Source of the DNA: Bacteroidota bacterium
Lineage (GTDB): Bacteria > Bacteroidota > Ignavibacteria > UBA10030
Assembly: GCA_025454835.1 (NCBI GenBank)
Contig: JALONQ010000002.1
Coordinates: 62,001-126,000, forward strand
Reading direction: 5' to 3'
Length of the DNA: 64,000 nucleotides
In this document: one piece after another, positions 1 through 64,000 of the stretch
How the letters are laid out: the number at the start of each line of letters is the position of its first letter
How positions within the stretch are numbered: position 1 is the stretch's first letter
Translations under genes and position numbers: made by a program
The notes under the pieces: model-generated
The model's database searches: none
The model's input: only the letters and a program-made list of their open reading frames with translations
What the model was told of the DNA's origin: nothing

Positions 1-1689
1 GCGGGCGCTATCGAGCCCGCTGCGCGTGACCGATTCTCCGGACAGAAGGCGGGCCACCTCCTTCACGCGTTCTTCGAGCTCCAGCGCACGCAATGTCGTC
101 GTCGTCCGGCCTTTGCGCTCCTTCTTCTCGACGCTCAGGTGGAGGTCGGCAAGGCCGGCGATCTGCGGCAGATGCGTGATGGCAATGATCTGATGGTACT
201 GCGCAAGCGAACGCAGGCTCTTGCCGACGGCCTGGGCGATGCGACCGCTGATGCCCACGTCGATCTCGTCGAAGACCAGAAGCGGAAGCCGCTCGGACTT
301 GGCCAAGATCGTCTTGAGCGCCAGCATGACGCGCGACACTTCGCCCCCTGAAGCGACCTTGGCCAGCGGCTTCAGGTCCTCGCCGGGATTGGTTGACAGG
401 AGGAACTCAATGTCATCCATTCCGTGCGGTCCGGCGGCGATGCGTTCCTTCCCAAGTCGCAGAAAGATCGGGTCACCGTCGGCGGGGGCCGCCAGGGGCT
501 CGATCTGCACTTCGAACTTCCCGCTCGGGATGCCGAGGGTCGACAGCTCCACAAGAACGCCGCGTGAGACCTTCGCCGTCAGCTCGCGGCGCTTGGCCGA
601 CAAACGCTGTGCCGCCGCCGATGCAGATCCGCGGCTCTTTTCCAGAAGCTCCTCGAGCGACCTCACTTCGGCGTCGAAATTCGATGCCGTCGCGTAGGCT
701 GCTCCGATGCTCTCACGGTGAGCGATGACCGCTTCCAGCGAGCCCCCGTACTTCTTCTTCAGGAGCGCCAGTCGGCCCAATCGCTCCCTGATGTACTCGA
801 GGCGCTCAGGGTTGAATTCGATCCGCGAATTGTAGTGCTGTATGAACTTCGTCAGTTCGTCCACGATGACCGCCGCCGCCGAACATTCGTCGCGGGGGCC
901 GTTGAACGCCGGGTCGATCTCCGACAGGTCTTCGAGTTGGTTGCGGGCCGTGACAAGCAGGTCGTGGACCGCCTGATCACCTTCATACAGGTTCTGGTGC
1001 AGCCGGAGGGTCGCGTCGTAGAGCTTCTCGGCATTCTCCAGGATCCGCAGCTCGCCCGACAGGTCCTCTTCCTCTCCTGCCAATGGCCCGACCTCGTCGA
1101 TCTCTTTGATCTGGAATTCGTAGAGGTCCCGTTCGCGCATCAGCCGGGCCTCAAGCGATCTGAGTTCGCGCAGCGCTGCAGCCAACCGGACCAGCTCGGC
1201 GTGTCCGTCACGATACTCGCTGACCAGTCCGTCCAGCCTGCCGTAGTCGTCGAGCAGTTCCCGGTGTGTTTCGCGCCGCAGGAGCGATTGGTGGTCGTGC
1301 TGGCCATGCAGGTCGACCAGCGCGTCACCGAACGACTTGAGGACCGCCAGGGAGACCGGTGTGTCGTTGACGAAACATCGGGACGTTCCCTTGGCAGACA
1401 ACTCACGCCGCAGGATGAGGTCTTCGGCTTCTTCCAGCTCATTGGTGAAGATCAGGTCCTTGACGGCCCGGTGCCCTTTGACGTAGAAGACCCCTTCGAC
1501 AACCGCTTTCTCAGCCCCTTTGCGCACCTCGTCGGAGCTCGCACGGCCGCCAAGGATGAGGCTGAACGCGTCGATCAGGATCGACTTTCCGGCCCCCGTC
1601 TCGCCCGTGATGATATTGAGTCCGCTTTGGAACTCAACATCCACCGACTCGATCAGGGCGAAGTTACGAATGGAGAGATGGCGGAGCAT
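1..1689 (-). CDS. recN: DNA repair protein RecN (3' end outside window)
   Basis: SMC-like ATPase that acts in recombinational repair of double-strand breaks. The minus-strand frame opens at ATG 1689 and stays open for 563 codons to the window edge, so only the last few residues are missing compared with the usual 550-570. The N-terminus reads MLRHLSIRNFALIESV and is followed by the Walker A GETGAGKS at about residues 29-36. The end reads ARLLSGESVTRSGLDSAR, typical of the RecN C-terminus. The middle is coiled-coil-like and rich in charged residues and leucine. The next gene on this strand stops 188 bp upstream, so recN is probably transcribed alone. No good ribosome binding site precedes the ATG. 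Confidence in the family is high. Confidence 0.95.
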   Translation of the reverse strand, partial: MLRHLSIRNFALIESVDVEFQSGLNIITGETGAGKSILIDAFSLILGGRASSDEVRKGAEKAVVEGVFYVKGHRAVKDLIFTNELEEAEDLILRRELSAKGTSRCFVNDTPVSLAVLKSFGDALVDLHGQHDHQSLLRRETHRELLDDYGRLDGLVSEYRDGHAELVRLAAALRELRSLEARLMRERDLYEFQIKEIDEVGPLAGEEEDLSGELRILENAEKLYDATLRLHQNLYEGDQAVHDLLVTARNQLEDLSEIDPAFNGPRDECSAAAVIVDELTKFIQHYNSRIEFNPERLEYIRERLGRLALLKKKYGGSLEAVIAHRESIGAAYATASNFDAEVRSLEELLEKSRGSASAAAQRLSAKRRELTAKVSRGVLVELSTLGIPSGKFEVQIEPLAAPADGDPIFLRLGKERIAAGPHGMDDIEFLLSTNPGEDLKPLAKVASGGEVSRVMLALKTILAKSERLPLLVFDEIDVGISGRIAQAVGKSLRSLAQYHQIIAITHLPQIAGLADLHLSVEKKERKGRTTTTLRALELEERVKEVARLLSGESVTRSGLDSAR

Positions 1690-1877
1690 GCAGGATCGTC
1701 GCAATGTACCAAAAAAGGAGGGAATATCCAGAGTCGCGAGGGACGGCCGGACCTTCGACGGACGGACGATCACGGATGGAAGACGCACAGCCTGCGGTCG
1801 CAGAGCATCTGATCGCCGACGCGAGCTTCGTACCGGGCGACGCTTCGACCAGCAGAGTCATCGTTCCGAATCGATCG

Positions 1878-2708
1878 TCAGTCTTCCCGTTCGGAAGGGT
1901 CGAAGTAGGCCAACTCGGGGACGTCTTTCAGGATGCCGAGATAGAAGGCGTACTGAAAGAACTCATGGACGGCGTCCTCATGCTCCTCGAGCAGATCGTA
2001 CGAGAACGACCGAAGCACATCGGCGGTGGGAACGGGCGGGAGACCTCGCGCCAGCGCGGCATCATGGCCGATCCGCTCGATGAGCGGAAGCCCCCGGCCT
2101 TTGGCGTCGGCCAGCGCCTTCGCCCATTCGGCTTCGCCGTCCTCCACGCGCATCACCCAGAACGCCGAGACCCACGGAAGGTCGGTCAGATCGGTCCATT
2201 CTTCGTACAGGTCGAAGCTGAATCCCTCGTCGTGGCCGAGACGATCGGGCCACGGATGGTACTCGAGGATCGCATCGGCTGTCGTGAACTCCGCCTGCTC
2301 GGGAGAGGCCACGGGGATGATCTTGGGCAGCTGTCGTTCGGATTCGTTCAACGCGGGGTACTTCTCCGCCACAAGGATGGCGGCCAGGACCGTCTCCGAG
2401 GTCACGCGGGGGTCGACGGCGAGGGTCTTGATCGCGCGGGCTCTCCCGTTCACGCGCACGCGGGCAGTGCCGGTGGCAGAACGAGTGGAAACGGCGATGC
2501 CCGGAACGATCCGGTAGGAACCGGCGTGCCGGGCATAGTCGATCGGCGAGATCAGCGCGACCTTCGTCTGGTCAGACGCATCTGCCAGCGCCCGCGCCAC
2601 GCGAACCGGGACGTCCCGGCCGAGCGTGAACAGACCGCTTTCCGCTTCCAATCCCTGGACGAGCGGCATGGATGCCAGCGCGTCCGGAATCGCGGCCCGC
2701 GGTCGCAT
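1878..2708 (-). CDS. mqnA: MqnA/MqnD-family menaquinone (futalosine pathway) enzyme, probably chorismate dehydratase
   Basis: 276-residue periplasmic-binding-like fold protein of the MqnA/MqnD family. MqnA dehydrates chorismate to 3-enolpyruvyl-benzoate, the first committed step of the futalosine route to menaquinone. Visible hallmarks are an N-terminal MPLVQGLEAESG stretch, the ALISPIDYARH segment (family form: IPSIDY), YRIVPGIAVST, and LAVDPRVTSETVLAAIL. The start lies 5 bp after the rplS stop, so it appears to be the last gene of the ribosomal/SRP operon, an unusual partner. MqnD (cleaves cyclic de-hypoxanthine futalosine) is the main alternative. No other futalosine genes lie in the window, so the assignment rests on sequence alone. 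Confidence 0.72.
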   Translation of the reverse strand: MRPRAAIPDALASMPLVQGLEAESGLFTLGRDVPVRVARALADASDQTKVALISPIDYARHAGSYRIVPGIAVSTRSATGTARVRVNGRARAIKTLAVDPRVTSETVLAAILVAEKYPALNESERQLPKIIPVASPEQAEFTTADAILEYHPWPDRLGHDEGFSFDLYEEWTDLTDLPWVSAFWVMRVEDGEAEWAKALADAKGRGLPLIERIGHDAALARGLPPVPTADVLRSFSYDLLEEHEDAVHEFFQYAFYLGILKDVPELAYFDPSERED

Positions 2709-2713
2709 GGTCG

Positions 2714-3055
2714 TCAGGCGTTCGTCTTCTGAGAAACGGCCTTCGCCGCGAGCGAGCGGAGGTAGTACAGCTTCGAACGGCGGACCGAGCCGGCCTTGAC
2801 CTTTTCGATCTTCGCCAGCCGGGGCGAATGGAGCGGGAAGATCCGTTCGACGCCGACGCCGTCGGAGATCTTCCGGACGGTAAAGGTGGCATTGACGCCG
2901 CTTCCGCGACGTGCCGTTACGATGCCCTGAAACTCCTGCACGCGCTCCTTCTCGCCTTCGCGAACCTTCACGTGCACATTGATGGTGTCGCCCGGGCGAA
3001 AGTCGGGAATGTCGCTCCGCAGCTGCGTGGCTTCGACGAGTTTGATCTTATCCAT
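2714..3055 (-). CDS. rplS: 50S ribosomal protein L19
   Basis: 113-residue bL19, at the 30S-50S interface of the large subunit. The family core is clear: [44 protein letters not shown] and [13 protein letters not shown]. An AGGAG ribosome binding site lies 6 bp before the ATG at 3055. It follows trmD by 27 bp in the standard rpsP-rimM-trmD-rplS order. Length is normal. Confidence 0.98.
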
Positions 3056-3082
3056 ACGTCACTCCTGATGTTCTAACGTGAT

Positions 3083-3772
3083 TCACGTCCTGTCGCCGCT
3101 GAGCAGGTCACCCCGGCGTTGTTTGGTTCGCTCCAGCCGCTGTTGTTCGCGCCACGCTTCGATGCGCTTGTGGTCGCCGCTCAGCAACTCCTCAGGCACC
3201 CGCATTCCGCGATACTCCGGAGGCCGGGTGAACTGAGGGCCTCCCAGCAATCCGTCTTGAAAAGAGTCGGTGAGCGCCGACTCGCCATCGTTCAACACCC
3301 CCGGTATCAGCCGGGTCACCGCGTCCACGACAACGGCCGCCGCCAACTCTCCGCCCGTCAGCACATAGTCGCCGATCGAGATCTCCCGGGTGACGAGGCC
3401 CGTCCGGACACGTTCGTCGACGCCCTTGTAGTGCCCGCAAATGAGGATCAGGTTCGTCCGCAGCGACAGCTCGGCAGCGATCGTCTGCGTGAATCGCTCG
3501 CCCTCAGCCGCCATGAAGATCACCTCATCATACGAGCGCTCCTGCTTCAGCCGGTCGACACACTCGAAGATAGGCTCTGGCTTGAGCACCATGCCTGCCC
3601 CTCCGCCGTACGGCGTGTCGTCGATCGTACGGTGCTTGTCGTGCGCGTAGTCGCGCAGGTCGTGCACCGCCAACGTCAGGAGTTCCCTCGCTTGCGCGCG
3701 CTTCAGGATGCTCTCCTGAAGGGGGCTCTCCAGCAGCTTCGGAAGGCCGGTCAGGATATCGATGCGCATCAT
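3083..3772 (-). CDS. trmD: tRNA (guanine-N1-)-methyltransferase TrmD
   Basis: SPOUT-fold methyltransferase that makes m1G37 next to the anticodon of tRNAs reading CNN codons, preventing +1 frameshifting. 229 residues, slightly short of the usual 240-250. Motifs seen are [17 protein letters not shown] at the start (family form: FPxxF), [30 protein letters not shown], and the knot region [15 protein letters not shown] with RLIPGVLND. Its start overlaps the rimM stop by 4 bp (ATGA), so the two are translationally coupled. Confidence 0.97.
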
Positions 3773-4302
3773 GCGTCGAACAACCCTTCGATCGAGGCCA
3801 GGACCACCAGGCGGCGTTCACGATCCAGCCGGTCGATCCATGCGGCAACGGCCGGAATGAGCACTTCCTTCGAACCGGTCCACACACCCCAGAGATCGTA
3901 GACCGGCATGGCGTAAACCTCACGCACCACGCCTCGCTCTCGGCCATCTTGGTCAACCACCGTGAAACCGATCAGATCATCTACCCGCACCGAGCCCTCC
4001 TGGGGCGGCTCCGCTTCCGCATCGGGGACGAAGATGAACTGTCCGCGCAACCGTTCAGCCGCGGTCCGGTCGGCAATTTCCGCGAGTCGGACCATGATGC
4101 CGTTCGTCTGGACCCGTACGCCCTGAAAGCGATACGCTACGGTGCTGGCAGGATCAGGGCCGACGGCGACCGCACTCAGACGGTCAAGACGATCAGGACC
4201 GCTGCACAACAGCTCAACCTTCAGGTCGCCCTTGAGGCCGACCGTCGTCAGGATCTTGGCCACCGCGGTCAGGCCCGATGAGACATTCGGTTCGCGCGTC
4301 AC
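3769..4302 (-). CDS. rimM: Ribosome maturation factor RimM
   Basis: 177-residue 16S rRNA-processing factor that binds uS19 and helps 30S head assembly. The N-terminal RimM barrel shows [16 protein letters not shown] (family form: GLRGEVKV). The C-terminal PRC barrel shows [19 protein letters not shown] and VYDLWGV, then a stretch ending in [15 protein letters not shown] (the usual form is IPFxxxxV). The position between rpsP and trmD is the standard one. A khpA gene, often found between rpsP and rimM, is absent here. Confidence 0.93.
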
Positions 4303-4355
4303 GGACTCGGTTCCTTGTGCCTCCGGCGTCCCGGACCATCGGGAACGGCGTCAGG

Positions 4356-4763
4356 TCAGGCCGCGGGCTTGTCGGCGGGCGAGGCAGCCTTCTTCTTCCG
4401 CTCGGCGCGGCGGGCCTTGCGGTCCGCATCGCGGGCCTGGCGGTCGGCCTGCTGCATCTGCCAGCGCTCGGTCACCCTGGCAACCGTCGCCTCGTCCTTC
4501 CCCTGCCGAGCGAGGGTCCATCGCAACCACAGACCGGTCCGGCGGAACAACGAGCGGACGGTGTCGGTGGGCTGGGCGCCCTTGCGCAGCCAGTGCTCTA
4601 CCCGCGTATCTTTGAGGTTGATGCGAGCCGGACGGGTGTTCGGGTCGTAGGTACCAACGACCTCGAGGAACGCCCCGTCACGCGGGGACCGCTCATCGGC
4701 CGCGACGACCTTATAGATCGCGTGACCCTTTTTGCCTTCTCGCCGCAATCGAAGCTTGACCAC
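4356..4763 (-). CDS. rpsP: 30S ribosomal protein S16 with basic C-terminal extension
   Basis: bS16, an early assembly protein of the 30S body. The core reads MVKLRLRREGKKGHAIYKVV, then FLEVVGTYDPNTRPARI. At 135 residues it is longer than the usual 80-90. The extra C-terminus is charged and low-complexity, rich in A, R and K (it includes RKARRAERKKKAASPADKP), as in other FCB-group S16 proteins. The start codon is GTG at 4763 with an AGGAG site 8 bp upstream. Confidence 0.97.
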   Translation of the reverse strand: MVKLRLRREGKKGHAIYKVVAADERSPRDGAFLEVVGTYDPNTRPARINLKDTRVEHWLRKGAQPTDTVRSLFRRTGLWLRWTLARQGKDEATVARVTERWQMQQADRQARDADRKARRAERKKKAASPADKPAA

Positions 4764-4802
4764 GATGATGCTCCTGTGATGAAAGAATGACCGCTATGAG
4801 AT

Positions 4803-6152
4803 TCACCGATGGAAGCCGCCGGGGCGGCCTCGGAATGGAAGACCCTGCATGCCGCGCCTGAATCCCCCGCGGCTCAGTTTCTTCATCATCCGCTGCATGT
4901 CGTCGAACTGCTTCAGGAGGCGGTTGACCTCCTGCACCGTCGTGCCGCTCCCCGTCGCGATGCGCCGGCGACGGCTGCCGTTGATGATCGAAGGACGTTC
5001 ACGCTCATGGCGCGTCATCGACAGGATGATCGCCTCGACGCGGACGAGTTCCTTCTCATCCACATTGACGGGCCCCGGGAGCTGGCTCATACCCGGGATC
5101 ATCTGCATCACTTGATCCATCGGCCCCATCTTCCGCACCTCGCGCAGCTGCGTGAGGAAATCATCGAACGTGAAGCGGGACGACCGGAACTTCTCCGACA
5201 GCTCTTCGGCCCGGTCCTTGTCGAAGACCTCTTGCGCCTTCTCGACGAGGGTGACGATGTCCCCCATCCCGAGGATGCGGGAGGCCATCCGGTCGGGATG
5301 GAACGGCTCGAGCGCCTCGAGCTTCTCGCCGATGCCGACGAACTTGATCGGCGCCTGGACGATCGACCGGATCGAGAGCGCCGCGCCTCCCCGGCTGTCG
5401 CCGTCGAGTTTGGTCAGGACGACGCCGTCGAACCGCAATCGGTCGTGGAACGCCTTGGCCGTGTTGACGGCATCCTGACCCGTCATGGCGTCGACGACGA
5501 ACAGGGTCTCGTGCGGCGTCACGGCATCGCGTACCGCCTCGACCTCGCGCATCATCTCTTCGTCGACATGCATCCGTCCGGCCGTGTCAACGATGACCGT
5601 GTCGCGGATGTTCTTCTGCGCGAAGCGCACGCCGTTGCGGGCGATCTGGACCGCATCACGCGTCGAACGATCGGCGAAGACGGGCACATCGATCTGGCGA
5701 CCGAGCAGCTCCAGCTGATCGATGGCGGCCGGACGGTGGATGTCGGCTGCCACGAGCAACGGGAGGCGCCCCTTCGAGATAAGCCACTTCGCCAGCTTCC
5801 CCGAGAACGTCGTCTTGCCGGAGCCCTGCAGGCCGGCAATGAGAATGACCGTCGGCGGCGTCGGACTCTCGGCGATGTCCGCCCGGCTCGTGCCGAGCAA
5901 CGCGACCATTTCGTCATGGATGATCTTGACGATCTGCTGTCCGGGCGTCACGCTCGCCAGAACCTCTTGACCGAGCGCGCGCACCTTCACCGCCTCGACG
6001 AAATCGCGCGCGACGCGGAAATTCACGTCCGCGTCGAGGAGGGCCCGTCTCACATCACGGAGCGCATCCTCGACGTTTTGGGGTGTGATCTTCCCCTGCC
6101 CCCTCAGCGTCTTGAAGACCGCTTCGAGTTTCTTGCTCAGACTTTCAAACAT
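4803..6152 (-). CDS. ffh: Signal recognition particle protein Ffh (SRP54 GTPase)
   Basis: 449-residue SRP GTPase that recognises signal sequences on nascent chains and docks with FtsY. Domains in order: N-domain helical bundle (1-90); G-domain with P-loop GLQGSGKTTFSGKLA at about 109-123, DTAGRMHVDEEMM, TKLDGDSRGGAAL and GIGEKLEALEPF; then the methionine-rich M-domain (about 300-449) with MGPMDQVMQMIPGM and the RNA-binding helix ERERPSIINGSRRRRIATGSG (split: ERERPSIING / SRRRRIATGSG). First gene of the operon, with a sigma70-like promoter 72 bp upstream. Confidence 0.98.
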   Translation of the reverse strand: MFESLSKKLEAVFKTLRGQGKITPQNVEDALRDVRRALLDADVNFRVARDFVEAVKVRALGQEVLASVTPGQQIVKIIHDEMVALLGTSRADIAESPTPPTVILIAGLQGSGKTTFSGKLAKWLISKGRLPLLVAADIHRPAAIDQLELLGRQIDVPVFADRSTRDAVQIARNGVRFAQKNIRDTVIVDTAGRMHVDEEMMREVEAVRDAVTPHETLFVVDAMTGQDAVNTAKAFHDRLRFDGVVLTKLDGDSRGGAALSIRSIVQAPIKFVGIGEKLEALEPFHPDRMASRILGMGDIVTLVEKAQEVFDKDRAEELSEKFRSSRFTFDDFLTQLREVRKMGPMDQVMQMIPGMSQLPGPVNVDEKELVRVEAIILSMTRHERERPSIINGSRRRRIATGSGTTVQEVNRLLKQFDDMQRMMKKLSRGGFRRGMQGLPFRGRPGGFHR

Positions 6153-6223
6153 CGGACCTCGCCACGAACCGGCGCTCTCCCGGGGGGACTCAGCGCTTGA
6201 ATGCGATTGTTGACAGGAAGGTT

Positions 6224-6252
6224 AAGGTAGCCAGAAAAAGGCCGGATTTCAA
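6224..6252 (-). promoter_or_regulatory. Probable sigma70 promoter of the ffh-rpsP-rimM-trmD-rplS operon
   Basis: Read on the minus strand, TTGAAA (6252-6247) is followed by a 17-bp spacer and TACCTT (6229-6224). The -10 box lies 72 bp before the ffh start codon. Spacing is ideal; the -10 is imperfect, so this is a sequence-pattern prediction only. Confidence 0.45.
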
Positions 6253-6382
6253 GAATTATCTGAGCTTCGCGGGCCGGACCGCTGAGGATGGCTCTCCAAG
6301 AGCGAAGGCCGACGCCGCGCTCCAACGGCCCCCGATCGACAACAGGGCTGGAGTTTCCTGGGGGGGGGGCGCGCCCCACAAA

Positions 6383-6422
6383 GGCAAACCGTCTCGCCCC
6401 ACCTGCCAATGGGACGAGACGG
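6383..6422 (-). terminator. Intrinsic terminator after atpG
   Basis: Inverted repeat CCGTCTCG (6389-6396) / CGAGACGG (6415-6422), extended by CCCC/GGG pairing inside. On the minus strand it is followed by TTTGCCTTTG. It sits 20 bp after the atpG stop and separates the ATPase operon from ffh. The rest of the gap (6253-6382) holds a G-run next to GCGCGCCCC but no gene. Confidence 0.75.
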
Positions 6423-6443
6423 CTGGGTGAGGTCCGATCAGCC

Positions 6444-7331
6444 CTAGTCTGCCGTTCGGAGAGCTTCAGCCCCGGCAACGATCTCAAGCAACTCCTTCGT
6501 GATGCCGGCCTGCCGGGCTTTGTTGTACGAGAGCGTCAGGTCGCGGATGATCTCTTTGGCATTCTCTGTCGCGTTGGCCATCGCCGTCATCCGGGCCCCT
6601 TGTTCGGCCGCGTTCGATTCCAGAAGGATCCGCCAGATCTGAAAATTCAGATGCTTGGGGAGCAGATCGGCCAGGATGGCTTCACCCGACGGCTCATAGA
6701 TGTACTGAGGTGAGACACCACTTCCGGTGCGTTGGGTTTCGATCGGCGGGACCGGCAGAAACTGGTCGATCATCACCCGCTGCTGTGCGACGTTCTTGAA
6801 CTCATTGTAGACCACGTCGACGCGGTCCACGGTACCTTTCTGATACCAGTCGACCACCTGCTGGGAGATCTGACGGGCGGACTGAAAGTCGAGCCCCGAG
6901 AAGAGTCCGACGTGCTTGGCGGCCGGGGCCGGTCCGCGTTTCGTGAAATAGTCGGCCCCCTTCTTCCCGACGGCCACCAGCCGGACGTTGCCTTGCGCCA
7001 ACAACGCGCCATAGTTCCTGCGAAGGTGGTCCTCGGCGGCCCGCATGACATTGCTGTTGAACGCGCCGCAGAGACCGCGGTCGGCTGTCACGACGATGAC
7101 GGCCACGCGGCGGATCTCACGCGTTTCGAACAGAGGGCCCGCAGAACCCGTCACCTCGCCGGCCAGGTTGCCGAGCATCGTTCGCATCGCCTTCGCGTAC
7201 GGGCGGGCCGCGATCATGCTGTCCTGGGCGCGACGCAGTTTCGCCGCCGCCACCATCTTCATGGCCTTGGTGATCTTCTGCGTATTCTTGACGCCGCCGA
7301 TGCGGCGCCGAATTTCTCGGAGGGTTGCCAA
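6444..7331 (-). CDS. atpG: ATP synthase gamma subunit
   Basis: Central rotor stalk of F1. The family begins M-ATLREIRRRIGGVKNT, which fits a TTG start at 7331 and gives 295 residues. A longer frame from TTG 7379 would add 16 residues (WLRHEVVTRLEHEKR) that lie inside a repeat element and do not look like atpG. Core motifs: KITKAMKMVAAAKLRRAQ near the N-terminus, TADRGLCGAFNSNVMRAA, and C-terminal MTAMANATENAKEII. No clear ribosome binding site precedes the TTG; a palindromic repeat fills the gap to atpA. Last gene of the operon; beta and epsilon genes are not nearby. Confidence 0.93.
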   Translation of the reverse strand: MATLREIRRRIGGVKNTQKITKAMKMVAAAKLRRAQDSMIAARPYAKAMRTMLGNLAGEVTGSAGPLFETREIRRVAVIVVTADRGLCGAFNSNVMRAAEDHLRRNYGALLAQGNVRLVAVGKKGADYFTKRGPAPAAKHVGLFSGLDFQSARQISQQVVDWYQKGTVDRVDVVYNEFKNVAQQRVMIDQFLPVPPIETQRTGSGVSPQYIYEPSGEAILADLLPKHLNFQIWRILLESNAAEQGARMTAMANATENAKEIIRDLTLSYNKARQAGITKELLEIVAGAEALRTAD

Positions 7332-7371
7332 GCGTTTCTCGTGCTCTAATCTCGTTACGACTTCATGTCTT

Positions 7372-7416
7372 AGCCACAAAGACCGCAGAGAACGATGCTC
7401 ACGACTCTTTGTGGCT
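7372..7416. repeat. Inverted repeat of the AGCCACAAAG family
   Basis: AGCCACAAAG (7372-7381) and its exact complement CTTTGTGGCT (7407-7416) flank 25 bp containing ACCGCAGAGAAC. It fills most of the 105 bp between the atpA stop and the atpG TTG. The same arm sequence recurs at 52786/52863, with related arms at 54260 and 63373. Confidence 0.7.
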
Positions 7417-7436
7417 ACCTCATTTCTGCCAAAGCC

Positions 7437-8990
<1,554 letters not shown>

Positions 8991-9018
8991 GGAGAGGTCC
9001 TTCGGAGATCAAACGTTC

Positions 9019-9570
9019 TTAGTTCGCGCCATCGCCGAGAGCGAAGCGTTTGCGCAACAACTCTAGTTGACGACGGATCGAGCCATCGTAGACCGTGTCG
9101 CCCAAGCGGGCGGTTAGCCCGCCCTTGAGGCTCGCGTCGACGGTGACGGTCATCTGAACTGTCTTATGCGTGAGGGCCTCGAACCGCTGCCGGAGGGCCT
9201 CAGTCTGGTCGGCCGACAAGGTCGTCGCCGCGCCCACTTCGAGCGTGACGATGCCGAGTTTTCGGTCGCGAAGGCGTTGGAACTCGACGATCACTTGCGA
9301 GAGCATCTGCTCGCGGCCCTTTTCGGTCAGCAGGGCCATGAACTCCTGCGTGAGGGGCTCGACGTGCCCTTGGAAGGCAGCACGCAGCACCTCCTGCTTC
9401 CTCTCCTGCTTCACGACGGGACTCTTCAGCAGCAGCCGAAGCTCAGACGACCCTCGGATGACCGTGCGGAGCATCTCAAGGTCGGCCGCAACCGGTTCCT
9501 CTCGCCCAACACCTGCGGCGGCGTCGAGCAAGGCCTGGGCATACCGTCGGGCAACGCGGCTGTCGCTCAT
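9019..9570 (-). CDS. atpH: ATP synthase delta subunit
   Basis: 183-residue OSCP/delta subunit linking F1 to the peripheral stalk. The N-terminal VARRYAQALLDAA and C-terminal ASLKGGLTARLGDTVYDGSI signatures are clear. It begins 3 bp after the atpF stop, indicating coupled translation. Confidence 0.95.
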   Translation of the reverse strand: MSDSRVARRYAQALLDAAAGVGREEPVAADLEMLRTVIRGSSELRLLLKSPVVKQERKQEVLRAAFQGHVEPLTQEFMALLTEKGREQMLSQVIVEFQRLRDRKLGIVTLEVGAATTLSADQTEALRQRFEALTHKTVQMTVTVDASLKGGLTARLGDTVYDGSIRRQLELLRKRFALGDGAN

Positions 9571-9573
9571 CGG

Positions 9574-10059
9574 TCAGTTCTTCGGAAACTGATTGATGAC
9601 CCCGTCGACGATCTTCTTCTGCTTCGCCGCATCGAGGGATTCGTCGAGGATCTTCTCTGCCGCCCGGATGGCCAGGTCGGCCACCTCGGCCCGCAACTGC
9701 TGACGCGCGGCGACGACGTCACGCTGGATCTCTTCGTGCGCCTTCTCCAGGTCGTGCTTCGCCTGCTGCTGTGCCTTGGCCACGATCTCTTCCTTGACCT
9801 GGTCGGCCATGGCCCGGGCCTCGCGCATCATCTTCTGATATTCCTCTTCGGCCTTGGCCATGTTCTGCTGGTTCTGCCGGATCATGTCGGCAGCCTCGGC
9901 GCGGGCACGGTCGGCCTGTTCCAGAGCCGCACGGATGGAATCTTCGCGGTCCTGGAGCGCCTTCAGCATCGGACGCCAGGCGAATTTCCCCAGGAGGGCC
10001 GCCAGGACGACGAAGACGACGATCGTCCAGACGATAAGGCCGGGATTGATGTCAAACAT
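9574..10059 (-). CDS. atpF: ATP synthase b subunit
   Basis: 161-residue peripheral stalk subunit. One N-terminal membrane helix (IVWTIVVFVVLAALLGKFAW, about 9-28) is followed by a long charged coiled coil rich in E, A, K and Q (40-150). Only one b-type gene is present, so the stalk is presumably a b homodimer. Lies between atpE and atpH. Confidence 0.95.
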   Translation of the reverse strand: MFDINPGLIVWTIVVFVVLAALLGKFAWRPMLKALQDREDSIRAALEQADRARAEAADMIRQNQQNMAKAEEEYQKMMREARAMADQVKEEIVAKAQQQAKHDLEKAHEEIQRDVVAARQQLRAEVADLAIRAAEKILDESLDAAKQKKIVDGVINQFPKN

Positions 10060-10095
10060 ACGGCGGGTCCTCGTGCGTGACGGGGCGGGCGGTCG

Positions 10096-10323
10096 TTACT
10101 TGGTGGCGAGGATGATGCAGATCGCGAGCGCAAAGAATGTGGCGCCTTCGATGAGGGCCGCGGCGATCAGCATCGACGTCCGGACCTGGCCGGCGACTTC
10201 CGGCTGGCGGCCGCTGGCATCCATCGCGGCGGCGGCGAGTTTGCCGATACCGAACGACGCACCGAGAATGATGAGGCCAGCACCGAACCCTGCGGCGAGG
10301 TAACCAATGGCGTTAGCTTCCAT
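10096..10323 (-). CDS. atpE: ATP synthase c subunit
   Basis: 75-residue hairpin of two membrane helices forming the rotor ring. The polar loop is GRQPE (about 38-42). The ion-carrying glutamate is E59 in LIEGATFF. The sodium-type glutamine in helix 1 and the ES/ET pair after the glutamate are not seen, so proton coupling is likely (inference). Confidence 0.96.
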   Translation of the reverse strand: MEANAIGYLAAGFGAGLIILGASFGIGKLAAAAMDASGRQPEVAGQVRTSMLIAAALIEGATFFALAICIILATK

Positions 10324-10405
10324 GCGACAACTCCTTAGAGAGAACGTGAAATGAGGATGGAAAGATGGAATGAATGTCTGTGTGTCGTTGCTGCCAAGCT
10401 TTTGA

Positions 10406-11296
10406 CTAATGCGCGTGCTCGCCGTCGTGCGCCTCGCCGTGTCCCGCCTGCATCCCGAGCCCCATGAAGAGCGACGTGAGCATCGTGAAGACGTACGCCT
10501 GAATGAATGCCACCATGATCTCGAGCAGCATGATGGTCACGGTGAATCCAACGGAGAGCCCACCCACCCACAGGGACCGGAAAAGGAGGATCAGACCTAT
10601 CAGCGACACGATGACGATATGCCCGCCCGTCATGTTCGCGAAGAGACGGATGCAGAGGGCGAACGGCTTCGTGAAGAGTCCCAAGATCTCGATGGGCACC
10701 ATGATCGGCCACAGCGCCCAATGCACGCCCCCCGTCAGGTGGGCCAGATAGTGACCCAATCCTTGGGCACGGATCGCGGAGAGTTGGATCATGATGAATG
10801 CGATCACGGCCAATCCGGCTGTGACGGCGATGTTGCCCGTGGCCGTGGCGCCGAACGGCACCAAGCCCAGGAGATTCATGATCAGGATGAAGAAGAAGGT
10901 CGTCAGAAGGTACGGCACGTAGCGCAGACCCGACGGACCCATGTTAGGAATCGCCACTTCATCGCGAATGAAGAGCACCATGAGCTCGAGCACATTCCCC
11001 ATGCCGCGTTGGACCGGATGTTTCCGGTATGCCCTCGCGGCGCGGACCGCCCAGACCGTCAGGAGGATGGCGGCTAGGAGGAGGAACACGACGTGCTTGG
11101 TCGGCGAAAGGTCGAGCGTGATGCCACCGATCGTCACGGGCGGGAATTGCGGCAGGTCAACGTGTCCGCCGGGGACCTCGACGTACCGGCCATCTTTCAT
11201 GTGATCCAGAAGATGGGCGAAGTCGAATCCCTCGCCGTGACCTCCGCCGTGGGCGGCGGTCTGGAGCGTATCGGCAGCGGAATTGGGTTCGTTCAT
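10406..11296 (-). CDS. atpB: ATP synthase a subunit
   Basis: 296-residue stator half-channel subunit with about six membrane helices. The essential arginine lies in ALCIRLFANMTGGHIV. The final helix motif is IMVAFIQAYVFTMLTSLF, and the protein ends in a His-rich tail (GHGEAHDGEHAH). A His/Gly-rich N-terminal stretch precedes the first helix. It follows the atpI-like gene by 11 bp. Confidence 0.97.
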   Translation of the reverse strand: MNEPNSAADTLQTAAHGGGHGEGFDFAHLLDHMKDGRYVEVPGGHVDLPQFPPVTIGGITLDLSPTKHVVFLLLAAILLTVWAVRAARAYRKHPVQRGMGNVLELMVLFIRDEVAIPNMGPSGLRYVPYLLTTFFFILIMNLLGLVPFGATATGNIAVTAGLAVIAFIMIQLSAIRAQGLGHYLAHLTGGVHWALWPIMVPIEILGLFTKPFALCIRLFANMTGGHIVIVSLIGLILLFRSLWVGGLSVGFTVTIMLLEIMVAFIQAYVFTMLTSLFMGLGMQAGHGEAHDGEHAH

Positions 11297-11307
11297 GGGG
11301 CGTCAGT

Positions 11308-11694
11308 TCATTCCTGTTGCAGCTTGACACGCTTCTGCAGTGCGGCGACCTCGAAGACGAGTGCGACGCCATACCAACCCAGCAGACTCAGCATCAACGA
11401 CGTCGGACGGAACGCGTGCACTTTGAGAAGCACCACGACCAGCCCAAGCATCACGATCAGCCTCACACCCATGCCTCCCAGCACCCGCTTCAGGAAGGAG
11501 ATGGGCGATCGTCCGGAAGACCAATCCAGGAGTATCGACCCTGCCAACGCGTGTAAGAGGCACATGGTGCCGCCGGCCAGGACACTCCGTTGCGTTTGCA
11601 CATCCATAAGCGCCGGACCGCCGATCCAGATCACCAGCATGATGGGCACGAACACCCACAATGGACGGCGGAACTCTTTCCAATCAATGCTCAT
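11308..11694 (-). CDS. Small membrane protein in ATPase operon, AtpI-like position
   Basis: 128 residues with four predicted membrane helices (about 13-30, 38-55, 75-92, 98-116). A short charged loop holds DWSSGRSPISFLKRVLGG. The position between the AtpZ gene and atpB, and the four-helix plan, match AtpI, an assembly factor for the c-ring or an ion carrier with AtpZ. Sequence recognition is weak, so this is a call by position and topology. Its start overlaps the atpZ stop by 11 bp. Confidence 0.6.
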   Translation of the reverse strand: MSIDWKEFRRPLWVFVPIMLVIWIGGPALMDVQTQRSVLAGGTMCLLHALAGSILLDWSSGRSPISFLKRVLGGMGVRLIVMLGLVVVLLKVHAFRPTSLMLSLLGWYGVALVFEVAALQKRVKLQQE

Positions 11695-11965
11695 GAGGCG
11701 GTCTTTGCTGGTCCTTGAACTTGGGACCCGTCACAGTTCTGATGAACTTGATCATGCCACCAGTGGTGCCGACGACGACCCCGGCCAGGCGTCCCCAGGG
11801 AGTCAAGCCGAGTTCGTTGTCCACCCACCAGCCGATGAAGAAGAACACGAGCACCGCGGCGGCCAGTTGCAGCCCGAGACCGACGAACGGCGCGAATTCG
11901 CGCAACGAATCGTCCCACCAACCGCCCGGCGGCCGCTCCGGGCCCGATGCGGTCGGCTTCGGCAT
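11684..11965 (-). CDS. atpZ: AtpZ/AtpI family F0F1 ATPase accessory protein
   Basis: 93 residues with two membrane helices: FVGLGLQLAAAVLVFFFIGW (about 27-46), then PWGRLAGVVVGTTGGMIKFI (56-75). The WWVDNELGLTPW linker is the family hallmark. AtpZ with AtpI has been linked to Mg2+/Ca2+ handling and c-ring assembly. It overlaps the bactofilin stop by 1 bp. Confidence 0.8.
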   Translation of the reverse strand: MPKPTASGPERPPGGWWDDSLREFAPFVGLGLQLAAAVLVFFFIGWWVDNELGLTPWGRLAGVVVGTTGGMIKFIRTVTGPKFKDQQRPPHEH

Positions 11966-12324
11966 CAGTGCCGGAGTTCCGATGACGGCTTCTCCGTCAT
12001 CGACACGCGTCCGTCGAACACGGATCCTTCGTCGATGACGAGGCGTGTGGCGCGTACATCGCCGCGCACGACAGACTTGCCTTCGAAGACGACCTTTTCG
12101 GCGGCGGTCACGCTGCCGCGCACCTTTCCGCCGACCGTAATGTTGCGTGCGGAGACGTTTCCCTCGACCTCGCCGGTGACGCCAATAGCCAGCGATTCAT
12201 TGGCCGCCACTTCGCCGAGCACCTTGCCGTCGACGCGGACGCTCCCCTGGCTGCGGATCTTCCCTTCGACGACCGTGCCGGCGCCGATGATGTTCAGCTC
12301 TTTGATGGGGTCGGATTTTCCCAC
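11965..12324 (-). CDS. Bactofilin
   Basis: 119-residue cytoskeletal protein of the bactofilin family, which polymerises without nucleotide into a right-handed beta helix and positions cell-wall enzymes. The repeated hydrophobic/G pattern is visible: IIGAGTVVEGKIRSQGSVRV, GKVLGEVAANESL, GEVEGNVSARNITVGGKVRG. GTG start at 12324 with a GGAGG site upstream. The M23 peptidase gene ends 25 bp before it. Bactofilin-M23 pairs act together in cell shape and peptidoglycan work in other bacteria; here the pair heads the ATPase operon. Confidence 0.93.
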   Translation of the reverse strand: MGKSDPIKELNIIGAGTVVEGKIRSQGSVRVDGKVLGEVAANESLAIGVTGEVEGNVSARNITVGGKVRGSVTAAEKVVFEGKSVVRGDVRATRLVIDEGSVFDGRVSMTEKPSSELRH

Positions 12325-12348
12325 GTCAGCCTCCGTCGTTGGCTCGGG

Positions 12349-13221
12349 TCACGATGCCGCATTCATCAAGAACAGCGACGGATCCCTGGGGGAACCGTCC
12401 TTCCATATCTCAAAGTGAACGTGGGGACCCTGACTGGTCTCCCCCGTATCGCCAAGCGTGCCGATCGGATCGCCGCGCCGGACGAACATGCCAGCCGATC
12501 TTGTGAGCGACTGCGCATGCTTGTAGAACGTCAGATACCCCCCGGGGTGCGACAGGATGACCATGTTGCCGTCGAGCTGGGTCCAACCCGCGAAGATCAC
12601 GTATCCATCTGCTGCGGCGGTGATCGTTGCGCCAGCCTTGCCGGCGATGTCCATTCCGAGGTGGCCGCGGTCGGGTTCGAAGCCCCGCGTCACATAGCCC
12701 GTCGTCGGGAACGACGCGGGAAACGCAACGGTCGCGGGAACCGTCTCAGAGGCCAGCACGCGCGTGGCCGGCGCCTGGACCGACAACGCCACGGATGGCG
12801 CGCGCCCTGGCATCATGTCTACGTCGGAGGTCCGTCTCCGTTCCAGAGGAACAGCGGCGCTCGCACGGCGCAAGGAATCGGATACGGTTCGATCGCCGAG
12901 CGCGTTCCGCAACTGAAGATTGTACGAGCGCATCTCGAGCATCTGCTCCATCATCGTCACCATTCGGTCGTTGAGGGCGACGATCTCCCTGCCGTACTGG
13001 TTCTCGAGTTCCGGATTCGGAATGTCCAACCAGCCGGCAAGCGGGGTCCAATAGAGTAGCGCTGTGAACAGGGCGATGACGATCATGACCCCGATGGTCA
13101 CGACGGCTCGCACCTGCCACGGTTTGAACCGAAAACTGCGCGACTCGGATGCCTCCTCGTTGGGGACGAGGACGACCGTGTAGTGTCGTCGCTTGGAGCT
13201 ATGGTGGTTTCGGTCCGCCAT
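12349..13221 (-). CDS. M23 family metallopeptidase (peptidoglycan endopeptidase), membrane anchored
   Basis: 290 residues. A cytoplasmic basic stretch is followed by a membrane helix (VRAVVTIGVMIVIALFTALL, about 42-61), then a coiled-coil-like periplasmic linker and the LytM/M23 domain (about 175-290). Zinc ligands fit HLGMD (H and D) and the final HVHF; the family's KHAQSL segment precedes them. Likely cleaves peptide cross-links in the periplasm. First gene of the operon; a strong promoter lies 43 bp upstream. No obvious loss of metal ligands. Confidence 0.93.
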   Translation of the reverse strand: MADRNHHSSKRRHYTVVLVPNEEASESRSFRFKPWQVRAVVTIGVMIVIALFTALLYWTPLAGWLDIPNPELENQYGREIVALNDRMVTMMEQMLEMRSYNLQLRNALGDRTVSDSLRRASAAVPLERRRTSDVDMMPGRAPSVALSVQAPATRVLASETVPATVAFPASFPTTGYVTRGFEPDRGHLGMDIAGKAGATITAAADGYVIFAGWTQLDGNMVILSHPGGYLTFYKHAQSLTRSAGMFVRRGDPIGTLGDTGETSQGPHVHFEIWKDGSPRDPSLFLMNAAS

Positions 13222-13263
13222 GCCGCAAAATCCCCAGAATTGTCCATCAAAACGATGAATTTA

Positions 13264-13292
13264 AATATACGAGCAAAACCCAGCGAAGTCAA
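13264..13292 (-). promoter_or_regulatory. Sigma70 promoter for the M23-bactofilin-ATPase operon
   Basis: Minus strand: TTGACT (13292-13287), 17-bp spacer, TATATT (13269-13264), 43 bp before the M23 start codon. Near-consensus boxes and spacing. It diverges from the promoter at 13350. Confidence 0.7.
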
Positions 13293-13349
13293 CGCAACAA
13301 ACCCCCGAAACAGTGCAAATCGCGGCTTTGCATGCTTGGGATGACATCC

Positions 13350-13378
13350 TTGACTTCCCTCTCAGGAATGGGTACATT
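13350..13378 (+). promoter_or_regulatory. Sigma70 promoter for the zinc-ribbon gene and rpsU
   Basis: TTGACT (13350-13355), 17-bp spacer, TACATT (13373-13378), leaving a leader of about 85 nt before the ATG at 13472. Back to back with the ATPase-operon promoter, so the 250-bp gap is a divergent regulatory region. Confidence 0.65.
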
Positions 13379-13471
13379 AAAAATCCCGACTGCCGCACCG
13401 ACTGCAATTTGCGCTTCCGCGTCCGTTGGCTCCCGCAGTCCGATGGCTCTCAAGAGTGAGGACGGTTCACC

Positions 13472-13900
13472 ATGGCTAAGACCAAGTACATTGTGCACGA
13501 GTGCGCGTACTGCCGGAAGGCGACCAAGATGGAACTGGTCGGCAGCATGCCGGCTGAGGTCGAGGGGTCGGAGCCGCAGAAATTCTGGTATCGCTGCAGC
13601 CGGTGCAAGCACAGCGCCCTCCTCGACATCGCCTCGGTCGGCAAAGAGAAGAAGGGGGCATCTGCGATCATCGATCGGGCTGCGTGCACCGAATACAGCG
13701 CTGACAAGCTGTTCAAGATCGGCGAGGAGATCTACCACGCCGGCCTGGACGATGTCGGCCGCGTCGTCCGTAAAGACAAGACCTCCGGCGGCATTCATTC
13801 GATCGTCGTGACCTTCGAACGTACCGGGGAACGAAAACTGCTCGAAAACACTCATGATCTTCCGGTGGACGACTCCGAGGTCGTACCTGTCACCGGATAA
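13472..13900 (+). CDS. Conserved zinc-ribbon protein of unknown function
   Basis: 142 residues. The N-terminus carries a treble-clef/zinc-ribbon pattern: [10 protein letters not shown] (C11, C14) and [11 protein letters not shown] (about C43, C46). The C-terminal half has a compact beta domain with [20 protein letters not shown] and [19 protein letters not shown], reminiscent of CarD/KOW-like small beta barrels that bind RNA polymerase or nucleic acid. It lies 26 bp before rpsU in one transcript from the 13350 promoter, hinting at a role in gene expression (inference only). I recognise the pattern as a conserved hypothetical from the Chlorobi/Bacteroidota side but cannot name it. Confidence 0.85.
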
Positions 13901-13912
13901 TTGACCAGAACG

Positions 13913-13924
13913 AAGGAGGTGATC
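13913..13924 (+). promoter_or_regulatory. Perfect extended Shine-Dalgarno of rpsU
   Basis: AAGGAGGTGATC is a 12-base match to the anti-Shine-Dalgarno tail of 16S rRNA (GATCACCTCCTT, general bacterial sequence). The TTG start at 13927 follows after 2 more bases, placing GGAGG 7 bp from it. It decides the start of rpsU. Confidence 0.85.
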
Positions 13925-13926
13925 TC

Positions 13927-14124
13927 TTGGTCGGCATCATCATCGGCGAACACGAACCGATCGACCGCGCTCTGCGGCGGTTCAAGAAGAAGTACGAACG
14001 CTCCGGCATTCTGAAAGAAGTGAAGCGACGTGCCTTCTTCACCAAGCCGTCCGTGAAGAAGCGGATGAAGCTCGCCAAGGCCGTCCGGCGCGCCCAACGC
14101 GCTGCGATGGAGAATCCCTTCTAA
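13927..14124 (+). CDS. rpsU: 30S ribosomal protein S21
   Basis: 65-residue bS21, which sits next to the 3' end of 16S rRNA on the 30S platform. Typical sequence: [20 protein letters not shown], then [20 protein letters not shown]. Start is TTG, set by the perfect extended ribosome binding site. Co-transcribed with the zinc-ribbon gene. A bidirectional hairpin follows the stop by 22 bp. Confidence 0.96.
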
Positions 14125-14145
14125 GCATCATCTTGCTGTACATTC

Positions 14146-14181
14146 GAACGCCGGACCTCACTGCACCGAGGCCCGGCGTTC
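14146..14181. terminator. Bidirectional terminator hairpin between rpsU and the aminopeptidase gene
   Basis: GAACGCCGG (14146-14154) pairs exactly with CCGGCGTTC (14173-14181), with further CCTC/GAGG pairing inside. It lies between convergent genes. There is no strong T-run on either side. Confidence 0.65.
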
Positions 14182-14211
14182 TCATGTCCGGGGCGACGGA
14201 TCGGCCGGCCG

Positions 14212-15651
14212 TTACTCGACCGGCACGTTACCGATGCCGGAACGACGCATGAGCGCTTCGATGGCCGCCGGTTCGTTGGGTGCTCCCTTCGAGAGCACCT
14301 CATTCCCGCCCGACGTGACGAGCACGACGTCCTCGATCCGGACCCCGATGCTCCGGTACTCGGGCGGTATTCCTTCCATGTCCTCGGCGATGTAGATCCC
14401 AGGCTCGACCGTGAAGACAACATTCGCCCGCAACGTATCGACGCCGACATCGTGGACATTCAGCCCCACCGCATGCCCCAGTCCGTGCCAGACGAACTTG
14501 CGGAACTCACGACCGTCCGTTTGCTTCACGAGACCGATCCGCACAAGGCCCGCCTCGAGCGTCCGGTCGGAGATCGCCGTCACATCCCTCCATGCCACTC
14601 CTGGCTTGATGGCCGCAATGGCCGCCTGATTGGCGGCCAGCACGATATCATAGATCGCGCGCTGAGGACGGCTGAAACGACCGTTCGCCGGATAAGTGCG
14701 GGTGATGTCGGAGGAGTAGCCGCGATACTCCGCTCCACAATCGGCCAGGACGAGGTCGCCCGACCGGATCTCGCGACGGTTCGTGCTGTAGTGCAGGACG
14801 ACCGCATTCTCCCCTGCACCGACGATGCAGGGATACCCGGCATATTCGGCGCCCATCCGCCGATAGACGTATTCGTAGATCGCCTGCAGTTCATACTCCC
14901 GCATTCCCGGCTGCACGCTCTTCATCGCCTCGGCGTGTGCCACCGCCGAGATGGTGGTTGCCTTTCGCAAGAGGGCGACCTCCTCGGATGACTTGACCGC
15001 GCGCATGCGTTGGATCGTGGGCGTCGGATCTCGACGTTCGAAGCGGGTCCGCACCCGTTCCAGCATCGACTCGACCGGTCGCAGGACCTCGGCCCGTGCC
15101 TCATCTGCCTCATCGCGCATCGTCGGACAGTAGACCGCCTCAACGCCCTCCATCAGAACCCGGGCGAGTACCGCCCCCATGCGGTCATGCGAGAGTGCGT
15201 AGGCGAACCCGCGGAGAGACATCGCTCCTTCCGGACCGTATCGCCGGCCCTCCCACCGCTCCCGCTGCGGGTTTCGCGGTTCGACGAACAGGACCTCGCG
15301 CACCGTGATGCGGCGCGTGCTGTCGGCGGGGTCGGCAACTTGGATGCCGCGCGGGACCAGCACGAGTACCGCATTGGGTTCCGGAAATCCGGTCAGATAC
15401 CAGAAGTTGTCGTCCTGACGGTACTGGTAGTCGACGTCGTGGTTGCGCACGCGCACTGGACCGGCCGCGAGGATGACGACGGACCGCTCGCCCAAGAGGG
15501 TCATGAGGGAGTCGCGGCGCGCCCGATGGACCGAAGGGGGGAGACGGTCGACGTCGTACTCCAGATACGACGAAGGCATCGGCTGGGCTTCGGCCAACGT
15601 CAGGGCCAGCGAACAGACCACGACGAAGCTTCGGAGAGATCGGGTAAGCAT
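14212..15651 (-). CDS. Exported Xaa-Pro aminopeptidase (M24B, aminopeptidase P family)
   Basis: 479 residues beginning with a signal peptide (LRSFVVVCSLALTLAEA, about 5-21). It removes N-terminal residues preceding proline. The N-terminal creatinase-like domain contains DNFWYLTGFPEPNAVLVLVP (about 81-100). The pita-bread catalytic domain starts near 215 (MRAVKSSEEVALLRKA) and holds the metal ligands: D in LADCGAEYRGY, D in SSDITRTYP, H in WHGLGHAVGL, E in VEPGIYIAEDM and E in RIEDVVLV. All five are present. Signal peptide indicates periplasmic or secreted action, with peptides from protein digestion as likely substrates. It lies 21 bp before the T9SS BNR gene's stop and is convergent with rpsU. 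Confidence 0.92.
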   Translation of the reverse strand: MLTRSLRSFVVVCSLALTLAEAQPMPSSYLEYDVDRLPPSVHRARRDSLMTLLGERSVVILAAGPVRVRNHDVDYQYRQDDNFWYLTGFPEPNAVLVLVPRGIQVADPADSTRRITVREVLFVEPRNPQRERWEGRRYGPEGAMSLRGFAYALSHDRMGAVLARVLMEGVEAVYCPTMRDEADEARAEVLRPVESMLERVRTRFERRDPTPTIQRMRAVKSSEEVALLRKATTISAVAHAEAMKSVQPGMREYELQAIYEYVYRRMGAEYAGYPCIVGAGENAVVLHYSTNRREIRSGDLVLADCGAEYRGYSSDITRTYPANGRFSRPQRAIYDIVLAANQAAIAAIKPGVAWRDVTAISDRTLEAGLVRIGLVKQTDGREFRKFVWHGLGHAVGLNVHDVGVDTLRANVVFTVEPGIYIAEDMEGIPPEYRSIGVRIEDVVLVTSGGNEVLSKGAPNEPAAIEALMRRSGIGNVPVE

Positions 15652-15671
15652 GCAGCCTCCTTGAACCAGTC

Positions 15672-18509
15672 TCAGCGTAGAAGAGTCAGCTTTCCGGCCG
15701 CCACGTTTCCGGAAGCATCCATCACGTACAGATACACGCCCGAAGCGGCGGGTCGCCCGTCCGCCGTCCGTCCGTCCCAGTTCACGGGGTAGGTGCCGGC
15801 GGCAACCGACTCATCGTAGACGGTGGCCACCGTCCGGCCTGCCAGGTCTACGATGCGGACGCGGACGCGGCTGGCGGACGGAACAATGATGTTGAATGAC
15901 GTTCCAGCATTGAACGGATTTGGGAAGTTGCGAGACACCATGAACGTGCGCGGTACGGAGGCCGGAGTGGGCGGCTTCGGCGGCACAGTCGGGAACACGG
16001 CGGAGAAGGTCCCGCCTCCATGCGTGCCGACCGCGACGACACCGTCCACGCGCCGGGCCTGGACCATCGTTGTGACATGCGAGCCGATGGACTCCGCACC
16101 TTCCTGACTCCACACCGTTGACGTGTCTGCCAGCGAACGCGTCGAATAGAGGCCGGTGCTCGTACCGGCGAAGTAGGAGTAGGCGCCGCTGTCGGGCAAC
16201 ATCTCCACCCACCGCACGGAGGGCCCGTTCCCCGAGCCGTCCCGGCGCTCTTCGAGGTTCCCCGACACGTCGGTCCACATCCCACCGCCGTTCGTCGTCA
16301 TGAAGATGCTACGAATAGCGTAGTTCGAGTACGCGATCAGCACGCGGTCGGCGTTCATGGGATCGACCGCGATACTGGAAACGTATCCGCTCGTTGGAAG
16401 GCCCTTGCCGCTGCTGACGTCGGTCACGGTCGCATCGTCCAGGTGGGCGTTCGTCAACTTGTAGACACGGGCACCCGACGTTCCGTAGTAGAGGATATTC
16501 GCCGGCATCGTCGAGGCCGCCAAGGCGCTGATCGATGCGCCACCGGTGGACGTCTGCGTGAGGTTCCTCCAGTTGACGCTCGTCGTATTCGACGAACCCA
16601 TCGGAATACCCCTGAGGTCGCTATTCCTCCAGATCGTCGTTCCTCCGGCCAGGTACATCCTCTTCTGTTGCGTCGGGTCGAGGATGAACGGGTTGATGAA
16701 AAGATAGCCCGTTCCGCCGGTCGGGTCGACACGGCCGTTCGTGATTTGCGTGAGCCGATAGATGACGCCGTTCTGGAGCGAGATGTAAGCGATCAGTCCG
16801 TCCGGCGCCGGTTCCGTCGTGATCGCGCAGAACCCTCCGTCTCCACCCGCCGCTTCGCTCCAGAGCGCCTGGCCGGCCAGCTCGTCCACGTACCATGTGC
16901 CGTTGTCCTGCATACCGCCCATGAGCAGATGGCTACCCGAGCTGAACGGATCGATCCCGATGGCGTAGAACTGCGTTGTCACGTATCCATTGTTGAGCGA
17001 GGTCCATGCGGCCGGCGTCGCCGCTGCGTCGTCGGTCCGGAAGACCCCGCCGTCGTTCCCGTTGTAGAGCACGCTTGGGAGGCTCGGATGGAAGACGATC
17101 GCGTGGTGGTCGGGATGGTTGTCGGCGTATCGAGCGTATGTCGAAGCGCTGGCATAGCCGCCGATCCGCGTCCAGTTGCCGGGCGTCGCAAAGGCGTCCG
17201 GCGCGCGGTACAGGTTGATGGCGCCGACATACAGGAGATTCGGATCGTTGGGCGACACGGCTGCCACCAGATCGTAGGACTGTTGGGTGCCGAACACTGC
17301 ATTGCCGGAGAGGCCGCTTTCGTTCGGCAGGTTCGCCGACCGGTCGGTCCAGATTCCATTGGCCCCACTGCCGTTGCCGCCAAGGTAGTCATACCGCCAG
17401 ACGCCATGGCCGGTGGGCGTGATGGTGGGCGCCTCGCCGACGAAATAGACGATCGACTCGTTCGACGGTGCAACGGCCGCCACGACGCGGTTGAAATCGG
17501 CCGGGAACAGCGCCGGAGTCACATTGGCCCACGTCAGTCCGTCCGTCGATCGCCAGACGCCGGCATCAGGCGTGGCGAGTGTTCCGTTGCTGTTACGGCT
17601 GCTGGCGGTAGCATAGAACACGCCGCCCGAGGTGACGACGACATCCGTGTAGCGTGGCCCGGCCGGAATGTCGCTTCCGCCCAACCGTGTTGTCCATGAG
17701 GCGCCGCCGTCGGCCGAGGTTTGGACGCCGCCGATCGTGGCGGCGACGATGACGGTGTTAACGGTATCGGTAGGGTCGATGGCCAGGTTCCAGACGTAGT
17801 CGAACGACTGGTCGAACAGAACGTTCCTCGTTCGCGTGGCCGGAAGGACTGACCAGCTCAGCCCGTTGTCCGTCGATCGGTAGATGCCGTCGCCGCGATA
17901 GAGGGCGCCGCCACCGCCCGCCGCCGAGTTGCCGCGCAGCTCACCGGTACCGTAGTACCAGTTGGCCGAACGGCCCGGCCGAGGATCCTGCACGATGCAC
18001 GTGACGCTTTGCAGGTCGTTGATGGCGCCGACGCGGTGCCAGGTCACGCCGCCGTTGGTCGATCGCATCATGCCGCCCGACACCCCGCCGGCCAGAATGA
18101 TCGCCGGGTTCATACGGTCAAGCGCGAGGGCTCGGGTGCGGCCGCCAACGTTGACCGGACCGCGGCGCTCCCAGGTGACCGCAGCCTCTCGCCCACCCTT
18201 CAGAAGAGAAGGCATGCGCTTCGGAAGGGCACGGGCGAAGGCCAACTCACGTTCGCGAATGCGTTCCGGGACCCGGCCGGTTGAAGGGTCCTGCATCATC
18301 ATCCACTCCCATCGCGCCCGTGAGCCGGGGTCCTCGCCGTGCCCGATCTCCGACGGTCTCGGGGCGATCGCCTTGCGGGAGATGAACTGACCCTCCCACA
18401 GTCGTTCGCGATCACGAGGTTCCGGCCCGCGTCCTTCCCAAACACCGAGTGCAGCGGCCGCAAGCGCCAGAGCGGCCATGGGCCACCGTTTCCATTGACG
18501 AAGCGTCAT
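15672..18509 (-). CDS. Secreted BNR/sortilin-type beta-propeller protein with T9SS sorting domain
   Basis: 945 residues. N-terminal signal region (WPMAALALAAAALGVW, about 8-23), a degradative-looking linker, then repeated BNR/Asp-box motifs of the form S-x-D/N-x-G-x-x-W: STNGGVTW, STDNGLSW, SADGGASW and TNGGGMW. Two propeller domains of the sortilin/VPS10 or GH74-like type are likely (about 105-850). The last 85 residues are a T9SS type A sorting domain: SRNFPNPFNAGTSFNI, VRIVDLAGRTVATVYD, GVYLYVMDASG, ending GKLTLLR. Probably exported by the type IX system and kept on or released from the cell surface. Ligand or substrate unknown; catalytic acid residues of GH74 cannot be assigned by eye. 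Confidence 0.88.
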   Translation of the reverse strand: MTLRQWKRWPMAALALAAAALGVWEGRGPEPRDRERLWEGQFISRKAIAPRPSEIGHGEDPGSRARWEWMMMQDPSTGRVPERIRERELAFARALPKRMPSLLKGGREAAVTWERRGPVNVGGRTRALALDRMNPAIILAGGVSGGMMRSTNGGVTWHRVGAINDLQSVTCIVQDPRPGRSANWYYGTGELRGNSAAGGGGALYRGDGIYRSTDNGLSWSVLPATRTRNVLFDQSFDYVWNLAIDPTDTVNTVIVAATIGGVQTSADGGASWTTRLGGSDIPAGPRYTDVVVTSGGVFYATASSRNSNGTLATPDAGVWRSTDGLTWANVTPALFPADFNRVVAAVAPSNESIVYFVGEAPTITPTGHGVWRYDYLGGNGSGANGIWTDRSANLPNESGLSGNAVFGTQQSYDLVAAVSPNDPNLLYVGAINLYRAPDAFATPGNWTRIGGYASASTYARYADNHPDHHAIVFHPSLPSVLYNGNDGGVFRTDDAAATPAAWTSLNNGYVTTQFYAIGIDPFSSGSHLLMGGMQDNGTWYVDELAGQALWSEAAGGDGGFCAITTEPAPDGLIAYISLQNGVIYRLTQITNGRVDPTGGTGYLFINPFILDPTQQKRMYLAGGTTIWRNSDLRGIPMGSSNTTSVNWRNLTQTSTGGASISALAASTMPANILYYGTSGARVYKLTNAHLDDATVTDVSSGKGLPTSGYVSSIAVDPMNADRVLIAYSNYAIRSIFMTTNGGGMWTDVSGNLEERRDGSGNGPSVRWVEMLPDSGAYSYFAGTSTGLYSTRSLADTSTVWSQEGAESIGSHVTTMVQARRVDGVVAVGTHGGGTFSAVFPTVPPKPPTPASVPRTFMVSRNFPNPFNAGTSFNIIVPSASRVRVRIVDLAGRTVATVYDESVAAGTYPVNWDGRTADGRPAASGVYLYVMDASGNVAAGKLTLLR

Positions 18510-18603
18510 GTGTTCACCAGAACCGTTCTACGATCGTCCATCGCCATGGTTCGACCGTTCAAGGGGCAGCTGGAACAGCGGAGCAAAGGCATTGAGGAGC
18601 TCT

Positions 18604-19113
18604 CTAGGGTTGTTTCGTGATCTCGAGCTGCTGCTGGATCGTCTGGAAGTCGGCCGACCGATGCGCAAACACGATCTTCCAGGCCCCATCGCGCCGCTCG
18701 AGGACATAGGTCGTCGGCAGGAATTCGTCGATCCGGTGCCCGTTCAGTTCATACTCCTGCCGGACGATGCAAGAAACGACTGCGCCCTCGCCGTAGACGC
18801 GCGACTCGATGTTCTCGACCGCATTGGTGTATTCATGCACACGTCCGACGCCGGCCAGCATGCGGGCCCGGGTCGTATCGACCGGTTCTTCCTGCCCCCA
18901 ATACGTGACGTAGCGGGCGTTCGGGTCGAAGGCCCGGTCGATCTCCGCACCCAGGTCGATGCTCTTCCCGGCGTACGCCGCCTCGAGCGCCCGATGGAAA
19001 TGCGTCACGACCTTCTCCACCGCCGCCTGGTCTTGCGGTCCCGGCGTCGAGTCTTCGTCGGCGCAGCCGCCGATCAGGGCGATGGGGATCAGGAGCGCCA
19101 GCATTCGTTTCAT
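18604..19113 (-). CDS. Lipoprotein with SnoaL/DUF4440 (NTF2-like) domain
   Basis: 169 residues from ATG 19113, which has GGAGG at the ideal 6-bp distance; an earlier ATG at 19119 overlaps the moaA stop as ATGA. Type II signal peptide MKRMLALLIPIALIGGC with lipobox cysteine at about 17. The rest is an NTF2-like fold: VEKVVTHFHRALEAAYAGK, PNARYVTYWGQEEPVDTTRA and YVLERRDGAWKIVFAHRSAD are typical of SnoaL/DUF4440 proteins. Function unknown. Last gene of the molybdopterin operon, although no link to cofactor synthesis is evident. Confidence 0.8.
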   Translation of the reverse strand: MKRMLALLIPIALIGGCADEDSTPGPQDQAAVEKVVTHFHRALEAAYAGKSIDLGAEIDRAFDPNARYVTYWGQEEPVDTTRARMLAGVGRVHEYTNAVENIESRVYGEGAVVSCIVRQEYELNGHRIDEFLPTTYVLERRDGAWKIVFAHRSADFQTIQQQLEITKQP

Positions 19114-19115
19114 TG

Positions 19116-20126
19116 TCATCCTCCGATCTGTGACATGGTCCGTTCCGGCCGGACGAACGCCGGGTCGTTGATCAAATGGCCGGCTTCTTTTTGCGCGACG
19201 GCCGCGCGGATCGCGGCGGCGATCGTATCATCGCTCTGTCCCGACCGAAGCATGGCCCGCAGATCGGTCTCCTGCAGAGAGAAGAGACAGGTCCGGAACT
19301 TGCCATCCGACGTGATCCGGACCCGATCGCAGTTGCCGCAGAATGGCTCCGACACGGAGTTGATGAAGCCGATCTCGCCGATGCCGTCTTCGAAGACGAA
19401 GCGGTCCGCCGGCTGCCCTCCCGCCCGCTCCACCGGGAGCAAGCGTACACCCGTCGATGCTTCCATCGCGGCGACGACCTCGCGTCCGGCCACCACCTTG
19501 TCCCGGCTCCAGCCGTCCCCCATCCCGATGGGCATGAACTCGATGAACCGCGGGATGAAGCCGCGTTCACGCGCGAGCCGCGCGAACCGCGGGATCTCGT
19601 GCTCATTCACGCCCCGGACCAGGACCGCGTTGATCTTGATCGGGCGCAGACCCGCAGCATGTGCGGCTTCGATACCCTTCCAGACCTCAACGTAGTGGTC
19701 GCGTCGCGTCATCGCCATGAACGTTTCCGGGTCGAGAGAGTCGAGGCTGACGTTCACGCGATGCAACCCCGAGGCTTTCAATGCCGCCGCCTGGTCGGCC
19801 AGAAAGAAGCCGTTCGTCGTCAGGGCGCAGTCTTCGATGCCGGGGATGGAGACGAGCAACCGAACCAGCTGATGGAGGTCCTTGCGCATCAGCGGTTCGC
19901 CGCCGGTCAGGCGGACCTTGCGAACGCCATGCTGCGCCAGGATCCGGACGAGCCTCGCGATCTCCTCATAGGAGAGGATCTCGTGTCGGTCCAGCCATTG
20001 CGTCCCTTCCTCCGGCATGCAGTAGCGGCACCGAAAGTTGCAACGATCGGTGACTGAGATGCGGACGTTGGTCACCGTGCGGCCGAATGAATCGACGAGG
20101 GGCGTATGGGGGACGGTGGAGGGCAT
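19116..20126 (-). CDS. moaA: GTP 3',8-cyclase MoaA
   Basis: Radical SAM enzyme that converts GTP to 3',8-cyclo-7,8-dihydro-GTP, the first step of molybdopterin synthesis. 336 residues. SAM cluster motif: CNFRCRYC (CxxxCxxC, about 28-35). GGEPL follows in VRLTGGEPLMRKDL. The second cluster is bound by FCGNCDRVRITSDGKFRTCL near 268-287. The C-terminal GG signature is not evident; the protein ends SQIGG if the last residues are counted. Lies 64 bp after moaE; no moaC is visible in the window. Confidence 0.95.
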   Translation of the reverse strand: MPSTVPHTPLVDSFGRTVTNVRISVTDRCNFRCRYCMPEEGTQWLDRHEILSYEEIARLVRILAQHGVRKVRLTGGEPLMRKDLHQLVRLLVSIPGIEDCALTTNGFFLADQAAALKASGLHRVNVSLDSLDPETFMAMTRRDHYVEVWKGIEAAHAAGLRPIKINAVLVRGVNEHEIPRFARLARERGFIPRFIEFMPIGMGDGWSRDKVVAGREVVAAMEASTGVRLLPVERAGGQPADRFVFEDGIGEIGFINSVSEPFCGNCDRVRITSDGKFRTCLFSLQETDLRAMLRSGQSDDTIAAAIRAAVAQKEAGHLINDPAFVRPERTMSQIGG

Positions 20127-20133
20127 GGGGAGG

Positions 20134-20205
20134 GCAGAGATCAGAAGTCAGAGATCAGTGGTCCGTGGAAAGTGCGCAGTCGTCAGTCATCAGTGGCTTG
20201 GGGGA
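20134..20205. repeat. Low-complexity CAG/TCAGT-word repeat between moaA and moaE
   Basis: Words such as AGATCAGAAGTCAGAGATCAG and GTCGTCAGTCATCAGTGGC repeat across the 64-bp gap and run into the last codons of moaE. Similar text occurs at 58811-58950. It carries no reading frame of interest. Confidence 0.5.
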
Positions 20206-20630
20206 TTCGCAGAACCGAGACCGGACCATTCGGTGGTGCCGTCGGCGAATTCTTCCTTCTTCCAGATCGGTACGGTCTGTTTGAGCGTATCGATGATGAA
20301 CCGGCAGGCCTCGAAGGCCTCGGCGCGGTGCGGCGCCGAAACCGCAATAGCGACGCTCGCCTCGCCCACCAGAACGCGGCCCGTGCGATGGACGACCGCC
20401 ACGCCGGTCAGCTTCCAACGTCGGTCCGCTTCGGCCGTGATCCGCTCCATCTCCTTGAGGGCCATCGCCTCATGGGCTTCGTACTCCAACGACCGGACGG
20501 ACCGTCGGTCGGCGTTGTCGCGTGTCGTTCCGACAAAGATGTCGATCGCCCCGGCGGATCCCGACGCGACCAAGCGGAGTACGGCGTCGAGCTCGATCGC
20601 CTCTCGCTGAAGGCGGACCATGCGCGTCAA
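20190..20630 (-). CDS. moaE: Molybdopterin synthase catalytic subunit MoaE
   Basis: 146 residues; together with thiocarboxylated MoaD inserts the dithiolene sulfurs into precursor Z. Signatures: GAIDIFVGTTRDN, VRSLEYEAHEAMALKEM, VAVVHRTGRVLVGEASVAIA, and the lysine-bearing VPIWKKEEFADG (about 125-136). Overlaps the moaD stop by 4 bp. The extreme C-terminus (SANPPSH) lies in repeat-like DNA, so the stop may have been supplied by the repeat. Confidence 0.95.
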   Translation of the reverse strand: MTRMVRLQREAIELDAVLRLVASGSAGAIDIFVGTTRDNADRRSVRSLEYEAHEAMALKEMERITAEADRRWKLTGVAVVHRTGRVLVGEASVAIAVSAPHRAEAFEACRFIIDTLKQTVPIWKKEEFADGTTEWSGLGSANPPSH

Positions 20631-20878
20631 CCTCCGCTCACCGGCGGGATGACCGCCACTTCGTCGCCGGTTCTCAGAGCGACCGGCGCCGACACATAGT
20701 CATTGTTCACCGCCAGGCGCAATCGGTCGCGCCAGGTGGAGAACTTCGGTTCGCGCTGCACGAGAAGGTCCCATACGGCCTCGGTCGTCGACCCGTCGGG
20801 GATGGACAACTCCACTGAGGCCGTCCCCATCCATTCGCGGGCAACGGCGAAGAAGCGAACCGTGACGTTCACAGCCAT
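20627..20878 (-). CDS. moaD: Molybdopterin synthase sulfur-carrier subunit MoaD
   Basis: 83-residue ubiquitin-like protein ending in the required PPVSGG, whose terminal glycine becomes a thiocarboxylate. Start set at ATG 20878 (MAVNVTVRFFAVAREWMG), which gives the family length; the longer open frame to 21004 lies inside moeA. Overlaps both moeA (10 bp) and moaE (4 bp). Confidence 0.93.
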   Translation of the reverse strand: MAVNVTVRFFAVAREWMGTASVELSIPDGSTTEAVWDLLVQREPKFSTWRDRLRLAVNNDYVSAPVALRTGDEVAVIPPVSGG

Positions 20879-22074
20879 TCGATCTCCACGCTTTCTCCCG
20901 CCGCAAGATGTTCGACATCCTCCGGTACGATGATCAGACAGTTGGCCAGGACGAGCGACGTCAGGATGCCGGACGATTGAGGTCCGGTGGTCCTGACCCG
21001 CCATTCTCCGTTGTGGAACAGCGCAACGCCCCGATTGAAATGCCGTTTGCGGTCCTTCTTGGAGATCTCGTGTTCGAGCCTGGCCCTCCCACGCAACGTC
21101 GAAGGAACCGCGGCCCCCTGCAGAGCGTCAAGGACGGGATGGACGAACTGCTGGAAGGTGACGGCCGTCGAGACAGGATTCCCGGGCAGGCAGACCACGG
21201 GAACGCCACGGGCGGAGCGACCAAACGCCAGGGGCATGCCTGGTTTGATCCGGACCTTCCAGAAGATCACTTCGACGCCAAGTTGTTGGAGGACGTCGAG
21301 GACGAGGTCGTGCTTTCCGGCTGAGACGCCGCCTGTGGTGATCAGGAGATCGTCAGACAACGCGCGCCCGATCGATGCCCGCAACATTGCCGGGTCGTCA
21401 TTCACCGTCTCGACCCTGGTCACTTCGGCTCTCGCCTCGCGCAGCAAGGCCGGCACGACAAATGCGCTGGAGTTATGGATCTGACCGTGCGCGAGCGCCT
21501 GGCCCGGGGCGACGAGCTCCGTACCGGTGCTGACGACGGCGACGTGCGGTGCTGGAGTCACGCTGACGGTGGCTCGTCCCATGGAGGCAAGGACGCCGAG
21601 GTGTGCTGGACGAAGCCGCATGCCGGGATGAAGGACCGCCGTTCCGCGACGAATATCCTCGCCCGTGCGGCGGATATGCCTTCCGGACGCCGGGTACTCG
21701 TCGAACGAGATCGCGTCGGCCGATTCACGAACCTTCTCTACCTCGATCACACACTCCGCACCCCGGGGTAACGGACCGCCGGTCATGATGCGGACCGCTT
21801 CGCCCTCGCGAACCTCTCCGGTGAATGGCCGGCCCGCCGCCGCCTCTCCGATGATCGCATACGAACGACGAGGCCCATGCCCGGTGCCGTCCACAGCGAG
21901 CGCGTAGCCGTCCATGGAGGCATTATCGAATCCCGGAACGTCGAGGTCGGCCACCACCTCCTCGGCCAACACCCTTCCCAGCGCATCCGCGAGGGAGACC
22001 GGACGGGGTGCAAGCCGTCGCACGGAGGTTCGGATCAGATCCTCGGCGTCGGCGGCAGTGATCATCGTTCGCAT
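20869..22074 (-). CDS. moeA: Molybdopterin molybdenumtransferase MoeA
   Basis: Inserts molybdate into adenylylated molybdopterin. From ATG 22074 (MRTMITAADAEDLI) it is 401 residues; ATG 22065 is an alternative, and the frame further upstream is intergenic. Motifs: VPGFDNASMDGYAL (substrate site, about 50-63), the MoCF domain with VVSTGTELV and LLITTGGVSAGKHDLV, and LPGNPVSTAV. Domain IV closes the protein. First gene of the operon. Confidence 0.95.
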   Translation of the reverse strand: MRTMITAADAEDLIRTSVRRLAPRPVSLADALGRVLAEEVVADLDVPGFDNASMDGYALAVDGTGHGPRRSYAIIGEAAAGRPFTGEVREGEAVRIMTGGPLPRGAECVIEVEKVRESADAISFDEYPASGRHIRRTGEDIRRGTAVLHPGMRLRPAHLGVLASMGRATVSVTPAPHVAVVSTGTELVAPGQALAHGQIHNSSAFVVPALLREARAEVTRVETVNDDPAMLRASIGRALSDDLLITTGGVSAGKHDLVLDVLQQLGVEVIFWKVRIKPGMPLAFGRSARGVPVVCLPGNPVSTAVTFQQFVHPVLDALQGAAVPSTLRGRARLEHEISKKDRKRHFNRGVALFHNGEWRVRTTGPQSSGILTSLVLANCLIIVPEDVEHLAAGESVEIEWL

Positions 22075-22180
22075 GCGGAAATATATCCAATTCGCGGTCC
22101 ATTTTCCGCTCAACGAGAGTTGAATCCGGGCAAAGAAGCGCGGAACTTCATGGTGGCTGACAGACGACCGATCCCCCCCC

Positions 22181-23065
22181 TTGACCACGCCTCAACAACT
22201 CGCCCGTCGCGGCCTGCGCACAACGCTCCTCGGCGTGGCCGCCAACATTCTCCTAGCCGCGATCAAGGGTATCGCAGGCGTTGTCGGCAATTCGTACGCG
22301 CTGGTCGCCGATGCCATCGAGTCGGCGACCGACGTGGCCAGCTCTCTCATCGTCCTTGGCGGCCTCAAGATCTCGTCCCTGCCGCCCGACGAAGACCATC
22401 CCTACGGACACGGCAAGGCCGAACCCCTGGCCGCCGTCGCCGTCTCGCTGACCCTGACGGCGGCCGCCGTCGGCATTGCGATCGAGAGCGTCCGCGAGAT
22501 CCTCACTCCGCACCATGCCCCGGAGCCGTTCACGCTCATCGTTCTCGTCCTGGTCGTGGTCACCAAGGAGACCCTCTTCCGAAGGGTGTTCCGGGTCAGT
22601 GAGGCGATCGGCAGTACGGCCGTCCGTAGCGACGCTTGGCATCATCGCAGCGATGCTTTGACCTCTTCGGCAGCCTTCGTCGGCATCGTCGTTTCGCTCG
22701 TGGGCGGGCCGGGCTACGAAAGCGCCGACGACTGGGCGGCACTGGCGGCTTCGGGGGTCATCGTCTTCAACGCCCTCCGCATCCTGCGGCCCGCGATCGA
22801 CGAAGTGATGGACGCATCGCCCCCTCCTTCTGTCGAAGAAGCGATCAGCGTCACAGACGGTCATGAGATCGCGAGGGCGGTGAAGCGATCGATCATTCGG
22901 GCTCATCCATCCGTGGCGGAGGTCCTGGTCCACATCGAGCCCACCGGACTCGCAGACGAACACAACGGCGCCAACACGCGACCTTCGACGAAGAGTCGAC
23001 GAACCAGGTTCACCAAACGGAAACGACATGGAAAAAAGCAAACGCATCGCCCTCGTGGCGCATGA
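22181..23065 (+). CDS. Cation diffusion facilitator (CDF) transporter with shortened cytoplasmic domain
   Basis: Proton-coupled metal efflux protein of the CDF family. TTG start at 22181; no ATG or GTG lies in frame upstream. Six membrane helices occupy residues about 13-205. Zinc/iron site residues are seen in VADAIESATD and HHRSDALTSS (the HxxxD pair). After DEVMDASPPPSVEEAIS the normal cytoplasmic ZT-dimer domain should run about 80 residues, but the sequence jumps straight to VTDGHEIARAVKRSII, so about 35-40 residues (first helix and two strands) appear to be missing in frame. The last ~35 residues are an odd basic tail (RPSTKSRRTRFTKRKRHGKK) overlapping mgsA by 38 bp. The tail may reflect a frameshift or missing stop. 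Transport part looks intact. Confidence 0.85.
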   Translation: MTTPQQLARRGLRTTLLGVAANILLAAIKGIAGVVGNSYALVADAIESATDVASSLIVLGGLKISSLPPDEDHPYGHGKAEPLAAVAVSLTLTAAAVGIAIESVREILTPHHAPEPFTLIVLVLVVVTKETLFRRVFRVSEAIGSTAVRSDAWHHRSDALTSSAAFVGIVVSLVGGPGYESADDWAALAASGVIVFNALRILRPAIDEVMDASPPPSVEEAISVTDGHEIARAVKRSIIRAHPSVAEVLVHIEPTGLADEHNGANTRPSTKSRRTRFTKRKRHGKKQTHRPRGA

Positions 23066-23492
23066 CAACCGGAAGAAGGACCTGATCGAGTGGGTCGACT
23101 GGAATTGGTCCGCACTCCTGGACCATCAACTGGTCTGCACCGGGACCACCGGATCCCTGGTCGAAAAGGCGTTGAAGAAAAAGTTGGGGAAGGAAGGCAA
23201 ACGGTCCGTGGAGATCCGCAAGTTGCGCTCCGGTCCATTGGGGGGCGACCAACAGCTGGGCGCCCTGATCGCCGAAGGCGAGATCGACATGCTCGTGTTC
23301 TTGTGGGACCCCATGGAGCCACAACCGCACGACGTGGATGTGAAGGCCCTTCTTCGCATCGCCGTTCTCTACAATGTGCCGACGGCGTGCAACCGGTCAA
23401 CGGCGGATTTCATGATCTCTTCGCCCCTGTTCACGGAGCGGTACGAACCGGCTATCGTCGACTACCAATCCTACATTCAGCGATCGCTGTAG
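23028..23492 (+). CDS. mgsA: Methylglyoxal synthase
   Basis: 154 residues; converts dihydroxyacetone phosphate to methylglyoxal and phosphate, a bypass of lower glycolysis when phosphate is short. Family signatures: RIALVAHDNRKKDLIEWV (7-24), CTGTTGSLVEKAL, SGPLGGDQQLGALIAEGEID, VFLWDPMEPQPHDVDVKALL, and VPTACNRSTADFMISSPL. The catalytic aspartates lie in the GDQQ and WDPM segments. Start ATG 23028 lies within the CDF tail. Confidence 0.96.
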   Translation: MEKSKRIALVAHDNRKKDLIEWVDWNWSALLDHQLVCTGTTGSLVEKALKKKLGKEGKRSVEIRKLRSGPLGGDQQLGALIAEGEIDMLVFLWDPMEPQPHDVDVKALLRIAVLYNVPTACNRSTADFMISSPLFTERYEPAIVDYQSYIQRSL

Positions 23493-23516
23493 GGTTGCCG
23501 ATCGGTCATTGCCTTC

Positions 23517-23557
23517 AGCCCGGCAGCGCCGTCGTTGGCGCTCGCCTTCGCCGGGCT
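23517..23557. terminator. Nested hairpin between mgsA and bacterioferritin
   Basis: AGCCCGGC (23517-23524) pairs exactly with GCCGGGCT (23550-23557), with AGCGCC/GGCGCT (23525-23530/23537-23542) nested inside. No T-run follows, so it may be a palindromic repeat or a factor-assisted terminator. Confidence 0.5.
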
Positions 23558-23625
23558 GGCGGCGCGGGACTTTGGTGCGTATATTGCGAGCGTCATCCTA
23601 CCACTTATGCAAGGGAGATCGACCC

Positions 23626-24105
23626 ATGAAGGGCAACGACAAGCTCATCACCGTTCTGAACGAATTGCTGGCGGATGAACTGACCGCCATCAGCCAGTAC
23701 ATGGTCCATTCGGAGATGTGCGACAGCTGGGGCTACGAGAAGCTCCACAAGTCGATCGAGAAGAAAGCGATCGACGAGATGCATCATGCTGAATGGCTGA
23801 TCCAGCGCATCCTGTTCCTTGAAGGCATGCCGGTCGTCAACAAGCTGAAGGACATGAAGATCGGAAAGAACGTGCAGGAGATCGTGGGGAACGACGAGCA
23901 GGCGGAGGCCGATGCGATCAAGGCCTACAACAAAGCGATCAAGCTCTGTCACGAGGTGGACGATCAGTCGACGGCGGACCTGCTGACGAAGATCCTCAAG
24001 ATGGAAGAAGGCCATGTGGATTGGGCCGAGATCCAGCGTGAGCAGATCGCCCAGATGGGGCTCTCCTCGTATCTCTCGAATCAGACGAGCGAAGCCAAGA
24101 GTTGA
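23626..24105 (+). CDS. bfr: Bacterioferritin
   Basis: 159-residue subunit of the 24-mer iron store. Start ATG 23626 has AAGGGAG upstream and gives the family N-terminus MKGNDKLITVLNELLADELT. Ferroxidase ligands are all visible: E18 (ADELTAISQY), E51 and H54 (IDEMHHAEW), E94-region acid, and E127/H130 (MEEGHVDW). The haem-ligand methionine M52 is present in DEMHHAE. A strong hairpin follows the stop. Near a metal-efflux gene but apparently a separate transcript. Confidence 0.96.
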   Translation: MKGNDKLITVLNELLADELTAISQYMVHSEMCDSWGYEKLHKSIEKKAIDEMHHAEWLIQRILFLEGMPVVNKLKDMKIGKNVQEIVGNDEQAEADAIKAYNKAIKLCHEVDDQSTADLLTKILKMEEGHVDWAEIQREQIAQMGLSSYLSNQTSEAKS

Positions 24106-24128
24106 CATCTCGCACATAGAATCTGTAA

Positions 24129-24150
24129 AAGGCCCCATTATTGGGGCCTT
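24129..24150 (+). terminator. Terminator after bacterioferritin
   Basis: AAGGCCCCA (24129-24137) and TGGGGCCTT (24142-24150) form a perfect 9-bp stem with a TTAT loop, followed by CCCTTTC. Confidence 0.75.
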
Positions 24151-24278
24151 CCCTTTCAATGGGGAGGGTGAACTTCGATGCTCGTCATCACCTAAGGAAT
24201 TTCTTCCCCATCCTGATCCGGCAATTGTGGCGAGAATTGTTCCTCCGTACGTTTCGCATCAGGACATCCTCAAGCCCA

Positions 24279-26897
24279 ATGACCATCGCTCGCACACTGG
24301 GTTGGCTGGCGCCTCCGACCGGATCCTCGGAGGAGATCCGCTTTGCCCGGCAGTCGTACTTCACCACCTTGACGGTAGTGGCTGTCGCCTATGCGATCGG
24401 TCTTCTGAACCTCCTCGATGGATTTCCAACGACCCTGCTCTTGGTGGCGGCGGGCTCGCCGTTCCTCCTGTTGGTCCTCTGGCTGATCGCGCGGAGCCGA
24501 ACCCAGGCAGCCAATTTCGTTCTGCTGAGCCTCCTCCTCGTCATCCTGACCATTATCATCTCGATTGCGAATGGCATTCATGACATCGGGATCATCCTCT
24601 ACCCGGTGATCGCGATCCTCGCCGGAGCCCTGGTCGGCCGCCGAGGCCTGGTGTTCTTCCTCTTTCTCGTGACGCTCTCTGTCTTCTTCGTCGTCCTGGG
24701 CGAGGTGTACGGGTACCTCCCGTATATTCACGTTCCGGAGCGGACGTTGTTCAGCGACGGGATCGTGATCACGCTGATCATGGCCATCACCGCGATCGCG
24801 ATCCGATTGCTCATGGAGGCGCCCGAGAAGGCACTCGCGAAGGTCCGTGCAAGTGAGGAGTCGCTCTCGGACAAAGTGCGGAAGCTCCAATTGCTGCGGG
24901 AGATCGGTCTGTTGTATGCGAAGGAACTCGACCTGCGGGCGCTCGTCCGGAGGGTCTACGAGGTGTTTCCGCAGTACTTCCCGGGCACGGTCGCCAATGT
25001 GCTGGTCTACGACGCGGAGGCGGGAGGATTGGTCAGCGACGCTCAGCTTGGCATTGAACGCCGAGACCGGCCGGCCTTGGTGGGGGTCACGCAGCCCGGT
25101 GAGAGCATCAGCGGACGGGCCTTCGTCGAACGGCGGCCGATCCTGATCGGTGATTGCTCCAACACAGATATCATTCCGAGAGAGTGGGTCGACCGGTTGG
25201 GGCTGCGATCGTGCCTTGCCGTGCCGATCATTCTGCAGGATGAGGCCATCGGCGTCCTGCGGCTCGACGATCCCGAACGGATCAACGCGTTCCTGCCCGA
25301 TGACGTCGCTTTCTTCGAGATGCTGGCCGATCAACTCGCCATCGGCATCTTCAATCAACGCTCGTTCGAGGAACGCCGACGTACGCAGGCGGCGCTTACC
25401 GAGGGAGAGGCGCGATTTCGGATGCTGTCGGAGAACGTCACGGACGTCATCTGGACGTCGGACCTCCGGCTTCAATTCCGCTACATCAGTGATTCGGTCC
25501 AGAAACTCTTCGGCTGGACGCCGCAGGAATGGCTGCGTCATCGTCCCGAGGTCTATCTGACGCCTGAATCGATCGACATGGCGCAGAAAACGATCGCAAC
25601 CGAACTGGCTCGGAACGCCCAGCCGGAGGTCGATCTGCACCGCAACGTCACGCTCGAGCTGCGGCTGAAGAAGAAGGACGGAAAGGTCTTCTGGACAGAG
25701 GTCGTCGCTCGGTTCCTCTACGACCACTCCGGGAATCCCGAAGGGTTCATTGGCGTGACGAGAGACATCAGCGACCGCAAGCTAGCCGAGGAACGTCTTC
25801 GGAAGAGCGAGAATTCCTACCGGTCGCTGATCGAAAACATCCCTAACAGCGCCGTCGTTCTGTTCGACCATGACCTGCGATTCATCCTTGTCGACGGACC
25901 CGAGACCGAGCGTACGGGACTGACGAAAGACCGTCTCCTTGGCCGGACCCTGTTCGAGACCTTTCCGCCTGAGTATGTGGCGATGTTCGAACCAAATATG
26001 CGGGCGGTCCTGGACGGACGCACGTTCGACGCCGAACTTCCCTACGGCCCCAACACCTACCACTACATGTATCTGCCGCTGAGACGCCCCGACGGATCGG
26101 TCGAATACGGCATGATCCTCGCACAGAACGTCACCGAGCGCAGGAAGGCCGAGGAAGAGATCCGGCGTTTGAACACCGAACTGGAGGTCCGGGTGCGGGA
26201 ACGTACCCAGCAACTCGAGCGGGCGAATCAGGAACTCGAGGCGTTCTCGTATTCGGTCTCGCACGACCTCCGGGCGCCGATCAGGCACATTCTGGGATAT
26301 CTGAAGTTACTCGAGGGGGAGTTGGGAGCGCGGATGGACGGTGAGGCGTCGCGGCTCCTTCGTACGGTCGAACAATCGGCTCAGCGCATGGCGCAGCTGA
26401 TAGACGACCTCCTGCGATTATCGCGGCTTTCGCGGGCTGAAATGCGCATCGTTCCGACCGACCTGACGTACCTCGTCACGATGTTTTGGTCCCGACTGGC
26501 GGTGGCCGACGCACCGCGCACCGTCGATTTCGTTGCCGGACCGACGACGGCAGTCTTGGTGGACCCGGGCCTGATAGAAGTGGCGCTTGAGAACCTTCTA
26601 TCCAATGCGATCAAGTTCACTTCAAAGACGTCAAGCCCGCGGATCGAATTCGGGCAGACCGTTCGAGAAGATGGACCTGTCTTCTTCGTTCGCGACAACG
26701 GGGCCGGTTTCGATATGACGTATGCCGGCAAGCTGTTCGGCGTGTTCCAACGCCTGCACGACTCCGACGAATTCCCCGGCACCGGCATTGGACTGGCCAC
26801 GGTCCATCGGATCCTGGAACGGCATGGCGGTCGCATCTGGGCCGAGGGGGAGGTCGACCGAGGAGCGACCTTCTACTTCACGCTTCCCGCGGCCTGA
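24279..26897 (+). CDS. Membrane sensor histidine kinase with GAF and PAS domains
   Basis: 872 residues from ATG 24279; the frame extends upstream but would run into the bfr terminator. Order: about six membrane helices (25-175); a coiled coil; GAF domain (about 205-370, LLREIGLLYAKELDLRAL at its start and LADQLAIGIFNQRSF at its end); PAS/PAC (375-510, ending VTRDISDRKLAEE); a second PAS (512-640, LIENIPNSAVVLFDHDLRFI to LAQNVTERRKAEE); coiled coil; HisKA with phosphoacceptor H662 in SYSVSHDLRAPI; and HATPase_c with N box LENLLSNAIKFT, DNGAGFD and GTGIGLATVHRILERHGG. The HisKA/ATPase pair resembles phytochrome-type kinases, but the chromophore domain is absent. No response regulator adjoins it. 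The signal is unknown. Confidence 0.93.
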   Translation: MTIARTLGWLAPPTGSSEEIRFARQSYFTTLTVVAVAYAIGLLNLLDGFPTTLLLVAAGSPFLLLVLWLIARSRTQAANFVLLSLLLVILTIIISIANGIHDIGIILYPVIAILAGALVGRRGLVFFLFLVTLSVFFVVLGEVYGYLPYIHVPERTLFSDGIVITLIMAITAIAIRLLMEAPEKALAKVRASEESLSDKVRKLQLLREIGLLYAKELDLRALVRRVYEVFPQYFPGTVANVLVYDAEAGGLVSDAQLGIERRDRPALVGVTQPGESISGRAFVERRPILIGDCSNTDIIPREWVDRLGLRSCLAVPIILQDEAIGVLRLDDPERINAFLPDDVAFFEMLADQLAIGIFNQRSFEERRRTQAALTEGEARFRMLSENVTDVIWTSDLRLQFRYISDSVQKLFGWTPQEWLRHRPEVYLTPESIDMAQKTIATELARNAQPEVDLHRNVTLELRLKKKDGKVFWTEVVARFLYDHSGNPEGFIGVTRDISDRKLAEERLRKSENSYRSLIENIPNSAVVLFDHDLRFILVDGPETERTGLTKDRLLGRTLFETFPPEYVAMFEPNMRAVLDGRTFDAELPYGPNTYHYMYLPLRRPDGSVEYGMILAQNVTERRKAEEEIRRLNTELEVRVRERTQQLERANQELEAFSYSVSHDLRAPIRHILGYLKLLEGELGARMDGEASRLLRTVEQSAQRMAQLIDDLLRLSRLSRAEMRIVPTDLTYLVTMFWSRLAVADAPRTVDFVAGPTTAVLVDPGLIEVALENLLSNAIKFTSKTSSPRIEFGQTVREDGPVFFVRDNGAGFDMTYAGKLFGVFQRLHDSDEFPGTGIGLATVHRILERHGGRIWAEGEVDRGATFYFTLPAA

Positions 26898-26910
26898 GCG
26901 GTACACTCCA

Positions 26911-26951
26911 GCGCCTGCCTCCTTCGACATCTCGTCGAAAACGGCAGGCGC
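26911..26951. terminator. Terminator hairpin between convergent genes
   Basis: GCGCCTGCC (26911-26919) and GGCAGGCGC (26943-26951) are perfect complements, with a nested TTCGAC..GTCGAA stem in the loop. Serves the kinase gene and the DUF4097 operon. Confidence 0.7.
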
Positions 26952-26978
26952 CTGTCTGACGGGCCTCGCACTCGCGCA

Positions 26979-28385
26979 TCACCGTTGACGGACGCGCACA
27001 TCCCCCGACTTCACCTCCACGGTGAAGCTCGACGTACCCCCCGCCACCGTACCCGTCGCCAGCGAACCGCTTCCGAAGTTGTCGACCTCGAGCGGAAGGT
27101 CGGTACGGATGGAACCGTATTCCGATTTGAGCCGCACCTTGCCCGCGTAGCCCTTTGGCACGGCGATGTCGACGTTTCCGTAGGAGTTACGCACGTTCAA
27201 TTTTGCGGGCGACTTCTCGAGTTCGAGTGAGACCGTGTTGCTGGAATTGGATACGAGGACGTTCGCGGCTCTGAGCGCACGAACGCGGATCTGCGTGTAG
27301 GCTGTTTCGCTGTTCCAATCCCCCTCGACCCGATCGGCCTCGACGGTAGCACTTTGCGCCCGGAGGTCGACATCGCCTTTGATGTCGGCCAGATCCATCC
27401 TGGAATACGAGTTGTCGATCCGAACGTCTCCGACCGCCTGTTCGAGGAGCAGCCGGCCCGACTGGCCGCGGATAACGATCGGCATGCCCCGCGTCCCGGA
27501 GACGTTGGCGATCTCCACCTCGCTGTAGGGGGCGTTCACGTCGATGCCATCCACCGTCCGCACCTGGACCGATCCGCTCTTGTCCGTGACACGGACGACA
27601 CCGGCGACGCGCTCGATCGTCACGCGCGAGTAATCGGCGTCGACCTCGACGTCGCCCTTGACGTCGGAGAGGCGCACCGTGCCGCTCTTGTCGTTGACCT
27701 TCACATTGCCGACGACCTGAGCCATGGTCACTCCGGCATAGTCGGCTTCGGCTTCGAGCGCACCTTTGAACTCCTTGATGGTCAACTCACCGCTTTTCGC
27801 CTCGACCCGCAGATCTCCACCGGACCGTTCGACCTTCGTATGTCCGTAGTCGTTGCGGATCACGGACAGGCGCGGGCAGTCGCGCACTTCCACGGTGTTG
27901 CTTTGACCTTCGAGACGAACCTCTCCCTCGACGCCCGCAAGGCTGATCGTGCCGAAACGGAGGTCGGTCATGAACCCGTTCTTGCGGGGGATCATCACCA
28001 CACCGCTCACCTCCATCTGGCGATACCCACGGAAATTGAACAGCCGTTTGAGCCAGGATCCGGAGACGACCTCGTTGGCATCGGGCTCACGATACGTGAT
28101 CGTGATCTTCTCCCTCGAACTGTCGACCGAAAGCTCGACATGCTTCAGATACCGTTCCTCCCATTCTTCGTCGGAGGAAGAGACAACGATGCGCAGCTGG
28201 ACCTTGACGGCAGCCTCGTCCCACGTCTTGAATTCGATCTCGGAACCGCGAAGACCGCGAACCTCAACCTCTTGAGCGGGTCCGACGGGAATGCGCCGTT
28301 CGAGTGTGCGGTCCCTTTCTACAACGGGGTCGTCGGGACCGGCCATCAGCAGGATGGCCGCGGCGATGACAGTGAGTGACGTCAT
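26979..28385 (-). CDS. Exported DUF4097-type beta-solenoid protein
   Basis: 468 residues with a short N-terminal hydrophobic export signal (LTVIAAAILLMAG, about 4-16). The bulk is a repeating strand-turn pattern of about 20-25 residues: RVEAKSGELTIKEFKGALEA, VNDKSGTVRLSDVKGDVEV, VTDKSGSVQVRTVDGIDVNA and RAQSATVEADRVEGDWN. This is the DUF4097/adhesin-like right-handed beta solenoid. Function is unknown. Its start overlaps the upstream anti-sigma-like gene by 4 bp, placing it as the third gene of an ECF sigma operon and a probable envelope-stress output or sensor partner (inference). Confidence 0.85.
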   Translation of the reverse strand: MTSLTVIAAAILLMAGPDDPVVERDRTLERRIPVGPAQEVEVRGLRGSEIEFKTWDEAAVKVQLRIVVSSSDEEWEERYLKHVELSVDSSREKITITYREPDANEVVSGSWLKRLFNFRGYRQMEVSGVVMIPRKNGFMTDLRFGTISLAGVEGEVRLEGQSNTVEVRDCPRLSVIRNDYGHTKVERSGGDLRVEAKSGELTIKEFKGALEAEADYAGVTMAQVVGNVKVNDKSGTVRLSDVKGDVEVDADYSRVTIERVAGVVRVTDKSGSVQVRTVDGIDVNAPYSEVEIANVSGTRGMPIVIRGQSGRLLLEQAVGDVRIDNSYSRMDLADIKGDVDLRAQSATVEADRVEGDWNSETAYTQIRVRALRAANVLVSNSSNTVSLELEKSPAKLNVRNSYGNVDIAVPKGYAGKVRLKSEYGSIRTDLPLEVDNFGSGSLATGTVAGGTSSFTVEVKSGDVRVRQR

Positions 28386-28903
28386 AGGGTGATCTCTCCT
28401 TGTTCGATCATACTCTGTAACACGACCAGTTTCTTGGCATACAGGTCCCGAAGTCGGGCTCGCTTCACCGGCGAGATATCTCCCGAGGTCATTTCGGCCC
28501 GCAGTGACGCAATCCCTTCGTCGATCGATCGCAGTTCATCCTGTCGCGACCGGAAGACCTCTTGTCGGGGAACGACGGCATCCTGCGTGCTCACGGTGTG
28601 GGCCTTTGGAGGCTCGGAGGCCAGAATCTCAAACTCCCGGATCGCCGACCGGTATGCCTGGTCCACGCGCAAGGCCGTTGGACGGCTGTTGTCCAGCATC
28701 CGTTCGACCGTGCTGAAGGTCCCGAATCCTGCCAGCAGCAGGAGCACGCTGGCCGCCATGCCAAGCGCGAAGCTGCGGCGTTCGAGCACGAGCCAGGGCC
28801 GGCCTTGCGGGCGGATCCGAGACTCAACGCTCGTCCACATGCGGCGGCGCGACTCGGCCGACGGCGCGTCGGATGGTGCGTAGAACTGTTCAGGATCGAT
28901 CAT
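28382..28903 (-). CDS. Single-pass membrane protein, probable anti-sigma factor
   Basis: 173 residues: cytoplasmic N-terminus (1-45), one membrane helix (FALGMAASVLLLLAGFGTF, about 46-64), and a periplasmic, helical, charged C-terminus (70-173). The zinc-binding HxxxCxxC of ZAS-type anti-sigma factors is absent. The call rests on topology and on 4-bp overlaps with the sigma factor upstream and the DUF4097 gene downstream. Confidence 0.6.
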   Translation of the reverse strand: MIDPEQFYAPSDAPSAESRRRMWTSVESRIRPQGRPWLVLERRSFALGMAASVLLLLAGFGTFSTVERMLDNSRPTALRVDQAYRSAIREFEILASEPPKAHTVSTQDAVVPRQEVFRSRQDELRSIDEGIASLRAEMTSGDISPVKRARLRDLYAKKLVVLQSMIEQGEITL

Positions 28904-29451
28904 CGTGCAGCCCTTTCCTGGGACAATCCTGACCGCAAGAGGGACTTGGTGCGGGCCAGGATGGTGCGCGAATGGCTTTCTTCGATGGAGAGCATCCCGG
29001 CGATCTCGCGATGCGAGAAGCCCTCCACTTCGTAGAGGATGAAGACCGAGCGCTTCAGATCGTCGAGGCGGTCGAGCGCCTCCCGAAGCGTTTCAGACCA
29101 CGGCAGCCGCTCCGATTCGTCGTCTCCTACGACACTTGACGCCTGCTCGACCGGTTCGAATGCGAGGATCTTTCGGCGGCGGAGGTCGGTCCGCATTTCA
29201 TTGATGCCGATGCGGAAGAGCCATGTGGCGAACGACGAGCGTCCGTCGAATTCCCGCAGATGCTGATAGGCTTTGACGAAGGCTCGTTGCACCCATTCTT
29301 CGATATCGGAGGACGAACCTGAGAATTGCGCAAGAAAGCGGTACAGTCCGGCGACATGATGCTCATAGAGCGACCGAAATGCGGTGTGGTCGCCGGTCCG
29401 GCTTCGTTCGACCCAACGTGGTTCGTCGGGATGTGCGCTTGGATGGGGCAT
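28900..29451 (-). CDS. ECF-family RNA polymerase sigma factor
   Basis: 183 residues. Region 2: FRSLYEHHVAGLYRFLAQFS, DIEEWVQRAFVKAYQHL (a variant of DxxQEVF) and FATWLFRIGINEMRTDLRRR. Region 4: RLDDLKRSVFILYEVEGFSH then REIAGMLSIEESHSRTILAR, a normal helix-turn-helix. Heads a three-gene operon with the anti-sigma-like and DUF4097 proteins; the targets are unknown. Confidence 0.94.
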   Translation of the reverse strand: MPHPSAHPDEPRWVERSRTGDHTAFRSLYEHHVAGLYRFLAQFSGSSSDIEEWVQRAFVKAYQHLREFDGRSSFATWLFRIGINEMRTDLRRRKILAFEPVEQASSVVGDDESERLPWSETLREALDRLDDLKRSVFILYEVEGFSHREIAGMLSIEESHSRTILARTKSLLRSGLSQERAAR

Positions 29452-29581
29452 TTCTGGTTAGATGTACAAGAAGAGCGAAGCGCTACAGCGATGCACAGAT
29501 GATACGGAGGATCAAGCGGCGAAGTTCGTCACGCGAAGCATGGAGTTGCCGAATTGAGGAGTTTTTGATATCTTTTTGGTG

Positions 29582-29603
29582 GGCGACCGCAAGTCGCCTT
29601 TTT
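29582..29603 (+). terminator. Orphan plus-strand intrinsic terminator
   Basis: GGCGAC (29582-29587), loop CGCAA, GTCGCC (29593-29598), then TTTTT (29599-29603). It is a textbook terminator for plus-strand transcription, yet no plus-strand gene lies upstream; the 130 bp before it (29452-29581) is the sigma operon's upstream region and shows no convincing reading frame. It may end a small RNA or block antisense reading. Confidence 0.6.
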
Positions 29604-29711
29604 CAATCCCCGCCTGCGTCCTAGATTTTTGCTTGGCGTTGCACGCAGTTTGAGAAGTGGGATGCCGCTTACGCGGCAATTGTATTGGGCCTTCGGCTGG
29701 CGAGGACGGAC

Positions 29712-29942
29712 TGGTTAGAGCGTCCCGTGCTCAAGAACAACTTGAAAACGGGACAAGTCCCGTGCACGAGGCGGTTCTCTGAACGGGATGAATCGGAATC
29801 ATGATCGCCCTCGACCACTCGACTCGCACCTCGGCTCGGCACGTCCTTGGCAAATTCGGCGAACGTGCCAAGCTCGGTGCTCGCTCGTGGCTCGGGGCAG
29901 GCTCCGTCCCTCGATAAGCTCGGGACTTGGTCGTGGGTTCGA
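29712..29942 (+). pseudogene. Interrupted tRNA-CAU copy A
   Basis: Three blocks identical or nearly identical to the intact tRNA at 30412 appear in order: TGGTTAGAGCGTC (29712-29724, D-loop to anticodon stem), TCGGAATCATGATC (29793-29806, anticodon hairpin, one base different) and GGTCGTGGGTTCGA (29929-29942, variable loop to T-loop). Between them lie inserts of about 68 and 122 bp with palindromes. The 5' acceptor half and the 3' end are missing. It cannot make a normal tRNA. Confidence 0.75.
29835..29875. repeat. Palindromic element inside tRNA copy A
   Basis: CTCGGCACGTC (29835-29845) with ACGTGCCAAGCTC (29863-29875) forms a hairpin around an 17-bp loop. The same two arms, in reverse orientation and with a different loop, occur at 58876-58920, so this is a dispersed element rather than tRNA sequence. 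Confidence 0.65.
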
Positions 29943-30052
29943 GTAGAGAGGTATTGGCAAGCATTGATCGTCATTTTTCACTCTGCACTGGTTCAGTCTG
30001 CGCGCTGAGAAGTTGATTATCGCTTCGCGATATTTGTAGTGTGCATCCTGCT

Positions 30053-30353
30053 GGCGGGGTAGCTCAGTCCGTCTCCCGTTCCGGGAGACGAGATCTCGTC
30101 CTCGCCTACGGCGAGGACGGACTGGTTAGAGCGTCCCGTGCTCAAGAACAACTTGAAAAAGGGACAAGTCCCGTGCAGAAGGAAATCGCTGAACGGGATG
30201 AATCGGAATCATAATCCCCCTCGACCGCCTTCGGCGTCTCGGGGCAGGCTCCGGTTCCCGCCACCCTTCGACAAGCTCAGGGTCGGCGGGACTCTGAATT
30301 CGGCAGCCACTCGTCGCTTCGCTCCTCGTGGGCCGAATTCGAGCGTGGGTTCG
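30053..30353 (+). pseudogene. Interrupted tRNA-CAU copy B
   Basis: Blocks matching the intact tRNA: GGCGGGGTAGCTCAGT (30053-30068, acceptor 5' strand and D arm), TGGTTAGAGCGTC (30123-30135), TCGGAATCATAATCC (30203-30217, complete anticodon hairpin) and CGTGGGTTCG (30344-30353, T arm). Inserts of about 54, 68 and 126 bp separate them; each contains perfect palindromes such as CGTCTCCCG/CGGGAGACG, CGTCCTCGCC/GGCGAGGACG and GAATTCGG/CCGAATTC. The T-arm 3' half and the acceptor 3' strand are missing. Confidence 0.78.
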
Positions 30354-30411
30354 TGGTGATCTGCCCTAACTAGACAATTTTCATTTTACAATTTTCAATT
30401 TTCAATGTTAC

Positions 30412-30485
30412 GGCGGGGTAGCTCAGTTGGTTAGAGCGTCGGAATCATAATCCGTAGGTCGTGGGTTCGAATCCCTCCCCCGCTA
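30412..30485 (+). tRNA. tRNA with CAU anticodon (elongator Met, or Ile2)
   Basis: 74 nt, all four arms fold. Acceptor GGCGGGG pairs with CCCCGCT (first pair G-U). D stem GCTC/GAGC. Anticodon loop ATCATAA gives CAU at positions 34-36. T loop TTCGAAT. Discriminator A at 30485; CCA is not fully encoded (A-C-A follows). Two U-U mismatches remain, at 27-43 and 50-64. CAU may be read as Met or, after lysidine modification, as Ile2. The G1-U72 acceptor resembles elongator Met tRNAs of Bacteroidota/Chlorobi as I remember them, so Met is favoured. It is the only undamaged copy in the locus. Confidence 0.9.
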
Positions 30486-30543
30486 CAAAATGCCGCGCCC
30501 CCAATTCAATCGATTTCCGGTTGATGGGGGCGTCGGCATTTTG
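30486..30543 (+). terminator. Terminator after the intact tRNA
   Basis: AATGCCGCGCCCCCA (30489-30503) pairs with TGGGGGCGTCGGCATT (30525-30540) with a single bulge, followed by TTTG. Directly after the tRNA 3' end. Confidence 0.7.
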
Positions 30544-30625
30544 TACTGGATCAGGAGGAGCGAACACTTCGCTGGACCCGACGAAAGTCGGGGCCAGTCC
30601 ACGTCGACGCATCGCGTCGACGGAA

Positions 30626-30643
30626 AATCCCTCCCCCGCTACA
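30626..30643 (+). pseudogene. tRNA 3'-end fragment C
   Basis: AATCCCTCCCCCGCTACA repeats the last 18 bases of the tRNA region exactly (T arm 3' strand, acceptor 3' strand, ACA). It is preceded by three small perfect hairpins (CCCGAC-GAAA-GTCGGG inside CTGG/CCAG, and CGTCGACGC/GCGTCGACG). Confidence 0.7.
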
Positions 30644-30645
30644 GA

Positions 30646-30693
30646 CAACACAAAACCCGCTTCTGGCGATGCCGCCGGGCGGGTTTTGTGTTG
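30646..30693 (+). terminator. Strong 15-bp hairpin terminator
   Basis: CAACACAAAACCCGC (30646-30660) pairs perfectly with GCGGGTTTTGTGTTG (30679-30693). It closes the fragment C segment. The following 100 bp (30694-30792) shows no gene. Confidence 0.65.
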
Positions 30694-30792
30694 CAAAAGC
30701 CAAACACCAAGTGACAAAAATCAAGGAAACCAGAAGAGAATCAAACGACAAACAGCAAGCCTAGGTTTGTCTCTGAGACACTTCTCCGTTGC

Positions 30793-30964
30793 AGCGTCGG
30801 AATCATGATCCAGCCAGCCGAAGGCCTACTACTAATGATCGCGAAGCGATCGACTTCACTCTCCTCTACTACGAAGTCGTCGGCCAATTCTCCCTTGGAT
30901 CGGGTTCGAATCCTTGGCCCGAGCGGCGAGCTCGTCGAGCCGCCGAGGGCCCTCCCCCGCTACA
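30793..30964 (+). pseudogene. Interrupted tRNA-CAU copy D
   Basis: Blocks: AGCGTCGGAATCATGATCC (30793-30811, anticodon arm), GGGTTCGAATCC (30902-30913, T arm) and CCCTCCCCCGCTACA (30950-30964, acceptor 3' strand). The inserts are about 90 and 36 bp. The second is one hairpin, GGCCC...GGGCC around CGGCG...CGCCG, placed in the T-arm 3' side. The 5' half of the tRNA is missing. The anticodon block has the same base change as copy A. Confidence 0.72.
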
Positions 30965-31030
30965 CCAAGGCAGAAGTGAGGAGTCAGAAGGTAGAAGCGA
31001 TAGCCCAGGTCTGCCGCCTAGGCCGAGCCG

Positions 31031-31954
31031 CTATTCGCTCTGGACATCCAGCCACGCCAGCATCTCGCGAACGCTTCCGGTGGCCAACGCAAGACATGTA
31101 TCCGCGGCACCGTAGTAGATGTTGACGGTGTCGCCGTCGGCACCGAGGGTGTACCCGCACGGGAAGACCACGTTCCCCACATCGCCGCGTTGCTCGTACA
31201 CCTCTCCCGGTCCGAAGACCCACTCAGCTCCCCGCTGGAGGAGTTGCTCCGGTCGTTTCAGGTCAAACAGCGCCAGGCCAAGCCGGTAGACACACCCGGC
31301 GCACGACTGCTTGACGCCGTGGTAGATCACGAGCCAACCACGCGGCGTCTCGATCGGAGGGGGCGAGAGGCCGATCTTGTTCGCATCCCACCAAGCCCCC
31401 TTGCGGGCTTGCAGCATCATCGCGTGCCCGCCCCAGTTCTTCAGGTCCGGCGAATACGAGATCCACATGTGCGCTCGCGGAGCGCTGACAGGCCGATGGA
31501 TCAGTGCCCAGTTCCCGTCGATCCGGTGCGGCAGAAGCGCCGCATCTTTGTCTTCCGGCGCCATGATCACGCCGAGGCGATCGAATGTGCGAAAGTCAGT
31601 CGTGAGAGCCATGGCCACGCCGGGACCGTCTCTCGTGAAGGCCGTGTAGACGATCGCATACTTCTGCAGTTCCGGAACAAACGTGATACGGGGATCTTCG
31701 ATACCCCAGAGTTCTTCCGGATGTCGGTCCGGATCGGGCGTCATCGTCGGCCTCGCGTCGATCTGCCATCCGTCAATGCCGTTGGCCGATCGGGCAGCGC
31801 ATAAATGTGACAGGCCGCGCCGATCCTCCACACGACACAGCAAGAGCGTCGTGCCATCCTGCAGTAATGTGGCGCCGGCATTGAAGACGCTGTTGACCGG
31901 ATAGGGCCACTGGGCAGCCGTCAGGATGGGATTCTGCGCATGACGGCGGAACAA
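31031..31954 (-). CDS. GH130-family glycosidase/phosphorylase
   Basis: 307 residues from TTG 31954, two bases after the upstream gene's stop; this gives the family-like N-terminus FRRHAQNPILTAAQWPYPVN (the upstream frame to 32107 lies inside the neighbouring gene). GH130 enzymes phosphorolyse or hydrolyse beta-mannosides. Motifs: FNAGATLLQDGTTLLLCRVE, GIEDPRITFV (catalytic Asp in the ED pair), PHRIDGNWALIHRP, and WLVIYHGVKQSCAGCVYRLG. Whether it is a phosphorylase or a hydrolase depends on phosphate-binding residues that I cannot assign. Coupled to a GT4 enzyme, suggesting a mannoside-type product or store (inference). Confidence 0.88.
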   Translation of the reverse strand: MFRRHAQNPILTAAQWPYPVNSVFNAGATLLQDGTTLLLCRVEDRRGLSHLCAARSANGIDGWQIDARPTMTPDPDRHPEELWGIEDPRITFVPELQKYAIVYTAFTRDGPGVAMALTTDFRTFDRLGVIMAPEDKDAALLPHRIDGNWALIHRPVSAPRAHMWISYSPDLKNWGGHAMMLQARKGAWWDANKIGLSPPPIETPRGWLVIYHGVKQSCAGCVYRLGLALFDLKRPEQLLQRGAEWVFGPGEVYEQRGDVGNVVFPCGYTLGADGDTVNIYYGAADTCLALATGSVREMLAWLDVQSE

Positions 31955-31956
31955 CT

Positions 31957-34254
31957 CTAGATGCTGACGGTCGGTAGTGATAAGGCCCTCACAAGGTGTT
32001 GTGTCTGCTGCGAAACGCGCAGTTCCAGCAGGGACTGCAGAAATGCCAGGGTTGACTCGGCACCTTGGTTCTCGTTGGGCCGGTCGGGGTGGAGGCCGTC
32101 GCGGCATCCGCCGGTGGTCGGGTCATACAGCGGAAGCTTGAGGTCGTTCCTTCCGAGGAACCAGTCAAATGCGCGACGCGCCTCCTTGTTCCAGCGCTGG
32201 TCCCCGGTCGCCTTGAACGCTTCGAGACACGCCGACACCATCGTTTGTGCTTCGACCGGCTGTTGGTCGAAACGGGCCCGCTCGCTCCCGAACTCATAGA
32301 ACCCATTCGACCCGATCGGCACGAAATGCCCCTCACTCGAGCGCTGGAGGACGGCCAGCCACTCAAGCGATTCCAGGCCCGCCGCGGTCATGGCCGCATT
32401 CGGGATCGTCCTGCCACAGATGAGAAGCGCATGCGGCAACGCCGCGTTGCAGTAGGTGAGCCTTCGTTCGAACCATCGCCAGTCGTCCGTTCGATCGGCT
32501 TCGTACGACCTCATCAGGCGGCCGGCCAATTCCTCCGTCACTTGCAGCGCCATGCGGTCCCCGGAGAACTTCTGCAGATACTCCGAGATACCGATGAGGG
32601 CAAAGGCCCAGGCCCGCGGACTTGTCGTGGCCAGGATAGAGGGAAGCGCCTGCTCGAACAACCAACCGGCCATGCTGTTCAATGACGGCGTCGTTGAGTG
32701 ACTCAGGACGGTCCCCAACGCCCAGAGGGCGCGGCCGTGGCTGTCGTCCGAACCCGCGTCGTCGAGCCACGTTCTCCGATAGTCCATGAGATTCCGGAAA
32801 CGTTTGTTCTTCGGGTTGAACGCAAACCCCAGATACGCAAGATAGCGGGACGCGAGCCCAAGGTGCTTCTCATCGCCGAGCTCGGCCTCAAGCACGCTGA
32901 CGAGTAGTGCACGGGCGTTATCATCCGTCGTGTAACCGTGAGCGTAGTTGGGCACCGCAAAGAGGGCGTGCTGGAGGATCCCGGTCTCATCCGTCATGGC
33001 GCGCAGGTGGTCGGTGAGCAGCGGGGGCAATTCACCGGGGTATCGATCGAGCGCCTTGGCGGCAAACCCCGGCGGGACGTAGTGCCGGCGTTCGGCGCGT
33101 GCCCGATCGAAGCTCTCCATGTAGCGTTTCGCCACCTCGCTCCAGATCATCGTGCGTCCGTAGAGATACGCCCGCTTGCGCATCGCGTGTCGCTCCGAGT
33201 CGTTCCCGAGCAGTTCGATCACCTGCTCTGCCAGAGCGTCCGGATCTCGGAACGGCACGAGGACCCCTCGCCGCTCGCTGAGCATCTCCTGCGCGTACCA
33301 ATACGGAGTGGAGACGATCGCCTTGCCGGCCCCGAGACTGTACGCCAGGGTGCCCGACACGATCTGCGCCTCGTTGAGGTAGGGGGTGATATAGATGTCT
33401 GCTGAGCCGATGAACTCGACCAACTCGTCGAGACTGACGAAGCGATTGTAGAAGATGACATGGCTTTCGACCCCCATCTGTTGCGCCAGCCACTGCAGTG
33501 AAAGGCGATATGTCTCGCCATCATGCTGGAGCACGTGCGGATGCGTCGCTCCGACCACGATGTAGACGGTGTCGGGGAATCGTGCGACGATCGCGGGGAG
33601 TGCTGAGATGACCGTCTCGATGCCTTTGTTGGCCGACAGCAGTCCAAAGGTCAGCAGCACCGTCCTCCCTTCGACGCCGAAGAGGTCCTTGTGAAAACTC
33701 GGGTCCACAAACGGCATATCGGGGATGCCGTGTGGTATCTTGTCGATCTTGTCCGGCGCGATATGATAGACGTTGCGCAGGTAGTTAGCCCCCCGTTCGC
33801 TCATGACGATCAGTCGATCGGAGAGAGCCGCCACTTCTTCCAGGACCGCCCGCTGGTCGGGCGAGGGTTGATCGAGCACCGTATGCAGGGTCGTCACGAC
33901 CGGCATCCGCAGATCTCTGAGGAGCGTGAGCACGTGGCTGCCGGACTTTCCGCCGAAGATCCCGTATTCGAATTGGAGACACACGAGATCGACGTTGTTG
34001 ATGTTCAGGAAGTCCGCGGCGCGCCGGTACGAATGGACGTCCTTTTCCGACAGCTCAAAGCGCACCCGCTCCGGATAGTCATACCCCTCAGCCAGATCAT
34101 TGACGGGTACGGCAAAACACGTGGTCGCAGGATACACCGTAGCCACTGATTCGCAAAGATCGCTGGTGAATGTGGCGATCCCGCATTGACGGGGTGGATA
34201 GTTCCCCACGAATGCGATCCGGCTGACCGTTGAAAGTTGGCCCTTGTGTTTCAC
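31957..34254 (-). CDS. GT4 glycosyltransferase fused to a helical (alpha/alpha) C-terminal domain
   Basis: 765 residues. Residues 1-390 are a GT-B, family 4 transferase: VGNYPPRQCGIATFTSDL at the N-terminus, HTVLDQPSPDQ, IPHGIPDMPF, LLTFGLLSANKGIETVI, and the donor-binding ITPYLNEAQIVSGTLAYSLG with the usual E replaced around YLNEAQ. Residues 400-740 form an all-helical toroid similar to glycoside hydrolase or glucosaminidase folds: YTTDDNARALLVSVLEAELG, DDSHGRALWALGTVL, TYCNAALPHALLICG, PVEAQTMVSACLEAFKATGD. The second domain could trim or bind the glycan. GH130 follows immediately, so the two genes are an operon. Donor and acceptor are unknown. Confidence 0.85.
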   Translation of the reverse strand: MKHKGQLSTVSRIAFVGNYPPRQCGIATFTSDLCESVATVYPATTCFAVPVNDLAEGYDYPERVRFELSEKDVHSYRRAADFLNINNVDLVCLQFEYGIFGGKSGSHVLTLLRDLRMPVVTTLHTVLDQPSPDQRAVLEEVAALSDRLIVMSERGANYLRNVYHIAPDKIDKIPHGIPDMPFVDPSFHKDLFGVEGRTVLLTFGLLSANKGIETVISALPAIVARFPDTVYIVVGATHPHVLQHDGETYRLSLQWLAQQMGVESHVIFYNRFVSLDELVEFIGSADIYITPYLNEAQIVSGTLAYSLGAGKAIVSTPYWYAQEMLSERRGVLVPFRDPDALAEQVIELLGNDSERHAMRKRAYLYGRTMIWSEVAKRYMESFDRARAERRHYVPPGFAAKALDRYPGELPPLLTDHLRAMTDETGILQHALFAVPNYAHGYTTDDNARALLVSVLEAELGDEKHLGLASRYLAYLGFAFNPKNKRFRNLMDYRRTWLDDAGSDDSHGRALWALGTVLSHSTTPSLNSMAGWLFEQALPSILATTSPRAWAFALIGISEYLQKFSGDRMALQVTEELAGRLMRSYEADRTDDWRWFERRLTYCNAALPHALLICGRTIPNAAMTAAGLESLEWLAVLQRSSEGHFVPIGSNGFYEFGSERARFDQQPVEAQTMVSACLEAFKATGDQRWNKEARRAFDWFLGRNDLKLPLYDPTTGGCRDGLHPDRPNENQGAESTLAFLQSLLELRVSQQTQHLVRALSLPTVSI

Positions 34255-34292
34255 GTTGTTCTCTTCCCTTCACACGATACTGGAACCAGGGA

Positions 34293-34511
34293 TCAGGTCG
34301 GTCGGGGCATCCCGGCGGTATACACACTCTTCAGCCATTCAGCGTGGCGGATGGCTTGTTCTCGGTCGATGAACCAACGGCACAGGACCTGCTGCTTCCT
34401 CCACCACGATACCTTCCATTGACGGAGGACCCAGTTTGCCGGATCCGTCGTGTCGTGAGTGATGGAGATCAGCATGTGCCGGTCACGAAAGATGACGTTG
34501 ACCGATCTCAT
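34293..34511 (-). CDS. Small hypothetical protein
   Basis: 72 residues from ATG 34511 (MRSVNVIFRDRHMLISI); the frame opens 15 bp earlier. Aromatic and basic, with WVLRQWKVSWWRKQQVLCRW and WFIDREQAIRHAEWL, and no membrane helix. Lies 26 bp after the SPFH gene's stop and 38 bp before the GT4 gene. No family recognised. Confidence 0.55.
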   Translation of the reverse strand: MRSVNVIFRDRHMLISITHDTTDPANWVLRQWKVSWWRKQQVLCRWFIDREQAIRHAEWLKSVYTAGMPRPT

Positions 34512-34537
34512 TGGCGCACTCTCCACAAGTCCCGCAT

Positions 34538-35428
34538 CTACTTGGTGTCGAGAATGATCGGCAATCCATCCTTGCCGGCGCCGACGATGATGACCTTGGT
34601 GTTCGTCGATGCGGCCAGCTTCTCCGTCGCTTCGATGCCCTTCCAGCGAAGGAGCTGATCGCTGATGCCGGCAGCCACGATGGTCTGGAAGTCGGCGATC
34701 CCCCGCGCCTCGATCCGTTTCCGGTCCGCCTCCTGCTTCTCCTTTGTTAGCACGAACTCCATCCGCTGGCTTTCCTGGTCGGCACGCTGTTTCTGTTCGA
34801 TCGCTTCCGTCAACTGCGTCGGAAGGACCACGTTACGGATGGGGGTGTTCTCGATCGTCACGCCACGAGGCGCGACGATCTTTGCGAGCTCTGCTTGAAT
34901 GCTCATTCCAAGCCGCTCTCGTTCGGACGAATACAGGGCACTGGCCTGAAAACTCGCCGTGACGGAGCGACATATCGAGCGGAATTGCGGTATCAGGATG
35001 ATGGTCTCGTAGTCTCCGCCCGCCACGGTAACGTAGACCCTGGCTGCAGAATCAGGGTTCAGCCGGTAGAGGGCGCTGACCTCCAGCCCGATCGTGAGCC
35101 CTTCACGCGAAAGCACCTGCATGTTCTCTTTGTGTTCTTGTGTCTGAATAGAGTACTTGACGACAGTGGCCATCGGGTTCACCGGATTGATACCGGCCCG
35201 GAGCGTTTGCTCTGAGACCACCCCGAAGAAATCGACCACGCCCACGCGTCCAGCAGGGATCTGCGTGAAGCACTGCAGAACGACGAGGAGCCCGAACACC
35301 ACCGATCCGAGGCCGCCGAACGAAGCCACCGACTGATATCCGGCAACGCCATCTCGTGCCTTGGCACGGGCGGTGCGCCATACGGCAATGCCAACGACGG
35401 TCAGCAACAGCGAGAGAATGAAGACCAT
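34538..35428 (-). CDS. SPFH/prohibitin-family membrane protein
   Basis: 296 residues from ATG 35428, with AAGGAG 8 bp upstream. Two N-terminal hydrophobic segments (about 2-18 and 36-55), then a prohibitin-like SPFH domain: PAGRVGVVDFFGVVSEQTLR, LSREGLTIGLEVSALYRLNP, QFRSICRSVTASFQASALYS and RGVTIENTPIRNVVLPTQL. A charged coiled coil (about 215-250, IEQKQRADQESQRMEFVLTK) follows. Such proteins form cage-like membrane assemblies that chaperone or hold proteases such as FtsH; no protease gene adjoins it. Confidence 0.88.
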   Translation of the reverse strand: MVFILSLLLTVVGIAVWRTARAKARDGVAGYQSVASFGGLGSVVFGLLVVLQCFTQIPAGRVGVVDFFGVVSEQTLRAGINPVNPMATVVKYSIQTQEHKENMQVLSREGLTIGLEVSALYRLNPDSAARVYVTVAGGDYETIILIPQFRSICRSVTASFQASALYSSERERLGMSIQAELAKIVAPRGVTIENTPIRNVVLPTQLTEAIEQKQRADQESQRMEFVLTKEKQEADRKRIEARGIADFQTIVAAGISDQLLRWKGIEATEKLAASTNTKVIIVGAGKDGLPIILDTK

Positions 35429-35514
35429 GATAGACTCCTTGTCAGGTACCTGGGAGGAATGACGGCATGTCAGCGGAGACTGCCGACGACGAATACAGAT
35501 CTCAGAGTGGACTG

Positions 35515-35928
35515 CTAATCGAACCGCAATGATGCCGCAAGCGTATCGACGTCCTTTCGTTCCTGCTTCCACACATCTTCACGCCGCTCCAAAGCCGAGG
35601 CCTCGCTGATCGCATACTGCCCGTAGGCCGCGTTCGCTTTCGCAGCCGCCTGCTTCAAGGCTGACAAGAGCGTCTCGTGGACCTCACGGAGCTCACCGTG
35701 GACGACCAGGAACGCGGCATCGACCTCCACGCTGCGGCCCATCTGGAGCTTCTCCCATTCCTGGCCGAACAGGGTGACCCACTCCACCGGCGGGTGAGCG
35801 GTCAGTTCAAAATACAGATGATACACCGTGGCTGATCCGACGTCCTTCCGGGACTTATCGGCGTTCAGTCTCTTGATCCGTATCTCCGGAGTGGCCCCGG
35901 GTTCGAGAACCGTTTTGGGTGCGACCAT
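35515..35928 (-). CDS. Hypothetical protein (137 aa)
   Basis: Starts at ATG 35928 after a GGGAG site. Predicted mixed alpha/beta: a strand-rich first half (VYHLYFELTAHPPVEWVTLF), then helices with VVHGELREVHETLLSALKQA and AAKANAAYGQYA. No signal peptide and no known motif. Lies 86 bp before the SPFH gene and may share its transcript. Confidence 0.65.
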   Translation of the reverse strand: MVAPKTVLEPGATPEIRIKRLNADKSRKDVGSATVYHLYFELTAHPPVEWVTLFGQEWEKLQMGRSVEVDAAFLVVHGELREVHETLLSALKQAAAKANAAYGQYAISEASALERREDVWKQERKDVDTLAASLRFD

Positions 35929-36059
35929 CGCTCTTCTCCCTCATGTGTGCAGATACATTCTTCGTTCATCGGCCGATGATGTCACTGCGCCGACCCTGCT
36001 TCTGTTGGGCAGACCTTGTCGGGAATGACACGCTGGCGTGCGGACAAAACGGGGCCGCT

Positions 36060-36389
36060 TCACGTCCGGCGTGTCGTGGATCGTCGGGCCGACTTCGGCC
36101 TCTTGGCGATGGCCTTCTTGCGACGCACCGGATTGACTTCATTGATCTTCGCCAGGAGTGCCATGAGCCGCGCATTGGCTTGTCTCAACTGAGAGACGAT
36201 CTTGGCGAAGTCGTTCTGCTGGCGGACCGTCGTCTCGCGGGCGTTGCCATACTTCTCCTGCAGCTTGCCCACAAGTTCTTCATACTTGCCGGCCATCTTC
36301 GTCAGTTCATCGTTCATGATCTTGCCCCACTGATGGACGGCCCTCCCCCGGCGCTGTTTCCATCCGCCTTCCAGCTGATCCCAATTCAT
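36060..36389 (-). CDS. CsbD-like stress protein with basic coiled-coil tail
   Basis: 109 residues; GGAGG 7 bp before ATG 36389. The N-terminus is CsbD-like (MNWDQLEGGWKQRRGRAVHQ, then WGKIMNDELTKMAGKYEELV and GKLQEKYG). CsbD proteins are small hydrophilic proteins induced by general stress. A second part, rich in Q, R, A and L (VRQQNDFAKIVSQLRQANAR), forms a helix, and the last 20 residues are very basic. A frameshifted paralogue lies at 37254. Confidence 0.75.
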   Translation of the reverse strand: MNWDQLEGGWKQRRGRAVHQWGKIMNDELTKMAGKYEELVGKLQEKYGNARETTVRQQNDFAKIVSQLRQANARLMALLAKINEVNPVRRKKAIAKRPKSARRSTTRRT

Positions 36390-36701
36390 TGATCATCCTC
36401 CATCGATGCGTCATGATCACGATCCTGCAATTCGCAGCCCTCACGGTGAGGGCCTTGAAGAAGCTTCATGATCATCGTACGAAGGGGTACGGCGGAATGA
36501 ATCAATCAAACGGATGGAAAGAGAACTAGACCGCGAACGGAGTACTGTCGCCGTCCAGCGCCGAAGGGCGGTGCGCGAAAAGACGCGGAGGTTGGAAATT
36601 GCCGGAAGCCGAAATGGACCGACCTCGATCGGGAGGGGTGACCGAGGTCAGCGAGGAGGTATCAGAAGCAGGTGCAAGGCGGCGAGAGGCGTCGCGAGAT
36701 C
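36390..36701. other. 312-bp intergenic stretch, no gene seen
   Basis: Between the CsbD-like gene and the small gene at 36702. Short palindromes such as GATCATCCT...  and CCTCACGGTGAGG occur, but no reading frame with a ribosome binding site and no promoter of note. Probably the upstream region of the CsbD-like gene. Confidence 0.4.
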
Positions 36702-36908
36702 CTAGGACCGATCGTCCGACGTGACATCGTGACCCGTCACATCGGCCGAGGGAGCCGCCACGAGGCGTTCGGCCTTGTTGTTGGCCAGGAATTCCGCCGA
36801 TGTGCCGTTCGACCATCGGATCCCCCTGACCCAGTCGTCCTTGCCGTGATGTTCGGACACGTGCGGAGAACTGCCTCGACCGGTTGAGCCATGGCTATTG
36901 TGTTTCAT
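36702..36908 (-). CDS. Small hydrophilic hypothetical protein
   Basis: 68 residues, ATG 36908, with GGAG 7 bp upstream. Rich in S, H, G, D and N at both ends (MKHNSHGSTGRGSSPHVSEH); the middle has WVRGIRWSNGTSAEFLANNK. No family recognised. Kept because of its ribosome binding site and its place in a run of small stress-type genes. Confidence 0.45.
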   Translation of the reverse strand: MKHNSHGSTGRGSSPHVSEHHGKDDWVRGIRWSNGTSAEFLANNKAERLVAAPSADVTGHDVTSDDRS

Positions 36909-36966
36909 GTCTGTGCTCCTTCGATCGGGACCACTTCATCACGTCGCAGGTTCGAGAGGACGGCAT

Positions 36967-37101
36967 CTAAACGACGTTTTGGAGCAGACTGCCGGTCGGA
37001 CGTTTCTCTTCGGCTTTGACGCGCTTCGCCTGGCGTTTCTCTTCTTTTGTCTTCGCCGGCTTCTTCTTTGTGTCTTTGCGGCTGCTCTGGTTCTTGCTCA
37101 T
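36967..37101 (-). CDS. 44-residue lysine-rich small protein
   Basis: Minus-strand ATG 37101 to TAG 36967, with GGAG 11 bp upstream. The protein is about half K, R and E: MSKNQSSRKDTKKKPAKTKE, then EKRQAKRVKAEEKRPTGSLL. It resembles short MSK..KK(D/E)TKKKP proteins known from many bacteria as small conserved hypotheticals (from memory). Too short for routine ORF lists. It lies between other small stress-type genes. Confidence 0.6.
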   Translation of the reverse strand: MSKNQSSRKDTKKKPAKTKEEKRQAKRVKAEEKRPTGSLLQNVV

Positions 37102-37253
37102 GATGGTCGAGGCTCCGGTGGTGAATGTTCATCGTGCATGAGGGCTAATCGGCGCTCGCTTGGTGCCGAACAACGTTTCGCGTCTGCCCGCATAGCGGTT
37201 TACAGGCGGGCGTTCATCTGTTACCTGCGGGTCTTCTTCCTCCCGCTGACAGC

Positions 37254-37641
37254 TCAGGCAGGACGGCGTCCACTGCGTCGTGTGAGACCTGTCGCCTTGC
37301 GTCTCGCACGCACGTACACGTTGACCCTGCTCTTGTGCGGCCTTCGAGACGGAGCGCGCGCAGATTTGCGGGCGGCCTCGTGCCTCGTCTCCTTGAGACG
37401 TGTGAGCAAGGTCTCGAGCCGCGCATTCGCCTGGCGCAATTGGAGGACGATCTTGGCAAAATCGACCTCCTGCCTCATGGCCTTCTCATGAGCGTCCCGG
37501 TAGCGGAGCTGGAGCTTGCCAATGAGCTCCTCGTATCGCCCGGCCATGGTCCTCAGGTCATCCATCATCCTTGTTCCCGTATTGGCAAGCGTCCATCCAC
37601 CGACGGTGCTTCCAGCCACCTTCCCATGGGCTCCACCTCAT
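37254..37641 (-). pseudogene. Frameshifted CsbD-like paralogue
   Basis: From ATG 37641 one frame reads MRWSPWEGGWKHRRWMDACQ then YGNKDDG and stops. It mirrors MNWDQLEGGWKQRRGR of the intact paralogue at 36060. Around 37566 the match shifts by one base into the frame reading MMDDLRTMAGRYEELIGKLQ, which continues to 37254 and mirrors NDELTKMAGKYEELVGKLQE. So the two halves of one CsbD-like gene sit in different frames around AACAAGGATGATGGATGACC. A gene-finder would see only the 3' half (to GTG 37619). Either a real frameshift mutation, a sequencing error, or (less likely) programmed frameshifting. The C-terminus is a long basic tail (HKSRVNVYVRARRKATGL). Confidence 0.72.
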
Positions 37642-37875
37642 ACCGGACCCAGGGCACGCATTCGACTCCACACCGCATCGGCATGCAGATATAGCCTACG
37701 GAGTTCCCGACTTGGATACATCGTTCCAAAGGATGAAAGGAGGACTAGTTCGACCGGGACCTCGGGACCGTTCGAGAGTGAAAAACTGAGATAATCAGAC
37801 AGAATGGGGGGATGGCGGGGGCCAGCGGGGTGGGAAGACCAGGCCGGGCGTCCGGAGGGCCTGGATACGCGCGGA

Positions 37876-38532
37876 TCAAGGAGGCGGTAAGCGATCGCTG
37901 AAGTGCGAGGCGATCTCGAGTCGGCTGTGGAGCGCCAGCTTCTCCAGGATGTTATGGATGTGACTCTTGACCGTGTAGGTGGAGAGGTTCAGTTCCACGG
38001 CGATCTGCTTGTTGCTCATTCCTTCGGCGATCAACGCGATCACTTCCCGCTCGCGCTTCGTCATACGCACCGCACCGGTCAACGATCCCTTGGCGCGCCG
38101 GAGCGCCCTGTCGACCACATGCGTGAACAACGAGCCCGTCAACGGCGGCGGAAGGACCTTGGACCCTTTGGCCACGAGTCGGATCGTTTGCAGAACTTCA
38201 GCGACGGTGGCGTCCTTGAGGATAAAACCGGCGGCGCCGACCTCGACGAACTCGATGATATCAAGCTGGGTGGGGATCAGGCCCATACCGATGACCCTGA
38301 CATGGGGCATCTCGCGGGCGAGTATGGACACGATCCGGGCGGCGTGTTCGCCCCTCAAGCCGAGGTCCATCAGCACGACGTGGGGCTTCATGGTCCGGAC
38401 CTGTTCCACGGTGTCATGCCCGCCCCCGGTGGACGACACGACCACCAGATCCGACTGTGCGTTAATGAGGTCCCTGATGCCGTCGCGGAGGATACGGTTG
38501 TCTTCGACCAGCAGGATCTTGATACGCTTCAA
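37876..38532 (-). CDS. NarL/FixJ-type response regulator
   Basis: 218 residues from TTG 38532. Receiver domain (1-120): acidic pocket E10-D11, phosphoacceptor D56 in HVVLMDLGLRG, and K106 in GFILKDATV. The residue that is usually T or S after beta-4 falls in VIGMGLIPTQL and looks like glycine. A linker leads to the LuxR-type HTH (about 155-210): MTKREREVIALIAEGMSNKQ then IAVELNLSTYTVKSHIHNIL. No kinase is adjacent. It may control the stress genes around it (inference). Confidence 0.9.
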   Translation of the reverse strand: MKRIKILLVEDNRILRDGIRDLINAQSDLVVVSSTGGGHDTVEQVRTMKPHVVLMDLGLRGEHAARIVSILAREMPHVRVIGMGLIPTQLDIIEFVEVGAAGFILKDATVAEVLQTIRLVAKGSKVLPPPLTGSLFTHVVDRALRRAKGSLTGAVRMTKREREVIALIAEGMSNKQIAVELNLSTYTVKSHIHNILEKLALHSRLEIASHFSDRLPPP

Positions 38533-38983
38533 CTCATGCGCCCTTCTCTGAGTGATCTATAGATACTTCTCGCCGCGTCGACGGGGACATGCGTCCTCGG
38601 CCGACCGTGGCGCGCGCGGTGCCAGTCTGACCTGCGCTCCACCGATAGAGTATGGTAGGCAAACCGTGAACGACATTCAACGGCGCAAACGGCGACAGGT
38701 ATCACGGACCCACGAAGGGTCAGGAGACCCAGGCATGTGTTGCATACATGCGATCAGACCGTCGATCCTGGCAGGTCCCGTCAAAACCGATCAAATCCGA
38801 ATCTCCCCCCCCGGAGCCAAGGACTCACCTCCTTCCCTCTGTGACACCCAGGCCGGGATGTTGCCGCGGCCTCGAGCGGTTGAATGACGACCAACAACAC
38901 AGAACCCGCCGCGGATATTCACCCCGGGCGGGCTCTGTGCTGGGAAGAACGAACGCGAACCAGCAAGGGATCGCTCCGTCGGT
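38533..38983. other. 450-bp intergenic region between regulator and DsrE gene
   Basis: Contains the terminator at 38898-38939 and, on the minus strand, an AAGGAGGTGA at 38834-38825 followed by a 9-codon frame starting TTG. Otherwise no gene is supported. Probably a long leader or promoter region of the response regulator. Confidence 0.45.
38898..38939 (-). terminator. Terminator after the DsrE-family gene
   Basis: CACAGAACCCGCC (38898-38910) pairs with GGCGGGCTCTGTG (38927-38939), 12 of 13 positions. On the minus strand TTGTTGG follows. It lies 45 bp after the DsrE gene's stop. Confidence 0.6.
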
Positions 38984-39439
38984 TCAGTAGTCGATCGTCA
39001 ACATTCGTCCAGCCGTGAAGTCAAAGAATCGGTCCTTGTTCGCCACTTCGACGCCGGCCCGAAGATCATTCGCTTCCATCCCTGCCACCTTCATGCAGGT
39101 CGGACATGCCATGACGCGCACGTGGAGTTTGGCCAGTCGCTCCAAGAGTTCATGAAGCGATCTGAACGGCTTCATGGAGATGTCTGGCGCATCGGCCTTC
39201 AGGACCTTGACCGCCTCGATGTCGCAGTAGATGATCACGTCCTTTTTCGCCTCCGCCATCGTCACCGCCATCTGCATTCCCATGAGCAAGCGATGGACAT
39301 CGTCCGAACCATGAGAGATGTGAACGAACACCCCATCACGAGGCCGATCGGCCGCGGGGGAAACGAGCTGCCCAAGCAGGACTGTTGGGAGCATGGTGAG
39401 CACAGCAAAGTAGGCAAGCCATCGGCGACATGGTGACAT
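38984..39439 (-). CDS. Exported DsrE-family protein
   Basis: 151 residues from ATG 39439, which has AAGGAG 6 bp upstream. Signal peptide RRWLAYFAVLTMLPTVLLG (about 5-23). DsrE-like fold: DGVFVHISHGSDDVHRLLMG, AEAKKDVIIYCDIEAVKVL and the cysteine motif MACPTCMKVAGM. DsrE/TusD relatives carry sulfur or act as peroxiredoxin-like redox proteins. Periplasmic location is inferred from the signal peptide. Lies in a cluster of small metal and sulfur proteins. Confidence 0.85.
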   Translation of the reverse strand: MSPCRRWLAYFAVLTMLPTVLLGQLVSPAADRPRDGVFVHISHGSDDVHRLLMGMQMAVTMAEAKKDVIIYCDIEAVKVLKADAPDISMKPFRSLHELLERLAKLHVRVMACPTCMKVAGMEANDLRAGVEVANKDRFFDFTAGRMLTIDY

Positions 39440-39519
39440 GGTGATCTCCTTCTGATCGTGATCGTTGGTCAGGTGAACTGCATGAGAGGCAGGAATTCTG
39501 ATCGAGCCCCGAAGCAACA

Positions 39520-39711
39520 TCAGTGTTTCCGTTGTCGGCTGGCCTCCCAGGCGCGATGATGCTCAGATCCCTCGCGCAGGAGCTTGCCGCCACACGTCGA
39601 ACAGCGTTCCTCCTGGCATGGGATCCCACTGCGATGAGGGAGACATGTGCCGCATTTCGGGCAGACACAGGTCCCGCCGCTTCCAAGCCGTTGTTTCCGA
39701 TGTTCGTTCAT
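39520..39711 (-). CDS. Small zinc-ribbon protein
   Basis: 63 residues from ATG 39711, preceded by AGGAGG. Double CxxC zinc ribbon: CVCPKCGTCLPHRSGIPC and RCSTCGGKLLREGSEHH. This ribbon type is a conserved hypothetical often found near NifX/NafY-like proteins (from memory), and such a gene lies 1 kb away. Function unknown. Confidence 0.8.
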   Translation of the reverse strand: MNEHRKQRLGSGGTCVCPKCGTCLPHRSGIPCQEERCSTCGGKLLREGSEHHRAWEASRQRKH

Positions 39712-39763
39712 GATGCGCCTCCTGACGGTCAACGACGGAACGATCTCGCGTCGTGCCGGTCCA

Positions 39764-40315
39764 TCAAGGGAAGAGCACCGCCATGGCCACCACGGCTGTC
39801 CATCGTCCCTCCTTGTCCCCTTGCGCTGATTGCGTCACGTTGAAGGTGCGAAGGATCTTTCCGCTCATCTTGTACTGTCGTTCCCGTTCATCCCAATCAA
39901 CCGCGGGGTCGAATGGAACGCCGAGGGTCGTCGCCAGCATGGTCGCGGCCAGGTCCTCAGCGTATTCCCCCGCACGTTCATCCGTCTCGCCGTACGAATG
40001 GTGCTCCGACAGATAGCCGTAGGCCGTTTCATCGGCCGGCTGGGCCACGCCGATGGAGGCGGCGATCAGCCGGTTCGGCTCGTTGCTCGCGGTCCGCGCC
40101 ATGACCACGAACGTCAGAGCTCCCGGCTCCAGGACCTTTTCGGCTTCGGCCGACGACAGGCGCCGGCAACCCGGAGGTAGAATGCTCGAAACGTTGACCA
40201 GATTACATCTTTCGACGCCAGCGCTGCGCAGGGCCAGCTCGAACGATTGTAGGTAGTCCTTGTGGCGGCCGACCCCCTTCGTGAAGAAGATCTTCTTGGG
40301 TACGAACACGATCAT
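39764..40315 (-). CDS. pdaD: Pyruvoyl-dependent arginine decarboxylase
   Basis: 183 residues; makes agmatine from arginine, for polyamine synthesis or acid resistance. The proenzyme cleaves itself between two serines to create a pyruvoyl group; here S43-S44 in [14 protein letters not shown]. Other signatures: [20 protein letters not shown] near the N-terminus, [20 protein letters not shown], and [18 protein letters not shown]. Normal length for the family. No agmatinase or agmatine deiminase gene is in the window. Confidence 0.93.
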
Positions 40316-40661
40316 CTCAGGTTACGCCGTGCGCTGCCACCGCGGTCTTGAGATGTCCATCAAGCCGCGGTACACTTGTCTTCATCCGATAGACCAGCTG
40401 TTCCCTCGTCACGACACCGAATGACGCATCCACGAGCCTCTAACGACCTTCCGGCCACTCGATGAGCGTCTGACGGTCTCAGGCTCGAAGGTTCTGAACG
40501 ATCTTTGCAGGGCTTCAGAAGACTTCGTGACACTCTTGTAAGAAGCCATCACATGAACACATCGCGCGGCGTTCGCGCTCGCCCGCCGCTTCCGAGACCT
40601 TCAGCGGTCAGGCGGGCGCGTAACGCTTGTTTCTGCGAATCCTAGGGTTATGAAACCGCTT
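40316..40661. other. 346-bp intergenic stretch with hairpin
   Basis: Lies between the PdaD start and the NifX-like stop. A hairpin at 40580-40618 (CGCCCGCC/GGCGGGCG with CCGCT/AGCGG inside) may end the nifX-like transcript. No reading frame is supported. Confidence 0.5.
40580..40618 (-). terminator. Possible terminator after the NifX-like gene
   Basis: CGCCCGCC (40580-40587) and GGCGGGCG (40611-40618), with nested CCGCT/AGCGG. No T-run follows on the minus strand. Confidence 0.4.
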
Positions 40662-41066
40662 CTAGTGCAATCTGTGGACTTCATCCACCAGCTGTCCGTC
40701 GAGATAGCGACGGACGGCCGTCTCGACGTCGGTCTCGCTCGTCACGATCATTTCGACGCCCCGGGCCCGCAGGTCTTCCCAGGCCTTTCGGCCCATGCCG
40801 TGGCTGATGACCACAGCGCAGTCTTTGAGCCCTTCCGCCGCGGAGTGGTGCCCATGGGCGTCGCCATGCCGGTGCTGGTGCCCGCCCTGTTGTTCAGGCT
40901 CGTCGTGGTGTTGGTGTCCCCCCTGCATGTGATGGGTGAACGTATTCGGTCGAAGGGTCAGCGCCTTGATCGCTTTTCCCTCGACGTCAGCGATGGCGAA
41001 GTACGGGCTTCGCCCGAAATGCTGCGAAATGACTTTTCCGTCCTCCGTTGCGACTGCGATCTTCAT
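40662..41066 (-). CDS. NifX/NifB-C-terminal (dinitrogenase FeMo-cofactor) family protein with His-rich loop
   Basis: 134 residues; GGGAG before ATG 41066. Family core: MKIAVATEDGKVISQHFGRS (H16 and F17 are conserved), YFAIADVEGKAI, CAVVISHGMGRKAWEDLRAR and VETAVRRYLDGQL. A loop at about 44-75 holds a dense histidine cluster (HHMQGGHQHHDEPEQQGGHQ, HRHGDAHGHH) likely to bind metal. No nif genes are nearby, so nitrogen fixation is not implied; such proteins may carry Fe-S or Mo clusters. A Fur gene lies 40 bp upstream on the same strand. Confidence 0.88.
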   Translation of the reverse strand: MKIAVATEDGKVISQHFGRSPYFAIADVEGKAIKALTLRPNTFTHHMQGGHQHHDEPEQQGGHQHRHGDAHGHHSAAEGLKDCAVVISHGMGRKAWEDLRARGVEMIVTSETDVETAVRRYLDGQLVDEVHRLH

Positions 41067-41105
41067 CGTCGGTCTCCCTCGTTCCTTTCTGTGTTGACGT
41101 TCGCT

Positions 41106-41576
41106 TCACGCGCGCGCCAACGTCTTACATGCCGGACAGAGGCCCAGGAATTGGACCACATGTCCGGTGATCCCAAAACCGTGTTTGCGCGACAGGGCTT
41201 TCTCAAGCTTCTTGATCAATTTCACCTCTTCATCCATGAAGTCATCATACTCCACGACACGTTTGCAGGAGGAGCAGACGAGATGATGGTGATGAGACGG
41301 CTTGCCGCTGCGTTCCACCAGTTCGTATCGGCTGCGAGCGTCGCCAAAATCCAGCCGGCTGACGATCCCCATTCGCACCAAGACGTCGAGGGTCCGATAG
41401 ACGGTCGTCAATCCGATCCTCGCGTACTTCGGATGCACGCGAAGGTAGACCTCCTCGGCAGAGAGATGATCGGAGGTCGCCCCGAGGACATCGACGATCA
41501 ACTGCCGGGGTTTGGTCAGGCGGAGCCGGTGTTGCTTGAAGGCGCCCGTCCATTCAGAGCTGCGGACTTGCTTCAT
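41106..41576 (-). CDS. Fur-family metalloregulator
   Basis: 156 residues. Winged-helix DNA-binding domain (LTKPRQLIVDVLGATSDHLS, AEEVYLRVHPKYARIGLTTV, YRTLDVLVRMGIVSRL), then the metal/dimer domain with SHHHHLVCSSCKRVVEY and LGLCPACKTL, the two CxxC pairs of the structural zinc site. Fur (iron), PerR or Zur cannot be separated by eye. A perfect palindromic operator lies 4 bp before the start codon, so it probably regulates itself and the NifX-like gene behind it. Confidence 0.93.
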   Translation of the reverse strand: MKQVRSSEWTGAFKQHRLRLTKPRQLIVDVLGATSDHLSAEEVYLRVHPKYARIGLTTVYRTLDVLVRMGIVSRLDFGDARSRYELVERSGKPSHHHHLVCSSCKRVVEYDDFMDEEVKLIKKLEKALSRKHGFGITGHVVQFLGLCPACKTLARA

Positions 41577-41580
41577 CGCA

Positions 41581-41607
41581 TGTTATTGATAATGGATATC
41601 AATAACA
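41581..41607. promoter_or_regulatory. Palindromic Fur-type operator
   Basis: TGTTATTGATA (41581-41591) and TATCAATAACA (41597-41607) form a perfect 11-bp inverted repeat around ATGGA. The A/T-rich dyad with TTGATAAT resembles Fur-family boxes. It begins 4 bp upstream of the Fur ATG, where a ribosome binding site would be expected. Confidence 0.75.
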
Positions 41608-42167
41608 TCAGAAGAAAACGGGCAAGTGTCAAGCTGCGACCACTCTCAAGAACGACAACAGCGGGAGGGTGGCCGGTTCTCTGCGACTGGGTCCACAGGT
41701 TGCATACGCAAGGCTCGCCAAAAACCATCGGCCTTCCTCATCGCGTACTGTGCGCGGACGGGCCGCGCATTGGCGTTCTTTGTGCTGTTGCGTGGGACCC
41801 CTCCGTTGTCAATGATTCCGGCCTATCAAGACCGATTCTCCCGAGGACGTGTGGGGATCGAGTGATCGATCCTCCAAGGGCTTGAGGGCATGATCGATGG
41901 CACTTGCCCGACACGCGAAAATCGGGTAAGGTTGATGAACGGCGCGCTTGTCCCCTTGCAGATCGCATCACGGTGCGTGGACGCAAATGACAAGGGCCAG
42001 GACAACAACGGTGCGCATCAGGCCGTCGCAGAGCGACATGCCCGTCGCGCGATCGAGCTACTACTGCGACCGACGATCGCCGACCGGCTGGGACTGGCGG
42101 TCATGACGGGCGATCGGGCAAAGCCAGGCCGGCATCGACGCAAGAGCATTCTTCCACCGGCAACTCC
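41608..42167. other. 560-bp region with no supported gene
   Basis: Overlapping short frames exist on both strands (for example 41890-42180 plus), but none has a ribosome binding site, domain or convincing composition. Probably the upstream regions of fur and of the alpha/beta hydrolase gene. Confidence 0.4.
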
Positions 42168-42992
42168 ATGCACCACCTGATCCTTCTTCACGGCATGGGC
42201 GAGTTCGAGATCGAACAGCGCTTCTACGGACCGTTCGAGGCGATGCTCCGCGAGGTCCTGGCGGAACGCAAGCTCGACTTCGACGAACACATCATGCTTC
42301 ACCGCATCTACTACACGGAGGTCGTGAAGGACGCGAAATGGTCGGTCTTCCATCGATCGTTCCCCGAATATCACGGCACCATCCCGCCGATGTTTGACAA
42401 GCAGATCGGTTTTGGCCGCTACTTCCTGACCGTGTTCATGGGAGACGTCGTGGCTTACTCCTCGACGGAGGGGGAACGCCGATTGCGCAACTATGTCTAC
42501 CGGCAACTCGACACGATCATACGGAATGACGCCCCCTCATTCTCGATCCTGGCGCACAGTTTGGGGTCGATCATCGCGTATGACTATCTCTACGACCTGT
42601 TTGGCAAGGCCCCGGCGAAACGCCGGCGGATCAGGAAAGACGGGCGGCAACGGCTGGAGCATTTCTTCACCACCGGATCGCCGATCGCGCTCTTTCTCCT
42701 CCGCAAGGCGCACCTGATGCTGAAGGCAAGGGCTCTGTCGAGGAATCCCGTCGGAGTCAGGCGTCCGCGAAGTTCGTGGCTGAACTTCTGGAATCACCAG
42801 GACATCCTCGCGTATCCGCTGGAACGCTTCTTCCCGCGGCTGGTGTCTGACCGGCACGTCGACACCGGGAGTCTCATCTTCAATTCCCATCTCGGATACT
42901 GGTACAGCCGAGACGTGGCGGAACAGGTGGCCGATGCGTTGCTCGGGAGGACGAAGGGCAAGAAGCGTCCGACGGCGAAGCGTCGGCGCTGA
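42168..42992 (+). CDS. Alpha/beta hydrolase-fold protein
   Basis: 274 residues, no signal peptide. N-terminal MHHLILLHGMGEFEIEQRFY carries the oxyanion-type HGMG, and the nucleophile elbow is AHSLGSII (Ser at about 129). A cap-like basic stretch (KAPAKRRRIRKDGRQRLE) follows, then FFTTGSPIALFL. A C-terminal H in FNSHLGYWYS may complete the triad. The end is lysine/arginine-rich. Substrate unknown; resembles bacterial lipase/PGAP1-like hydrolases. The next gene starts 20 bp on. Confidence 0.7.
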   Translation: MHHLILLHGMGEFEIEQRFYGPFEAMLREVLAERKLDFDEHIMLHRIYYTEVVKDAKWSVFHRSFPEYHGTIPPMFDKQIGFGRYFLTVFMGDVVAYSSTEGERRLRNYVYRQLDTIIRNDAPSFSILAHSLGSIIAYDYLYDLFGKAPAKRRRIRKDGRQRLEHFFTTGSPIALFLLRKAHLMLKARALSRNPVGVRRPRSSWLNFWNHQDILAYPLERFFPRLVSDRHVDTGSLIFNSHLGYWYSRDVAEQVADALLGRTKGKKRPTAKRRR

Positions 42993-43011
42993 ACTTACCA
43001 CCTACCGTACC

Positions 43012-43719
43012 GTGAGCAGGCAACCCGTGCCGTTCCAACACCCGGCCTTTCAGCGCGCCGCCTTCGTGGCCCTCTTCGCGATCGCCTTCGCATGGGTCGA
43101 GACGAGCGTGGTGATCTACCTGCGCGACCTCTACTATCCTCAGGGATTCTCCTTTCCTCTTCGCCAGCTCGACCAGGACCGTCTAGGCGTTGAACTGGTG
43201 CGTGAACTCGCGACCATCATCATGCTCGCCGCCGTCGGCGTGCTGGCGGGCCGCACCAGATGGGAACGGTTCGCCCACTTTGCGATCGCATTCGGACTCT
43301 GGGACATCTTCTTCTATCTTTGGCTGGCGGTCGCCATCGGATGGCCGGCTTCGGTGTTCGACTGGGATATCCTGTTCCTTCTCCCGCTTCCGTGGATCGG
43401 ACCTGTGATCGCCCCCGTCGTCGTGTCGCTCTTGCTCATCTCGGCCGGCATCGCGATCCTCGCAGCAGAGCGAAGCGGATCGTTCCGCCCGGGAGCGTCC
43501 GCATGGGTCTTGGGGTTCGCCGGCAGTGCGCTCATTCTGTGGACGTTCATGCGCGACACGAACGCGGGGCTCGCCGGGGCGATGCCCCAGCCCTATGCGT
43601 ACCCGACCTTCTGGACGGGAATCGTGCTCTACGTTGCTGCGATCGTACTCAGTTGGAGATCATCCCGTAGCCAACATCCATCGACAAACGCATCACATCG
43701 GAGCTCGCCTCATGAATAG
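43012..43719 (+). CDS. Conserved multi-pass membrane protein
   Basis: 235 residues from GTG 43012. About seven membrane helices, including FVALFAIAFAWVETSVVIYL, ATIIMLAAVGVLAG, FAIAFGLWDIFFYLWLAVAI, PVIAPVVVSLLLISAGIAIL and WTGIVLYVAAIVLSW. The first loop has RDLYYPQGFSFP. No transport signature recognised. Its stop overlaps the start of the S9 peptidase gene by 8 bp, so they are co-translated. Confidence 0.75.
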   Translation: MSRQPVPFQHPAFQRAAFVALFAIAFAWVETSVVIYLRDLYYPQGFSFPLRQLDQDRLGVELVRELATIIMLAAVGVLAGRTRWERFAHFAIAFGLWDIFFYLWLAVAIGWPASVFDWDILFLLPLPWIGPVIAPVVVSLLLISAGIAILAAERSGSFRPGASAWVLGFAGSALILWTFMRDTNAGLAGAMPQPYAYPTFWTGIVLYVAAIVLSWRSSRSQHPSTNASHRSSPHE

Positions 43720-45697
43720 GTTCTTCTTTCTCCTTTCCGTCGTGTTGCTGATGGGCATGCATTCAGCGGCACAGACACAGGTCAAACGCCCCATGACGCC
43801 GTCCGATGTCTACCGTCTGCGCTCCGTCTCGGACCTTCAGGTCTCCCCTGACGGAGGATGGATCGCGTATGTACTTTCCACCGTCGACTCCGTGAAGGAC
43901 AGGTCGAACGCCGACCTGTGGATGGTCAGCGGCGACGGCTCGCAGTCGGTCCAGCTGACGAACAGTCCCGACGGCGAACGCCAGCCCCGGTTCAGCCCCG
44001 ACGGGAGGTTCCTTTCGTTCATGGCCAAGCGCGGCGAAGACAAGAACTCACAGGTCTATCTGCTGGACCGCCGCGGAGGTGAAGCTATCCGGGCGACGGA
44101 GGTCAAGGGCGAGATCGTCGAACATCGGTGGTTTCCCGACGGTTCGGCACTGCTGCTGACGATCAAGGAGGCGAGCACCGCCGACACGGCCGCCTCGAAG
44201 GTCCGCCGCCCGCACGTGATCGACCGATATCATTTCAAGGAGGATGACGAAGGCTACCGCGACCGGCGGACGACGCACCTTTACCGGTTCACGCTCGCCA
44301 CCAAAGCGCTCGATACGCTGACGACGGGCGCGTTTGACGAATCACAAGCCGCCGTCTCACCCGACGGCCGACTGATCGCCTTCGTCAGCAACCGGACGTC
44401 CGACCCGGACCGGAACGAGAACACGGCGGTCTACGTCATGGAGGCGAGGCCGGGTGCGCCCGCGCGCCAGCTGACCGACTGGCCGGGGACAGAATCGACT
44501 CCGGTGTGGAGCCCCGACGGCAAGCGGATCGCGTACCTGCAGAGCAGCAGCGACGAGCCGTTCACGATGTATGGACAGCGACTGCTCGCCGTCATCTCAC
44601 CGGACGGCGGCACGCCGACAGTCCTCTCGGCGTCACTTGACCGTCCAGCAAGCACGCCGCGGTGGTCGTCGAACACTTCCTTGGCGACCGTCATGGCCGA
44701 CGACCGCCAGACGCCGCTGGTGAGCTTCGAGGTCCCTGCCGGCCGCAACCGGCGATTGCTGGACGGGGAACGATCCATTTCAAATCTTCAATGGGACTCG
44801 AAGAACGGCCGGTGGCTCATGATGATCAGCACGCCGCAGAGGCCGGCCGAGATCTTTGCGCTCAAGGGAAGCACGTTAGCGCAACTGACCAAGCTCCACG
44901 ACGACTTCCTGACGCCGCTGCAACTGGCAAACGTGACGGGATTCCAGTCCACGAGTTCAGACGGGGCGGTCATCTCCTCCATCCTCTATCGTCCAGCGGA
45001 CATGGCTCCAGGGAAGCGGCTGCCGCTGGTGTTCGTGATCCACGGCGGACCGGTCGGCCAGGACGACTTCGGCTTCGCAGTCACGCCACACGTTCTCGCG
45101 GGGGCCGGCTACGCCGTGGCGGTCGTGAACTATCGGGGGAGCAGCGGTCGCGGCGTCGCTTTCACGCGCGCGATCTATGGCGATTGGGGGATCCTTGAGG
45201 TGAAGGACATTCTCGGAGCCGCCGATCACCTCGTCAAGGAAGGGATCGCGGACCCGGATCGAATGGGGATCGGCGGGTGGAGCTACGGTGGGATCTCGAC
45301 GAACTTCGTCATGGCCAGCGACCGGCGCTTCAAGGCGGCCGTGAGCGGCGCGGGGAGCTCACTGCAATTCAGCATGTACGGCTCCGACCAATACATCAAG
45401 CAGTACGATGTCGAACTGGGCGTGCCGTGGAAGAACACGGAGAAGTGGACCAAGGTCTCGTATCCGTTCTTCCAAGCCGACCGCATTACGACGCCGACGC
45501 TGTTCATGGCTTCGGAGGACGACTTCAATGTGCCGGTGATCGGCGCCGAGCAGATGTACCAGGCGCTGAAGCACACCGGCGTACCGACGGAGCTTGTCAT
45601 CTACCCGGGTCAGCACCACGGCCTGAGCGTGCCGAGTTACATCAAGGATCGGCTGGAGAGGAACATCAGGTGGTATGACCGGTACTTGAAGCCGTGA
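43712..45697 (+). CDS. Exported S9 family prolyl oligopeptidase
   Basis: 661 residues from ATG 43712 (MNRFFFLLSVVLLMGMHSAA: signal peptide ending near 21). Residues 40-400 form a WD40/TolB-like propeller (SPDGGWIAYV, FSPDGRFLSF, VSPDGRLIAFV, SPDGKRIAYL). The catalytic alpha/beta hydrolase domain follows: VIHGGPVGQDDFG (oxyanion region), nucleophile Ser in GGWSYGGISTNF, Asp in ASEDDFNVP, and His in GQHHGLS. The complete triad is present. Likely a periplasmic or secreted peptidase of the DPP/acylaminoacyl type. Confidence 0.94.
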   Translation: MNRFFFLLSVVLLMGMHSAAQTQVKRPMTPSDVYRLRSVSDLQVSPDGGWIAYVLSTVDSVKDRSNADLWMVSGDGSQSVQLTNSPDGERQPRFSPDGRFLSFMAKRGEDKNSQVYLLDRRGGEAIRATEVKGEIVEHRWFPDGSALLLTIKEASTADTAASKVRRPHVIDRYHFKEDDEGYRDRRTTHLYRFTLATKALDTLTTGAFDESQAAVSPDGRLIAFVSNRTSDPDRNENTAVYVMEARPGAPARQLTDWPGTESTPVWSPDGKRIAYLQSSSDEPFTMYGQRLLAVISPDGGTPTVLSASLDRPASTPRWSSNTSLATVMADDRQTPLVSFEVPAGRNRRLLDGERSISNLQWDSKNGRWLMMISTPQRPAEIFALKGSTLAQLTKLHDDFLTPLQLANVTGFQSTSSDGAVISSILYRPADMAPGKRLPLVFVIHGGPVGQDDFGFAVTPHVLAGAGYAVAVVNYRGSSGRGVAFTRAIYGDWGILEVKDILGAADHLVKEGIADPDRMGIGGWSYGGISTNFVMASDRRFKAAVSGAGSSLQFSMYGSDQYIKQYDVELGVPWKNTEKWTKVSYPFFQADRITTPTLFMASEDDFNVPVIGAEQMYQALKHTGVPTELVIYPGQHHGLSVPSYIKDRLERNIRWYDRYLKP

Positions 45698-45773
45698 CGC
45701 TGGCGACGGAGAGCAAAGGGGTTGTCTCAAAAGCCGGTTCGCTTGACGACAGCGAAAGGATGGTGTATCGGTC

Positions 45774-46313
45774 CTAGCCGATGGCCGCCATGACCGCCGC
45801 CGTTTCGGCGCCATCCGACGAGTAGCACGAGGCGATCAGGTACCACCCAAGCAGGACGAGCAAAGGCGCGTCACGGTGGCGCTGGAACCCGCCTTCCACA
45901 GTCACGTCCGCTTGCAGTCCCTTCATCGTGTACTTCGTCCTGAACACCACCGGCTTCGTTCCGTCCGCCGCGGTGAATGCCCACTCCTGGCGCCAGGTGC
46001 TCGTCATCGACCACGAGTAGATCGTTCCGTTCTGCAACTTGAGGTCGGCACCGCTCATCCAGCGGAACTCCAAACGAGCAATGTCGTAGGGGGTCCCTTC
46101 AACACGTACCGTCAGGCACGGATTCCAGATCCCGTTACGCTTGAACGCATAGCGCAGATCCCCATACTGCGCCTCTGCCAGCGTTCCCCACTCTTTCGTC
46201 CATGAGATCCGTGCCACCGGCACGTCGTTCGACCTCAATTCGTAGACAGGTTTGAACGCCTCCACCGACTTCCACAGCAACCGTCCTTTGAACGCATCTT
46301 GACCGGTCGTCAT
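45774..46313 (-). CDS. Hypothetical protein, possibly LURP-one/tubby-like beta protein
   Basis: 179 residues from ATG 46313, preceded by GAGGAGG. Strand-rich: YELRSNDVPVARISWTKEWG, YAFKRNGIWNPCLTVRVEG, IYSWSMTSTWRQEWAFTAAD, and a C-terminal hydrophobic segment (LLVLLGWYLIASCYSS). The pattern of paired W/F strands with a terminal hydrophobic helix is like LURP-one-related proteins, but the match is loose. Monocistronic. Confidence 0.6.
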   Translation of the reverse strand: MTTGQDAFKGRLLWKSVEAFKPVYELRSNDVPVARISWTKEWGTLAEAQYGDLRYAFKRNGIWNPCLTVRVEGTPYDIARLEFRWMSGADLKLQNGTIYSWSMTSTWRQEWAFTAADGTKPVVFRTKYTMKGLQADVTVEGGFQRHRDAPLLVLLGWYLIASCYSSDGAETAAVMAAIG

Positions 46314-46460
46314 AGGGCCTCCTCTGTGGTCACGTAATGTTACGGGAGGGGACTCCGGCGGATGCAGCACGAGGGACGCATAGCAGTTTCTTGACACACC
46401 GAACGCCTGTTTCACGACGGCATCGGCCCGAATCCAGACCGTTTCACGGCGGCACGTTTA

Positions 46461-46496
46461 GAAAATACGAGAGCCGCGACCGTTTGGCCGCGGCTC
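46461..46496 (-). terminator. Intrinsic terminator of the cohesin/dockerin gene
   Basis: GAGCCGCG (46471-46478) pairs with CGCGGCTC (46489-46496). On the minus strand the tail TCGTATTTTC follows. It lies 27 bp after the stop. Confidence 0.75.
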
Positions 46497-46522
46497 CGAC
46501 ATGGTTGGACCTGGATCCGGCG

Positions 46523-49144
46523 TTACTTCACGAGCGCCATCTTGCGTGTGACGGTCGCGATCGTATCTCCGGATACTTCGTCGGTCGCCAGCATCGTGCA
46601 GAAGTAGACTCCCGAGCCGACCTGTGCATGCCACTCGGCTTGGTACGAGCCAGGTGATCGAACATCATTCGCGAGGACGGCAACGGTCTGTCCCAGAAGA
46701 TTGCGAATGAAGACCTGCACATGGCTTCGTCGCGGCACGTCAAATCGAACGGTCGTGGTCGGATTGAACGGATTCGGGTGATTGGGATGCAATGCGAACG
46801 CGGCAACCACCGATGGATCTTCCACGCCGGTCGTCACAAACTGGAACGTGTTCACCGTCCGCCCGTCCTTGTCCGTCAGACTGCCGCCGAGGAAGGATGG
46901 GACGAAGCCTGACAGCCCCGTCACGGCCCTCAACTGGACCGACGCCACTTCGGCGCTGGGCTGTCCCCACGGATCAGAAGCCGCGAAGACCAGCCTCACA
47001 CGCGAGGGACTGACGACCGCCATCTCGGCGATCCCCCCGAAGGTGTTGTTGACCTTGGAGGTTTGCGCCAGGGCATGACCTTCCCCGATGCCGAACTCGA
47101 GCGATCCGCTCACCAAGTTCGGCATTCCCTCAATGCGCACCGGCATGTCGACAACCTGACCGGCGGATGCTGAGACCGGCGCCACATAGATCCTGACGGG
47201 CAACGAGATCGAATCTCCCGGCGGCGGCGTGGTGAGCCCGACCGCTGCACGCAGCACGCCTACCGCATCGAACGGCGTGATCAACCCGTCGCCGTCGAAG
47301 TCGGCGGCCCAGCGGTCCCGTTCGCCGCGTTGTTCGAGCCCCGCGACGAGACGCAGAACGAGGATCGCATCGGCAGAATTCCGTTCTCCGTCGGCGTTGA
47401 CGTCTCCCTTCCAGCCGAATCCCGTGGAAAGAAGGCCGTTCGACACGGCGACATCGAGCGGCAGCCCGGCGGTATTGTAGAGTTTGGCCTTCGCGATCAC
47501 CAGCGGCGTCGTGAGCGAATCGGGCACGCCGGGACGAATTGCACCGTCAAGCACGATCAACGACCCCGATCGGTTGTGCTGGATCCCGGTGGCATGCGCC
47601 AGCGACACCAGCACACTCTCGGGACGTGAGACGTTGAAGGCGAGGGAGAATGCAGAGGTGAGCGACCCGCGGCGCACGCCGTGGACCGTCACGATCGACG
47701 TATCGAAGGCGAGTTTCAGATCTGCGCCGGCAACGCCGAAGGGTTCGTCAAGGATGACCGGGATCGAAACCGGATCGCCCGCTCGCCCGAAGACGTGCGG
47801 TATCAGGATCTCGGGGGCAATGACCTGCGGGGCATGCAGGTCGGAGATCGCAAAGATGGCCGGGAGGATCGAATCGGGCCCGGGCAGCACTTCGACGGAG
47901 GGCGACGAGCCCGCAAGGGACACGGAACCGACGCCAAGTATGATCGGCGCGGTCGCCGACGGGCCTGGAGTAGAACCCGCCAGCGGCGGACCGAACAACG
48001 GCGTGCGAACGAAATACGCATCGGTCCCCATCGCGCTTCCCGATGCCGAGTTGCCGGAGAAGATCAGATCGCCTGTCGATGTGCGCGACGCGCCTATGAG
48101 CCGATCGGACGCCGCACCTCCGCAACGAACGGACGACAGCAGGTCCCCGCTGTCTGAGACATGGATGTACCAACCATCAAGCACGCCGGCGGCGTCGGAT
48201 GCCCATCCAGACACCACGAGTCCGAGATGCCCAAGGTCAGTGCCTCGCACCAGCTGATCCTCGCCACTTGTTCCGATCGACCATGCCTGCAGCAAAGTTC
48301 CGAGGCTGTCGACTGTGATCACCATGGCGTCTCGCGAGCCAAAGGCACCACCATGTGTGCCGCATACGGCCACGTATCCGCCGTTCTGTCGCTCATGCAC
48401 CACGTAGACCGTCTCATCCGCGCCGGTCCCATAGGTCTTCATCCATTGCAGCTCGAGGCTGGAGGAGAGCTTGACCAAGGCGGCATCATGCATGCCAACG
48501 CCGTAGGAATAGGTGTGTCCGGCGATCAGGAATCCCCCGTCCGACGTCGGCGTGAAGGTGTTCAAGGCTTCCGTCGAGAATCCCCCAAACGTGCGGGAAG
48601 AGAGCACATGGCCTTGCGCATTGAGACGGATCACCCAGTAGTCCCACCCGCCGTTGCCGTACGACGTCGTATGGCCCATGACGAGCAGGTCCCCGCCAGA
48701 CCGGGGCATGACGTCGACGAGCAGCTCGTTGCCCATGCCGCCGTACCGTTTCGACCACAGGAGCGATCCGGAGAGGTCCATTTTGAACACCCAGCCGTCC
48801 CATTCGCGGCCCGGAACGGCCGTGAAGCCGGCGAAGACGAAGGAGGAATCCTGAAGGCCGATGATCTTGGCGACCCAGTCCTCGCCGATCCCGCCGAGCA
48901 CTCGCGTCCATTGCAACTCGAACGCGGGGCTGAGCTTGGTCACAAAGACGTCCTTGTCCCCCGCGCCGGCACTCGTCGTTTGACCGGCGAGCAGGTAACC
49001 TCCTTCCGGAGTGATGGATACCACCCAGCCCTCGTCGAAGCCCGGTCCTCCGATGAGCTTCTGGACCTGGGTTTGCGCGAAGGATCCGACGGTCAGAAGT
49101 GAGAGGATGCTGAGGAAGAGAAGAAGGACAGGACGGGGCCGCAT
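46523..49144 (-). CDS. Secreted delta-60-repeat/cohesin/dockerin protein with T9SS sorting domain
   Basis: 873 residues. Signal peptide (PVLLLFLSILSLLTVGSFAQ, 5-24). Residues 28-390 are a beta-propeller-like repeat (GGYLLAGQTTSAGAGDKDVF, SFVFAGFTAVPGREWDGWVF, GGFLIAGHTYSYGVGMHDAA). A cohesin-like domain spans about 440-575 (VFGRAGDPVSIPVILDEPFG). Next is a dockerin-type calcium pair: GDVNADGERNSADAILVLRL and ADFDGDGLITPFDAVGVLRA (about 586-640). A second cohesin-like domain covers 650-770. The last 80 residues are a T9SS sorting domain with LHPNHPNPFNPTTTVRFD and ending MALVK. The mix is cellulosome-like, but no partner cohesin/dockerin gene is adjacent. Probably a surface protein. Confidence 0.88.
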   Translation of the reverse strand: MRPRPVLLLFLSILSLLTVGSFAQTQVQKLIGGPGFDEGWVVSITPEGGYLLAGQTTSAGAGDKDVFVTKLSPAFELQWTRVLGGIGEDWVAKIIGLQDSSFVFAGFTAVPGREWDGWVFKMDLSGSLLWSKRYGGMGNELLVDVMPRSGGDLLVMGHTTSYGNGGWDYWVIRLNAQGHVLSSRTFGGFSTEALNTFTPTSDGGFLIAGHTYSYGVGMHDAALVKLSSSLELQWMKTYGTGADETVYVVHERQNGGYVAVCGTHGGAFGSRDAMVITVDSLGTLLQAWSIGTSGEDQLVRGTDLGHLGLVVSGWASDAAGVLDGWYIHVSDSGDLLSSVRCGGAASDRLIGASRTSTGDLIFSGNSASGSAMGTDAYFVRTPLFGPPLAGSTPGPSATAPIILGVGSVSLAGSSPSVEVLPGPDSILPAIFAISDLHAPQVIAPEILIPHVFGRAGDPVSIPVILDEPFGVAGADLKLAFDTSIVTVHGVRRGSLTSAFSLAFNVSRPESVLVSLAHATGIQHNRSGSLIVLDGAIRPGVPDSLTTPLVIAKAKLYNTAGLPLDVAVSNGLLSTGFGWKGDVNADGERNSADAILVLRLVAGLEQRGERDRWAADFDGDGLITPFDAVGVLRAAVGLTTPPPGDSISLPVRIYVAPVSASAGQVVDMPVRIEGMPNLVSGSLEFGIGEGHALAQTSKVNNTFGGIAEMAVVSPSRVRLVFAASDPWGQPSAEVASVQLRAVTGLSGFVPSFLGGSLTDKDGRTVNTFQFVTTGVEDPSVVAAFALHPNHPNPFNPTTTVRFDVPRRSHVQVFIRNLLGQTVAVLANDVRSPGSYQAEWHAQVGSGVYFCTMLATDEVSGDTIATVTRKMALVK

Positions 49145-49335
49145 CGCATGATCTCCTTGAATTCTGTAGTAGCAAATCTATCGCATCCAAGAGCCAATTG
49201 CCAGGGCAGACCGCGTTGGGGCCGCCGCCTTCACCCGTCTTCGTCAGAACTGAGAACAACGCGAAAAGCAGCATCACGAGGAGCGAAACAGCTGGGAAAC
49301 GCACAGACCTCGAATGGGACGTGGCGCCGCCCGGT

Positions 49336-50472
<1,137 letters not shown>

Positions 50473-50632
50473 GGCGGGATCCGCTTCGTCGATGGGGTTC
50501 GATCGCTGATGACTTGTCTCGATGGTAGTGACCGGTCTGGGAACACGCAAGCGACCTCCCGGACACCACAGAATGCCTGTGCTCCCGGCCCCGAATTTCA
50601 ACGGACCGTGCCTGCCAAACCAGTCGCTTTCC

Positions 50633-50704
50633 TACCGACGATTCAGTATTCTCTATTCACTGTTGACTGTCCACTTCTCACTTTTCACTATTCACCGTCC
50701 TCCC
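50633..50704. repeat. Low-complexity TTCACT-word stretch before the molybdoenzyme gene
   Basis: Repeated words such as TATTCACTGTTGACTGTCCAC and CACTTTTCACTATTCACC fill the DNA right before the TTG start. Similar simple TTTTCA words occur at 30374-30410. The frame upstream of 50705 would translate through this stretch and is not believed. Confidence 0.45.
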
Positions 50705-52750
50705 TTGCCTACTGTCACTACCGCCTGCCCGCGTAACTGCTACAGCACCTGCGGCCTCCGCGTGACGGTGGAAGACGGACGTCTGCGGCAGATCGAGCCG
50801 GTGCCGGAGAACCGGGCCACAGACCATGGCGCTTGCCTGAAGGGGCTGAGCTATGTCGAACGGGTCCATTCACCGCATCGGCTTCTGTACCCGCTCAGGC
50901 GGAACCTCTCCGGCGGGTTCGATCGCATCTCTTGGGACCTCGCGCTCGGCACGATCGCTGAGCGGCTGAGGGCCATCCGAGAGGAGCATGGGCCAAAGAG
51001 TCTTCTCTACTATTCCTCGAGCGGCACGAAGGGTCTTCTGAACGGGGTCGGAGCATCGTTCTGGAAGCTGTTCGGCGGGTACACGACGACGTATGGCGAT
51101 CTCTGCTGGCCGGCCGGGTTGGAGGCAACGCGCCTGACGCTGGGGTCGAACGAGCACAATGCGCCCTGGGACCTGGCCAACGCGAAGCTCATCATCATGT
51201 GGGGCAAGAACGCGGCTGAGACGAACATTCACCAGATGACGTTCGTCGATCAAGCGCTCCAGCGGGGTGCGAAGCTGGTCGTCATCGATCCCAGACGCAC
51301 CGAGACGGCGGAGCGGGCGTCGCTCCTCATTCAACCTCGACCGGGCACGGACGCGGCGATCGCCCTGGCCGTCGGCCACGAGCTCATCTCGAAGAAATGG
51401 ATCGACCGCGCCTTCATCGCCGCCCATGTGCATGGATACGATGCCTACGTGGACCAGGTCCTGGGATGCACGTCCCAGTGGGCGTCGCAAGTATCCGGCG
51501 TGCCGAAGGAACAGATCAAGCAGCTCGCCGAGCTCATCGCCTCGTCGGCGCCGGTGACGATCTGCGCCGGGTTCGGGATGCAACGCTACACCAACAGCGG
51601 CCAGACAATGCGGGCGATGATGGCCTTGCTCGCCATCACGGGCAACATCGGCAAGCCCGGGGCCGGCTGGATCTTCGCCAACCTTCGCACGCAGGTCTTC
51701 GGCGAGAAGGACCCCATCGCCTTCTATCCTCCGCACGCTCCCGATCCGCTGGTGCGCGTGTCGATCTCCACAGCGATGCTCGGGCCGCAGATCCTCTCGA
51801 CGCAAGACCCGCCGATCAAAGCCATCTGGGTCGAACGCGGAAATCCGATCCCGCAGAATCCCGAAACGCCGACGGTCATCGCAGCGTTCAGGTCCGTCGA
51901 CTTTCGTGTCGTCGTCGAAGAGGTCATGACCGACACGGCTCGCGAAGCCGACATTGTCCTGCCGGCCAAGACCTTCTTCGAGCAGACCGACGTCATCGGC
52001 GCCTATTGGCACGATTACCTGCAACTGCGCGCAAAGGTCATTGAGCCGCCGGGCGAGGTCAAACCCGAGTCGGAGATCTACTGGCTGTTGGCAGAACGAC
52101 TCGGGATTTCGAAAGCCGAGGCCGAGCGCCATATCCCAACCCCGAATGATGCGGCCGTCGAATCGTGGCTGAACCGCAGGCTTGCTCACCTGCCCGGCGT
52201 CACGCTTGAACGGCTTCGAGAAGGTCCGATCCGCATGCCCGACGAGCACGAGCTGGCATTCGCCGACCTGACATTCAGCACGCCTTCGGGCAAGATCGAG
52301 CTGGATTCTTCCGATGCGACCTCGCTGTGGAGTGTGGACCGACTGCCGTCTTACCAAGAACCGGTCGAATCGGCCAGAACTGGCGACCTATCCCGATTCC
52401 CGCTTCATCTTCTCACGCCCAACACGAAGAACCGCATCCATTCGCAGTTCGGGCATCTGGAGATGCTGAAGGCGATCGAACCGGGTCCGGTGTTGCAGAT
52501 GCATCCCGCGGACGCTCAGTGCCGAAACATTCGCTCAGGGAACCGCATACGGGTGTTCAATGAACGTGGCGAATTGACGGTCCCGGTGCGGCTCGATCGC
52601 GGGATCCGTCCCGGCTGTGTGGCGCTCCACAACGGCTGGTGGCTCCAGGACGGCGGGGCTGTAAATGTGCTGTCGAAGGCGCGCGAGACCGACATGGGCC
52701 ATGGCGCGGCGTTCCATGAGAATCTCGTCGAAGTTGAAGCGGCGAAGTAG
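50705..52750 (+). CDS. Molybdopterin-dependent oxidoreductase (CISM/DMSO reductase family), catalytic subunit
   Basis: 681 residues from TTG 50705 (MPTVTTACPRNCYSTCGLRV). The N-terminal cysteine pattern (C8, C12, C16 and C43 in HGACLKGLSY) binds one [4Fe-4S] cluster. Molybdopterin domains follow: MWGKNAAETNIHQM, LVVIDPRRTETAERA, TICAGFGMQRYTNSG and GNIGKPGAGWIFANL. The likely molybdenum ligand is the cysteine in YGDLCWPAGLEATR. The C-terminal molydopterin-binding barrel has LTPNTKNRIHSQFGHLEML. No Tat signal is present, so it is probably cytoplasmic or exported with a partner. Substrate cannot be told. A DmsB-DmsC-like fusion follows. Confidence 0.92.
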   Translation: MPTVTTACPRNCYSTCGLRVTVEDGRLRQIEPVPENRATDHGACLKGLSYVERVHSPHRLLYPLRRNLSGGFDRISWDLALGTIAERLRAIREEHGPKSLLYYSSSGTKGLLNGVGASFWKLFGGYTTTYGDLCWPAGLEATRLTLGSNEHNAPWDLANAKLIIMWGKNAAETNIHQMTFVDQALQRGAKLVVIDPRRTETAERASLLIQPRPGTDAAIALAVGHELISKKWIDRAFIAAHVHGYDAYVDQVLGCTSQWASQVSGVPKEQIKQLAELIASSAPVTICAGFGMQRYTNSGQTMRAMMALLAITGNIGKPGAGWIFANLRTQVFGEKDPIAFYPPHAPDPLVRVSISTAMLGPQILSTQDPPIKAIWVERGNPIPQNPETPTVIAAFRSVDFRVVVEEVMTDTAREADIVLPAKTFFEQTDVIGAYWHDYLQLRAKVIEPPGEVKPESEIYWLLAERLGISKAEAERHIPTPNDAAVESWLNRRLAHLPGVTLERLREGPIRMPDEHELAFADLTFSTPSGKIELDSSDATSLWSVDRLPSYQEPVESARTGDLSRFPLHLLTPNTKNRIHSQFGHLEMLKAIEPGPVLQMHPADAQCRNIRSGNRIRVFNERGELTVPVRLDRGIRPGCVALHNGWWLQDGGAVNVLSKARETDMGHGAAFHENLVEVEAAK

Positions 52751-52785
52751 GCATAGCCGCAGAGAACGAACAGGAAAAAAAGATG

Positions 52786-52878
52786 AGCCACAAAGAGCAC
52801 AGAGAGCACAAAGAGAGGTTTTTGATTTTAAACACACCACATCTCTCTTCCTCTGTGATCTTTGTGCTCTTTGTGGCT
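52786..52878. repeat. Inverted repeat of the AGCCACAAAG family
   Basis: AGCCACAAAGAGCACA (52786-52801) and TGTGCTCTTTGTGGCT (52863-52878) are perfect 16-bp complements. The inner arms are also partly complementary (AGAGAGCACAAAGAGAG with CTCTCTTCCTCTGTG). It fills the gap between the two oxidoreductase genes. Confidence 0.75.
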
Positions 52879-52891
52879 ACATAGTTGTTCC

Positions 52892-54259
52892 ATGGACTCT
52901 GCCTCCAATATCGCCCCGGGCTTCATCCACAACCTCGAGACCTGCGTGGGGTGTCACGCGTGCGTCATCGCGTGCGCCAACGAGAACGGCCTCGAGCCGT
53001 CCCGCTTCTGGCGCCAGATCGTCACCCATAACCAATACCGGATACCCGACCTCCCAGTCTACCATCTTTCCCTTGCCTGCAATCATTGTCTGGATGCTCC
53101 CTGCATCGACGGTTGCCCCGCGGTGGCGATCGAACGACATCCAAAGACCGGAGCGGTGCTGATCGACGACACCAAGTGCATCGGGTGCCAGTACTGCAGC
53201 TGGGTCTGCCCGTATGATGCGCCGAAGTTCAATGCATCGAACGGCGTGATGACCAAGTGCACGCTCTGCAACCATCGCTTGTTGGACGGACGTCAGCCGG
53301 CGTGTACGAGCATGTGTCCCACGGGAGCGTTGTCATTCGGAGCGCCGGGGTCGGTCGAAGGTGTCGAAGTCAGCAGCTACCCGCAGTTCGATGTCCGTCC
53401 GTCGATCGCCTTCCTGCCCATGACGGGGCGGCAGCCGCAACCGGCGGCGTCGGGAGTCGAACTGCCCACGCCAGAACAGGCGAGAGCTTGGGCTGAACTC
53501 GAAGAGACGGCACTGCCGACGTCCAAGACGACGCTGAAGAGCGAGTGGCCCCTCGCCGTCTTCACGTTCATCGGGATCGGCTTGGTGGCATGGGTGCTGA
53601 GCGCTGGATTTGGGAGGACGCTCATCGTTCCCGAGATCGCTCTGCTGGTCGGCCTTGCCGGCATGGGGCTCAGCATGATGCACTTGGGACGTAAGGAACG
53701 CGCCTGGCGGGCCTTGCTGAATTGGCGGCGGTCCTGGCTGAGCCGCGAGGTGATCTCCTTCCCCATCTTTCTCGGCGTTTCTGTGCTATGGGTGGCTTTC
53801 AAGCCCGACAGCGACGTGTGGCGCATGGTCGCCGTGGCGACCGGAGTGTTCTTCTTGATCTCCGTCGACGGCGTTTACAATGCCATGGCGCGTTCGTGGC
53901 GTTCGAAGTGGGATGAACGGGGCGCAGCTGTTTCGGCGGCTTACCTGGGTGCGCTCATTGGTGCGAACATTCTGATCGCCTTTCTCTTCGGAGCCATCCG
54001 GTTCGCCGGGTTCATCGGCCGCATGAAGCTGCAGGCGAAGCATCGCCGCACGGGTCGGGAGTTCTTCTGGATCGTCGGGCGGATCGGGATCGGATTCGTC
54101 CTGCCGATGGTGGTGTGGGGTTCGGGCGCAACGCCTTCGATCCTCGCGATCGCAGGCGCGTTGGCAGGCGAGCTGATCGACCGGCTGCATTTCTATGGTT
54201 TCTTGGACATCGTGACGCCGAGGAGGACGATGGCAGAGGCTCTGAGCAAGAAAGCATGA
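52892..54259 (+). CDS. Fused iron-sulfur (DmsB-like) and membrane anchor (DmsC-like) subunit
   Basis: 455 residues from ATG 52892. Residues 1-190 are a four-cluster ferredoxin: LETCVGCHACVIACANENG, CNHCLDAPCIDGCPAVAIER, TKCIGCQYCSWVCPYDAPKF and CTLCNHRLLDGRQPACTSMC (4 sets of cysteines). Residues 225-455 have about eight membrane helices (PLAVFTFIGIGLVAWVLSAG, IALLVGLAGMGLSMMHLGRK, VISFPIFLGVSVLWVAF, GIGFVLPMVVWGSG) like DmsC. Electron transfer from menaquinol to the adjacent molybdoenzyme is the obvious role. In most bacteria DmsB and DmsC are separate proteins. Confidence 0.92.
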   Translation: MDSASNIAPGFIHNLETCVGCHACVIACANENGLEPSRFWRQIVTHNQYRIPDLPVYHLSLACNHCLDAPCIDGCPAVAIERHPKTGAVLIDDTKCIGCQYCSWVCPYDAPKFNASNGVMTKCTLCNHRLLDGRQPACTSMCPTGALSFGAPGSVEGVEVSSYPQFDVRPSIAFLPMTGRQPQPAASGVELPTPEQARAWAELEETALPTSKTTLKSEWPLAVFTFIGIGLVAWVLSAGFGRTLIVPEIALLVGLAGMGLSMMHLGRKERAWRALLNWRRSWLSREVISFPIFLGVSVLWVAFKPDSDVWRMVAVATGVFFLISVDGVYNAMARSWRSKWDERGAAVSAAYLGALIGANILIAFLFGAIRFAGFIGRMKLQAKHRRTGREFFWIVGRIGIGFVLPMVVWGSGATPSILAIAGALAGELIDRLHFYGFLDIVTPRRTMAEALSKKA

Positions 54260-54332
54260 CACAGAGATCCACAGAGCTTACACAGAGATACACTGGGAAT
54301 TGAAATGTATTGTTGCTCTGTGGAACTCTGTG
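54260..54332. repeat. Inverted repeat with CACAGAG arms after the fusion gene
   Basis: CACAGAGATCCACAGAGC (54260-54277) and GCTCTGTGGAACTCTGTG (54315-54332) match in 17 of 18 positions. Begins at the stop codon of the upstream gene and may act as its terminator. Resembles the AGCCACAAAG family. Confidence 0.65.
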
Positions 54333-54351
54333 AAACGTTTTTCTAAACACA

Positions 54352-54376
54352 AGAGCCCGGAATCGCACCGGGCTCT
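54352..54376. terminator. Terminator hairpin between convergent genes
   Basis: AGAGCCCGG (54352-54360) and CCGGGCTCT (54368-54376), a perfect 9-bp stem. TTTTT lies just before it on the plus strand (54338-54342), which is not the usual order. Confidence 0.6.
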
Positions 54377-54399
54377 GTCATGTTCTGCCACCTCGTTCC

Positions 54400-55296
54400 C
54401 TACTTCGCTTCGATCCCGACCTCTCCAAGGAATTTCCTGATCCGTTCGCGGATCATGAGGGTCTGCTCCGGAGTGAAACCGCCATGCCGCCCGCCCGGGA
54501 TCGTCACGAATTCGTTCTTCACCCCCGCCTTCTTCAGCGCCTCGTGCAGCCGAACGCCGTGCTGGTAGGGCACCAACTGGTCGGCATCGCCATGAACCGT
54601 GAAGATCGGCGGCGTGTCCTTCCGCACGTGCGTGAGCGGTGACGTCGACTTGGCAAGCTCTTTCCGGCTCGGGAGGCTACCGAGCCACGCGGCCGCGTAT
54701 TGTTGATAGTTCTGACCCTCGATGAGGTCTGCCACATCCGTGATGCCGTACCAATTCACGATGGCCGCGACCTTTGGCGCGACGGCGACCGGATCCCAAC
54801 CGGTGGTCTGGTCGAAACCCGCCGAAGCGTTCAGCATGCCGCACATCAGCGCAAGATGTCCGCCGGCCGAGCCGCCGGTCACGACGATCTTCGTCGTGTC
54901 GAAGGCGTAGGTTCTTGCATTCATCCAGACCCACCGCAAGGCACGCCGGACATCCTCGACGGCGGCGGGAGCCAGAGCGACCTTCGCCAGCCGATACTCC
55001 ACATTCACCACCGCGAAGCCCATCTCCACATACGGCATGACGTGCAGCACGGCGGATTCTTTGGAGCCGACGACCCATCCGCCGCCATGGATGAAGATGA
55101 CCGTGGGCACCGGCGAAACAGCCCCCGCCGGACGGTAGACATCCAGCTTGCATTCGAACCCGCTCGCCGTGGCATATGTGATGTTCGGCGTGACCCAGTA
55201 CCGCTCGGGCGTGAGAGCAGAGAACGCAGCTGCTTCGGATAGTTGCCCCCAAGCGACCGAGGTCGAGAGGGCGAGATGTATGAAGAGCAAGCGCAT
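54400..55296 (-). CDS. Exported alpha/beta hydrolase (BD-FAE-like esterase)
   Basis: 298 residues from ATG 55296 with signal peptide (MRLLFIHLALSTSVAWG). Motifs: IFIHGGGWVVGSKES (oxyanion HGGGW), nucleophile in VTGGSAGGHLALM, Asp in TVHGDADQLVPYQ, and His in PGGRHGGF, a complete triad. The order is that of the bifunctional deacetylase/feruloyl-esterase-like group. Likely acts on carbohydrate esters outside the cytoplasm. Precedes the NfnB gene's stop by 21 bp. Confidence 0.9.
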   Translation of the reverse strand: MRLLFIHLALSTSVAWGQLSEAAAFSALTPERYWVTPNITYATASGFECKLDVYRPAGAVSPVPTVIFIHGGGWVVGSKESAVLHVMPYVEMGFAVVNVEYRLAKVALAPAAVEDVRRALRWVWMNARTYAFDTTKIVVTGGSAGGHLALMCGMLNASAGFDQTTGWDPVAVAPKVAAIVNWYGITDVADLIEGQNYQQYAAAWLGSLPSRKELAKSTSPLTHVRKDTPPIFTVHGDADQLVPYQHGVRLHEALKKAGVKNEFVTIPGGRHGGFTPEQTLMIRERIRKFLGEVGIEAK

Positions 55297-55316
55297 ATGA
55301 TCACCTGGACCGATGT

Positions 55317-56792
55317 TCAAGAGCGTGCCGTCTGAGGAACCGCCGTTTCCGGAGCCACCACCACCAGATCGCGCTTCCCGTTCAAGTACTCATCGATCGC
55401 CGCCGCTGCTGTCTTGCCATCCTTCATCGCCAGAATGACGGTGGCCCCGCCGCGAGAGAGATCCCCGCCGGCAAAGACCCCTCGGCGGCTCGTTTCCTGT
55501 TTCTCCCCTACCTCCACGACCCCTTTTCGTCCGGTCTTGAGTCCGGGAGTTGTTGATTGGACGATCGGATTCGGGCTCTGGCCAACGGCTTCGATGACCG
55601 TCTCCACCTCGAGCACGAACTCGGAACCCGGGATCGGGACCGGCTTGCGACGGCCCGAACTGTCAGGCTCACCCAGCTCCATGCGCTGGCATTCCATCCC
55701 CCGCACCTCGTGCTTTTCGTTGCCAAGGATCCTCAGCGGATTCGTCAGCAGCAGGAACTCGACACCTTCTTCCTCGGCATGATGTATCTCCTCATCACGC
55801 GCCGGCATCTCGGTCCTGGAACGCCGGTACACGAGATAGGCCTTTTCGGCGCCCAGTCTGAGAGACGTGCGTACGGCATCCATGGCGGTGTTGCCACCGC
55901 CAATGACGGCCACATGCTTGCCAATACGCACAGGCGTGTCTGTGTCCGGGAAGGCGTACGCCCGCATCAGATTGACGCGGGTCAGGAATTCGTTCGCGGA
56001 GTATACGCCGATCAGGCCTTCGCCGGGGATCTCCATGAAGGAGGGCGAACCCGCGCCCGTTCCGAGATAGATGGCCGAGAAACCCCAGGTGTCCATCAGC
56101 TCGTCAAGCGTGGCCGTCATGCCGACCACGAAGTTCGTCAGGATCTCGACGCCGAGGTCTTTCACACGCCCGATCTCCATGTCGAGCACCGTGCGGGGAA
56201 GCCGGAACTCCGGAATGCCATAGCGAAGCACCCCGCCGACCTCGTGCAACGCCTCGAACACCGTTACCTGATATCCTTTCTGGGCGAGCTCGGCGGCACA
56301 GGTGAGACCCGATGGACCCGAGCCGACGATGGCCACCTTCTCGGCCCGCTGAGGAGCGCCCGCCGGAGGAACGAACAGTCCGCGCAGCGACTCATAGTCG
56401 GCGACGAACCGCTCGAGCTTTCCGATCGCTACCGGCTCGTGCTTCTTTCCCATCGTGCAGACCGCCTCACACTGCGTCTCCTGCGGGCATACCCGGCCGC
56501 AGATGGCGGGCAGATAATTCGACTCGCGGATCTTCCGAACCGCTCCCGCGTAATCCTCCACCATCATCAACTGAAGGAACGACCGGATGTCGACATTCAC
56601 AGGACACCCCGTCATACAGACAGGGTCCTTGCACTCGAGGCACCGCGTCGCCTCCGACAGGGCCTGCTCCACCGAGAACCCCAGCGCTACTTCAAGAAAG
56701 TTGCAGGCCCGCTCGTGTGCGTCCTGCTCGGCGGACTTCGCGCGAGGGATCTTCATCCGCTGCGAAGGCTTGAGGGCATTCGCGGTGCTCAT
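55317..56792 (-). CDS. NfnB-like/GltA large subunit of electron-bifurcating transhydrogenase
   Basis: 491 residues: N-terminal two-cluster ferredoxin-like region (ATRCLECKDPVCMTGCPVNV and ICGRVCPQETQCEAVC), then FAD domain (KVAIVGSGPSGLTCAAELAQ) and NAD(P)H domain (VAVIGGGNTAMDAVRTSL). This is the GltD-like fold shared by glutamate synthase small subunit and NfnB. Adjacency with an NfnA-type subunit makes NfnB the better call: NADH + reduced ferredoxin + 2 NADP+ exchange. A standalone GltA cannot be excluded. Start overlaps the upstream gene by 4 bp. Confidence 0.85.
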   Translation of the reverse strand: MSTANALKPSQRMKIPRAKSAEQDAHERACNFLEVALGFSVEQALSEATRCLECKDPVCMTGCPVNVDIRSFLQLMMVEDYAGAVRKIRESNYLPAICGRVCPQETQCEAVCTMGKKHEPVAIGKLERFVADYESLRGLFVPPAGAPQRAEKVAIVGSGPSGLTCAAELAQKGYQVTVFEALHEVGGVLRYGIPEFRLPRTVLDMEIGRVKDLGVEILTNFVVGMTATLDELMDTWGFSAIYLGTGAGSPSFMEIPGEGLIGVYSANEFLTRVNLMRAYAFPDTDTPVRIGKHVAVIGGGNTAMDAVRTSLRLGAEKAYLVYRRSRTEMPARDEEIHHAEEEGVEFLLLTNPLRILGNEKHEVRGMECQRMELGEPDSSGRRKPVPIPGSEFVLEVETVIEAVGQSPNPIVQSTTPGLKTGRKGVVEVGEKQETSRRGVFAGGDLSRGGATVILAMKDGKTAAAAIDEYLNGKRDLVVVAPETAVPQTARS

Positions 56793-57646
56793 GGCGCCAC
56801 CTCCGCGCCCCGGGCCTGACAGGCATGCGATTCCTCGAACCTTTGCACCGACTCTCGCTCGTGCTCACTGTAGCTTCGGTTGCGAATGATCAGTTCGTCG
56901 AAATCGACCTCGTGGGCGTTGAATTCCGGTCCGTCGACGCAGGCGAATCTCATCTTCCCGCCCACCGACACGCGGCAGCCGCCGCACATGCCGGTTCCGT
57001 CCACCATGAGCGCGTTGAGACTGACCACCGTCTTGACGCCGGCATCCTTCGTAACGCCGCTGACGGCCTTCATCATTGGAAGGGGCCCGATGGCGTAGAC
57101 GGTGTCGACCTTTCGGGACGTTAGCAGGTCCCGGAGCTGATCGGTCACGAATCCCTTTCGTCCGTACGAGCCATCGTCGGTCGTCATGAACAATTCGTCC
57201 GATGCGGCGGCCATCTCTTGTTCGAGGATGATCAGGTCGCGCGACCGGGCCCCGACAATGGAATAGACTATGTTTCCGGCGGCATGGAGCGCCCGGGTGA
57301 TCGGGAGGAGCTCGGCTGTTCCGACGCCTCCACCGACGCAGACGATGGTCTCATTCGTGTGGATGGGCGTAGGCTTGCCGAGCGGGCCGACCACATCCGG
57401 GATCGCATCGCCCACGTTCTTGGTCAGGAGCTCCTTTGTTGTCTTCCCGATGCCCTGGACGATCAGCGTCACCGTGCCTGCGCCGGGATCGGAGTCCACG
57501 AGAGTGATGGGGATGCGCTCGCCGCGTTCAGAGACCCGGAGGATGACGAAATTGCCCGGCTTCCTCTTGGGGGCGATGAACGGCGCCTCGATAACGAAGC
57601 GTGCGATGGTGGGAGACAGGAATTCTTTCTCGCGGATCTTGAACAT
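56789..57646 (-). CDS. NfnA/SudB-like ferredoxin-NADP reductase subunit
   Basis: 285 residues from ATG 57646 (MFKIREKEFLSPTIARFVIE), with AAGGA about 12 bp upstream; a longer frame to 57703 is open. FAD-binding domain: KPGNFVILRVSERGERIPIT (the R-x-Y/P-S/T-type pocket). NAD-binding: VCVGGGVGTAELLPITRAL. The C-terminal [2Fe-2S] site is GTGMCGGCRVSVGGKMRFAC. Partners with NfnB. A pair of this kind supplies NADPH or balances reduced ferredoxin. Confidence 0.88.
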   Translation of the reverse strand: MFKIREKEFLSPTIARFVIEAPFIAPKRKPGNFVILRVSERGERIPITLVDSDPGAGTVTLIVQGIGKTTKELLTKNVGDAIPDVVGPLGKPTPIHTNETIVCVGGGVGTAELLPITRALHAAGNIVYSIVGARSRDLIILEQEMAAASDELFMTTDDGSYGRKGFVTDQLRDLLTSRKVDTVYAIGPLPMMKAVSGVTKDAGVKTVVSLNALMVDGTGMCGGCRVSVGGKMRFACVDGPEFNAHEVDFDELIIRNRSYSEHERESVQRFEESHACQARGAEVAP

Positions 57647-57842
57647 GCGTTCTGGGTCCTTGTGAAGTTCTTTCGGCCCTGAAAGCATCAAATTCCCTGC
57701 CATGTTAGAACATGCAATGGAGAATGCACCGCCAAGGTGAGCGGGTCAAACCCTGTAAATGTGACGAAAATGCGAACGTCCGGCAATCGGGTCGAAGCCG
57801 GACGTCCTGCATTCTGATAATTCGGAAAGCAACAAAGCAATG

Positions 57843-58805
57843 CTATTCTGGGTCGGGAGGATCCGCCGGCGGCTGGTGGCCCAGCCTGGGAGCCCTGACG
57901 ATTGATGCTGCGATCGAGACGGCCAAGACCGTGCCGACGATGCTCAGCGCCAACCAGATCGGGATCGGGAAGATGTCCATGAAGAGCATCTTGACGCCGA
58001 TAAAGGTGAGGACGATCGCCAGGCCTTGTCGCAGATAGTGGAACATGTCCATCATGCCGGCCAAGGCGAAGTAGAGTGACCGGAGACCGAGGATGGCGAA
58101 CACATTCGAGGTGTAGACAATGAACGGGTCCCGGGTGATGGCGAAGATCGCGGGGATCGAATCGACGGCGAAGACGAGGTCGGTCGTCTCGACAACGATG
58201 AGAACGATGAAGAGGAGCGTCGCGTACCGCTTACCGTCGACGCGGATGAAAAACAGGTCCCAGTGGTACTCGGCCTTCACGGGGAAGAACTTCTTGAACA
58301 CCCGGACGACGATATTCTTCTCCGGATGCACATCATCCTCACCCGAGCTGAAGAACATCTTGACGCCCGTGAACACGAGGAAGAGGCCAAAGAGATACAG
58401 GATCCAATGGAACCGCGCGATGAGCGCTGCGCCGAGCAGGATCAGGATGCCGCGCATGACGAGCGCGCCGATGATCCCCCAGAAGAGCACCTTGTGCTGG
58501 TACTTGGCCGGGACCTTGAAGTACGTGAACAGGAGCAGGAAGACGAAGAGGTTATCAACGCTCAGCGACTTCTCGATGAGATAGCCGGTGAACCACTGCA
58601 GGCCAATCTCCTTCCCGTACTCGAACGCGACCCACACATTGAACACAAGCGCCAGCGAGATCCAGAAGGCGCTCCAGCCGAGGGCTTCCTTGATGGTGAT
58701 CTCGTGCGCCTTGCGATTGAAGACGACGAGATCCAGGATCAACAGGAAAAGAATGACCGCGTTGAAGGCGATCCACTGCGTGATATCGTGTTGAATGACG
58801 GGCAT
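57843..58805 (-). CDS. TerC/Alx-family membrane protein
   Basis: 320 residues with about nine membrane helices. Family motifs: LIEKSLSVDNLFVFLLLFTY (with the conserved SVDN) and VVETTDLVFAVDSIPAIFAI (the second, DLVFAVDS). TerC/Alx proteins are thought to export Mn2+ or to be used in envelope metal loading; the metal here is an inference. Monocistronic. No transcription terminator clearly follows. Confidence 0.93.
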   Translation of the reverse strand: MPVIQHDITQWIAFNAVILFLLILDLVVFNRKAHEITIKEALGWSAFWISLALVFNVWVAFEYGKEIGLQWFTGYLIEKSLSVDNLFVFLLLFTYFKVPAKYQHKVLFWGIIGALVMRGILILLGAALIARFHWILYLFGLFLVFTGVKMFFSSGEDDVHPEKNIVVRVFKKFFPVKAEYHWDLFFIRVDGKRYATLLFIVLIVVETTDLVFAVDSIPAIFAITRDPFIVYTSNVFAILGLRSLYFALAGMMDMFHYLRQGLAIVLTFIGVKMLFMDIFPIPIWLALSIVGTVLAVSIAASIVRAPRLGHQPPADPPDPE

Positions 58806-58810
58806 GGGAG

Positions 58811-58950
58811 AGCTGAGGTCAGACGCCAGAAGTCAGAGGCCTGAAGCCAGCGACCAGTGGTCAGTGGCTTGCCCTGAGCTTGGCACGTCGCTAGACATCA
58901 ACCACGGACGTGCCGAGCGATGGGTCAGTGATCAGTGATCAGTAGCCAGT
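58811..58950. repeat. Low-complexity CAGTGATCAGT repeat with embedded palindrome
   Basis: Words such as AGACGCCAGAAGTCAGAGGC, CAGTGGTCAGTGGC and GTCAGTGATCAGTGATCAG. Inside it GAGCTTGGCACGTC (58876-58889) pairs with GACGTGCCGAGCGA (58907-58920); the same arms occur, in reverse orientation, at 29835-29875. Confidence 0.6.
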
Positions 58951-58962
58951 AAAGTGATCGCA

Positions 58963-60357
58963 TCATGACCGCTTTGAGGTCATGCGGTAATAGATCGGCA
59001 ACGAGACCAACAGAAGCACGATACCGATGACGGCATTGCGCGTGTCCTCGACGAGCGTATTGTAGACAAACCATCCGGCCAGCCCGACGAAGACGAGCGT
59101 TGCGTACGGATAGCCCCACGCCTTGTACGGCCGGGGTGCGTCGGGCATCTTCTTGCGCAACACGATGACGCTGACGGCCGTCAGGGCATACAGACCCCAC
59201 GAACCGAACACGACATACGACGTGATCTGTTCATACGTCCCGCTGAGCGTCAGGATCGCGCTCCAGATGCCGAGCGTGACGATGGCATTCGCCGGCGTAT
59301 GGTATCGCGGGTGCACGACGCCGAGCCGGCGCGGCATGACCCCGTCCTCTCCCGCGGCGTGAATGGACCGGGGGCCGACGAGCAGCATGCCGTTGGTCGT
59401 CCCGAAGGTCGAGGCTATGATGCCGACGATGATGAGCGATGCGCCCACCGGGCCCAGAACGACGTTCGCGACGTCGGCGGCGATGCGGGGCGAACCGGCC
59501 ATCGTGCCGATCGGGATGACGTACGCGAAGGCCAGATTGGCGGTGATGTAGAGCGCGATGACCGCTAGCGTTCCGTACAGGAGCGCCCGCGGAATCGTCC
59601 GCGACGGGTCCTTGTATTCCCCCGCCGTGATCGTCACGTCGATCCAGCCGTCGTACGCCCACAGGGCCGAGATCATCGCCAGGCCGAAGGCGGCCGTATA
59701 ATCGGCGTTCCATGTCTCAGGCCACCACGGCAGATAGTTCGCGGTCGATCCGTTCGCATACAGCACCGCCGCGACGATCAGTCCGATGAGGGCCAGCACC
59801 TTGGCGCTCGTGAAGATGTTCATCACCCACGCGCCGAACCTTACGCCACGGACGTTCACGAAGGTCACGAGCGCCACGACGAGAATGGCGGCAAGCTGGA
59901 CCGGGCCGAAGCCCACGTCGAACGGGACGCCCAGCAGGTCGAATTCCGTGTGGAGATACCGGTGGCGTGGATCGAGCACCGGAACGAAGGTGCCCAGGTA
60001 CGTCGCAAACGCCACCGCGATCGCCGCGGCCGAGCCCGCTTTGTTGATGAAGAAGTCGTTCCAGCTGAACAGAAAGCCGTAGAGTTTTCCGAAGCTCTCA
60101 CGGAGATAGACGTATGGACCGCCCGACTGCGGCAGGACGGAGCTGAGCTCGGCCAGCGTCAGCGCGCCAAAAAGCGTGAGCATGCCTGCCAGCGACCAGA
60201 CCAGGATGATCGGTCCCATCGCGCCCAGGTGCCCGGCGATCGTCGCGGGCACGATAAAGATCCCCGAACCGATGATGACGCCCATGTGGATCGAGATCCC
60301 CTCGCGCAATCCCAGGACGCGCTCAAGCTTCGGTCGGTCGTTCTGTTGGTCGGCCAT
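58963..60357 (-). CDS. APC-superfamily amino acid permease
   Basis: 464 residues from ATG 60357 (MADQQNDRPKLERVLGLREG); the frame upstream to 60429 runs into the repeats. Twelve membrane helices. Helix 1 breaks at GVIIGSGIFIVPATI (G-S-G substrate motif). Helix 6 region has AYDGWIDVTITAGEYKDPSR. Resembles the serine/threonine or LAT-type exchangers. Substrate unknown. The three direct repeats at 60385 lie directly upstream. Confidence 0.93.
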   Translation of the reverse strand: MADQQNDRPKLERVLGLREGISIHMGVIIGSGIFIVPATIAGHLGAMGPIILVWSLAGMLTLFGALTLAELSSVLPQSGGPYVYLRESFGKLYGFLFSWNDFFINKAGSAAAIAVAFATYLGTFVPVLDPRHRYLHTEFDLLGVPFDVGFGPVQLAAILVVALVTFVNVRGVRFGAWVMNIFTSAKVLALIGLIVAAVLYANGSTANYLPWWPETWNADYTAAFGLAMISALWAYDGWIDVTITAGEYKDPSRTIPRALLYGTLAVIALYITANLAFAYVIPIGTMAGSPRIAADVANVVLGPVGASLIIVGIIASTFGTTNGMLLVGPRSIHAAGEDGVMPRRLGVVHPRYHTPANAIVTLGIWSAILTLSGTYEQITSYVVFGSWGLYALTAVSVIVLRKKMPDAPRPYKAWGYPYATLVFVGLAGWFVYNTLVEDTRNAVIGIVLLLVSLPIYYRMTSKRS

Positions 60358-60384
60358 GGTCGGTATGGAGGTCAGGGAAAAAGA

Positions 60385-60694
60385 GGGAACGCTGATCACG
60401 CTGAAAAAGGGATCTGCGCTGATCAACAATGTGTATCTACGATCATCCGTTGTTTCTGCGTCGTCTGCGTTCGCTTTGAGGTCCAGAAGAGGGAACGCTG
60501 ATCACGCCGAAAAAGGGATCGACGCTGATCAAGAACACATATCTGCGGCCATCTCTTCTTTCTGCGTCGTCTGCGTTCGCTTTGAGGTCCAGAAGCGGGA
60601 ACGCTGATCACGCTGAAAAAGGGATCGACGCTGATCAAGAACTGCGGTCATCTCTTCTTTCTGCGTCATCTGCGTTCGCTTTGAGGTCCAGAAA
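60385..60694. repeat. Three tandem direct repeats of about 106 bp
   Basis: Units at 60385-60490, 60491-60596 and 60597-60694 all begin GGGAACGCTGATCACG and end CGTTCGCTTTGAGGTCCAGAA. The third is shorter by about 8 bp. Each has TTTCTGCGTCGTCTGCG or TTTCTGCGTCATCTGCG inside. They fill the upstream region of the permease gene; no reading frame continues through them that looks real. Confidence 0.85.
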
Positions 60695-60698
60695 GGGC

Positions 60699-60736
60699 AA
60701 AAAAAAGAAGGTCCGGAGGGGGGAGGCCGGACCTTC
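60699..60736 (-). terminator. Strong intrinsic terminator (minus strand)
   Basis: GAAGGTCCGG (60707-60716) pairs perfectly with CCGGACCTTC (60727-60736). On the minus strand the stem is followed by a run of Ts (60706-60699). It ends either the possible ncRNA or the transcript from 61029. Confidence 0.85.
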
Positions 60737-60960
60737 TCTACCAATGACGATCGTTCGTGGCGCCCTTCAACCCTAGAGGTGACCCGAGACGACTCGCCCA
60801 CGCATACTGCTCCTGGGAGAACCCTGCAAGGGAGCCCAGAGGCCGACCACTTCCCTCGTCGGCACTATTACGATATGCCAGTCCCATGCCATCCTCCAAA
60901 CTGCCCAAAAAGTCTCTCTGGAGGCTGGTCTGTAGAAACGAGAATTGTACTTTCTACAAT
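60700..60960 (-). ncRNA. Possible structured non-coding RNA
   Basis: On the minus strand a chain of hairpins lies in front of a strong terminator: TGTAGAAA/TTTCTACA (60931-60938/60951-60958), CCTCCA/TGGAGG (60893-60898/60919-60924), GCCGAC/GTCGGC (60842-60847/60858-60863) and CTGGG/CCCAG (60813-60817/60835-60839, with CCC/GGG inside). No reading frame is present. I recognise no known family (tested by eye: RNase P, tmRNA, SRP RNA, 6S RNA). The promoter is not clear. It could also be an untranslated 3' region of the gene at 61029. Confidence 0.35.
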
Positions 60961-61028
60961 TTACAGACGATGGGTGGAAGAAAGGGCCCTGAGCTGCGGT
61001 CGAAGAGCGAACGATTCTCTTAAGATGC

Positions 61029-61532
61029 TCAACGGCCTGATGGTCGAGCGCGGGTGACCTTGCGTGAGGCGGATGCGGGGCGACGATTGTTCTTTCTCGT
61101 CGCCGTTTTGGGCCGGGGAGGCCGCAACGAAGTCGACGTCACAAGGACCGGCGAAGGCAAGGCGAGCGGCGGCGTCCGCTGTGCATTCCTGATATCTTGG
61201 AGCTCGATCCGCAATCGATACGCGACGCGGAGTGCGGCGAAGGAGGTCAATGCCAGCAGGCCGAGAAGCAGATAGAGATACAAGAATGAGCGCTCCATCT
61301 GGGCCGTCATGGCCTCGGCGGCCCGGATGGTGGAGAGGTTCATCGAGTCGAGGACATGACGCTGATCGTCTCGTGGAGTCATGAAGCCCGACTCATACGC
61401 GCGACGCAAGCTGTCTTCATGGTACGGGCAGACGATGGTCACGGGGATCGGCGGTTCATCGACCGATTGGGCCCGGAGGAGCGATGCCGGCACGAGGAGG
61501 AGCACGAGCAGGAACGAAGGGCGGAAACGCAT
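61029..61532 (-). CDS. Exported single-helix membrane protein of unknown function
   Basis: 167 residues: signal peptide (PSFLLVLLLVPASLLRAQ, about 5-22), a short extracytoplasmic part containing VTIVCPYHEDSLRRAYESGF, one membrane helix (FLYLYLLLGLLALTSFAALR, about 83-102), and a proline/lysine/arginine-rich cytoplasmic tail (PRPKTATRKNNRRPASASRK). Divergent from the amidohydrolase gene. No family recognised. Confidence 0.65.
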   Translation of the reverse strand: MRFRPSFLLVLLLVPASLLRAQSVDEPPIPVTIVCPYHEDSLRRAYESGFMTPRDDQRHVLDSMNLSTIRAAEAMTAQMERSFLYLYLLLGLLALTSFAALRVAYRLRIELQDIRNAQRTPPLALPSPVLVTSTSLRPPRPKTATRKNNRRPASASRKVTRARPSGR

Positions 61533-61606
61533 GTGACGGGTCGAAGGAGAAGTTGTTCACAACGTACGTTTCGGTTCGCTCATCTTCAACCCTGACCGTT
61601 TCAGAA

Positions 61607-61641
61607 CGCCCGCCCATGGAGGTCGCCTCCGTGGGGGGGCG
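61607..61641. repeat. Hairpin in the divergent region
   Basis: CCCATGGAGG (61613-61622) pairs with CCTCCGTGGG (61626-61635) with one G-U, with CGCC/GGCG-type pairing outside. Lies between divergent genes and could be an operator or a transcription barrier. Confidence 0.4.
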
Positions 61642-61699
61642 AGTTTGAAATTGGGGTGCTGAGTCGGTACTTTGGCGCACGCCACGTTACGGCAAGAAC

Positions 61700-63373
61700 A
61701 TGATCAACCGACTCTTTGCCCTCCTCTTCGTCGTCTCTTCGATGGCATCTGCCCAAACCGCCACGGTCAACCTTGTGTTGGTCAACGGCAAGGTTTGGAC
61801 CGTGGATCGATCACATCCGGAGGCGCAGGCCATCGCCATCGCCGGGGATCGGATCCTCGCGGTCGGGACCAACCGAGCCATGCGAGCCTTGGCTGGGCCT
61901 AAGGCCCGAGTCATCGACCTCAAAGGACGCCGGGTAGTGCCGGGGTTCATCGACAATCACACGCACTTCATGACCGGCGGGTTCCAACTGCAGTCGGTCG
62001 ACCTGCGTTCCGCGAAGAGCCCCGAGGAGTTTTCCAGGCTCATTGCCGAGCGAGCGATGGCGAAGCCAGGCCGCTGGATCACCGGCGGCGACTGGGACCA
62101 CGACGCGTGGGCCGGCGGGCCACTCCCGACCAAAGAACTGATCGACGCTGCCACCGGATCGACGCCCGTCTTCGTCAACCGATACGACGGACATATGGCC
62201 TTGGCGAACTCACATGTGCTGAAACTGGCGGGCATCACGAAGGACACGCCCGACCCGCCGGGAGGGACGATCGTCCGCGACCCGACGACCGGCGAGGCGA
62301 CCGGCGTGCTGAAGGACGAAGCCATGTCGCTCGTGTATCGGGTCATGCCGGCCGACACGCCGGCAGAGTTGGAGGAGGCAGCGCTCCTCGCGCTGGCCGA
62401 AGCACGAAGGTTTGGCGTCACGTCGATCCAGGATGTCTCGACGGGTGCCCACCTCCGTGCCTACCAGGCCATCCGTCGCAGCGGCAGGTTGACCGCACGG
62501 TTCCACTGCCGTATTCCGATCGGCGAGTGGAAGTCCCTCGGTGCTGCTGGGATCGAAGTGCCGTTCGGCGACGAATGGATCCGCGTCGGATCTCTCAAGG
62601 CCTTCGCCGACGGCTCGCTCGGTTCGACGACAGCGCTCTTCTACGCCCCCTATGACTCCGACCCGACGACCCGCGGATTGCCGAGTGACATCGTGCTCGA
62701 TGGCCGCCTCGTGCAGTGGGCGATCGAAGCGGACAGAGCACGGCTCCAGCTTTCCATCCATGCCATCGGCGACAGCGCGAACAGCCTGATGATCGACCTC
62801 TTCGACCGCATCCGCCGGGAGAATCCGGCATGGGACCGTCGGTTCCGCATCGAGCATGCCCAGCATATCCATCCCAAGGACTTCGTCCGGTTCGAACAGC
62901 TCGGCGTCATCGCGTCGGCTCAGCCGTATCATGCCATCGACGACGGGCGCTGGGCTGAGAAGCGCATCGGACATGACCGATGCCGCACGACGTATCCGTT
63001 CCGTTCGTTCCTCGATGCGGGTATCAAGCTGAGCTTCGGGAGCGATTGGACGGTCGGCCCGCTCGATCCGCTGCTCGGGATCTATGCCGCCGTCACGCGC
63101 CGCACGATCGACGGGGCCACACCGGACGGCTGGTTCCCCGAGCAGAAGATCACGGTCGCCGAGGCTGTGGAGGCCTACACGCTGACCAACGCCTATACGG
63201 TGTTCGAGGAACGTGAGAAGGGGAGCCTCACGCCGGGAAAATTAGCCGACATCGTCGTGCTCTCCGAGGACATCTTCGCCATCGATCCGGTGAAGATCGA
63301 GGGCGTGAGGGTCGACGTGACGATCGTGGGTGGGCGGGTGGTGTACGATCGCGACATAAACGAGAAAAGATGA
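61700..63373 (+). CDS. Exported amidohydrolase (YtcJ-like)
   Basis: 557 residues; signal peptide (MINRLFALLFVVSSMASAQ). Amidohydrolase superfamily, YtcJ-type: metal site HTHFM in VVPGFIDNHTHFMTGG, the YtcJ motifs ITGGDWDHDAWAGGPLP and RYDGHMALANS, FADGSLGSTTALFYAPY, HAIGDSAN, RIEHAQHI and SFGSDWTVGPLDPLLGIY (last Asp). The final strand LADIVVLSEDIF closes the barrel. The substrate of these enzymes is mostly unknown; N-substituted amides such as formamides are known for relatives. Confidence 0.93.
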   Translation: MINRLFALLFVVSSMASAQTATVNLVLVNGKVWTVDRSHPEAQAIAIAGDRILAVGTNRAMRALAGPKARVIDLKGRRVVPGFIDNHTHFMTGGFQLQSVDLRSAKSPEEFSRLIAERAMAKPGRWITGGDWDHDAWAGGPLPTKELIDAATGSTPVFVNRYDGHMALANSHVLKLAGITKDTPDPPGGTIVRDPTTGEATGVLKDEAMSLVYRVMPADTPAELEEAALLALAEARRFGVTSIQDVSTGAHLRAYQAIRRSGRLTARFHCRIPIGEWKSLGAAGIEVPFGDEWIRVGSLKAFADGSLGSTTALFYAPYDSDPTTRGLPSDIVLDGRLVQWAIEADRARLQLSIHAIGDSANSLMIDLFDRIRRENPAWDRRFRIEHAQHIHPKDFVRFEQLGVIASAQPYHAIDDGRWAEKRIGHDRCRTTYPFRSFLDAGIKLSFGSDWTVGPLDPLLGIYAAVTRRTIDGATPDGWFPEQKITVAEAVEAYTLTNAYTVFEEREKGSLTPGKLADIVVLSEDIFAIDPVKIEGVRVDVTIVGGRVVYDRDINEKR

Positions 63374-63514
63374 TCCACGAATGAACACGAAGGAACAGCC
63401 AGAGGCCCATCACACATGCCGCGACAGCGGCTATCCAAATACTATCCAGATGAGAAGTTGGTCATCGCTGCGCGATGATGATGAAATGCTTCCGGCTGTT
63501 CTTCGTGGATTCGT
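63373..63514. repeat. Inverted repeat of the CCACGAAG type between amidohydrolase and recG
   Basis: ATCCACGAATGAACACGAAGGAACAGCC (split: ATCCACGAATGAACACG / AAGGAACAGCC) at 63373-63400 pairs, with small gaps, with GGCTGTTCTTCGTGGATTCGT-type sequence at 63494-63514. Fills the whole 165-bp gap. Related to the AGCCACAAAG family in word content and position. Confidence 0.6.
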
Positions 63515-63538
63515 ACTTCACGGCGAGTGCCTTCGATA

Positions 63539-64000
63539 ATGTCCGCGCCCTCTTCATCCACTGATCTCCAGTACCTCAAGGGCATCGGTCCGCGACGCGC
63601 GGAGGTGCTTCAGGAGCATGGCATCCGCTCGGTCCGCGACCTGCTCCTGCGGTTCCCGTTCGATTACCTCGACCGCAGCCGGATCATGACCGTCCGCGAC
63701 CTACGAAAGGTCGTCGTCGATGCGGTGGAGGTGACCGTCGTCGCGAACGTCGTCAAGGTCGAAGCGCGAAAGACGAAGAAGACGCATCGGATGATGTTCC
63801 TCCTGAGCGTCTCCGACGGCACGGGCACGCTGTCCTGTGTTTGGTTTGAGGGGTACCGGTGGCTGAAGGATGCGTTCGCCGAGGGCGAGGTGCTGGCGCT
63901 CTCTGCCGTTCCGGTGTTCGACCGGTACGGAAAGGTGCAGTTCGTGCACCCGCAGTTCGACCGATTGGCAAGCTCCGAAGCGGACGAGCCCGACTGGGGC
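63539..64000 (+). CDS. recG: ATP-dependent DNA helicase RecG (start only)
   Basis: ATG 63539; 154 codons to the window edge. The N-terminal wedge domain is recognisable: DLQYLKGIGPRRAEVLQEHG, RDLLLRFPFDYLDRSRIM, and MMFLLSVSDGTGTLSCVWFE with FVHPQFDRLA. RecG remodels stalled replication forks and branched DNA. The helicase motifs lie beyond the window. With recN at the other end, both window edges carry repair genes. Confidence 0.93.
   Translation, partial: MSAPSSSTDLQYLKGIGPRRAEVLQEHGIRSVRDLLLRFPFDYLDRSRIMTVRDLRKVVVDAVEVTVVANVVKVEARKTKKTHRMMFLLSVSDGTGTLSCVWFEGYRWLKDAFAEGEVLALSAVPVFDRYGKVQFVHPQFDRLASSEADEPDWG

Follow-up and report, generated by a model that had tools for sequence, protein, structure and literature searches.

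Few genes are held to be as stable as those for transfer RNAs. Palindromic inserts are familiar from the Rickettsia palindromic elements; the inserts described here are palindromic too, and differ in that they sit in spare tRNA copies, several to a copy.

In fungal mitochondria, mobile endonuclease open reading frames (ORFs) replace the end of a host gene, as described for atp6 of Allomyces and for atp6, atp9, cox2, and nad3 of Glomus (PMC3630166). SegB, a free-standing GIY-YIG homing endonuclease of T-even phages, adjoins tRNA genes and cuts inside them; it drives tandem tRNA-nuclease repeats, and the available text of that report mentions no isotype preference (PMC13096335). Group I introns enter bacterial tRNA genes with the help of homing endonucleases, GIY-YIG enzymes among them, and intronless homing by free-standing enzymes has also been described (PMC3984707). 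Double-hairpin elements of fungal mitochondrial DNA have been proposed to be mobile (as cited in PMC5910586). We found no report of the arrangement described below in bacterial chromosomes in the openly available literature, as judged by titles and the openings of abstracts.

The window, that is, the whole 64-kb stretch analyzed here (G000:C33:62001-126000), belongs to a genome of 3.2 Mb in 47 contigs (G000). For the ORF next to the array at 31031-32107, the closest named relatives come from metagenome genomes labeled Bacteroidetes, Ignavibacteria, or Ignavibacteriales. ARAGORN found a single tRNA gene in it, with anticodon CAU (30412-30486), and Rfam RF00005 matched at 30412-30485 with 67.9 bits when positions 27000-34000 were searched. 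Apart from this tRNA, no Rfam family reached its gathering score in 27000-34000, inserts included, and there was no group I intron match. The intact gene has two partial copies on its upstream side and two on its downstream side; all four are plus-strand copies with their blocks in order, so ARAGORN, Rfam, and ungapped mapping bore out the initial annotation in this respect (Table 1). The blocks had also been called exact, and nearly all of them are, but two carry one mismatch, and tRNA bases are missing between blocks (42-45 in the outer upstream copy, 43-48 in the inner upstream copy, and 43-51 in the outer downstream copy). Both upstream copies lack the 3′ end and both downstream pieces lack the 5′ end. 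The inner pair meets exactly between bases 58 and 59 of the tRNA, with bases 1-58 before the intact gene and 59-76 after it, inserts and the lost bases 43-48 aside. The copies at 29712 and 30793 have a variant base in common, yet of these two only the 29712 copy has the insert between bases 27 and 28, so simple nesting misses some details of the array; this misfit was counted against the explanation that we prefer below.

Table 1. Features of the tRNA array in the window (positions are those of the whole stretch).
Feature	Position	Strand	Remarks
Neighboring ORF, sigma factor-like (named by reading)	28900-29451	-	
Repeated segment	29699-29816, again at 30110-30226		96 and 93 percent in two parts; same insert at tRNA 27-28
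Outer upstream partial copy	29712-29942	+	ungapped mapping; lacks the first 16 tRNA bases and the 3′ end
Its blocks	29712-29724, 29793-29806, 29929-29942		tRNA 17-29, 28-41 (1 mismatch), 46-59
Its inserts	29725-29792, 29807-29928		folding z -3.9, -2.1
Inner upstream partial copy	30053-30353	+	ungapped mapping; lacks the 3′ end, stops at tRNA base 58
Its blocks	30053-30068, 30123-30135, 30203-30217, 30344-30353		tRNA 1-16, 17-29, 28-42, 49-58
Its inserts	30069-30122, 30136-30202, 30218-30343		
Double-hairpin insert in the D-loop of the inner upstream copy	30069-30122		two hairpins around GACGAGATCTCGTC; folding z -6.3; core pattern; covariance model
Intact tRNA gene, anticodon CAU	30412-30487	+	ARAGORN, Rfam, ungapped mapping
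Inverted repeat directly 3′ of the intact tRNA	30484-30545		22-nt arms, 82 percent; terminator-like by reading
First downstream fragment	30626-30643	+	tRNA 59-76 (3′ end); ungapped mapping
Perfect 15-nt inverted repeat directly after the first downstream fragment	30646-30693		
Outer downstream partial copy	30793-30964	+	ungapped mapping; lacks the 5′ end, starts at tRNA base 24
Its blocks	30793-30811, 30902-30913, 30950-30964		tRNA 24-42 (1 mismatch), 52-63, 62-76
Its inserts	30812-30901, 30914-30949		folding z -1.4, -1.0
Neighboring ORF, glycosidase-like (named by reading)	31031-32107	-	

Seven inserts of 36-126 bp interrupt the copies, the size range given earlier. Their description as full of perfect hairpins fitted five of the seven, which fold clearly better than shuffled sequence (z -2.1 to -6.3), while the two inserts of the outer downstream copy do not clearly exceed it. 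The initial annotation had also offered that the hairpins are cut out of precursor RNA. RNase III could do so, as in rRNA intervening sequences, and functional split tRNAs would be left. Loops and arm junctions are where many inserts are located, these inserts fold well, and the blocks are nearly exact, as such processing would want; moreover, the 38 intact tRNAs found in G000 include none for Asn, Glu, or His, so tRNAs that exist only in interrupted form would be conceivable. The missing Asn tRNA may be the intron-bearing one of L262, and the others may lie in assembly gaps. Nor is the intact gene nearby an argument against functional copies, because the arrays were found through intact genes. 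What speaks against them is that every copy in the window lacks at least one end and could therefore not yield a whole tRNA, and that many fragments elsewhere are halves. We consider this account extremely improbable.

To search for similar arrays, exact blocks of at least 11 nt were collected in the 700-bp flanks of tRNA genes. Cognate blocks were found at 18 of 38 tRNA genes of G000 and at 19 of 37 of the same-genus genome G001, which ruled out a peculiarity of one locus. The window gene alone has nine such blocks on its own strand and none on the opposite strand. Over all 38 genes of G000, 42 same-strand blocks (645 nt) were counted; the opposite strand gave one, and queries with the other tRNAs of the genome averaged 1.43. 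The matches thus exceed chance, to which the initial annotation had said they might fall. The corresponding figures in G001 were 36 blocks, one, and 3.06. Cognate blocks also occurred in smaller samples, at 4 of 12 tRNA genes in G009, 4 of 15 in G040, and 1 of 17 in G033.

The pieces are sorted by side. In G000 and G001 together, 5′-terminal pieces lie upstream in 20 cases and downstream in none, and 3′-terminal pieces lie downstream in 13 cases and upstream in one; this direction rule can be read directly from the sequences. Five genes in G000 and three in G001 are flanked by pieces upstream as well as downstream. Innermost pieces that meet exactly were seen at the window gene only (one of five in G000, none of three in G001), and at the other genes they overlap or leave gaps. 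Whole ordered interrupted copies on one side also occur (L017 and L213). The rarity of the exact meeting and these one-sided copies were both held against the preferred explanation.

Slippage could have duplicated the tRNA genes in tandem, after which small mobile palindromes would have decayed the spare copies, with neither cassette nor nuclease in the window array. Repeated duplication of a tRNA hotspot was one of the possible explanations named in the initial annotation. Tandem repeats do occur: in G040, five 59-bp repeats precede a tRNA-Val and four 89-bp repeats a tRNA-Gly. The one-sided whole copies, the repeated segment within the window array (Table 1), and the lack of a nuclease in the window also agree with duplication. 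It does not predict the sorting of ends by side (20:0 and 13:1), however, nor an old leader that runs into a fragment, as described below; and by eye, the likeness between copies ends at the tRNA ends in most printed arrays, with tRNA-Gln of L038 as an exception. Duplication is accordingly given a minor chance, and we regard it as unlikely.

A GIY-YIG ORF was first seen at a tRNA-Ser of G046, where it has the intact tRNA on one side and a downstream copy on the other, and this ORF led to a survey of the family. The survey counted 212 matches in 32 genomes, a number that includes UvrC. From the loci fetched among those listed, 123 distinct ORFs were classed by sequence into types A-D, first manually and afterwards according to which of four profiles scored highest. 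Loci were taken down the E-value list, skipping UvrC-sized frames and without regard to neighbors, except for four ORFs of G001 that came from loci taken for their tRNAs (L184, L211, L222, and L223). Type A comprised 69 distinct ORFs in the family loci. Among the 52 with at least 300 bp assembled on each side, 46 lay within 300 bp of an intact tRNA, and all near ones were on the strand of the tRNA (55 of 55, contig-end cases included). No type B (0/12) or type C (0/22) ORF with flanks had an intact tRNA within 300 bp. GIY-YIG proteins in general are thus ruled out as tRNA neighbors by the 0 of 34 for types B and C; in the sample from other lineages, one of 20 type B or C ORFs adjoins an ARAGORN call of tRNA-SeC. 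Five of 12 type D ORFs were near a tRNA, all five by tRNA-Asn. Introns were seen near type D ORFs only, and in this, as in the lack of a group I match in 27000-34000, the arrays are unlike the group I introns of bacterial tRNA genes (PMC3984707).

The six type A exceptions were L297, L306, L345, L329, L301, and L307, of which L297 and L306 are arrays with a second nuclease ORF and L329 borders on a stretch outside the analyzed sequence. An Rfam search found an interrupted tRNA match stretched over 165 bp at L345, and nothing at L301, L307, L313, or L329. Type A ORFs without a nearby tRNA (L301, L307, and L399) were entered against the preferred explanation. All 22 scanned A2 proteins matched PF01541, with ten invariant columns, and the nearest solved chains were UPF0213 proteins and Slx1. 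In G000, a GIY-YIG match adjoins only tRNA-Leu(CAG) among the 18 fragment-bearing tRNA genes, and the window array contains no GIY-YIG trace (best domain E 1.4); both observations weigh on the negative side. Apart from this one, G000 has type A ORFs on C15, in a tRNA-Ser array at a contig end, on C17, also at a contig end, and, in degenerate form, by tRNA-Pro(CGG).

The far side of the nuclease was then compared with the neighboring tRNA. A piece of the same tRNA was present there in 68 of the 75 assembled cases of the family and phylum sets, 54 of them with the expected end. When the tRNA precedes the nuclease, 42 of 47 cases had a far-side piece, of which 32 reach the 3′ end of the tRNA and two hold the 5′ end. 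When the nuclease precedes the tRNA, the numbers were 26 of 28; the 5′ end is where 22 of them start, and the 3′ end is absent from all. Far-side matches on the opposite strand numbered three, and the cases without a far-side piece were L375, L347, L392, L360, and L264 in the first order and L327 and L222 in the second. These results indicate that the nuclease sits inside a split tRNA gene that is made good by a second half. There is also a tandem form, in which three nuclease-plus-fragment units precede one intact tRNA-Ser (L385, in the single-contig genome G164). Two traits of free-standing homing elements are found in these relatives, namely an endonuclease gene at its target (46/52) and a split host gene with the native end left behind (68/75); the window itself has no endonuclease gene at its tRNA gene.

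This architecture resembles the fungal mitochondrial cases in that the endonuclease gene arrives with a replacement end and the displaced native end lies beyond it, the enzyme being of the GIY-YIG family in the atp9 case (PMC3630166). Unlike those cases, as far as their report was available, the present one concerns tRNA genes of bacterial chromosomes, forms that restore the 5′ end as well as forms that restore the 3′ end, nucleases of about 80 aa whose lineages go with tRNA identity, and dead parts that contain hairpins (PMC3630166).

The two orders also bear on scars of islands or phages with tyrosine integrases, elements whose attachment sites are tRNA genes and which rebuild the 3′ end on entry. 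The 3′ fragments that reach the end of the tRNA sit downstream, as remnants of attR would. But upstream 5′ fragments are at least as common (20), and at loci where the nuclease precedes the tRNA, the displaced part is upstream in 26 of 28 cases and holds the 5′ end in 22. Islands of this kind duplicate one fixed end, usually the 3′ end, and here 5′ and 3′ forms are both common. Such scars are therefore a very unlikely origin of the arrays.

Misassembly of a repeat-rich region was also considered, as the genome is metagenome-derived and the ends of three of its contigs fall in tRNA arrays (C2, C46, and C15). Against this, the same architecture occurs in many independent assemblies, three of them single-contig (G164, G191, and G246), and same-genus genomes agree. 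The assembly artefact that the initial annotation had warned of is thus unlikely as a general cause, while the window locus itself was judged from its assembly; we give misassembly hardly any weight as an explanation.

The type A profile matched 124 of 198 phylum genomes at E 1e-10, which is an upper bound for type A because types B and C also pass this threshold. The best-scoring loci of the phylum set (28 loci) contained 33 type A ORFs, 28 of them with flanks, and 21 of these 28 had a tRNA no more than 300 bp away. The seven far ORFs were mostly second ORFs of an array, and all 24 near ones were on the strand of the tRNA. Among 20 genomes of other lineages, which were those reached by a search with the array-adjacent ORF 31031-32107, 13 matched; their 30 loci yielded 10 type A ORFs. 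Six of these, from one KSB1, one Kryptoniota, and one Nitrospiria genome, show the full architecture.

In a tree built from 82 nucleases, the amino acid of the neighboring tRNA changed 18 times, whereas 300 shuffles gave 53 changes on average and never fewer than 47. For isoacceptors, 34 changes were counted, compared to a shuffled mean of 65.2 and a minimum of 59. The tree is built from few columns and 41 of its 78 forks are open, but the link does not depend on the deep forks. These results indicate that nuclease lineage tracks tRNA identity. None of the 82 nucleases adjoins the CAU tRNA of the window array; in a Kryptoniota genome, a GIY-YIG gene is found next to a different CAU tRNA, which reads as initiator-like.

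Filled and empty alleles were compared at three sites, tRNA-Asn, tRNA-Ser(CGA), and tRNA-Ala(CGC). In G024, the leader of tRNA-Asn runs into the intact gene. In the same-genus genome G009, the intact gene lies 190 bp beyond a piece with bases 1-23, which is then broken by a hairpin, and has a leader unrelated to that of G024, while the flank behind the site is 87 percent identical over 1.3 kb. When the final 100 bp of the G024 leader were aligned, 92 of 100 positions agreed with the leader of the broken 1-23 copy, but only 53 of 135 columns with the leader of the intact gene. In G021, the BLAST match of the flank plus the first 23 tRNA bases likewise goes to the piece, at lower identity (leader 70/110 columns for the piece vs. 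55/126 for the intact gene). At tRNA-Ser(CGA), compared between G026 and G021, the common flank ends beside the fragment and the leader signal is weak (68/107 vs. 55/127 columns), a weakness that was likewise counted against the preferred explanation. A resident leader running into a broken copy is thus seen clearly at one of the three sites and weakly at a second. At the Asn site, the comparison clearly supports the fragment as the former resident and the intact gene as the newcomer, an order of old resident and newcomer that resembles the fungal mitochondrial cases (PMC3630166).

Taken together, the results make it probable that cassettes invaded one tRNA gene repeatedly and that the window array is the fossil trace of these invasions, with hairpins filling the dead halves. 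In each round, a cassette with a complete replacement tRNA gene, or with the missing half, would enter the resident gene; the resident 5′ part would stay upstream or the 3′ part downstream, and the restored gene would become the working one. The process would be homing by a free-standing nuclease that cuts the tRNA gene and makes the entered gene good. The dead halves would then gather small palindromes, above all double hairpins. As no nuclease remains in the window array, we infer its former presence there by analogy with the sibling loci.

SegB sets a precedent here, being a GIY-YIG enzyme that adjoins tRNA genes and cuts within them (PMC13096335). Its motif is RAWTSGAAC (GTTCSAWTY on the other strand), and by our own reading the T-loop of the window tRNA fits it across the split between bases 58 and 59. 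The comparison was made with the published motif rather than the SegB sequence; unlike type A, SegB is a phage gene, and the available text of the report describes no displaced tRNA halves or hairpins (PMC13096335).

A wider form of the explanation, to which we lend slightly more belief than doubt, is that tRNA genes are turned over by a minimal GIY-YIG family, present in the Bacteroidota-level group that was sampled and in some lineages beyond it. Each lineage would be specialized on one tRNA gene, enter it at a loop, supply a replacement half and thereby keep the tRNA working, and leave the displaced half as a scar. The window array would be the remains of several such rounds, and the double hairpins would both mark where the cuts fell and block recutting of the dead halves. 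If this is true, many tRNA genes of a large bacterial group have been repeatedly replaced by selfish cassettes with their function kept. The small orphan GIY-YIG proteins of type A would gain a testable role and the interrupted tRNA copies a source, and there would be a natural set of nucleases that may recognize single tRNA genes.

The suggestion in the initial annotation that elements insert into tRNA genes was supported, in two layers: the hairpin inserts in dead copies, and the whole-tRNA cassettes that the relatives point to. For the first layer, 45 raw insert events were reduced to 38 by dropping inserts longer than 130 bp, the rows of G033, and the Trp, Thr, and Gly rows of G001 with a tRNA motif in the insert; one event among the 38 is counted twice, as nested forms. 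No tRNA base was gained or lost at 22 of the 38 junctions, and 18 of these 22 inserts have T as their first base and A as their last.

A recurrent kind of insert is a double hairpin around GACGAG-CTCGTC, in which the stems vary yet still pair. The core pattern had nine matches in G000 and none in the reversed control; seven of the nine are in tRNA arrays, five of these seven being seeds and two (at the starts of C2 and C46) possibly the ends of one array. A covariance model found 14 places in G000, 12 of them in tRNA arrays, which is partly by construction since the model was built largely from array members. In this location, with the same reservation about the model, they are unlike the double hairpins of fungal mitochondria as far as described in the available text (PMC5910586). 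Double hairpins were also seen outside tRNA loci, in G001, G004, G009, and G037. A Y1 transposase as the mover of the hairpins was set aside, as two Y1_Tnp places were found and by eye neither showed a link. In the REPIN/RAYT test, a hairpin pair was present, and by eye the RAYT-like Y1_Tnp place adjoins other repeats.

The same insert site recurs across genomes. In tRNA-Arg(UCU), the site between bases 40 and 41 is occupied in a downstream copy in G000 and in an upstream copy in G001. In tRNA-Ser(GCU), the site between bases 35 and 36 is occupied in G046 and G009, and also in G001 with a different hairpin.

A simple AT-rich leader lies upstream of the intact CAU tRNA (30374-30411 of the window), and several family genomes gave matches that spanned this leader together with the tRNA. 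Among the 38 intact tRNAs found in the genome of the window, there was none for Asn, Glu, or His, and the relative of the same genus (G001) had intact tRNAs for all three. Possible reasons for this absence are assembly gaps, an intron in the case of Asn, or copies that exist only in interrupted form. Group I introns (RF00028, 81-97 bits) were matched in the vicinity of type D GIY-YIG ORFs at four loci, and at L344 tRNA-Asn halves lie on both sides.

Two arrays of the family relative G040, L190 and L198, consist of tandem units, one of tRNA-Val and the other of tRNA-Gly. At L334, a locus of the family relative G009, two nuclease units stand in tandem, each with a double hairpin. The second hairpin is common to both units while the first differs, as if one stem had been exchanged.

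Coordinates and composition of the tandem arrays and group I introns
Feature	Location	Description
tRNA-Val tandem array	G040	five 59-bp units, each tRNA-Val 1-16 + hairpin
tRNA-Gly tandem array	G040	four 89-bp units; anticodon arm replaced by 17-nt hairpin
Group I intron RF00028	L262:2021-2295	near type D GIY-YIG ORF
Group I intron RF00028	L283:1002-1274	near type D GIY-YIG ORF
Group I intron RF00028	L333:409-671	near type D GIY-YIG ORF
Group I intron RF00028	L344:1506-1765	near type D GIY-YIG ORF

At three loci (L276, L297, and L327), the C-terminus of the nuclease reading frame apparently enters tRNA sequence; an example of such a run-on is ..IRGVAQPG by tRNA-Pro. Repeats of a different kind, recognized by eye, adjoin a RAYT-like Y1 transposase ORF at L238 (G000:C30). 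In the other-lineage sample, the only type B or C ORF near a tRNA was a type B GIY-YIG ORF at L411 (G375), which lies 26 bp from a tRNA-SeC called by ARAGORN.
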